The notes beneath the pieces were generated by a model. That model saw nothing but the letters and a program-made list of their open reading frames with translations. It made no database searches and had not been told where the DNA came from. Positions 1 through 32,590 of a stretch of DNA of 32,590 nt are shown piece by piece. Origin of the DNA: Sulfurovum sp. 16-42-52 (GTDB lineage: Bacteria; Campylobacterota; Campylobacteria; Campylobacterales; Sulfurovaceae); NCBI GenBank assembly GCA_002281755.1, contig NCHB01000035.1, positions 1-32,590 of the forward strand, read 5' to 3'. Position 1 is the first letter of the stretch. Each line of letters starts with the position of its first letter. The position numbers and the translations under genes were made by a program.

Positions 1-30
1 GTATCGGGTTTACTATGTTTATCGGTCGTT

Positions 31-36
31 ATTATA
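31..36 (-). promoter_or_regulatory. candidate -10 box at the left edge
   Basis: Read on the minus strand there is a perfect TATAAT preceded by GG and flanked by short CGGT/ACCG arms. It would drive a gene lying to the left of the window. No convincing -35 box is seen, which is common in Campylobacterota. The target gene is outside the window. Confidence 0.3.
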
Positions 37-85
37 CCGTTTTATCGCTTCCGAAGTGCCTATTTTAGGGAGGTGATTTGGTTTT

Positions 86-118
86 TCAGGGGTGACTATG
101 TAAATATAATTTTTTCAT
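86..118 (-). pseudogene. possible second sulfotransferase N-terminal remnant (10 codons)
   Basis: A strong ribosome binding site (AAGGAA) precedes an ATG that opens only ten codons, reading MKKLYLHSHP, then TGA. The first seven residues resemble the start of the intact sulfotransferase in this window (MKLLYFH) and of the remnant at 144-318. I infer another decayed family member or a hybrid of one. The match is short, so chance is possible. Confidence 0.25.
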
Positions 119-143
119 AAATTATTCCTTTTTAATTATTTAT

Positions 144-318
144 TTAAAAAAAACCTAAAGGTAGTTTTAAAATTTTTAGCTTTTTTCCAAATATAGGATA
201 ATATACTTGGTTTGCCACTAACTCTTCTCTATTGACAACAAACTGAGACTGTAATGCTGAAGTGCGAGTTTTTACAGCACCTATATGTAAAAATATTTTT
301 TTGTTTTATTTTTTTCAT
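144..318 (-). pseudogene. truncated, frameshifted sulfotransferase N-terminus
   Basis: On the minus strand, two bases after the sulfotransferase stop, an ATG at 318 opens a frame that ends after 29 codons. Removing one A from the second poly-A run (near 296-302) joins it to a frame reading HIGAVKTRTSALQS near positions 287-246. That matches the 5'-phosphosulfate loop of bacterial sulfotransferases (family pattern HIGxPKTGTSxLQ). The frame continues for about 30 residues and stops at 144-146, far short of a full enzyme of about 250-350 residues. The loop is already degenerate, with P replaced by V and G by R. This is seen directly; the interpretation as a decayed paralogue of the neighbouring sulfotransferase is inference. 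Confidence 0.6.
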
Positions 319-320
319 AA

Positions 321-1367
321 TTATTCAATTGTAGCTCCCTTCGAAAAAGGTAATTTTAACTCTGTACCTTTAACATATACTTCTATTTGTTTATATGCTT
401 GAATCTGATCTATCTCGAACTCAAAGGCACATATGCCGGTTGGATGAATATTTTTTATTTTTAGACCTTTTCTATAGATGTTTGCTAAAGTAGTTTTTAC
501 TGTTTTGTTTTGTACTTTAAGCTCTAGATTTACTTTTGTAAGCGAATCATCATAACGTACCCATCCAATTACTTTTTTTGGTGTTATTATATCTATGAAA
601 CCTCTTATTTTTGTCTCTTTTGTATCACAATCATAAAGATTTTTTAAATCATTAAATTTTTTCTTTGCTTCATTATAAATAATAAGATCTTTTTCATATA
701 ATGGTAATAATGCATTACATATTTCTTCATTTTGAGAATCAAATCCATAGGAATTGGTATTCTTATTTTCTTGGGGTGCCCTAGCTACATCCCAACCAAA
801 TTCATAACTGAGAATTTTCAAATAATCATCCAGTTGTTCTTGAATACCTACAAAATTAACTTTATCAAGATTTTGAATTGCTTTTTTTACTTGTGTATCA
901 GTTAAGCAATTTTGACTATTTGTTACATTCATATAATGCAGTTGTGTATTGTGAAAATAATAAAATCTTATTGACTCTAACCATTTTATAAATTTTGTTA
1001 TCTCGAGTGGATCAGAAAAATTATAGTTTTTCATCTCCACTGCAATATCTTGGAAAATTTTTGGATGTGCTTCAAACCTTTTTTCTTCACCTGCATCTGC
1101 TAATTTTCTAACCCATTTTAAATGCGAGATCACATACGATACGGGCTCTCTAAATGTTGCAAAAGTAATCCACTCTTCTAAATTGAGCATTTTTTCCATT
1201 CTATTATATGGAACATGACCTGAAATAAAATCATATTTTTTACAAAAAATTTCATCTATATTCGGGGCACTTTCTATATGAAAATGATGAGATTTTATAT
1301 TGTTTGCAAAAAATTTATTTATAGAACTTCCTGCAGTTTTTGGCACATGAAAATATAATAACTTCAA
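321..1367 (-). CDS. sulfotransferase family protein with C-terminal beta-domain
   Basis: Probably transfers sulfate from PAPS to a sugar of the surface glycan. The first residues carry the 5'-phosphosulfate loop PKTAGSS (about 9-15). A second motif, FREPVSYVISHL (about 72-83), fits the 3'-phosphate binding element with Arg73 and Ser81. Residues 1-240 form the sulfotransferase domain. About 255-345 looks like a separate beta-rich domain containing GFIDIITPKKVIGWVRYDD, similar in style to accessory domains attached to polysaccharide glycosyltransferases. The start is TTG at 1367, chosen because AAGGAT lies just upstream inside the end of the glycosyltransferase gene, three bases away. It is the last intact gene of the operon and is visibly AT-rich. 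The acceptor sugar is unknown. Confidence 0.8.
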   Translation of the reverse strand: MKLLYFHVPKTAGSSINKFFANNIKSHHFHIESAPNIDEIFCKKYDFISGHVPYNRMEKMLNLEEWITFATFREPVSYVISHLKWVRKLADAGEEKRFEAHPKIFQDIAVEMKNYNFSDPLEITKFIKWLESIRFYYFHNTQLHYMNVTNSQNCLTDTQVKKAIQNLDKVNFVGIQEQLDDYLKILSYEFGWDVARAPQENKNTNSYGFDSQNEEICNALLPLYEKDLIIYNEAKKKFNDLKNLYDCDTKETKIRGFIDIITPKKVIGWVRYDDSLTKVNLELKVQNKTVKTTLANIYRKGLKIKNIHPTGICAFEFEIDQIQAYKQIEVYVKGTELKLPFSKGATIE

Positions 1368-1370
1368 TTT

Positions 1371-3329
1371 TTATCCTTGTATCTTCAAACCAAAATTTTC
1401 ATGGTCGAGTGTCAAATTTCTATTATAAAAAGGGTCACCATTTTTAAGAATTGCTTTGTGTCTCTCTGTTACATATTCTATCTCTGTCGCAAATCTAGCG
1501 ATCTTCTCGGGGTTGTCTTCTGCCCCTCGAGAAATAGACTCATGATGGTACGCTTCACAGTAAGGAGTGTAAATATTTCTATAGCCTGCTTCTTGTATGC
1601 GTAGGCAGAAGTCTACATCGTTGAAGGCTATTTTGAGATTTTCTTCATTTAGACCTTTCATTTGATCAAAAATTGTTTTTTTCACCATAAGACAAGCTGC
1701 TGTTACTGCAGAGAGGTTTTGTGTAAGATTTAGACGGAAAAAATAACCCGGACTTTCATTAGCAAAATATTTATGTGAATGACCTGCAACACCACCGAGT
1801 CCTATAATCACCCCCGCATGCTGAATAGTACCATTTGGGTAGTAAAGTTTTGCGCCTACGGCTCCTATTTTCTCTTGTTGTGAGAACTCCAAAAGTCTCT
1901 CAATCCACTCTGGGGTAATAATCTCTATGTCGTTATTGAGGAGAAGTATCTGCTGTCCTTTTGCATAGGTATTTACTGCATAATTGTTTATGTCGGAGTA
2001 GTTGAAGGGTACATTGTACTCATAAAAAGCGACTCTGCTATCTTTTTCTTGGAGGCTCTGCATCATGGCAAATGTCTCTTTTTCTGTGCTGTTGTTACTT
2101 ATCCCAATAATCTCATAGTTTTGATAGGTAGATTTTTTCAGTACAGAGTTGATGCACATATCAAGAAGTTCCGGCTTATCTTTAAATGGAATGACTATGC
2201 TGACAAGAGGTGTCCCGATAATATCGTACTGCACTCTATAGGTTCCTGGGTACTTGCCATCGTGGACATATGCTGCGATATTTCTTCTCTTCATTGCGTT
2301 TTGTAATGCTACTACTCCCGCTTCCTGCGCATACAATTTGTCGCTAAACTCTGCTGCAGTAGAACCAGGTATCTTTCTCCAGTGGTAGAGCACTTTTGCA
2401 ATGTGCGTCACCTTGTCCGTATGCTCGAGTACTTTGAGATAGAGGTCAAAATCTTGAGCACCTTCTAGTCCAAGTTCCCAGCCGCCTACTTGGTCTATGA
2501 GAGTTTTTTTGATGACACCTAAGTGGCTTATATAGTTTTGACTTAAAAACATATCGGGTGCGAAGTCTGGTTTAAAGTGAGGCTCAGAAAATGTTCCATC
2601 CATCTCCAGTTTATCTTCATCACTGTAGATAAACTCTGCTCCTGTTTCATTGATCACTTTAACTACTTCGTAGAGAGCATCAGGTGTAATTTCATCGTCA
2701 TTGTCCATAAGCGCGATGTATTCACCCACAGTTAAATCGAGTGCTGCATTCGATGCACCAGAGATATTCAGATTGGTTTCTAAAAATGTGATTTTAATTT
2801 TCGAATTTTTGATATTTTTGAGATAATTAATCGTTTTCGGATTGGTACTTTTATCATCTGCGATACACAGTTCCCAATTTTCATACCATTGAGCTTCTAT
2901 AGATCTGATAGCCAAGTCAAGCCATTTCGGATCGACGTTGTAAACGGGCATGATGATGGAGATGAGTGGTTTATGGGTAAAGTTTCCTATGTTGTTATAA
3001 ATGGCTTCATTCAATGCAGGTTCACTGTATCGGTACGGCTTGAGCGTTGCAGGGGCAAGCGTATTAGTTTTACGTCCTTCTTTTTTACCGTATTTGATAT
3101 AATGGACAAGCGGGTTGATACCTCTCTCGGCTACATCAGTATAGGTTGAGAGATAAAAATTTGTATTAAATTCAGTGGAAGGATTGCGACCTTCTTTCCA
3201 GCCATGTTTTGTAAAATGTTTTAATGGATCGATGCCTGCTTCTTTTACATCTAGATTGCTAGTGATGTAATACTCCTTATCAAATAATCCAGACTTTGCA
3301 ATAAGTTTAATATCCGATTTGAACAACAA
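1371..3329 (-). CDS. tandem-domain GT2 glycosyltransferase
   Basis: Cytoplasmic glycosyltransferase likely adding two sugars, or one repeatedly, to the lipid-linked glycan. Residues about 25-90 hold two copies of a short repeat (DPLKHFTKHGWKEGRNP and NPLVHYIKYGKKEGRK), a module seen at the N-terminus of many rhamnan-type transferases. The first GT-A domain starts near 121 (PLISIIMPVYN) with DNDD at about 209-212. The second starts near 374 (PLVSIVIPFKD) with NND at about 465-467. The start is TTG at 3329 (or the next codon, also TTG), preceded by AAGGGA. It abuts the stop of the shifted methyltransferase tail at 3330-3332, suggesting coupling to the ancestral methyltransferase gene. Rhamnose is a plausible donor because rfbABCD is in the same operon, but this is inference. 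Confidence 0.85.
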   Translation of the reverse strand: MLFKSDIKLIAKSGLFDKEYYITSNLDVKEAGIDPLKHFTKHGWKEGRNPSTEFNTNFYLSTYTDVAERGINPLVHYIKYGKKEGRKTNTLAPATLKPYRYSEPALNEAIYNNIGNFTHKPLISIIMPVYNVDPKWLDLAIRSIEAQWYENWELCIADDKSTNPKTINYLKNIKNSKIKITFLETNLNISGASNAALDLTVGEYIALMDNDDEITPDALYEVVKVINETGAEFIYSDEDKLEMDGTFSEPHFKPDFAPDMFLSQNYISHLGVIKKTLIDQVGGWELGLEGAQDFDLYLKVLEHTDKVTHIAKVLYHWRKIPGSTAAEFSDKLYAQEAGVVALQNAMKRRNIAAYVHDGKYPGTYRVQYDIIGTPLVSIVIPFKDKPELLDMCINSVLKKSTYQNYEIIGISNNSTEKETFAMMQSLQEKDSRVAFYEYNVPFNYSDINNYAVNTYAKGQQILLLNNDIEIITPEWIERLLEFSQQEKIGAVGAKLYYPNGTIQHAGVIIGLGGVAGHSHKYFANESPGYFFRLNLTQNLSAVTAACLMVKKTIFDQMKGLNEENLKIAFNDVDFCLRIQEAGYRNIYTPYCEAYHHESISRGAEDNPEKIARFATEIEYVTERHKAILKNGDPFYNRNLTLDHENFGLKIQG

Positions 3330-3518
3330 TCAATTCCCTTTTAAAATTTTTTTAATTTTTCTTAATGGCTTGGTGACTCGCCAACTAAGACTTGATTTGG
3401 TTTGGTCAAGCTCACCTTTGGTTTGGTCAAGCTCACCTTTGGTTTGCTTGATACATACTTCTAGTGCATCACGACCGATGTGCGCATAGCGGATATGATG
3501 GCATTTGAGGTTAGCTGC
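3330..3518 (-). pseudogene. out-of-frame C-terminal tail of the methyltransferase
   Basis: In the -1 frame relative to the methyltransferase, an open stretch of 62 codons runs from 3518 to a TGA at 3330-3332. It has no good start codon or ribosome binding site. It encodes two and a half QTKGELD heptads followed by SSLSWRVTKPLRKIKK. The SLSWR(V/I)TKPLR ending is typical of methyltransferases and glycosyltransferases in Campylobacterota polysaccharide clusters. The tail ends exactly against the glycosyltransferase start. I infer that it was the natural C-terminus of the methyltransferase, separated by an indel between 3461 and 3518. Confidence 0.65.
3399..3446 (-). repeat. 21-bp tandem repeat encoding coiled-coil heptads
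   Basis: Two perfect 21-bp units (3399-3419 and 3420-3440) plus six bases of a third. On the minus strand each unit encodes the heptad QTKGELD. Because the unit is a multiple of three, copy-number change would lengthen the coiled coil without shifting the frame. It lies in the shifted tail of the methyltransferase. Confidence 0.85.
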
Positions 3519-4462
3519 TCACGTAATTCGATTTCTACACCATCGGTTTTGATCAATCGTAGGCTTTCGATCTCGATGACACACGAGTCATCCAGTGGAT
3601 CGAGGCGGAGGTTCGTTAATGTGGATTTATTTGATAGGTCAAAGGTGAATTCTTGAATTTCACTGTTTTGAGCTACTGGAAGTCTTATAGAATTTGTTTC
3701 AGTAAACCCATTGCCGTCATCGAGGAAGAGTTGGATGAAGTTTTTGTAACCAATTTTATATTGTTCAGAAAAATCTGAGACTACTTCACAAGGTGTTTTT
3801 TTAACCTCATAAATGAGTTGGTAAATTTCCCCATGATTGGACTCTTGTAAATAGGACGATATTTCTAGTGGCAATTCGTCATAAGAATTACAAAACTCTG
3901 TGTTTTCAGGATTTTTAAAAATCGCCGTTTCAAAAGCTCTAAACAATCCTGCTTTTTCTATCAGCTGATCAAATGTTTTTTTGGTAAAAAATCGGATATG
4001 GGTATCGTCCAGCAATCCCGTTGGACTATAGTTGAATTCATCTTTTAGTAGATTAATAATAATCGCATTGTGCGCAATATTGGGTATGGAAATTAAAATG
4101 CTTCCATCTGTTTTTAAAAAATCTTTAACACTGGATAAAACTTTCTCTGGATAATATAAATGTTCCAAAACATCTGCAAAAACAATGTAATCAAATTTGA
4201 TACCTTCGAATTCTTTTTGCCATGAGTAATTTTCAATACTATCAATAATGATGCGTTCTGTATATGGGGCTGCATCTTTTGCAGCTGATTCATCAATCTC
4301 TACAGCATAAACTTTACAATTTAATTGCTCTTTGATATATTTTGTCATGCGTCCATTCGCAGGACCAAATTCTAATACAGTAGAATTTGGTTTAACTTGT
4401 TGTATCAAAACAGACAAACTGTTTCTATCATCTAAATTTAAATCACAATCATATTTGTTCAT
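3461..4462 (-). CDS. class I SAM-dependent methyltransferase, frameshifted C-terminus
   Basis: Likely methylates a sugar of the glycan or caps the chain. The SAM-binding glycine motif VLEFGPANGR is near residue 29-38, an acidic post-motif (YAVEID) follows, and FADVLEHLYYPE matches motif II of the Methyltransf_11/23 type. After about residue 215 a beta-rich region follows (DLSNKSTLTNLRLDPLDDSC), seen attached to such enzymes. Translation ends at TAG 3461-3463 after an atypical ending. The expected coiled-coil and SWRVTKPLR tail is present in another frame just downstream. I chose ATG 4462, which overlaps wzt by 14 bp; ATG 4480 or GTG 4519 would add residues with no clear ribosome binding site. 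The enzyme core is intact, so activity may survive the loss of the tail. Confidence 0.8.
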   Translation of the reverse strand: MNKYDCDLNLDDRNSLSVLIQQVKPNSTVLEFGPANGRMTKYIKEQLNCKVYAVEIDESAAKDAAPYTERIIIDSIENYSWQKEFEGIKFDYIVFADVLEHLYYPEKVLSSVKDFLKTDGSILISIPNIAHNAIIINLLKDEFNYSPTGLLDDTHIRFFTKKTFDQLIEKAGLFRAFETAIFKNPENTEFCNSYDELPLEISSYLQESNHGEIYQLIYEVKKTPCEVVSDFSEQYKIGYKNFIQLFLDDGNGFTETNSIRLPVAQNSEIQEFTFDLSNKSTLTNLRLDPLDDSCVIEIESLRLIKTDGVEIELREQLTSNAIISAMRTSVVMH

Positions 4463-5732
4463 ATTTGTACTCGATTTCATGGGGATAAAGGGAAAACATA
4501 CAGCCGTCAATAAAGTCACATGATAGGATATTTACCGTCATGGCTGCATGTATCCAATGTTGCTGGATATGATTGAGCTGTGTCCCCTCGGATAACGCGA
4601 CAGTGATCACATACTCTCTGGGATGTAATTTTGGAACCTTGAATTTTACGATTGTTCTGGTTTTTTGATCCTGTTCAACAAAGTTGAGAGGTGCATTATA
4701 CATATAGGAATTAAAGGTCAATATTTCATTGTTCAAGGTATCTTTAAACATAACACCAATGGCAACATCGTGTAAATCTATCGTTGTTTCAAACTCACAT
4801 ATGAAATACACTTCTTCACCTTGCTTCAGCGTGGTGATAGGTAAAAAATTAGTATCAAAAAAGCCAATCCCGGTTATTAAAGCTTTTTTCTCTCCGAAAG
4901 AGTCGATCATACGAACGTTGACTAAAGTTAGATCAGAATTATCTGATGGTCGTGTATCGGCTAAATCGTTTACAAGCGCTTTTCTCTTTGTTTCATGCCC
5001 ATAACTCATATAAGACATGTAATTTTCAAGGATAAGATGCGGTTGACCATATTCACGAATGTTCCCGTCATTGAGCCAGATGGCTGTTTGACAAAATTTA
5101 TTGATTGTTTGTGTATCATGGCTGACAAATAATATCGTTACACCCTTTTCGCCAATTGATTCCATCTTACGGATACATTTGTTTTGAAACGCTGCATCCC
5201 CTACACTTAACGCTTCATCAACAATCAAAATATCGGGATCGACATTGATCGCCACTGCAAATGCTAGCCGTGCGAACATCCCGCTGCTGTACATCTTGAC
5301 ACTTTGATGGACAAAATCACCGATATCGGCGAAGGCGAGGATCTCATCGATTTTACTCTCCATTTCCTCTTTTGTGTAGCCCATCAAAGTGCCTTGAAGA
5401 TAGATATTTTCTATCCCCGTGTACTCAGGGTTGAACCCAGCTCCGAGTTCTAGGAGGCTGGCAATACGACCGTTGACATGGACATGACCGCTGGTGGGAG
5501 TGAGGACTCCTGTGATGATTTTGAGCAGTGTACTTTTGCCTGCACCATTTTTTCCGATGATACCGACTGTTTCACCCTTTTTTATCTCAAAACTTACATC
5601 ATTGAGTGCATAGAAGTCTTTGTGGTACTGCTTTTTTAAGGGATGCAGAGATTCTTTAAGTCTGTCTATGGGCTTGTCATAGAGTTTATAGACTTTTGTA
5701 AGATGGGTTACTTTGATGGCGGTGTTAGGCAT
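4449..5732 (-). CDS. wzt: ABC exporter ATP-binding subunit (Wzt-like)
   Basis: ATPase of an ABC-2 exporter that moves a lipid-linked O-polysaccharide across the inner membrane. It shows Walker A GKNGAGKS (about 60-67), a signature loop YSSGM (148-152), Walker B ILIVDEA (168-174) and the switch His in FVSHD. A long C-terminal extension from about 260 to 427 fits the carbohydrate-binding domain of Wzt proteins that recognise the chain terminus. The ATG immediately follows the ORF6N stop codon (TAA then ATG). Its permease partner, wzm, lies on the other side of the ORF6N gene. In Wzt systems the C-terminal domain often recognises a methyl or similar cap, so the adjacent methyltransferase is a natural partner; that link is inference. 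Confidence 0.9.
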   Translation of the reverse strand: MPNTAIKVTHLTKVYKLYDKPIDRLKESLHPLKKQYHKDFYALNDVSFEIKKGETVGIIGKNGAGKSTLLKIITGVLTPTSGHVHVNGRIASLLELGAGFNPEYTGIENIYLQGTLMGYTKEEMESKIDEILAFADIGDFVHQSVKMYSSGMFARLAFAVAINVDPDILIVDEALSVGDAAFQNKCIRKMESIGEKGVTILFVSHDTQTINKFCQTAIWLNDGNIREYGQPHLILENYMSYMSYGHETKRKALVNDLADTRPSDNSDLTLVNVRMIDSFGEKKALITGIGFFDTNFLPITTLKQGEEVYFICEFETTIDLHDVAIGVMFKDTLNNEILTFNSYMYNAPLNFVEQDQKTRTIVKFKVPKLHPREYVITVALSEGTQLNHIQQHWIHAAMTVNILSCDFIDGCMFSLYPHEIEYKYEQI

Positions 5733-6278
5733 TTATTTGTTCTTCTTTTTAATCGTATGTTTGAATTTCAATACAGCTAAATTGAGTTCTATCGTTGTTT
5801 CGCTTTCATCAGTGACGAGATCATCATCTAGTATTTCAGCGATGAGTTCTCCACCATGTTGCATCAGCGATTTTTGCTCTGCTTTATCTGTTATCGTTGA
5901 GAGCTTTTTTACGGTTCTTGATAATGTTTTTATTTTATAAAAAGTATCGATAATCTCTAAAGTTGTTTGTGTTGCTTGCTCGCTTTTGAGTATGGTTGCT
6001 AGCATATACAACCCTCTTTCGGTAAAGGCTTTGGGTAAATAGGGAGAAAATTTTAATTTTTCAAGGTGGTTAAATTTTTTCACCACCTCTTGCTTCTCCT
6101 CATAACTAAGCTCAAAGAGATATCCATCTGGGAATTTTTCAGGGTTGTTAGAGACGGAACGATTTATATCTTTGGTTTGTACGCCATACAATTCAGCTAC
6201 ATCACTATCTAGGATAACTTGAGTCATTCTAAGTTCTATAATTTTATTCTCTATTTTATCAAATTTAATGATATCCAT
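5733..6278 (-). CDS. ORF6N-domain DNA-binding protein
   Basis: A 181-residue soluble protein. Residues about 10-95 resemble the ORF6N domain found in phage antirepressor-like proteins, with blocks such as LRMTQVILDSDVAELYGVQ, NNPEKFP and AFTERGLYMLATILKS. The C-terminal part is helical and charged, ending in KKKNK. The ATG at 6278 shares a base with the wzm stop (TGATG); GTG 6281 is an alternative. The stop abuts the wzt start. It therefore sits between two genes encoding one transporter, without breaking the operon. Its role is unknown: it may be a mobile regulatory cassette or a regulator of the operon. No transmembrane segment or enzymatic motif is visible. Confidence 0.8.
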   Translation of the reverse strand: MDIIKFDKIENKIIELRMTQVILDSDVAELYGVQTKDINRSVSNNPEKFPDGYLFELSYEEKQEVVKKFNHLEKLKFSPYLPKAFTERGLYMLATILKSEQATQTTLEIIDTFYKIKTLSRTVKKLSTITDKAEQKSLMQHGGELIAEILDDDLVTDESETTIELNLAVLKFKHTIKKKNK

Positions 6279-7087
6279 CACAACACATCCGCAAAATGAG
6301 GTCTTAGTTTACGAAAAATGACTGCACCGGCGAAAAAGAAAAGGGCTGTGATAATCCAATACTGCAGCGTGAGAGCAGGCTTGTCCCAAAACCATACATG
6401 GTTGATAAGTGCATCACGGTAGCCTTCTACGAGATAGTAGGCAGGGTTGTACTGGATGATGGCATGATACTCAGGAGGTAAAATTTTTAGCGACCAAAAG
6501 ATAGGAGTGAGCCAAAACCCAAACTGAACAATCATTCCGACAATTTGTCCCAAATCTCTAAAAAAGACCACCACTGAAGAGGTGATCCATGAGATGCCAA
6601 GCACCAAAAGGATAGTGCACAGCAGATAGTAGGGGATTTGGAGCCAATAGAGTGTGGGAGTGTAGCCATAATATAAAAACATCCCAAACAAAAAGAGAAT
6701 GAAGAACATATGAATAGCCAATGCTGATATGATCTGAATGATAGGAAGTAATGAAACCCTAAAGACCACCTTTTTGACCAAAAAGTTATTTGCAAGGATA
6801 GATTGCGTAGCACTTTGGAGGCTCTCCGAGAAGAAAAACCATGGCACCATCCCTGCCATCAGCCAAAGGATGAAAGGGAAGTTGTCAACAGGCATACTCT
6901 TGAATCCGACTTGAAATACAAACCAAAAGATCAAGATCATCGCCGTGGGCTGTACAAATGCCCAAAGAATGCCCAAGTAGTTACCCATATAGCGGGATTT
7001 GAAATCGTTTTTTGCCAAATCGATAAGAAGACGGCGACTACTGTAGATATCACGCAAAAAACGGTAAAAAGTTTTCAGGTAATTCAA
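6278..7087 (-). CDS. wzm: ABC-2 type polysaccharide export permease (Wzm-like)
   Basis: Inner-membrane channel subunit of the polysaccharide exporter, 269 residues with about six hydrophobic segments. Recognisable features are the N-terminal SRYMGNYLGILWAFVQPTA block and the later WLTPIFWSLKILPPEY and NPAYYLVEGYRD blocks typical of TagG/Wzm/KpsM-type permeases. The start is TTG at 7087, overlapping the rfbB stop in TTGA; no ATG is available near the conserved N-terminus. It works with Wzt, encoded 546 bp downstream after the intervening ORF6N gene. Confidence 0.9.
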   Translation of the reverse strand: MNYLKTFYRFLRDIYSSRRLLIDLAKNDFKSRYMGNYLGILWAFVQPTAMILIFWFVFQVGFKSMPVDNFPFILWLMAGMVPWFFFSESLQSATQSILANNFLVKKVVFRVSLLPIIQIISALAIHMFFILFLFGMFLYYGYTPTLYWLQIPYYLLCTILLVLGISWITSSVVVFFRDLGQIVGMIVQFGFWLTPIFWSLKILPPEYHAIIQYNPAYYLVEGYRDALINHVWFWDKPALTLQYWIITALFFFAGAVIFRKLRPHFADVL

Positions 7088-8121
7088 TTGTTCTCGCTTG
7101 TTTTATACTTACCCAAATACCACTCAATGGTTTTGATGATACCGCTATCAAAATTTTCATCGGCTCTCCAGCCAAGCTTATTTTCAAGCTTGCTGGCATC
7201 GATGGCATAACGTCTGTCATGTCCAGCTCTGTCTTCTACAAAAGTGATGAGTTCTTTGTAGCTTTTGGCTGAGGGCACTTTTTCATCCAAGATGGTGCAA
7301 ATGGCGTCAACGATTTGAAGATTGGTTCGTTCGTTACGACCGCCGATATTATAGACATTACCTTCTTTACCTGTATGGTACACCAAATCGATGCCTTTAC
7401 AGTGGTCAAGTACGTAGAGCCAGTCACGGATGTTCTTACCGTCACCGTAGATAGGGATACTCTGCCCTGCTAGGGCTTTGCGGATGATAGTCGGGATGAG
7501 TTTTTCATCGTGTTGTTTCGGACCGTAGTTGTTGGAGCAGTTGGTGATGACGGTGTTGAGACCGTAGGTTTCCTGATAGCTTCGCACAATCATGTCAGAG
7601 CTTGCTTTGGATGCAGAGTAGGGTGAATTTGGTGCGTATGGTGTTTCTTCTGTGAAGAGATCATTGGGATCTAAAGACAAGGTTCCATAGACTTCATCGG
7701 TTGAGATATGATGAAACCTACACCCTTGATATGGCATTTTGTAGGTAAACGGTTTATCCATCCAGTAGTGTTTTGCTACATCCAAAAGGGTAAAAGTGCC
7801 GTTTACATTGGTTTCTATAAACACACCAGGGTTTTTGATAGAGTTGTCGACATGCGACTCTGCTGCAAAGTGGATGACACCTTGTATATCGTACTCGGTA
7901 AAGATATATTCTACCAGTTCACGGTTACAGATATTGCCTTTTATGAACTTGTATCGTGGGTTGCCTTCACACTCTTTTAGATTGTCAAGAGTACCTGCGT
8001 AGGTCAAAAGATCTAAATTGACCAGAGTATACTGTGGATACTTTTCTAAAAAATAGGGTACGAAGTTTGAGCCTATGAAGCCCGCTGTACCTGTGAGTAG
8101 TATATTTTTGTTATTTTGCAT
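7084..8121 (-). CDS. rfbB: dTDP-glucose 4,6-dehydratase
   Basis: Second step of dTDP-L-rhamnose synthesis: converts dTDP-glucose to dTDP-4-keto-6-deoxyglucose. It is an extended short-chain dehydrogenase with the NAD loop GTAGFIGSN near the N-terminus, a DEVYG block with the catalytic acids, and the YxxxK pair in YSASKAS. Its 345 residues match the family. The start overlaps the end of the HEPN gene by 11 bp and the stop overlaps the wzm start, so it is translationally tied to both. It is separated from the other three rhamnose genes by the MNT/HEPN pair. Confidence 0.95.
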   Translation of the reverse strand: MQNNKNILLTGTAGFIGSNFVPYFLEKYPQYTLVNLDLLTYAGTLDNLKECEGNPRYKFIKGNICNRELVEYIFTEYDIQGVIHFAAESHVDNSIKNPGVFIETNVNGTFTLLDVAKHYWMDKPFTYKMPYQGCRFHHISTDEVYGTLSLDPNDLFTEETPYAPNSPYSASKASSDMIVRSYQETYGLNTVITNCSNNYGPKQHDEKLIPTIIRKALAGQSIPIYGDGKNIRDWLYVLDHCKGIDLVYHTGKEGNVYNIGGRNERTNLQIVDAICTILDEKVPSAKSYKELITFVEDRAGHDRRYAIDASKLENKLGWRADENFDSGIIKTIEWYLGKYKTSENN

Positions 8122-8554
8122 TGCTTATCTCTTCTATGTAATTTAACGTATTTTCGATGATGATGATTAATGTTTCACAGTATTGTAATACTTCATCAAA
8201 TACTTCAACCAAATCATCTTCAATGTATTCGTGGGCTATTGTATTTCGTACATCTTTCATGATTCTGAGCTCTTCTATGTCATCAAATAATCCTCTTTTG
8301 TGGGCATTATTTACTACATCTATGAGCGTTCCTTGATTTTCAAATTCATATTCATCAAGTGTTCTAAAAATCTTTCTAATTAAGAAATCGATACCTCTGC
8401 TATATCGGCTGCATAGTGTCTCAAATTTACCAAATTCTTCTATAGAGTACTCTTTTTTTATTCCAATTTTAGAGCACTCATCAAAAGATATTTGAATCCA
8501 TGATAATTGTTTTTGAAGTAAAGTTTTATCTTGTATAAGCTTTTCAAGCATCAT
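8111..8554 (-). CDS. HEPN-domain protein (HepT-like toxin)
   Basis: A 147-residue helical protein whose motif RNTIAHEY (about residues 107-114) is the RX4-6H signature of HEPN ribonucleases. In the known HepT/MntA systems the HEPN protein is an RNase toxin and the small nucleotidyltransferase is an antitoxin that modifies it by adding AMP. It starts within ATGA of the upstream MNT gene and ends inside the rfbB start. The region is AT-rich compared with rfbD and rfbC. The pairing and motif are seen; toxicity is inferred from the family. Confidence 0.82.
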   Translation of the reverse strand: MMLEKLIQDKTLLQKQLSWIQISFDECSKIGIKKEYSIEEFGKFETLCSRYSRGIDFLIRKIFRTLDEYEFENQGTLIDVVNNAHKRGLFDDIEELRIMKDVRNTIAHEYIEDDLVEVFDEVLQYCETLIIIIENTLNYIEEISNAK

Positions 8555-8835
8555 AACAAAACTGCCTTGTGAAATATATGCTTAGTAAAAGGATTTTTAA
8601 ATTCTCCATTATCGAGAACAATATCGACCTTTTGTTCACCAAAATGTTTAAAAAATTCTACTCTTAAAATCCGTAAATCTTTTGTTGTGATTTCATCACT
8701 CACAACAAGTAAATCGATATCTCCACCTCTTTTGCTATCATCAACTCTGCTGCCAAAAAGATAAATTTTTGCATTTGAAGAGAGCATTTTTAATTTATTT
8801 TTCAATACGTCAATCTTCTCTTGTCCAAGTCTCAT
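8551..8835 (-). CDS. minimal nucleotidyltransferase (MntA-like antitoxin)
   Basis: A 94-residue nucleotidyltransferase-fold protein with the motif GSRVDDSKRGGDIDLL, matching the GS...DxD active site of MNT proteins. A later acidic residue in KVDIVL fits the third metal ligand. ATG 8835 is preferred because it overlaps the rfbD stop as ATGA; an upstream ATG at 8862 would overlap rfbD by 31 bp. It is directly coupled to the HEPN partner by a second ATGA overlap. By family knowledge it would neutralise the HEPN toxin by AMP transfer. Confidence 0.85.
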   Translation of the reverse strand: MRLGQEKIDVLKNKLKMLSSNAKIYLFGSRVDDSKRGGDIDLLVVSDEITTKDLRILRVEFFKHFGEQKVDIVLDNGEFKNPFTKHIFHKAVLL

Positions 8836-9698
8836 TTTCTTTCTCCCAAGCTTCTTAGACACTGATCCAAGCTATCTTTCCAATAAGGAATAATTATACC
8901 AAAATCTCTCTTTATTTTTGACTTGTTGAGTAGGGAGTAATGGGGGCGTGTGGCGGGTGTCGGGTAGTCTTTGGTCTCTATGGGGTTGATGGTGCAGGGT
9001 AGTTTTGCCATTCTCATGATCTCTTTGGCAAAATCGTACCAGCTGAGCACACCTTCGTTGCTGTAGTGGTACATTTCTACGTGTTCATTTTTGATATTAG
9101 GCAAGATGTCTAAAATGGTTTGTGCTAAATCTCTTGCATAGGTAGGTGTTCCAACCTGATCGAAGATAACACCTAAAGATTCTTTTTCTTTACCTAAGCG
9201 TATCATCGTTTTCACAAAGTTAGCACCAAAACTGCTGTAAACCCATGAAGTACGGATGATGATACTGTTGGCTGGGTTGATGGCAAGTAGTGCTTTTTCG
9301 CCGTCACATTTTGTATTGCCGTATACACCTTGAGGTTCTGTAGGATCTTCTTCAGTATAGGGTTTAAAGTTTTGGCCGTCAAAGACATAGTCTGTTGAGA
9401 TATGGATCAGTTTGATGTTTTGTGCTTTTGCAATCTGTGTGAGGGTTTTTACGGCAAGGTGATTGATGGCATTGGCTAAGTCTTGTTCTGTCTCAGCTTT
9501 ATCAACAGCAGTGTAGGCTGCACAGTTGATGATGGTGTCTATCTGATGTGTTTGTAAGTATTGTCTGATGTTTGCTGCATTCGTGATATCAAGAGTATCT
9601 CTGTCGGCAAAAAAACAGGTATAGTCATAGTTATGTGAGAGTGTTTGAAGTTCAGAACCCAGTTGCCCCTTACTTCCTGTGATTAAAACTCTAGGCAT
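8832..9698 (-). CDS. rfbD: dTDP-4-dehydrorhamnose reductase
   Basis: Last step of dTDP-L-rhamnose synthesis: NAD(P)H reduction of dTDP-4-keto-rhamnose. It shows the nucleotide-binding GSKGQLGSEL at the N-terminus, the HISTDYVFDG block and the YGNTKCDGE YxxxK block typical of RmlD. Its 288 residues match the family. The ATG overlaps the rfbC stop by 8 bp and the stop overlaps the MNT gene start in ATGA. Confidence 0.95.
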   Translation of the reverse strand: MPRVLITGSKGQLGSELQTLSHNYDYTCFFADRDTLDITNAANIRQYLQTHQIDTIINCAAYTAVDKAETEQDLANAINHLAVKTLTQIAKAQNIKLIHISTDYVFDGQNFKPYTEEDPTEPQGVYGNTKCDGEKALLAINPANSIIIRTSWVYSSFGANFVKTMIRLGKEKESLGVIFDQVGTPTYARDLAQTILDILPNIKNEHVEMYHYSNEGVLSWYDFAKEIMRMAKLPCTINPIETKDYPTPATRPHYSLLNKSKIKRDFGIIIPYWKDSLDQCLRSLGERK

Positions 9699-10266
9699 AA
9701 TAGTTTACTCCATATTCAAACAGATCATTAGTTTGGCTTAGTTTTGGCTGTTTGGTATCTTTGTCTGAGAGCTTGAGTTCACCATGGCTTAACATCCAAT
9801 CAATCCCCAGACCTGGATCATCAAATGCAATGCCTCTGTCATTTTCTGGGCTATAGTAGTTGTCGACTTTGTAGGCAAAAATGGTATCATCTTCAAGCAC
9901 AACAAAACCATGTGCAAAACCACGAGGCACCAAAAGCTGTTTTTTGTTTTCGCTGCTGAGTTCTGCCCAGACATGCTGGCCAAAAGTAGGTGAGTTCTTG
10001 CGTATATCAACCGCTACATCCAGTACTCTGCCTTGGATGACTCTGACCAGTTTGGTTTGTGCTGCAGGGTGAAGTTGATAATGCAGTCCTCTTAAGACAC
10101 CTTTGGAAGATTTTGATTCATTGTCTTGGCAAAAATTGATCGTGTAACCTACAAACGCTTCTAGCTTGTCCTCTCTAAATGTTTCGACAAAATACCCTCT
10201 CTCATCGCCATGCACGGCTGGCTCAATGAGGATGACATCGGGTATGGCAGTACGTGTGAATTGCAT
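9691..10266 (-). CDS. rfbC: dTDP-4-dehydrorhamnose 3,5-epimerase
   Basis: Third step of dTDP-L-rhamnose synthesis: double epimerisation at C3 and C5. It is a cupin enzyme of 191 residues with HGDERGYFVETF, LRGLHYQ (substrate-binding Arg and catalytic His) and VPRGFAHGF, all characteristic of RmlC. Its ATG shares one base with the rfbA stop (TAATG), implying translational coupling. Confidence 0.95.
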   Translation of the reverse strand: MQFTRTAIPDVILIEPAVHGDERGYFVETFREDKLEAFVGYTINFCQDNESKSSKGVLRGLHYQLHPAAQTKLVRVIQGRVLDVAVDIRKNSPTFGQHVWAELSSENKKQLLVPRGFAHGFVVLEDDTIFAYKVDNYYSPENDRGIAFDDPGLGIDWMLSHGELKLSDKDTKQPKLSQTNDLFEYGVNYYA

Positions 10267-11156
10267 TAGATAACCTTTCTTGGTTGATTGGCTCTTGTGA
10301 TGAGGTACTGACCGTATTGGTTTTTGGAAAGAGGTTTGGCAAGCTCAAGCAGTTTTTCTTTGCTTATATAACCCATCTCGTAAGCGATCTCTTCAAGACA
10401 GGCGACTTTAAGGGATTGCCTGTTTTCGATAGTTTGGATGAATTGACTGGCTTCAAGCAGGCTTTCATGGGTGCCGGTATCAAGCCATGCATAACCTCGT
10501 CCCATGAGTTCAACTTTGAGTCTGTTATCAGTTAGGTAATGTTGATTGAGGGTAGTAATCTCCAGTTCTCCGCGGTCACTTGGCTTCACTTCTTTGGCTT
10601 TGGCTACGACATCGTTAGGATAAAAATACAGACCTACTACAGCGTAATTCGACTTGGGTTGACTCGGTTTTTCTTCTATGCTGATGACATTACCTTCTGC
10701 ATCAAACTCAGCAACGCCATAACGTTCAGGATCTTTGACATAGTATCCAAACACGGTTGCTTTGTTCTCTTCTTTGACATTTTTCACACTTTGGGCCAAT
10801 AGTTTTGTGAGACCATGCCCGTAAAAGATGTTATCTCCCAGGACCAAACAGGCATCATCACCGTCTAAAAAATCTTCACCCAATAAAAATGCTTGTGCCA
10901 AACCATCAGGTGAGGGTTGCACGACATAGGAAAATTTCATGCCGATATCACTTCCATCACCCAGAAGATCTTCAAATCGCGGCAAATCATGAGGGGTAGA
11001 GATGATAAGCACTTCTGTGATACCTGCAAGCATCAACACTGAAAGCGGATAATAAATCATGGGTTTATCGTAGATGGGAACCAGTTGTTTGCTTACCCCT
11101 TTGGTAATAGGATAGAGTCGTGTGCCGCTTCCGCCTGCTAGAATAATGCCTTTCAT
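10266..11156 (-). CDS. rfbA: glucose-1-phosphate thymidylyltransferase
   Basis: First step of dTDP-L-rhamnose synthesis: dTTP plus glucose-1-phosphate to dTDP-glucose. The N-terminal GGSGTRLYP and the [17 protein letters not shown] block are diagnostic for RmlA, as is GLAQAF. Its length of 296 residues is normal. It has a good ribosome binding site (GAGGTGG) and its own candidate promoter, so it is likely the first gene of the polysaccharide operon that runs to position 144. Confidence 0.96.
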
Positions 11157-11179
11157 TTGTCCACCTCTTTTTTAGTATC

Positions 11180-11185
11180 ATTGTA
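11180..11185 (-). promoter_or_regulatory. candidate -10 box for the rfbA operon
   Basis: TACAAT on the minus strand, 23 bp upstream of the rfbA ATG, preceded by TGA and a T-rich stretch. The 80-bp gap between the antiporter and rfbA contains no clear terminator hairpin, so read-through from galU is also possible. Confidence 0.45.
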
Positions 11186-11236
11186 TCAAAAAATACTACA
11201 TAGAAGGTTTAGGAGGAGGTGAAATAATTTTTATGC

Positions 11237-12400
11237 TTAGGTATGTTTGGTTTTGTAGAGACGGGCTATCAAAAATTTCAACAAACTCATGATAATGACA
11301 CCGGAGAGCATCCCTGCAACAATGAGTGAGAGATACTCATTTTGGGTAATCAGCGTTGCTTCATACGCGATGGTTGCTATGGCAATGATGAAGGTAAGAG
11401 GCATGGAGTCCCCCAGTGCCAAGAGAAATGTCTCAATGGGGTTAAGATGTGAAGAGTAGGCAAGGTAAGAGCTGATAACCCGTACAAAAACCAAAGCACC
11501 TAAGATAAGAAGTGCTTGTTTGAGAATCTCTACACTAAATATTAGATTGAGATCCATGGTAGTTCCCACATAGATGAAAAAAACCGGAACTAAAAAACCA
11601 AATCCGACTTTATGGAGGGTATGGGGAAGGTCTTTTTTGTGCTTGAAAAAGTTTGCGATGTAGATACCGGCAAAAAAGGCACCCAATACCATATCGATAT
11701 GCAAAATGCTCATGATCGAGATGAGCACGATAAAAAGCGAGGCACTGATCCTGACACTTTCAACTTTTGAGTCATCTTCAGGCATGATCAGCATGCGCAA
11801 CTCCGGAAACCACCAAAACAGAAGATGCAGAAGTTTGAAAGAATAATAGATAAGCACAAGCACGATACCAAAAATAGCCAGATTTTCAAAGAGAGCAAAA
11901 CTGATCCCGTTGTGTATATAGGATTCATAGATAACGATAGCCGAAATACTAATGATCTCCCCTATGACGCCCACAATAAGAACAATTTCGAGCCATTTGA
12001 GCTGTTTACCGTATTCGTTGATCAGTGCCATAATCATCCCTAGTGAAACGATGGGTATGATGACGATATAGACAGGATTGAGATCAAAAAAGAGGTATAT
12101 ACCAAAAGAGAGCGAATAAAGGCTGATAAAATAAATAATAGCGCTTTTGAGCAATGTGCCTCTTTGTTCGGAAAAGTTTTTGAGGTTTATTTCCATCCCT
12201 GCTAAAAACATGAGATAGAAAAACCCTATCTTTGCCAATTTGCCAAACACCTCGTTATCTGCATCCAAAAAACCAAGCCAAGCCGCTATGGAACCCAGTA
12301 AAATCTCTACAACAACAACAGGGAGTTTGGTAATCTTGGATAAAAGCGGTGAGATAACAAGCAGGAGTGCAATACCGATAAAGATAAGTGAACTGCTCAT
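11237..12400 (-). CDS. CPA2-family cation/proton antiporter
   Basis: Integral inner-membrane protein of 387 residues with about eleven to twelve hydrophobic segments, resembling the membrane domain of KefB/NapA-type Na+/H+ or K+/H+ exchangers. Useful blocks are KLPVVVVEILLGSIAAW near the N-terminus, FFYLMFLAGMEINL and DMVLGAFFAGIYIANFF. The cytoplasmic nucleotide-binding (TrkA-N) domain of Kef proteins is absent. ATG 12400 has a good AAGGAT site. It lies 34 bp after galU, so the two may be co-transcribed; a link to polysaccharide synthesis is not evident. Confidence 0.88.
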   Translation of the reverse strand: MSSSLIFIGIALLLVISPLLSKITKLPVVVVEILLGSIAAWLGFLDADNEVFGKLAKIGFFYLMFLAGMEINLKNFSEQRGTLLKSAIIYFISLYSLSFGIYLFFDLNPVYIVIIPIVSLGMIMALINEYGKQLKWLEIVLIVGVIGEIISISAIVIYESYIHNGISFALFENLAIFGIVLVLIYYSFKLLHLLFWWFPELRMLIMPEDDSKVESVRISASLFIVLISIMSILHIDMVLGAFFAGIYIANFFKHKKDLPHTLHKVGFGFLVPVFFIYVGTTMDLNLIFSVEILKQALLILGALVFVRVISSYLAYSSHLNPIETFLLALGDSMPLTFIIAIATIAYEATLITQNEYLSLIVAGMLSGVIIMSLLKFLIARLYKTKHT

Positions 12401-12434
12401 ACTTTATCCTTCGTACTGAGTGTGGTTATACTAT

Positions 12435-13277
12435 TCATCCTTTTGATCGGTTCGCTTTTTCCTTGTCGTAAAAATAATTGGTCGCCTGTACAAACCCGTC
12501 AATAGAACCGCAGTCAAAACGGATACCCTTAAATTTATAGGCGATGACTTTGCCTTGCTTTGCCTGTTCTAGCAATGCATCGGTGATTTGTATCTCTCCG
12601 GCTTTTCCTGGTTTGGTCTCTCTGAGGATGTCAAAAATGTCCGGAGTAAGGATGTAACGTCCTATAATCGCCATGTTGCTGGGTGCATCTTTAGGGTCTG
12701 GTTTTTCTACCATGTTGGTCACCCTGTAAGTGTCGGTGGTTTCATCTACCAGGTTGCCTGCGATGACCCCATACTTATCTGTTTGATCCAAAGGCACTTC
12801 TTCAACGGCTACGATGGAGCATTGGTATTTTTCATAGACTTCTATCATTTGTTTTAGTACGCCGTCATTTTCGTTGGTACATAAATCATCTGCCAAGATC
12901 ACCGCAAAAGGTTCTTTACCTATCAGGGTTTCCCCTGTGAGGATGGCATGTCCCAAGCCTTTCATCTCCACTTGTCGGGTGTAGGAGAAGGTACACTTCG
13001 TAATCAGTGAACGGATTTGTGTCAGTAAAAATTCTTTACTTGTTCCTTTTATCTGGTGTTCAAGTTCATAAGAGATGTCAAAATGGTCTTCAATGGCTCT
13101 TTTGCCTCGACCCGTAATGATAGCCATTGTGGTAAGCCCTGCTTCTACAGCCTCTTCTACACCGTACTGTATGAGGGGTTTGGTAAGTATAGGAAGCATC
13201 TCTTTGGGGGTTGCTTTCGTTGCAGGCAAAAAACGCGTACCGTAACCGGCAGCCGGGAATAAACATTTTTTTATCAT
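12435..13277 (-). CDS. galU: UTP-glucose-1-phosphate uridylyltransferase
   Basis: Makes UDP-glucose for LPS core and glycan sugars. The N-terminal FPAAGYGTRFLPATKATPKE block and the later VEKPDPKDAPSN are characteristic of bacterial GalU, distinct from the RfbA-type motif. At 280 residues it has normal length. It pairs functionally with the adjacent galE. A TATAAT box lies about 29 bp upstream of its ATG. Confidence 0.95.
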   Translation of the reverse strand: MIKKCLFPAAGYGTRFLPATKATPKEMLPILTKPLIQYGVEEAVEAGLTTMAIITGRGKRAIEDHFDISYELEHQIKGTSKEFLLTQIRSLITKCTFSYTRQVEMKGLGHAILTGETLIGKEPFAVILADDLCTNENDGVLKQMIEVYEKYQCSIVAVEEVPLDQTDKYGVIAGNLVDETTDTYRVTNMVEKPDPKDAPSNMAIIGRYILTPDIFDILRETKPGKAGEIQITDALLEQAKQGKVIAYKFKGIRFDCGSIDGFVQATNYFYDKEKANRSKG

Positions 13278-13305
13278 AAGAAATCCATTTTATTTAGTTT
13301 GGCGT

Positions 13306-13311
13306 ATTATA
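13306..13311 (-). promoter_or_regulatory. candidate -10 box for galU
   Basis: Perfect TATAAT on the minus strand in the galE-galU gap, about 29 bp upstream of the galU ATG. The -35 region is weak, as expected for Campylobacterota. Confidence 0.55.
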
Positions 13312-13350
13312 TCGCATGACAACTAAGAGTATAAGGGATATAAACGTTAT

Positions 13351-14322
13351 TTAGCTTTTATATCCCTGTGGGTTATTCGATTGCCATCGCCAACTGTCTT
13401 TGCACATCTCATTGATGCCACGCTGTGCTTCCCAGCCGAGCACTGCTTTGGCGTAAGTGGGGTCAGCAAAACAGGTTGCGATGTCTCCTGCACGTCTTGG
13501 TGCGATGGAGTAAGGTACTTTTTTACCGCAGGCTGCTTCAAAAGCTTTGATGGTCATTATTTCAGTAAAAGTACTCATCTTATCGAGTGCTTTGACATGT
13601 CCGTCTGCAAGATCCATCACATGGATGTAGTCTCTTACACCAGTGCCATCAACAGTGTCATAGTCATCACCAAAGACACTTAAGCAGGCTCTTGTACCGA
13701 TAGCTGTTTGTGCAATAAAAGGCAAAAGGTTGTTGGGAATGCCGTTTGGATCTTCACCGATGGTGCCAGACTCATGCGCTCCGATGGGGTTAAAGTAGCG
13801 CAGTAAAACGATTTTCCACTCAGGATCAGAAACGTACAAATCACGTAACATCTCTTCTATGAAAAGTTTGGATCTTCCGTAAGGATTGGTAGCACTAAGA
13901 GGGAAGTCTTCTTTGATGGGTGTGCTGTGCGGATCGCCATACACTGTGGCAGAAGAGCTGAAGACGATGGACTTACATCCGTGTGCTGCCATAACTTGAC
14001 AGAGCACCAGTGTGCCGTAGATGTTGTTGTCGTAATATTCAAGGGGCTTTTCTACAGACTCACCCACTGCTTTAAGGCCTGCAAAATGAATGACAGCATC
14101 GATGGTGTAGCTTTCAAATACACGGTTCAAATCTTCTTTGTAGCGAATATCACCTTCTATGAGAGGGATGGTTTTGCCCACAATCTTTTCAACCCTTGCG
14201 ATGCTCTCTTTGGAGGCATTGCAAAAATTATCAAAAACCACAATATCATACCCCGCTTCAATCAGCAAGATACAGGTATGGGAGCCGATATATCCGGCGC
14301 CACCGGTCACTAAAATACGCAA
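13351..14322 (-). CDS. galE: UDP-glucose 4-epimerase
   Basis: Interconverts UDP-glucose and UDP-galactose (or the N-acetyl forms) for surface glycans. It is an extended SDR with GGAGYIGSH at the N-terminus, SSSATVYG and the catalytic YGRSK. Length 323 residues is normal. The start is TTG at 14322, supported by AAAAAGGA upstream; no ATG lies near the conserved N-terminus. It is 34 bp downstream of the YfaZ-like gene on the same strand. Confidence 0.95.
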   Translation of the reverse strand: MRILVTGGAGYIGSHTCILLIEAGYDIVVFDNFCNASKESIARVEKIVGKTIPLIEGDIRYKEDLNRVFESYTIDAVIHFAGLKAVGESVEKPLEYYDNNIYGTLVLCQVMAAHGCKSIVFSSSATVYGDPHSTPIKEDFPLSATNPYGRSKLFIEEMLRDLYVSDPEWKIVLLRYFNPIGAHESGTIGEDPNGIPNNLLPFIAQTAIGTRACLSVFGDDYDTVDGTGVRDYIHVMDLADGHVKALDKMSTFTEIMTIKAFEAACGKKVPYSIAPRRAGDIATCFADPTYAKAVLGWEAQRGINEMCKDSWRWQSNNPQGYKS

Positions 14323-14356
14323 AAAAATCCTTTTTAACTAGCGTGTGTGTTAGAAC

Positions 14357-14923
14357 TTAAAAACCAAACTTCATACCGCCGTAAAAACTGTCATTGAAGG
14401 TTTTGTCAATGGTGATGTATTCTGTATGGATGTTACGGTAGCCACCAAAAAGATGGAGGCTTGGTGCAAGCTGCATATCGGCTTCTGCTCGAAACTCTTT
14501 ATAGTGGGTAGCATCGCTAAAACTAAGTACTTCAGGAGAGTAAGCAAAAGTGCCACTCACTGAAGTAGTAGGAATGACACCATCTAGGGGTAGGGTGTAG
14601 ATGGCTTTTCCAAAAAGAGGTAAAGCAGTAAAGTTGTCAGCAAACACAAACTTTGCACCTAGTACAAAAGCAAGACCTTCTGCCCCTTCAAAAGTGTTTT
14701 GCGCACCAAGACCGATGGAGCCCAGGTCATCCCCATCGGCATAGAGATAGGATGCATCAATCAGGTAACTCATACCGCCTTCAGAATACTCTGCAAATGT
14801 ATTGAGATCAACTGAAGCCAGAACTTCAACATCTTTATCATTGACATCAAATCCGATACTACTTTGTGCATAGATTGAGGTAAGTATTAACAAAGAAGAG
14901 AGTAAGATTTTTTGGATATTCAC
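14357..14923 (-). CDS. YfaZ-like outer-membrane beta-barrel protein
   Basis: A 188-residue protein with a signal peptide (KILLSSLLILTSIYAQS), alternating short beta strands and a terminal Phe (GGMKFGF), as in small outer-membrane barrels. The arrangement resembles the YfaZ family, whose function is not established. The start is GTG 14923, with AAGGA upstream. A -10-like box lies in the gap to ccoS. A role in envelope biogenesis is only suggested by the neighbouring galE and galU. Confidence 0.7.
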   Translation of the reverse strand: MNIQKILLSSLLILTSIYAQSSIGFDVNDKDVEVLASVDLNTFAEYSEGGMSYLIDASYLYADGDDLGSIGLGAQNTFEGAEGLAFVLGAKFVFADNFTALPLFGKAIYTLPLDGVIPTTSVSGTFAYSPEVLSFSDATHYKEFRAEADMQLAPSLHLFGGYRNIHTEYITIDKTFNDSFYGGMKFGF

Positions 14924-14950
14924 GATAAATCCTTTGATATATATGCCGCT

Positions 14951-14956
14951 ATGATA
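14951..14956 (-). promoter_or_regulatory. candidate -10 box for the YfaZ-like gene
   Basis: TATCAT on the minus strand about 28 bp upstream of the GTG start, preceded by GG. The short ccoS-yfaZ gap also has a GC-rich CCGCC/GGCGG mini-palindrome over the end of ccoS but no T-run, so termination there is unsure. Confidence 0.4.
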
Positions 14957-14975
14957 CCATAACTTTCTCTAAGCT

Positions 14976-15230
14976 TTAGTCCGCCGGGCGGTAGTTTTTC
15001 TCTTTTTCCAGCCGTTCTTGTTTCATTTTTTCTTGAAAGGCTTTTTTCTTCTCTTGCATCATCGCTGCATCCTGCAAGTCTTCTTCGTTGTCGTGGCGCA
15101 CCGCATCGATGAATTTGCTGTGGTCATCAAACTGTCCCGTTCTTACAGCCCAAATCAGAGCCAACAGTCCAATGGCTCCCAAAAGAGTGGAGATGCCTAT
15201 CATGAGTACAACAATGCTTTCACTCATCAT
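14976..15230 (-). CDS. ccoS: cbb3-type cytochrome oxidase assembly protein CcoS
   Basis: Small inner-membrane protein needed for cofactor insertion into cbb3 oxidase. It has one N-terminal transmembrane helix (residues about 5-28), followed by GQFDDHSKF, close to the family pattern GQFDD. The charged tail (DAAMMQEKKKAFQEKMKQ) is longer than in short CcoS proteins. Its start overlaps the ccoI stop in ATGATGA; the second ATG (15227) has better spacing from the AAGGAT site. Confidence 0.9.
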   Translation of the reverse strand: MMSESIVVLMIGISTLLGAIGLLALIWAVRTGQFDDHSKFIDAVRHDNEEDLQDAAMMQEKKKAFQEKMKQERLEKEKNYRPAD

Positions 15231-17575
15231 TTATCCTTGAATGTTAAATTTTTGATACGTAAAGAGTTTCCTACAACCACCAATGAACTCAGTGACATCG
15301 AAAATGCGGCTACCAGGGGATTGACAAAGCCCATGACAGCTAGAGGTATGGTGATGGTATTGTAAAGCAGGGAAAAGCCCAGATTTTCTTTCACGGCACC
15401 ATAGGTTCTGCGTGAGAGTCTGTATGCTTCTTCGATACTTTCAAATTTCTCATCTAAAAGTACGACATCACTGACGCTGATAGCCACATCTGCTCCATTT
15501 CCCATGGCTATGGCAATGTCTGAAGAGGCAAGTGCCAGTGCATCGTTGATGCCGTCTCCCGCCATGACGACTACCTCACCTGCTTGATGTAAGTCTTGTA
15601 TGATGCGCGCTTTGTCTTGAGGAAGCAGTTTGGCATACACCTGTTCAATTCCTACCGCTGAAGCGACTTTTTGGGCACTGCGTTCATGGTCACCTGTGAG
15701 CATGATGACTCTGATGCCTAGGTTTTTGATGTTTTGTATGGTTTTGGCTGCACCGCTTTTGATGGTATCACTGAGTTCAAAACGTGCCACAAGTTGGTTG
15801 TTGACAGTAAAAAAGAAGAGTGTGTTTTCCGACTCGCTGCCAACAAGGACATCTTGGGTCTGAAGCAGTTGCGCATTGCCGCCAAGGAGGTTTTTGCTTT
15901 GGTATCTTGCCTTGATGCCTTTGGCTTCAATGCTGCAAATCTCTTCAAGAATACGTGTCTCAAGTGTTTCGTAACTGTTTTCAAGGTAGCTTTTGATGCC
16001 TTTGGAGACAGGGTGGTTGGAAGTGTTTACCAACGCAATCGTACCTGTTTTATCTAAAGCCAGTACCGTGCTTTTTGCCATCGTTTCAAGAAAGGTGGCT
16101 TCTTTAAAGAGAATGCCTCTTTTGGCTGCCAAAGAGATGCCCACCAGCGTTGCCATAGGCGTTGCCAAAGAAAGTGCACAGGGACAGGCGATGACGATAA
16201 CTGAGATGCCTACGATGAGCGCCTGTTCAAAACTTCCCATCAAAAAGTACCAACCTGTAAATGTACACAATGCAATCAGCATAATAGTGCTGGAAAAACG
16301 TCCCGAAATGGCATTGGCGAGTTGCTCGATGCGGGGTTTTTTGGTAATGGACTCCTCCAGCAGGTTGACAATGGAGGTGAGCATGGAGCTTGAGACATCT
16401 TTGCTCGCTTCGTAATGCAGTACTGAATCCAGACAGATTGAACCGCTGAGAATCATATCTCCTTGTTTTTTGTAAACAGGTTCGTTCTCCCCTGTGAGCG
16501 AAGACTCATCAAATGAGCCTTGCCCCCATACGACTTCGCCGTCAATGACCACCTTCTCACCCGGCTTGAGTTCGATGATGTCCCCTACGATGACATTTTC
16601 TACACTCACCAGAGATTTGACACCCTCTTTGAGTGTGGTGACTTCAGTCGGCGTGCTTCCCATCAGCCCATCGAGGGTGTCAACCGCAGATTTTTTGCTT
16701 AAGACTTCCAGGTATTTACCCACCAGCACGAAAGTAATGATCATCGTCACTGAGTCAAAATAAACTTCTCCCTTTTGGCTTATCATCGCATAGATAGAGT
16801 AGATGTACGCTAGTGATGCACCTGTGGCAACCAGGGTATCCATGTTCACCATACGGTTTTTGTAGCCATAATACGCAGAACGGTAGAAAATCCACCCTGA
16901 GTAAAACAGCACAGGCGTAGCCAAGATAAACTCCGCCACATTGAGGATGTCTTTAAACGATTGCTCTATGCCGCTAAAGTACCCCGCATAATGCGCGATG
17001 GCAAGCCACATAATATTCATCGAACCAAAGACCGCCACCAAGATACGCGTATAATAGGTCTTGCGGGTAGAAATAGCCCGTTCTTCTTGCAGAGCAGGGT
17101 CATAAGGGTAGGCATTGTAGCCGATGGAGCGTATGGTGTGGATGAGCTCTGAGAGTTTGACCACTTCAGGATCCCAAACGATTTTGGCTTTATTGTTGGT
17201 GTAGTTGATGGTGGCTTCTATGACGCCAGCGGTTTTATGGAGTATTTTTTCATTGAGCCATACGCAGGCAGAACAGTGTATGCCTTCGATGATGAGGTGG
17301 ATTTTATTCAGTCCCTGCTCATCGGTTGTGATGTATTTGTTCTTAAAGCCTTCGAGGTCAAATTTTTCCAGACTACCCTCATCTTGTACGGCGGGCTGAA
17401 GTGTGGTGGAGCCCAGTTTGTCATAAAAGCTGTCTAGCCCTTGGTCACCCAGTAGATGATACACCCCTTGACAGCCCTTGCAACAGAAAAAAAGCTCTTT
17501 GGTGCCTTCTTTTTCTTTGATCATGACATCTTGCGAAAAAGTGAGGTTACAATGTGTACATGGTATCTCTGCCAA
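15227..17575 (-). CDS. ccoI: copper-translocating P1B-type ATPase CcoI
   Basis: Supplies copper for cbb3 oxidase assembly. With TTG 17575 as start (AAAAGGAAA upstream) it has 782 residues. It begins with a cysteine-rich CTHC...FFCCKGC zone, then an HMA domain with CSAC (about 101-104), about eight membrane segments, the TGE loop (361-363), CPC in the channel (464-466), the phosphorylation motif DKTGT (508-512), TGDHER and GDGINDA (from 673). Oddly, only eight residues separate DKTGT from the HP motif (SNHP, 521-522), while related ATPases have about 35. The TEGKP-like segment after DKTGT is gone, which looks like an in-frame deletion. All other motifs are intact. The next gene, ccoS, overlaps its stop. 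Confidence 0.93.
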   Translation of the reverse strand: MAEIPCTHCNLTFSQDVMIKEKEGTKELFFCCKGCQGVYHLLGDQGLDSFYDKLGSTTLQPAVQDEGSLEKFDLEGFKNKYITTDEQGLNKIHLIIEGIHCSACVWLNEKILHKTAGVIEATINYTNNKAKIVWDPEVVKLSELIHTIRSIGYNAYPYDPALQEERAISTRKTYYTRILVAVFGSMNIMWLAIAHYAGYFSGIEQSFKDILNVAEFILATPVLFYSGWIFYRSAYYGYKNRMVNMDTLVATGASLAYIYSIYAMISQKGEVYFDSVTMIITFVLVGKYLEVLSKKSAVDTLDGLMGSTPTEVTTLKEGVKSLVSVENVIVGDIIELKPGEKVVIDGEVVWGQGSFDESSLTGENEPVYKKQGDMILSGSICLDSVLHYEASKDVSSSMLTSIVNLLEESITKKPRIEQLANAISGRFSSTIMLIALCTFTGWYFLMGSFEQALIVGISVIVIACPCALSLATPMATLVGISLAAKRGILFKEATFLETMAKSTVLALDKTGTIALVNTSNHPVSKGIKSYLENSYETLETRILEEICSIEAKGIKARYQSKNLLGGNAQLLQTQDVLVGSESENTLFFFTVNNQLVARFELSDTIKSGAAKTIQNIKNLGIRVIMLTGDHERSAQKVASAVGIEQVYAKLLPQDKARIIQDLHQAGEVVVMAGDGINDALALASSDIAIAMGNGADVAISVSDVVLLDEKFESIEEAYRLSRRTYGAVKENLGFSLLYNTITIPLAVMGFVNPLVAAFSMSLSSLVVVGNSLRIKNLTFKDK

Positions 17576-17644
17576 GGGTTTCCTTTTTATTAAGGTTAAA
17601 AGATAGTGCTGTGTGATTTTATCTAAATCTGTGTAAAATCCACT

Positions 17645-18034
17645 ATGGAAAATACACTCATCTTGCCGCTCATCCTCCTTTTTGCAGAACTTTTTGAAGC
17701 TTCTATGCAGCGTTCCCAAACGCTTTTAGGGGTTTTGGAAAAACTCTATAGTTATTATGCAAAAAATATCTTTTTGTTTTTCCTCATACAGCCGAGTTTT
17801 TATGTCGTTATCGGCATCATCATGTTTACGGGTGTACTCAATTTTAGTATTGTTTTCATCTTGGCACTCAAAATCTTTGATATGTTTTACAAGATGGAAC
17901 TCATCAAAAAAGTCTACTTGGAACGCCAGGTCTCCCAGGAGTTGGCGGAGATCTTAGCGTGGCGTATACCTCCTTATTTTTTTCTCATGGGTGCAGGGCT
18001 TTATCCTTTTGTGTTGTATTATGCATTGGGTTAA
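17645..18034 (+). CDS. small multi-pass membrane protein of unknown function
   Basis: I do not recognise this 129-residue protein. It has three or four hydrophobic segments (about 3-15, 43-75 and 108-127) and a charged amphipathic stretch (KIFDMFYKMELIKKVYLERQ) between them. It is transcribed divergently from ccoI, with 69 bp between the starts; TAAAAT on each strand could serve as -10 boxes. No strong ribosome binding site precedes ATG 17645. It ends 107 bp before rho, which has its own promoter. It may be a cytoplasmic-membrane protein linked to oxidase assembly, but nothing in the sequence proves it. Confidence 0.7.
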   Translation: MENTLILPLILLFAELFEASMQRSQTLLGVLEKLYSYYAKNIFLFFLIQPSFYVVIGIIMFTGVLNFSIVFILALKIFDMFYKMELIKKVYLERQVSQELAEILAWRIPPYFFLMGAGLYPFVLYYALG

Positions 18035-18068
18035 GCGTGTATTAATATGCTTTTCAGTCAAAAACGAT

Positions 18069-18074
18069 TATAAT
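18069..18074 (+). promoter_or_regulatory. candidate -10 box for rho
   Basis: Perfect TATAAT about 68 bp upstream of the rho start, giving a leader of about 60 bases that contains a small hairpin. Confidence 0.6.
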
Positions 18075-18087
18075 GTGCCAACTACAC

Positions 18088-18101
18088 CTAGCCTAAGCTA
18101 G
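18088..18101 (+). other. small inverted repeat in the rho leader
   Basis: CTAGC-CTAA-GCTAG, a perfect five-base-pair stem with a four-base loop, lies in the predicted rho 5' untranslated region. There is no T-run after it, so it is not a classic terminator. Rho is autoregulated through its leader in other bacteria; whether this stem takes part is unknown. Confidence 0.4.
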
Positions 18102-18141
18102 CGTAACAATCTCCATAATGCATATTTACACAAGAGGACCT

Positions 18142-19482
18142 ATGAGCGATACCACAGCTGAAAATAAAAAAGCGCCAAACGGCAACAGTGCCAACAGAAA
18201 AAACAGAACCCATGTACCAGTAGACGGCTACAAGATAGAAAATCTCCAACAACTTCCCCTGACTGAATTGGTCACCATAGCCAAAGAGGTAAAAGTAGAA
18301 AATCCCAACGAGTTTCAGCGAAAAGATCTCATCTTTGAGATTCTCAAATCGCAAGTCAATCAGGGGGGATTTATTCTTTTTACGGGTATCTTGGAAGTGA
18401 TGAATGACGGGTTTGGTTTTTTACGCTCCATCGACGGAAACTTTGCCAACTCAGACAATGATACCTATGTAAGCGGTACCCAAATCAAACGATTTGCGCT
18501 TAGAAACGGCGATATCGTCACAGGTCAGGTACGCTCGCCTAAAGAACAGGAAAAATACTACGCACTTTTGAAGATCGAAGCCATCAACTATCTGGCACCT
18601 GAAAAATCAAAACAAAGACCGCTTTTTGACAACCTCACACCGCTCTATGCGATGGAGCAGCTCAAACTTGAATACAACCCTATGAAAATGACAGGTCGCG
18701 TACTGGATCTCTTTACGCCTATTGGTAAAGGGCAGAGAGCACTGGTGGTTGCACCGCCTAGAACAGGTAAAACAGAACTGCTCAAAGAACTTGCACACGG
18801 TATCACCTACAACAATCCTGATGCGTCCTTGATGGTGTTACTCGTAGATGAAAGACCTGAAGAAGTAACCGATATGCAACGCTCCGTTAAAGGTGAAGTC
18901 TACTCTTCTACTTTTGATTTGCCTGCTCAAAACCATGTTAGAACGGCCGAAATGGTCATCGAAAAAGCCAAAAGACGCGTTGAGATGGGTAAAGATGTCA
19001 TCATCTTGCTAGACTCCATCACCAGGCTGGCGCGTGCCTACAACACTGTCACACCAAGCTCAGGGAAGGTACTCTCCGGTGGTGTGGATGCCAATGCATT
19101 GCACAAACCAAAACGCTTTTTTGGAGCGGCCAGAAATATAGAAGAGGGTGGTTCTTTGACTATCATCGCCACGGCACTCATCGACACGGGAAGCCGTATG
19201 GATGAGGTCATCTTTGAAGAGTTTAAGGGTACAGGTAACTCCGAAGTGGTACTCAGCCGTCATGTCTCTGAGAAGCGTATCTACCCTGCTATCGATGTGA
19301 CCAAATCAGGTACGCGTAAAGAAGAGCTGATGATGAAACCAGAGACACTGCAAAAAGTATGGGCGCTTAGAAATGCGATGCAGAACATGGAAGAAGCTGA
19401 GGGCTTGAAGTTCCTCTTCTCTAAGATGATGAAAACAAAGAGTAATGAAGAGTTTTTGTCTATTATGAATGAAGGTGCATAA
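18142..19482 (+). CDS. rho: transcription termination factor Rho
   Basis: Hexameric RNA helicase that ends transcription. ATG 18142 ([10 protein letters not shown]) is chosen because AAGAGGA lies at the right distance; an ATG at 18118 would add eight residues without a site. The first 40 residues are a polar extension. Then come the Rho-N region, a cold-shock-like RNA-binding domain containing GFGFLRS, Walker A PPRTGKTE, Walker B VIILLDS, and the closing [13 protein letters not shown] block. At 446 residues it is slightly longer than the 419 of E. coli. It is followed by murI after 36 bp. Confidence 0.97.
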
Positions 19483-19518
19483 ATACGCGATAGCGTTATT
19501 ACAGCTTAGGAGTTCGAT

Positions 19519-20313
19519 TTGTTGAAGATCGGTGTATTTGATTCGGGTTTGGGTGGGTTGACGGTCGTTCAAGCCATGACAAAGTGCATCAGAGGTGCTG
19601 AGATTTTCTATGTCGCCGATACGAAAAATGCCCCTTATGGTGAAAAAACACCTGAACAAATCCAGAACTTTTCTCTTGCGCTCACACAGTACCTTATCGA
19701 TACCCATCAGATAGATGCACTCATCTTAGCCTGCAATACTGCAACCTCTGCAGCCATCGAAGAACTACGTAAACGGTATCCCTCCTTGATTATCATTGGA
19801 ACAGAACCGGGCATCAAGCCTGCTATTGCACAAACAAAAACAGGAAAGATAGGGGTTCTGGCAACACCTGCAACCTTGCAGGGAAACAAATACCAAAATC
19901 TTGTGACGACCCTCTCTGTAGATAAAAACATACAAATGTTTGAACAGGCTTGTCATGGTTTGGTTGACCAGATAGAAAAAGGGGAGATTGACACCCCACA
20001 AACCAACGCGATGCTTGAAGGGTGGCTTAGTGTGATGCGTGAAGCGAATGTCGATACGATTGTGCTTGGATGTACCCATTACCCACTCATCAGTGAAACG
20101 ATTGAAAAGATTATGCAGCACAAGGTTACACTCATCCAAACAGGTGATGCGATATCTAGGCATTTGCTTGTTTTGAGCAGCCAAAAAGGACATCACAATT
20201 CAGGAGATATCGCTGTACATATCGCTGTGACGGGTAAGATCAATATCCAGATGGTTGAGCGTATATTGGATGGGTATGACAGTCTGTCGTTTGTCGAAAT
20301 CAAAGAGCCTTAG
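19519..20313 (+). CDS. murI: glutamate racemase
   Basis: Makes D-glutamate for peptidoglycan. Two catalytic cysteines are visible in ACNTATSAA and GCTHYPLI, and the N-terminal FDSGLGGLTV is diagnostic. Length 264 residues is normal. The start is TTG 19519 (followed by another TTG), with TTAGGAG upstream. It is probably co-transcribed with rho. No strong terminator is seen after it, only a T7 stretch around 20329-20335. Confidence 0.95.
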   Translation: MLKIGVFDSGLGGLTVVQAMTKCIRGAEIFYVADTKNAPYGEKTPEQIQNFSLALTQYLIDTHQIDALILACNTATSAAIEELRKRYPSLIIIGTEPGIKPAIAQTKTGKIGVLATPATLQGNKYQNLVTTLSVDKNIQMFEQACHGLVDQIEKGEIDTPQTNAMLEGWLSVMREANVDTIVLGCTHYPLISETIEKIMQHKVTLIQTGDAISRHLLVLSSQKGHHNSGDIAVHIAVTGKINIQMVERILDGYDSLSFVEIKEP

Positions 20314-20370
20314 CATTATTTAAAGTTATTTTTTTGTATCAAAGAGTGTCTATTGTAAACTTATCTGTGC

Positions 20371-20376
20371 TACAAT
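20371..20376 (+). promoter_or_regulatory. candidate -10 box for the small acidic-tail gene
   Basis: TACAAT about 31 bp upstream of the ATG at 20408; a clear AAGGA ribosome binding site follows. This suggests the small gene is truly expressed on its own. Confidence 0.45.
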
Positions 20377-20407
20377 AACTTTATCTACCAATATTAAGGA
20401 TGTAAAA

Positions 20408-20617
20408 ATGAAAAATGTCTTAGAAAGTTTTGCTATATTTTTGGTTGGACTTTTGACTTTGGGTATTGTCTATTTGATTATTCAGTACAATATGATTGAT
20501 GAGAGCAATATTGTTACTGTGGTGGATGAAAGTGCGTATGCAGCACCGGCTACGACTGGCGCAGAAGGCGGAGATGATATCGATGCAGAGATCGATGCGG
20601 AGATCGATGCCGAATAA
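20408..20617 (+). CDS. small single-pass membrane protein with acidic repeat tail
   Basis: A 69-residue protein that I cannot assign. Residues about 5-27 (ESFAIFLVGLLTLGIVYLII) form one transmembrane helix. A short linker leads to an Ala/Gly stretch and an acidic tail made of three IDAE units. It has a candidate promoter and a good ribosome binding site, which argue that it is a real gene. It converges on trpS, with 14 bp between the two stops. The tail is probably on the periplasmic or cytoplasmic face depending on orientation, which cannot be told. Possible roles, such as metal binding or protein contact, are guesses. Confidence 0.65.
   Translation: MKNVLESFAIFLVGLLTLGIVYLIIQYNMIDESNIVTVVDESAYAAPATTGAEGGDDIDAEIDAEIDAE
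20579..20614 (+). repeat. 12-bp tandem repeat encoding IDAE x3
   Basis: Three 12-bp units (ATCGATGCNGAR) at the very end of the small gene, differing only at third codon positions, followed directly by TAA. The silent differences suggest the repeat is kept for its protein sequence, not freshly duplicated. Confidence 0.8.
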
Positions 20618-20631
20618 TACGAAGGATTGCT

Positions 20632-21594
20632 TTACAGTAGTCCTATGGCATCTTTTACCTGAAGCATTTTAGTCTGCGCGATAGCTCTGGCTTTTTGTGC
20701 CCCTTCTTTTAAAATATCATGCACTTCATCCATATGGGTGAGGTAGTACGCGCGTTTTTCTCTTGCTTCACCTAACTCTTCCCATATTAACTCTTTGAGA
20801 TATTTTTTGAAGTGTCCATACCCTTCTTTTCCGCTTTTGTAGCGTTCCTGAAGTTCTGTTTTTTGTGACGCGTTTAAAAACAGTGATGAAAGCGCATAGA
20901 TGTTGTCACCCTCGTAAGCCAAAGGCTCACCCAAAGGGGTGGAAGTTGATACAATTTTATTGCAACGTTGTTGCAAAGCCTTTTCATCCATAAACAGATC
21001 AATAGCATTGCCGTAGCTTTTACTCATCTTTTGCCCATCAATGCCAGGAATCGTGGCTACATCTTCTTGTACCATATGCTCAGGAAGGGTAAAAATCTCA
21101 CCGTATTCATTGTTGAACTTGATGGCGATATCACGTGTCATCTCTATATGTTGTATCTGGTCTTTGCCCACTGGCACTTTTTGGGTGTCCAGCATCAAGA
21201 TGTCCGCTGCCATGAGCACAGGGTAGCTAAAAAGTGCATGGTTTGCCGCGATGCCCTTGGCTACTTTGTCTTTGTAGGAGTGCGCGCGTTCTAGTAGTCC
21301 CATAGGGGTAAATTTGGAGAGTATCCAGTAGAGTTCAAGCACTTCAGGCATGTCACTTTGTACCCAAAAGGTTGTTTTTTGGGGATCAATCCCCAAGGAG
21401 AGATAGTCTACGGCAGCATCAATGGTGTATTGTTTGAGTGTGGCTGCATCTTTTGAAGTGGTGAGTGAATGATAGTTCGCTATGAAGGTAAAAAGTTCAT
21501 GCGCTTCCTGAAGCTCCACCATGGGCTTCATCGCACCAAAATAGTTCCCTATATGTAGCTTCCCTGAAGCCTGTATCCCTGTGAGTACGCGCAT
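20632..21594 (-). CDS. trpS: tryptophanyl-tRNA synthetase
   Basis: Class I aminoacyl-tRNA synthetase. HIGN (residues 14-17) and KMSKS (about 190) are the two ATP-binding signatures, and QASGKLHIGNYFGA is typical of TrpRS. Length 320 residues is normal. ATG 21594 has a GAGGAT site. A TATAAT box lies 26 bp upstream, so it has its own promoter 53 bp after der. Confidence 0.96.
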   Translation of the reverse strand: MRVLTGIQASGKLHIGNYFGAMKPMVELQEAHELFTFIANYHSLTTSKDAATLKQYTIDAAVDYLSLGIDPQKTTFWVQSDMPEVLELYWILSKFTPMGLLERAHSYKDKVAKGIAANHALFSYPVLMAADILMLDTQKVPVGKDQIQHIEMTRDIAIKFNNEYGEIFTLPEHMVQEDVATIPGIDGQKMSKSYGNAIDLFMDEKALQQRCNKIVSTSTPLGEPLAYEGDNIYALSSLFLNASQKTELQERYKSGKEGYGHFKKYLKELIWEELGEAREKRAYYLTHMDEVHDILKEGAQKARAIAQTKMLQVKDAIGLL

Positions 21595-21602
21595 AATCTA
21601 TC

Positions 21603-21618
21603 CTCAAAAACTTTTGAG
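21603..21618 (-). other. palindrome at the trpS start region
   Basis: CTCAAAA-(2)-TTTTGAG, seven-base perfect arms, placed between the -10 box and the ATG. It covers the expected transcription start and half of the Shine-Dalgarno (GAGGAT). It could be an operator or a hairpin masking the ribosome site; its closeness to the start point favours a DNA-level site. Confidence 0.4.
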
Positions 21619-21620
21619 CG

Positions 21621-21626
21621 ATTATA
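21621..21626 (-). promoter_or_regulatory. candidate -10 box for trpS
   Basis: Perfect TATAAT on the minus strand, preceded by GG, 26 bp upstream of the trpS ATG. Confidence 0.55.
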
Positions 21627-21646
21627 CCGAAGTGTTTGTAAAAAAC

Positions 21647-23056
21647 TTATGCCTCGTCATCATCCACTCTCTGACCGCGCTTCCTTGCTACGATGTCCAG
21701 TGGCACACCCTCAAAGTCAAACTTTTCTCTGAAAAAGTTAGCCAAGTAGCGTTTGTAGGAGAAGTGTATGAACTCCGGTCTGTTGGAGATGAGGGCTATT
21801 TTGGGTGGTTTGGTTTCGTATTGGGTGGCAAACTTGATGTTTACGCTAGCGCCGTTATGTGAGGGGACATGGTGTCTTCTGATGGCGGCGCGTAGGGTGT
21901 CGTTGAGTTCAGCGGTGGGGATGCGTTGTTGGTAGCGTCTGTAGATGGCGGTGATTTGGTCGAGTATCTTAGGCACACGCAGACCTGTTTTGGCTGAGAT
22001 GGTGATAAACGGTGCGTAGTGCAAAAACTTGAGTTCATCACGGATGTCATCGACTACCTCTTCATAGCTTCTGTCTTCTTTGATATCCCATTTATTAAGA
22101 ACAATCAGACATGCCAAACGATACTCTTCGATGAGTCCTGCGACTCTCTCATCAAGTTCTGAGATTTGTTTGGTTGAGTCAAGCACCAGCAGTACAAGGT
22201 CAGCCTCTTTAAGCATGTCCGTCGTACGGGTAAGGGCAAACTTTTCGATGCCGACTATCTTGGAGCGTTTACGGATACCGGCGGTGTCGATGAAGGTGAT
22301 TTCATGCCCGTCGTGCTCGATGGTCTCATCGATGGGGTCTATGGTTGTGCCTGCAACGTCAGAGACAACAGTACGTTCTTTGCCTATGAGCGCATTGAGC
22401 AGTGAACTTTTGCCTGTATTGACCCGTCCGATGATGGCTACGCGGATTTTATTGTCTGCTTCAGGTAAAGGGGTGGAGTTGATGTCTCGCACTATCTCCA
22501 TAAAAGGATCAAGGTCTGCATCTTCAGTGAGTTCCAGACCTGCTTCTTCTTCAGGTGGAGCAGGGATATGCCGCTCCATCCAGGCGTAAAAATCGTTAAA
22601 ATAACGGTTGTGGCTGACCGAGAGAGGAAAGGTGGCATCCGCCCCAAACTCTAAAAACTCCCAATACCGCTCCTCTTCTTTGTCATTGTCTATTTTATTG
22701 ACCAAGAGTGCCATGGGTTTGTTCATGCTTTGGAGTTCATAGAATAGTGCTTTGTCTTCTTCGTTAGGTATGGATTTGCCATCGACCATATAGAGGATGA
22801 TGTCTGCTTCTTTGGCAGCAGCCAGTGAAAAAGCGGCGACTTTGGAGAATAGTTCACTCGAGTAGTCGATACCTCCGGTGTCCACTATCTCAAAATCACG
22901 ATTTTGTGAGATGGTAACAATACGTTTTTTGACATCTCTGGTAGTACCGCTCTGGTCAGAAGTGATGGCGTCTCTTTGTCTTGCCAAACGGTTGAACAAT
23001 GAGCTTTTGCCTACATTGGGGCGACCGACTATGGCTACTTTTTTTAGTTCTTGCAT
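21647..23056 (-). CDS. der: ribosome-assembly GTPase Der (EngA)
   Basis: Double GTPase needed for 50S ribosome maturation. The first G domain has GRPNVGKSS near residue 10 and DTGGI; the second has GRVNTGKSS near 208 and DTAGI, with NKxD motifs in NKID and NKWD. A KH-like domain closes the protein, ending with RKRGQRVDDDEA. Length 469 residues is normal. ATG 23056 is 31 bp from a TATAAT box. Confidence 0.96.
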   Translation of the reverse strand: MQELKKVAIVGRPNVGKSSLFNRLARQRDAITSDQSGTTRDVKKRIVTISQNRDFEIVDTGGIDYSSELFSKVAAFSLAAAKEADIILYMVDGKSIPNEEDKALFYELQSMNKPMALLVNKIDNDKEEERYWEFLEFGADATFPLSVSHNRYFNDFYAWMERHIPAPPEEEAGLELTEDADLDPFMEIVRDINSTPLPEADNKIRVAIIGRVNTGKSSLLNALIGKERTVVSDVAGTTIDPIDETIEHDGHEITFIDTAGIRKRSKIVGIEKFALTRTTDMLKEADLVLLVLDSTKQISELDERVAGLIEEYRLACLIVLNKWDIKEDRSYEEVVDDIRDELKFLHYAPFITISAKTGLRVPKILDQITAIYRRYQQRIPTAELNDTLRAAIRRHHVPSHNGASVNIKFATQYETKPPKIALISNRPEFIHFSYKRYLANFFREKFDFEGVPLDIVARKRGQRVDDDEA

Positions 23057-23086
23057 CTAATTATTTCTTTCTTGATAAGTGATGCA

Positions 23087-23092
23087 ATTATA
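23087..23092 (-). promoter_or_regulatory. candidate -10 box for der
   Basis: Perfect TATAAT on the minus strand in the divergent der/EamA gap. A TACACT at 23135-23140 on the plus strand may be the opposite promoter. Confidence 0.5.
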
Positions 23093-23162
23093 GCATAGTT
23101 TTAAGACGCCTCTGTTTTGGTTGTCGGATTATGCTACACTTGCTAAAAAAAGTAGGTCGGTC

Positions 23163-24065
23163 TTGAAAAAAATGCTCTACACGATGGACAGAGGTATTCT
23201 TTTTATGCTTCTGGCTTCTCTTAGTTTTGCCATGATGGGAGGATTTGCCAAAGTAGTTTCTCAGGTTTTGCCCCCAGTGGAAGTCACGTTTTTTAGAAAT
23301 ATCTTTGGCGTTGTCTTGGTGGGCATTGCTATTTGGAAAGTCCCACTGAAACAAAGAGGCGGCAAACCATTGTTGCTCTTTTTCCGCGGTTTTATGGGTT
23401 TTGCCGCACTCTTGGCGTATTTCTACATCATGGCGCACATTCCTTTAGGGGAAGCCGTCACGTACAATACAACTTCACCACTTTTTGTAGCTCTTTTTGC
23501 CTATCTCTTTCTTCATGAAAAGCTGCACCCCAGTGCTTTGGTTGCGGTGGTGATTGGCTTTATGGGTATTATCCTTGTAGCGCAACCCCAAGGTGGTTCG
23601 TTTGACAAATATGATATTTTGGGTATTTTTTCTGGCATCGGTGCGGCTTTGGCGTATACTTCCATTCGGGAATTGCGAAACTACTATGACACACGAGCAA
23701 TTGTGATGTCGTTTATGCTCGTGGGTACGGTAGCACCTTTGCTTTTGATGCTGATGACACCATATGTAAAGGTCTCAGAGGAGTTTGACTGGATGTTCGC
23801 ACCTTTTGTCATGCCACAAGGCATAGAGTGGGTGTATGTGTTGGCTGTAGGTGTGTTTGCAACCATCTCACAACTCTTGATGACAAAAGCCTATGAACTC
23901 ACAAAAGCCGGTATCGTTGGAACCATTAGTTACAGTAACATCGTCTTTGCCCTCATCATAGGGATGATGTTGGGTGACCCTGTACCTGATTTTTGGACAC
24001 TTTTGGGTATAATCTTAGTCATACTATCAGGTCTACTAGTAGCCCTTCCCAAAGGAATAAAATGA
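23163..24065 (+). CDS. EamA/DMT-family transporter
   Basis: Inner-membrane transporter of about 300 residues with ten hydrophobic segments in two EamA repeats (first near GILFMLLASLSFAMMGG, second from about GILGIFSGIGAALAYTSIR-like sequence). The substrate cannot be told; relatives export metabolites or amino acids. TTG 23163 is preferred since AGTAGG precedes it; ATG 23172 is an alternative and TTG 23121 would overlap the promoter. The stop overlaps the kdsA ATG in ATGA, so it is translationally coupled to Kdo synthesis, perhaps by chance of operon packing. Confidence 0.88.
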   Translation: MKKMLYTMDRGILFMLLASLSFAMMGGFAKVVSQVLPPVEVTFFRNIFGVVLVGIAIWKVPLKQRGGKPLLLFFRGFMGFAALLAYFYIMAHIPLGEAVTYNTTSPLFVALFAYLFLHEKLHPSALVAVVIGFMGIILVAQPQGGSFDKYDILGIFSGIGAALAYTSIRELRNYYDTRAIVMSFMLVGTVAPLLLMLMTPYVKVSEEFDWMFAPFVMPQGIEWVYVLAVGVFATISQLLMTKAYELTKAGIVGTISYSNIVFALIIGMMLGDPVPDFWTLLGIILVILSGLLVALPKGIK

Positions 24066-24862
24066 TACTTATATCAGGACCTTGTGTACTAGAAAGTAGA
24101 GATACTGTGATGCGCATCGCTGAAGCACTGATGCCTTACCATGAAGACTGCACCAAAGAGTTCTACTTTAAAGCCAGTTTTGACAAGGCTAATCGTACGA
24201 GCCTTGACAGCTTTAGGGGGCCTGGATTACAAGAAGGTCTTAAAATGCTTCAAGAAGTCAAAGAACAGTTTGGATATAAGATACTCACGGATGTGCATGA
24301 CTATACACAGCCCCAAGCTGCAGCGGAGGTAGCCGATGTATTGCAAATCCCTGCATTTTTATGCCGTCAAACCGATTTATTGCTAGCAGCTGCAAAGACT
24401 TCGGCAGTAGTTAACATCAAAAAAGGGCAGTTTTTAGCCCCTTCCGCGATGGAACATTCAGTAGAAAAAGTGCTTAAAACAAGAGGATTTGAGGGAAAAG
24501 TCAGTTATGAAAATGCCAAAAAATACAATGTTTGGCTCACCGAGCGAGGGACTACGTTTGGGTACGGAAACTTAGTGGTGGATATGCGTGGGCTTAAGAT
24601 CATGCGTGAGTTTGCACCCGTGGTGTTTGATGCGACACACTCTGTGCAGATGCCAGCAAGCGGTGGCGCAACCAGTGGTGGCGATGCTTCCTTTGTGTCG
24701 TATCTTTCTCGCGCAGCCGCGGCAGTGGGAGTGGATGGTTTCTTTTTTGAGACCCATTTTGACCCAAGCTGTGCCCTGAGCGATGGCCCAAATATGATAG
24801 AACTTACTAAGCTCAACGCACTGATAGAGCAGATAGATGCCATCAGAAGCATTGTAGAGTAG
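24062..24862 (+). CDS. kdsA: 3-deoxy-8-phosphooctulonate synthase
   Basis: Makes Kdo-8-phosphate from arabinose-5-phosphate and PEP for the LPS inner core. GPCVLES, KASFDKANRTS, FRGPG and DATHSVQ are characteristic of KdsA. From ATG 24062 it has 266 residues; AAAGGA lies upstream and the start overlaps the transporter stop. The order kdsA-ribH-nusB is the same as in Helicobacter pylori. Confidence 0.96.
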   Translation: MILISGPCVLESRDTVMRIAEALMPYHEDCTKEFYFKASFDKANRTSLDSFRGPGLQEGLKMLQEVKEQFGYKILTDVHDYTQPQAAAEVADVLQIPAFLCRQTDLLLAAAKTSAVVNIKKGQFLAPSAMEHSVEKVLKTRGFEGKVSYENAKKYNVWLTERGTTFGYGNLVVDMRGLKIMREFAPVVFDATHSVQMPASGGATSGGDASFVSYLSRAAAAVGVDGFFFETHFDPSCALSDGPNMIELTKLNALIEQIDAIRSIVE

Positions 24863-24902
24863 TGCAAAAACTGAGCCAAAGGTGAAGTTTCAGTGAGAGG
24901 AA

Positions 24903-24929
24903 TTGTAAAGAAGCTTTGCTTCTGTACAA
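24903..24929 (+). other. hairpin in the kdsA-ribH gap
   Basis: TTGTA-a-AGAAGC-ttt-GCTTCT-g-TACAA, an eleven-base-pair stem with one mismatch and a three-base loop. It is not followed by a T-run, so it is not an intrinsic terminator. It may be an RNA processing or stability element in the operon transcript. The gap is too short for an FMN riboswitch. Confidence 0.6.
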
Positions 24930-24955
24930 GGAGAAATTTAATATAAAGGATGTAT

Positions 24956-25423
24956 ATGAAAACAGTAGAAGGCAATCTACAAGTAGATAAGAGTAAAAAA
25001 GTAGCCATTATCAATGGCAGATTTAACCATTTTATCACAGACAGATTGGTAGAGGGTGCGGTGGATGCCTACGCAAGACACGGTGGAAACCCGGATGATT
25101 TGGATCTCATACTCGTACCGGGGGCATTTGAGATACCTCTAGCACTTGATAAGGCTTTTGCTTCAGGAAAATATGACGCAATTTGTTGTTTGGGAGCGGT
25201 CATCAGGGGTGCGACACCGCATTTTGACTATATCTCAGCTGAAGCGACCAAAGGTGTAGCTTCAGTGACACTGAAGTACGGTAAACCGGCAACTTTTGGT
25301 GTACTCACGGTCGATAGCATCGAACAAGCCATCGAAAGAGCAGGTACGAAAGCAGGTAACAAAGGTGCTGAAGCGATGGTCGGACTCATCGAAGTGATTA
25401 ACTTATACGGGCAATTGCAATAA
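24956..25423 (+). CDS. ribH: 6,7-dimethyl-8-ribityllumazine synthase
   Basis: Penultimate step of riboflavin synthesis. The [21 protein letters not shown] and [14 protein letters not shown] blocks are diagnostic. ATG 24956 (155 residues) is spaced better from AAAGGA than the ATG two codons upstream. The stop shares a base with the nusB start (TAATG). Confidence 0.96.
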
Positions 25424-25821
25424 TGGCGACACGACATCAAGCACGCACCGCTGTAGTAGGGTTGTTGTACGCCTATGACTTGGGCAATCAAAATATCGCC
25501 AAATTTCAAGATGAGATTTTGGAAGAGGGTAAGATTCGCAATAAACAAAAAGAATTTTCCGAGTCCTTGTTTGAAGGATGTATCGAAAACCTTGAGCTCA
25601 TAGATGTTGAGATCAAAAAACATATGAAAGAGTGGGATTATGAAGGCATCGGAAAAGTAGAAAAAGCCATCATGAGACTGGGTGCATATGAGATACTGGT
25701 TGTAAAAACGGACAGAGCGATTATTATCAATGAAGCCGTGGAGCTTGCTAAAGCATTGGCGGATGAAAAGTCGCCACAGTTCATTAACGGTGTCTTGGAC
25801 GCCATAGGAAAAGAGCACTAA
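25423..25821 (+). CDS. nusB: transcription antitermination factor NusB
   Basis: All-helical RNA-binding protein that works with NusE (S10) in rRNA antitermination. The N-terminal RHQARTAVVGLLYAYDL and C-terminal INEAVELAKALADEKSPQF block (NGVLD following) are typical. 132 residues, normal length. Translationally coupled to ribH by a TAATG overlap. Confidence 0.95.
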   Translation: MATRHQARTAVVGLLYAYDLGNQNIAKFQDEILEEGKIRNKQKEFSESLFEGCIENLELIDVEIKKHMKEWDYEGIGKVEKAIMRLGAYEILVVKTDRAIIINEAVELAKALADEKSPQFINGVLDAIGKEH

Positions 25822-25843
25822 AAAGCATGAAAAAGGAGAGAGT

Positions 25844-26905
25844 GTGACAGCAATGATGTCAAAACGGATGAGTATCGATGAAGCAGTCGCACTCATTCAA
25901 ACAGCCGACCTTAAAACACTGGGGCAAATGGCGCTTGCGCGCAAAAAAGAGTTGCATCCAGATGGAGTAACAACTTTTGTGGTGGACAGAAACATTAACT
26001 ACACCAATATCTGTTGGGTGGATTGTAAGTTTTGTGCCTTTTACACCCATGAGAAAAAAGAAGATGCCTACATCTTGAGCTTTGAAGAGATAGATCAAAA
26101 GATAGACGAATTGCTAGCTATTGGTGGCACGCAGATACTTTTCCAAGGGGGTGTACACCCCAAACTTGAGATAGAGTGGTATGAAGATCTGGTGGAACAT
26201 ATCTCAACTAAATACCCGCAAGTCACCATCCATGGTTTCTCTTCCATAGAGATAGACTATATCGCTGCGCGTTCCAAGATAAGCATTGCTGAAGTTCTAG
26301 CTAGACTCAAAGCCAAAGGACTCAGTTCCATCCCGGGTGCAGGTGCAGAGATACTTTCAGACAGAGTCAGAGACATCATCGCACCCAAAAAACACGACAA
26401 AGACACATGGCTGGATGTACACCGTCAGGCACATAAACTGGGTATCAAGTCCACTGCTACGATGATGTACGGTACGGTGGAGACGATTCGAGAGATCGTC
26501 GAGCATTGGGACTATATTCGCCAGCTTCAAGATGAAACGGGTGGCTTTAGAGCGTTTATCATGTGGTCATACCAGAGTGACCACACGCAGCTTAAAAGAG
26601 AACTGCCGACCATCTCTAAAACAACTCCTAACCAATACTTGCGCTACCTTGCCGTAGCAAGGCTTTTTTTGGACAATGTGCCCAACATTCAGAGTTCATG
26701 GGTCACACAAGGTTCTTACATCGGTCAGATGGCACTGCTCTTTGGTGCGAATGATTTGGGTTCTACCATGATGGAGGAAAATGTGGTCTCTGCTGCTGGC
26801 GCTAAAAATGAGATGAATCAAGATGAGATGATACGGCTCATTAAAGATATCGGTGAGCAACCTGCTAAGCGTAATACGGCTTATGAGATTTTGGAGAGGT
26901 TTTAG
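25844..26905 (+). CDS. mqnC: dehypoxanthine futalosine cyclase
   Basis: Radical-SAM enzyme of the futalosine route to menaquinone, closing the ring of dehypoxanthine futalosine. The cluster cysteines are C57, C61 and C64 in CWVDCKFCAF. The FQGGVHP, GAGAEIL and MMYGTVET blocks match MqnC more than its relative MqnE. Length 353 residues. The start is GTG 25844 with AAGGAG five bases upstream; ATG 25853 is an alternative. It is 22 bp after nusB and likely in the same operon. The futalosine route is standard in Campylobacterota. Confidence 0.93.
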   Translation: MTAMMSKRMSIDEAVALIQTADLKTLGQMALARKKELHPDGVTTFVVDRNINYTNICWVDCKFCAFYTHEKKEDAYILSFEEIDQKIDELLAIGGTQILFQGGVHPKLEIEWYEDLVEHISTKYPQVTIHGFSSIEIDYIAARSKISIAEVLARLKAKGLSSIPGAGAEILSDRVRDIIAPKKHDKDTWLDVHRQAHKLGIKSTATMMYGTVETIREIVEHWDYIRQLQDETGGFRAFIMWSYQSDHTQLKRELPTISKTTPNQYLRYLAVARLFLDNVPNIQSSWVTQGSYIGQMALLFGANDLGSTMMEENVVSAAGAKNEMNQDEMIRLIKDIGEQPAKRNTAYEILERF

Positions 26906-26979
26906 GGTTTTATCTATTTTGCAGAGTGCCTTTTGTGAGGTTTGTGGCGTTGTTTTTCTCTTCATTTTTTTAGAAAAAA

Positions 26980-27057
26980 CGAAGCGAAAAAGCGTCGTTC
27001 CTTTCAAAACGCTTCGCTTTCAAGGGTGTTCGGAACGACACAGGCACACTTTGTGTG
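26980..27057 (+). repeat. dense inverted-repeat element between mqnC and the M16-like gene
   Basis: The 168-bp gap holds three stems. Arms CGAAGCG (26980-26986) and CGCTTCG (27010-27016) pair. GTCGTTCC (26994-27001) and GGAACGAC (27032-27039) pair. A perfect CACAC-TTT-GTGTG hairpin sits at 27045-27057. The first two stems interleave, so they are either alternatives or a pseudoknot. The layout resembles an intergenic REP-type element, but copies elsewhere cannot be checked here. No CDS is visible in the gap. Confidence 0.55.
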
Positions 27058-27073
27058 ATTTATGAGGATATTC

Positions 27074-28375
27074 ATGAAAAAATTATTTTTACTATTGTGT
27101 ATAGTACAAGGAGCATTGATGGCAGCATCACTAGAAGAGATAGAGTTAAACCAGAGTACGATACCGATTGTGTTTGAGGAGGGGGATTATATTCCTATCG
27201 TTTCCATCCAGTTGGTTTTTAAAAATGCGGGGCATTTGAGTAGCACTAAAGACGGTTTGGCAGATATGGCGGCAAAACTGCTCAATGAAGGAACGGCAAA
27301 AGAGGGAAGTGTGGGCTTTGCAACAAAGCTGGATGCGCATGCTGTGGATATCGGTGCGCATGTCGGGCGTGAAACCTTTGCCATCGAAGTCTCTGCACTC
27401 AAAAGCGAATTTGCCTACGCGGTCGATCGCCTAGAAGAGCTCCTTAAAGATCCAAACTATACCGCCGAAGCACTGGGGCAGATCAAGCACCAGAAGATAG
27501 GCTGGCTGATGCAAAAAAAGAGTGACTTTGACTACATTGCAGCGAGTAGCTTGCGTAAGACACTCTTTAAAGACTCTGCTTTGGCAAAGCCTTATGATGG
27601 TACGGCAGAAAGCATCGAAAGCATGAGCCTTGAAGAGATAAAAACCTTCATACAAACCCACTTAGGCTATAACAATGCCATTGGTGTTGTGGGTGGCGAC
27701 ATCTCTGCTGCGGAGGCAAAAGTCTATGTAAAAAGACTGCTTTCACTTTTTCCTAAAGTGAAATACCAAGAAGTAGAAAATATACAGGCTTCCGCAAAAA
27801 AAGAAGTGGTGCTGACAGGGGAAGATACACAGCAAGCCTATATCTATTTTGGTGCACCCTTTGACTATTCGTATGATGCCAAAGATCAGCATAAAGCGAA
27901 GATTGCCGAGTATTTACTTGGTGGTGCAGGTTTTGGCTCTCGTCTGATGGAAGAGATACGCGTCAAACGAGGGCTTACTTATGGGGTTTACTCATCGTTG
28001 GTGCGTAGCAAAAGTGCATCGTATCTGAGCGGGTATATGCAAACCAAACTCAGCACACAGGATGAAGCAAAAGCACTGATACAAGAAGTGGTTGATACTT
28101 TTGTCAAAGAGGGTATTACACAAAAAGAGCTCGATGATACGAAGAAGTTTCTTCTTGGCTCAGAGCCTTTACGCACGGAAACCCTCTCCCAAAGACTCCA
28201 TCGTACTTACAATGACTTTTATCTCGGTAGACCGCTTGATTTTGCCAAAGAAGAGTTAAAAAATATCGAAACGGTGACACTTGAAGAGGTGAATACCTTC
28301 ATCAAATCCCATACTGAGTTATCTGATCTTAGTTTTAGTATCGTGACCAAAAAAGAAGCATCTGCTACAAAATAA
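27074..28375 (+). CDS. M16-family peptidase-like protein lacking the zinc motif
   Basis: Exported, probably periplasmic protein of 433 residues from ATG 27074 (GAGGAT upstream), with signal peptide KKLFLLLCIVQGALMAAS. The M16 N-domain follows (about 25-180) and the M16_C domain (about 190-370), with the VKRGLTYGVYSS block that binds substrate in active pairs. Where active members have HxxEH, this one reads DGLADMAAKLLNEGT, so the zinc ligands are missing. It may be the non-catalytic half of an M16B heterodimer, whose partner would be encoded elsewhere. It lies between mqnC and recG on the same strand. Confidence 0.88.
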   Translation: MKKLFLLLCIVQGALMAASLEEIELNQSTIPIVFEEGDYIPIVSIQLVFKNAGHLSSTKDGLADMAAKLLNEGTAKEGSVGFATKLDAHAVDIGAHVGRETFAIEVSALKSEFAYAVDRLEELLKDPNYTAEALGQIKHQKIGWLMQKKSDFDYIAASSLRKTLFKDSALAKPYDGTAESIESMSLEEIKTFIQTHLGYNNAIGVVGGDISAAEAKVYVKRLLSLFPKVKYQEVENIQASAKKEVVLTGEDTQQAYIYFGAPFDYSYDAKDQHKAKIAEYLLGGAGFGSRLMEEIRVKRGLTYGVYSSLVRSKSASYLSGYMQTKLSTQDEAKALIQEVVDTFVKEGITQKELDDTKKFLLGSEPLRTETLSQRLHRTYNDFYLGRPLDFAKEELKNIETVTLEEVNTFIKSHTELSDLSFSIVTKKEASATK

Positions 28376-28396
28376 TATGTCTATATGACATATTAT
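28372..28396 (+). other. 10-bp inverted repeat over the M16-like stop codon
   Basis: ATAATATGTC-(5)-GACATATTAT, perfect ten-base arms that include the stop codon of the M16-like gene. A T7 run begins seven bases after the stem (28404-28410), so it may be a poor terminator. Alternatively it is an operator for recG. Confidence 0.6.
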
Positions 28397-28445
28397 CGCA
28401 GCATTTTTTTAAACTTTTGTACACTTATGAAAATAAGAGGCTATC

Positions 28446-30296
28446 ATGGAAGAGGCAAGTATGGAGGAAGCAAAGCAACTTTTTAAAAAACTGAAGATCC
28501 ACACATTGCTCGACTTAGCCCTGCTTACGCCAACTTCCTATAACGACACGACACTCACTCCCACACCCCAGCTTGGCAAGGTCAATACACTTGAAGCAAA
28601 AGTCATCGAATCAAGTATTTATGCGGGAAAACTCAGAGTGACATTTTTGCTTACAAGTTCAGGCAGACGGGTCTCTTCTACTTTTTTTCGTGCCACGCCT
28701 TACCATCATAAGCTTTTTGAAGTAGGCAGCGCTCATGTCATACAAGGCAGGCTTGAAGAATATAAGGGCTTTTTGCAGATGTCACAGCCCAAGTCGATTA
28801 AACAAGTAGGCAAGATAACCCCCAAGTACCAAACTGTACTTAAAGAAAGCGAGATAACATCACTCATAGCGTGTTATGTCAATGAACAAAATCTTTTTAA
28901 TGCGGGACTTGACAGCAAAGAAGTCGCCACAATCCTGAGTATGCATTTTCCTAAAAACTTGCAAGAGGTGTATGCAGGCGGTTCATTTAAGCTTGATTTT
29001 ATACCTGTACTGAAGTTTATTGAGGCTTACAATCACCTTAAAAAGCTTCGGGGTAAAAGAGCAGATTTTCCTGCCAGAAGAGCATTAAGTGGGAGCATAA
29101 AGCCTTTTGTGGAACACTTGCCATTTACACTTACAAACGAACAGCAAACAGTCATCGCACAGATACAAAAAGACCTCGCAAGAACAGACAAAGCAGCCAA
29201 ACGCATGGTTGTGGGTGATGTCGGTTCAGGTAAAACGATGGTGATATTGGCTGCTGCGATGATGGCACTACCCCATAAAAGCATCTTGATGGCACCGACC
29301 TCTTTGCTTGCACTCCAACTCTACGAAGAAGCGTGTAAATACCTTCCAAACGAGGTCAACATCGCACTGGTGATGCAGGGTAATCATCAGGGTGATTATA
29401 GGAGTGCAGATTTTATCATCGGTACACATGCTTTGCTTTACAAGGAAGATTTACCTGAGGTCTCTTTGGTGATGATAGACGAGCAACACCGTTTTGGCAC
29501 GAAGCAAAGACAGAGCCTTGAAGTCTTAGCAGGTGAAGCGGATGCAACACAAACTACAAAAAAACCGCATTTTATCCAGTTTTCTGCGACTCCCATACCA
29601 AGAACTCAGGCGATGATGGAGTCTGAACTGCTGGATGTCTCTCTCATCACTACTACCCCATTTGATCGTGAAGTGCTAACTCAGACCATAGGAAAGCAAG
29701 ATTTCTCTTCACTACTGGCACACATCAAAGAAGAGATAGCACAAGAACATCAGGTTTTACTAGTCTATCCTTTAGTAGAAGAGAGCAGCGAAGTACCGTA
29801 TCAGTCACTTGAAGAGAGCAGGGGTTTTTGGGAAGAGAAGTTTGATGGCGTGTATGTCACCCACGGGAAAGACAAACAAAAAGAGGAGGTGTTGCTTGAG
29901 TTTAGGGAAAAAGGGAACATCCTTTTAGCCACCACCGTGGTGGAAGTAGGCATCTCTTTGCCTAGACTCACGCTGGTGGTCATCGTAGGTGCAGAACGCT
30001 TAGGCCTTGCCACTTTACATCAGCTTAGAGGTAGAGTAGGGCGCAATGGTCTAAAAAGCTGGTGTTATCTCTACTCAAATACACAAAATAACTTTAGACT
30101 AGAGCAATTTTGCCAAACAACCAATGGTTTTGACATCGCAAAACTCGATTTAAAGTTTCGCAACAGCGGTGACATACTAGATGGCACCATCCAAAGTGGT
30201 CAAAAGTTTAAGTGGCTCGATATGGCTGAGGATGAAGAGATAATCATGAGAGCTAAAAATAGATTGAATGCGATAAAATTAGGAATTAGGAATTAG
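28446..30296 (+). CDS. recG: ATP-dependent DNA helicase RecG
   Basis: Branch-migration helicase for stalled forks and Holliday junctions. After an OB-fold wedge region (about 40-125) come Walker A GDVGSGKT (257-264), DEQH (345-348), the SATPIPRT block and LRGRVGR. At 616 residues it is shorter than the 693 of E. coli, mainly at the N-terminus, as in related Campylobacterota. ATG 28446 has AAGAGG upstream. The last six codons (LGIRN and stop) lie inside a 7-bp tandem repeat. Confidence 0.95.
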   Translation: MEEASMEEAKQLFKKLKIHTLLDLALLTPTSYNDTTLTPTPQLGKVNTLEAKVIESSIYAGKLRVTFLLTSSGRRVSSTFFRATPYHHKLFEVGSAHVIQGRLEEYKGFLQMSQPKSIKQVGKITPKYQTVLKESEITSLIACYVNEQNLFNAGLDSKEVATILSMHFPKNLQEVYAGGSFKLDFIPVLKFIEAYNHLKKLRGKRADFPARRALSGSIKPFVEHLPFTLTNEQQTVIAQIQKDLARTDKAAKRMVVGDVGSGKTMVILAAAMMALPHKSILMAPTSLLALQLYEEACKYLPNEVNIALVMQGNHQGDYRSADFIIGTHALLYKEDLPEVSLVMIDEQHRFGTKQRQSLEVLAGEADATQTTKKPHFIQFSATPIPRTQAMMESELLDVSLITTTPFDREVLTQTIGKQDFSSLLAHIKEEIAQEHQVLLVYPLVEESSEVPYQSLEESRGFWEEKFDGVYVTHGKDKQKEEVLLEFREKGNILLATTVVEVGISLPRLTLVVIVGAERLGLATLHQLRGRVGRNGLKSWCYLYSNTQNNFRLEQFCQTTNGFDIAKLDLKFRNSGDILDGTIQSGQKFKWLDMAEDEEIIMRAKNRLNAIKLGIRN

Positions 30297-30318
30297 GAAT
30301 TAGGAATTAGGAATTAGG
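30277..30318 (+). repeat. 7-bp tandem repeat, six perfect copies
   Basis: AATTAGG repeated six times, then a broken copy. It begins in the last codons of recG and runs past its stop. Every reading frame through the array meets TAG within 21 bp, so copy-number change cannot extend RecG by more than a few residues. The unit is not a multiple of three. Confidence 0.9.
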
Positions 30319-30354
30319 AATAGCTATGCGTGGGCAAGTAACGCCCACAGGTAA

Positions 30355-30891
30355 TCAATAAAGTCCAAACTTCCCATCAGCTCTTTTATACATAACACGC
30401 ATAATGCCTTCATGGTCGTTAAATACAATGAATTGTCTTTTATTTTCTGCTTTGAGCGCTTCTATGGCTTCATCAAAATCAAGGGGTTTATGGAGTTCAA
30501 GATCCATTGGGACGATTTCAAGTTCTTCGTTGGTGTTGTATTCGGTCACAGCTTCAGCTTCGACACCGAGGTCCCTAAAGCTCATGATTCTGTGACCTTT
30601 TATCTTGTCAGCATGGCGTCTGAGTGATTTTTTGACCCGCTCTATGGCAAGGTCTATGGCAGCATACACATCTTTATCTATTTGGGTAATGACAATGGTA
30701 TTTTTATCTTTAAGGTTGAGTATGAATTCTACGGCAAAGCCTTTTTTGCCATGTTTTTCATTTGCAGCGATGATTGTATTTGCAGAGATAATATCTAAGT
30801 GGTATTTGTCCATACTGTCTATGGCATGATCAGCATACGCCTTGATAGCGTCGGTTAGTTCAAAATGTCTTCCAGTAATACTTTTGTTCAT
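30355..30891 (-). CDS. hpf: long-form ribosome hibernation promoting factor
   Basis: Binds the 30S decoding site and pairs ribosomes into inactive 100S dimers during starvation. Residues 1-100 form the S30AE domain (SITGRHFELTDAIKAYADHA), and about 120-178 the dimerisation domain (HKPLDFDEAIEALKAENKRQ, VMYKRADGKFGLY). The length of 178 identifies the long form, distinct from the short HPF of enterobacteria. ATG 30891 has GAAGGA upstream. The leader carries a perfect 13-bp inverted repeat. Confidence 0.95.
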   Translation of the reverse strand: MNKSITGRHFELTDAIKAYADHAIDSMDKYHLDIISANTIIAANEKHGKKGFAVEFILNLKDKNTIVITQIDKDVYAAIDLAIERVKKSLRRHADKIKGHRIMSFRDLGVEAEAVTEYNTNEELEIVPMDLELHKPLDFDEAIEALKAENKRQFIVFNDHEGIMRVMYKRADGKFGLY

Positions 30892-30909
30892 TATAAATCC
30901 TTCGTTTTA

Positions 30910-30938
30910 AAGTATAGATAAAGTCTTTATCTATACTT
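30910..30938 (-). promoter_or_regulatory. perfect 13-bp inverted repeat in the hpf leader
   Basis: AAGTATAGATAAA-GTC-TTTATCTATACTT lies about 19 bp upstream of the hpf ATG and just upstream of its ribosome site. A smaller TTAAG-CTTAA palindrome (30948-30960) sits next to it. It may be a repressor operator or an RNA hairpin controlling translation. The arms contain TATA sequences that could act as a -10 box. Confidence 0.7.
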
Positions 30939-30977
30939 AATGGTAACTTAAGATGCTTAATGAAAGGTAAATAGGAA

Positions 30978-30992
30978 ACACTCAAAAAGTGT
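30978..30992 (-). terminator. weak stem-loop after the pseudopilin operon
   Basis: ACACT-(5)-AGTGT just downstream of the pseudopilin stop codon on the minus strand, followed by only two T bases. It could help end the operon before hpf, but the stem is short. Confidence 0.3.
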
Positions 30993-30996
30993 AAAA

Positions 30997-31668
30997 TTAG
31001 AGCGTATCTTGTCCGACAATATAAGCATGTCCGGTTTCTTTTATGATACCTATAGACAAGGGATCAGAACCATCTTGAAAACCAAATGTAATCGTGCAAT
31101 CAGCTTTCGTCACAGTTCGATAATCATTAGTAGCAACACCAAAAACGCCTTTATGGGGTCTTCCTAGTTGATCAAAAGCAATATGGGTTGATGCATTTGT
31201 AACATTGTTTGCAATTGTTTGGCAATTACTGAAATCAACACTATCGATGCCGTATAATTTTCCAATAAAGATATTGGGGCTTTCATCGGGGTCTATGACG
31301 GCAGTACCAGCTTCATTGTACAGATATTTACCATTTGCGGGATCAATGGCAGTTTCATTTTGGTCGACATTTGTACCATGATCCATATTTGATGCAACGG
31401 TGTAGAAGTATCGACCAGCACCATCAAGCGAAAAACGAATATGCCAAAGTGTTTTTTGCCAAACAGGGTCAAACGGGTTGGTCTTGTCATCATTGAGCGC
31501 CAAATGTTGTGTGTAGCGTATGGCAGAAAGGATGTTGTCTGCAGCTTCTTGCCTGATGTCACGTTCCATTCTAGGCAGTGCTAAAGCAGCCAGTATACCC
31601 AATACAACGATGACAAAAACAAGTTCTATCATTGTAAAAGCTTTGGAGTGTTTAGTTAAAGTTCTCAT
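30997..31668 (-). CDS. type II secretion/type IV pilin-like pseudopilin
   Basis: A 223-residue prepilin with the cleavage and methylation block KAFTMIELVFVIVVLGILAA: cleavage before Phe, Glu at +5, then the hydrophobic stem. Ala replaces the usual Gly before the cut. The globular part has two Cys (NCQT, DCTITF) that may form a disulfide. Its ATG overlaps the upstream stop in ATGA. It belongs with the next two genes to a pseudopilin cluster; whether it serves secretion or a pilus cannot be told. Confidence 0.85.
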   Translation of the reverse strand: MRTLTKHSKAFTMIELVFVIVVLGILAALALPRMERDIRQEAADNILSAIRYTQHLALNDDKTNPFDPVWQKTLWHIRFSLDGAGRYFYTVASNMDHGTNVDQNETAIDPANGKYLYNEAGTAVIDPDESPNIFIGKLYGIDSVDFSNCQTIANNVTNASTHIAFDQLGRPHKGVFGVATNDYRTVTKADCTITFGFQDGSDPLSIGIIKETGHAYIVGQDTL

Positions 31669-32144
31669 ATTTTTTGCAAGCTCCTTCTGTGATAGGTGAT
31701 CTCAGGAGCAGAGTTACCCGCTGGATGATTCAAATCTTTATGCCTGACAAAGACATCTACGATGATGCTAAGAGGAGATTCCGGATTGGTTACAGTTGTG
31801 CTGAGTCTTTTGTCACAGTTGCTGCTACTTCCTACACCCAAGTTGATATCATTTCCAATATAGGAGATATTGACATCAACAGTATAAAGATAATTACCGT
31901 CTGGAAGAAGTCCATAGTTTCCACTGATATCATTGAGACAGTTAGAGCTGTTGTGTTCATTGGCGGTGACAGCCATGATGGCGTACTCTGTATAGCTTTT
32001 TGCCAACAGCATCGACTGCTCACGCTGGAACTGTGTAGTGGTCTCTTGTACCATTTTGCCCGAAAGACTCAAGATAAATGCAGCTACAGCAGCCATCAGT
32101 ACGATGATGAAGATGGCAGTGATCATTGAAAATGCTTTTCTCAT
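31665..32144 (-). CDS. prepilin-like protein without Glu+5 (minor pseudopilin)
   Basis: A 159-residue protein starting MRKAFSMITAIFIIVLMAAV, a prepilin-like stem. The position after Phe-Ser-Met-Ile that is normally Glu5 is Thr, as seen in tip-type minor pseudopilins such as GspK. Cys pairs appear in SSNCLND and SSNCDKR. It is coupled to both neighbours by overlapping stop and start codons. The protein is shorter than GspK, so this is a functional analogy and not an assignment. Confidence 0.75.
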   Translation of the reverse strand: MRKAFSMITAIFIIVLMAAVAAFILSLSGKMVQETTTQFQREQSMLLAKSYTEYAIMAVTANEHNSSNCLNDISGNYGLLPDGNYLYTVDVNISYIGNDINLGVGSSSNCDKRLSTTVTNPESPLSIIVDVFVRHKDLNHPAGNSAPEITYHRRSLQKI

Positions 32145-32590
32145 TAGAATACCGCCTTTTCTTTACATGCAGTGATATTGACATCGTCACTGATACGCTC
32201 GTGTTTACAGATCTTAAAGCGTATAGTGCGCCCGCCTCCTTGAAATTTGAAAGTGGCGACATTTTTCATCAGTAATGATTTGGTAGTACCTAGTGCAGTG
32301 GCTGGTGTAGGGTTGAAGTTGTAATACAAATACAAATCTCCACCCTCTACCACAAGCGCATAAGAACTCCACGCTAGTTTATAGTGTTCGACGATGCGTG
32401 TTGCGCCTGTTCCGCTTAGTGTCAGCGTATCTGCGTCACTAATCGAAGCATTGTAATCAGTTAAATCATCTGGAAAATATACGGCTAGATTTGTAGATGA
32501 TGAAAGATTATTTTTTATCGTAGTAGTAAGACCTAATGCCGATCCAGGAGTCTCAAGGGAGGTTTGTGTACTTGTATTGATGTCACAAAA
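32144..32590 (-). CDS. C-terminal part of a minor-pilin-like protein (cut by window edge)
   Basis: An open frame of at least 148 codons enters from the right edge and ends at TAA 32144-32146, sharing a base with the next ATG. No stop occurs up to 32590, so the start lies outside. The visible part is rich in Ser/Thr/Asn with an ending FKICKHERISDDVNITACKE that has two Cys. The context, upstream of two pseudopilins and coupled to them, suggests a third pilin-like protein. Its N-terminus is needed to confirm this. Confidence 0.65.
   Translation of the reverse strand, partial: FCDINTSTQTSLETPGSALGLTTTIKNNLSSSTNLAVYFPDDLTDYNASISDADTLTLSGTGATRIVEHYKLAWSSYALVVEGGDLYLYYNFNPTPATALGTTKSLLMKNVATFKFQGGGRTIRFKICKHERISDDVNITACKEKAVF

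Follow-up and report, generated by a model that had tools for sequence, protein, structure and literature searches.

Does the copper ATPase gene ccoI of Sulfurovum sp. 16-42-52 lack a piece of its P/N-domain junction, or was that piece lost on the way to the assembly? The question arises from a 32,590-nt stretch of DNA (contig NCHB01000035.1 of assembly GCA_002281755.1; hereafter the window), for which a first-pass annotation had claimed that a segment is missing, in frame, right after the DKTGT motif of CcoI. The segment is indeed absent. The minus-strand frame of ccoI is open, its translation includes ...LALDKTGTIALVNTSNHPVSKGIK..., and the stretch at the junction reads DKTGTIALVNTSNHP; in DKTGTI/ALVNTSNHP, with the slash marking the break, eight residues lead from DKTGT to HP. 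The same annotation had placed the loss between positions 15993 and 16065, and the break at 16036/16037 lies inside that interval. The features concerned are:

15227..17578, minus strand: ccoI, CcoI/FixI-type copper P1B-ATPase, assigned by homology and by Pfam and TIGR profiles
14976..15230, minus strand: ccoS, cbb3 oxidase assembly protein, directly downstream of and adjoining ccoI (TIGR00847 above cut-off; PF03597)
16036..16037, minus strand: point at which 66 bp (22 codons) present in relatives are absent, from alignments with relatives

The protein measures 783 aa counted from the onset of similarity, and the longest ORF extends to 17719. All four of its domains passed the Pfam cut-offs (N-terminal PF12156, HMA, E1-E2_ATPase and HAD hydrolase), and it scores 469.7 bits against TIGR01511 (copper-type P1B-ATPase; cut-off 397) and 490.5 bits against TIGR01525 (cut-off 346.25). 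CPC, DKTGT, HP and GDGIND (as GDGINDA) are all present, so that the further claim of otherwise intact P1B motifs holds for CPC and GDGINDA as well as for the HMA and PF12156 domains. The expected company of cbb3 genes is confirmed, with ccoS adjacent and ccoN, above its profile cut-off, on another contig of the same genome. What defines CcoI/FixI proteins at the junction, DKTGT[LI]T followed by the hinge and the first N-domain strand with 30 residues to HP, is absent here; membership in the family rests on homology across the remaining protein, and the present sequence reads as a damaged or misassembled copy. A search of the genome for a second CcoI found none, its other matches being a CopA-like paralogue (~36% identity) and a distant P-type ATPase, and a search for a second copy of the DNA around the junction returned none. 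Divergently oriented from ccoI, a 129-residue ORF on the plus strand (17645-18034 of the window) encodes several hydrophobic stretches and matches no Pfam family.

We surveyed 70 loci of relatives (L002-L071), of which 68 reach the motif (29 and 39 in two listings), L068 and L070 ending before it. The spacer from DKTGT to HP is 30 residues long in every one of the 68 readable loci and 8 in the window; 22 residues, or 66 bp, are therefore missing in frame. The first-pass estimate of about 27 residues or 80 bp was thus right about the loss and too high about its size. Since several genomes occur in both collections, distinct sequences were also counted: among 63 full-length rows, compared by 300 aa around the motif, 52 of 52 distinct relatives have the 30-residue spacer. 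Two residues past DKTGT the same 52 all carry T and the window carries A, and the lost stretch covers positions fixed as T and G in all 52. In a 65-row alignment the 22-residue gap is confined to the window and its own copy (L001), and it is the window row's only gap of at least 4 residues against columns filled in >90% of the other rows. The 22 residues are present in the nearest relative, a Sulfurovum metagenome-assembled genome (locus L031, genome G060; 95.4% protein and 90.8% DNA identity). A short linker as a trait common to close relatives, the outcome that was to have overturned the first-pass reading in an alignment of orthologues, is ruled out by these counts (0/68 loci; 52/52 distinct sequences with 30). 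The short spacer is thus unique to one assembly, in a comparison that holds a single genome of this species, and judged against these sequences it is not ordinary variation.

Structural modelling, which had also been proposed, was carried out with AlphaFold2 on the P+N domain fragments of the nearest relative and of the window CcoI. The alignments for the models held 24 relatives plus the window (38 of the 68 loci were removed by a fragment filter, and repeats among the other 30 were dropped). Mean pLDDT falls from 89.5 in the relative to 75.0 in the window, where residues 35-46, at the junction, stay below 50. Mapped onto the relative's fragment, the missing residues are 38-59; they take in the T after DKTGTI, the hinge, strand 43-49 and five residues of the eight-residue helix 55-62, and the window model shows neither this strand nor this helix. 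The suggestion of a rearranged N-domain finds no support in the models, as the strand and most of the helix drop out and no new element appears in their place. In fold searches of the PDB, copper ATPases rank first for either model, with a weaker fit to 4bbj for the short one (E 3.1e-22 and rmsd 7.9, against E 3.1e-28 and rmsd 5.4 for the relative). Without the hinge, the strand and most of the helix, the product of a real short gene would probably be dead. An impaired enzyme, as also considered at first, would be likely only if the deletion itself is real.

Branch counts with L006 as outgroup (window versus L031, 782 codons, 25 sites ambiguous) gave 12 nonsynonymous and 58 synonymous changes on the window branch and 27 and 92 on that of the relative. 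Restricted to the part of the gene after the break, the window branch has 3 and 14 and that of L031 has 6 and 18. Pseudogene decay of ccoI was rejected, as nonsynonymous changes are not in excess. To judge from these substitutions the remaining gene is under purifying selection with no sign of decay, so that it would have been functional until very lately, or would be still.

To place the gap in the context of its genome, we compared 1,025,484 bases of that genome, among them the window, with 962,312 bases of G060; 390,426 bases aligned, at a mean identity of 89.4%. Losses of at least 12 bp number 27 here (17 inside ORFs of both genomes) and 14 in G060 (7 inside). With the threshold raised to 40 bp, and again inside ORFs of both genomes, there are 7 losses here versus 2 in G060. 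The seven, assigned to genes from alignments read by eye, with the families of four genes taken from profile searches, are two in ftsA (143 and 44 bp) and one each in bioA (120 bp), ccoI (66 bp), a small glycine-rich protein (56 bp), gdhA (50 bp) and galE (42 bp). Those outside ccoI lie as follows:

13351..14322 of the window, minus strand: galE, 42 bp (14 codons; the nearest relative has NLGTGKGYSVLEVL) absent at about 13551, seen by comparison with the syntenic G060 contig
L198 1098-1556 and neighbours (G000:C46 about 41177 and 41521): the two ftsA breaks, both out of frame
L198 3717 (G000:C46 about 43717): bioA, 120 bp absent mid-gene, in frame
L200 11640 (G000:C36 about 51640): gdhA, 50 bp absent near the start, out of frame
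L202 1852 (G000:C34): small glycine-rich, lipoprotein-like ORF, 56 bp absent relative to the nearest relative, out of frame

Six of the seven losses fall in conserved genes, compared with neither of the two in G060 (a repetitive low-complexity protein and a spurious-looking ORF). The difference of 7 versus 2, obtained with a mechanical ORF filter, has p = 0.18; that of 6 versus 0, for which the conserved genes were picked after the list was seen, has p = 0.03. Three of the seven losses are in frame, all of them in conserved genes, and three in frame with three out among six is about the expectation for losses blind to the reading frame. The losses also cluster, with three within 2.6 kb of one contig and two within 2.5 kb in the window. 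The latter two are the ccoI break and the in-frame galE loss 2.5 kb from it, through which the window copy is without an NLGTG motif that all 9 of the relatives' galE loci examined carry. The out-of-frame loss near the start of gdhA means that the annotated N-terminus would be wrong, and searches of the genome turned up no other, complete copy of bioA or gdhA. The argument makes no use of differences of at least 40 bp that lie outside ORFs of both genomes, of which there are 4 here and 2 in the relative. At L099 17264, compared with L176 10541, ~200 bp are absent here that in the relative contain nearly the whole of a 64-residue ORF (MKYDEPTLEK...) with one likely membrane helix. The window is also ~30 bp shorter than the relative at 20385-20393, just upstream of, and outside, a small ORF at 20408-20617.

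The losses in ftsA weigh most. The sole copy found lies in three pieces, and neither of the losses between them, 143 bp and 44 bp long, is divisible by three. Among 25 other genomes, 23 gave one unbroken ftsA match, one a match split over two contigs and one none. FtsA is essential in most bacteria studied; a literature search on its essentiality in Helicobacter returned nothing directly on point. As the loss of FtsA should be fatal, local deletion errors are the best explanation. In a genome with scores of 99.09% for completeness and 0.89% for contamination, errors account far more easily than real events for two frame-breaking ftsA deletions, and we regard this as the strongest single point. 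We therefore read the 66-bp gap in ccoI, with a probability of about 0.8 on this comparison of sequences, as a local deletion error of this draft assembly. Of the options first put forward, a loss by the assembly of about 80 bp fits best, as 66 bp, since other conserved genes of this assembly also lack pieces of 42-143 bp. All these losses would have a common technical origin, such as wrong joins or a wrong consensus in weakly covered or strain-mixed stretches. The cell's own ccoI would then be whole and encode an ordinary full-length CcoI, which would move Cu(I) to the periplasm with ATP for the building of the cbb3 oxidase.

Several observations run against an assembly error: the breaks carry no repeats, short gaps are not clearly in excess, the ccoI frame is kept, and 7 versus 2 is not significant by itself. 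Repeat collapse is the commonest cause of assembly loss. It is not the cause here, because the breaks share few bases with their flanks (0 at ccoI, 0-4 over the seven breaks of at least 40 bp inside ORFs), and a loss at a direct repeat is likewise ruled out by the lack of any repeat at the break. A generally error-rich assembly was also rejected: short frameshifting gaps of 1-11 bp, counted where both genomes have an ORF, come to 46 here versus 36 in the relative, no clear excess, and identities in 500-bp bins near the breaks (0.872-0.982) do not stand out from those of the bins as a whole (mean 0.900, s.d. 0.042). Our search of the literature on such assembly losses returned nothing directly on point.

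The main competitor, which we consider unlikely, is a real, recent and inactivating deletion, after which CcoI would keep its membrane part and the phosphorylated Asp and could not seat ATP properly. Copper would then miss the cbb3 oxidase, and micro-oxic respiration would fail or use another oxidase. A break that offers the assembler no repeat to collapse, a frame that is kept, a genome in which no other CcoI was found, and models that show neither the hinge nor the first strand of the N-domain and have lost the greater part of its first helix all agree with such an event. It leaves the other losses unexplained, above all the two frame-breaking ones in ftsA, and it must accommodate the retention of ccoN and ccoS and selection on ccoI that is not relaxed, so that a real loss would be very recent. 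In Rhodobacter lacking CcoI, the cbb3 oxidase is described in PMC8475189 as inactive and unstable and as not rescued by copper; a strain with a real inactivating deletion would therefore show a clear phenotype. Far less probable still is a real deletion that leaves the enzyme working, its P-N hinge shortened and its N-domain reduced to five strands. The kept frame, the other P1B motifs, purifying selection on the rest of the gene and copper ATPases as top PDB matches of the short model are compatible with it. Against it stand a spacer seen in none of the 68 relatives' loci, the loss of T and G positions invariant in all 52 distinct relatives, a junction modelled at a confidence below 50 and the weakened match to 4bbj. 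According to PMC5089723, moreover, the N-domains of P1B-ATPases are sheets of six strands with a highly conserved central sheet, which speaks against the working short enzyme as well. If all of these losses were real, a Sulfurovum-like lineage would be caught in a burst of 40-140 bp deletions, with ftsA just broken, core motifs cut from CcoI, GalE, BioA and glutamate dehydrogenase, division proceeding without a normal FtsA, and CcoI running, or failing, on a one-strand P-N hinge; we hold such a burst to be very improbable.

If the gap is an assembly error, a genome at 99.09% completeness and 0.89% contamination can still miss pieces of core genes, and wherever a single draft shows a 'missing motif', further core genes of that assembly should be checked before functional claims are made. 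Should it be real, the gap would put to the test how large a part of its P-N hinge a copper ATPase can do without. As biology the case is of low interest; it has some use as a quality warning.

Local deletion errors of draft and metagenome assemblies likewise affect one assembly only, hit several unrelated conserved genes in and out of frame, and cluster; the breaks here differ from them in being bounded by 0-4 shared bases, not by repeats. Among solved copper P1B-ATPases, LpCopA (3rfu, 4bbj), ATP7B (7si3) and the P and N domains of AfCopA (3a1c) are the best sequence and fold matches. In the models, the hinge and first N-domain strand are present in the intact relative and absent from the window protein. 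With CcoI/FixI (CopA2-type) proteins, the window CcoI shares the domain order, the CPC, DKTGT, HP and GDGIND motifs, the neighbouring ccoS and a ccoN in the genome, and it differs from them in the 22 residues right after DKTGTI, which are kept in all 68 readable loci of its relatives.
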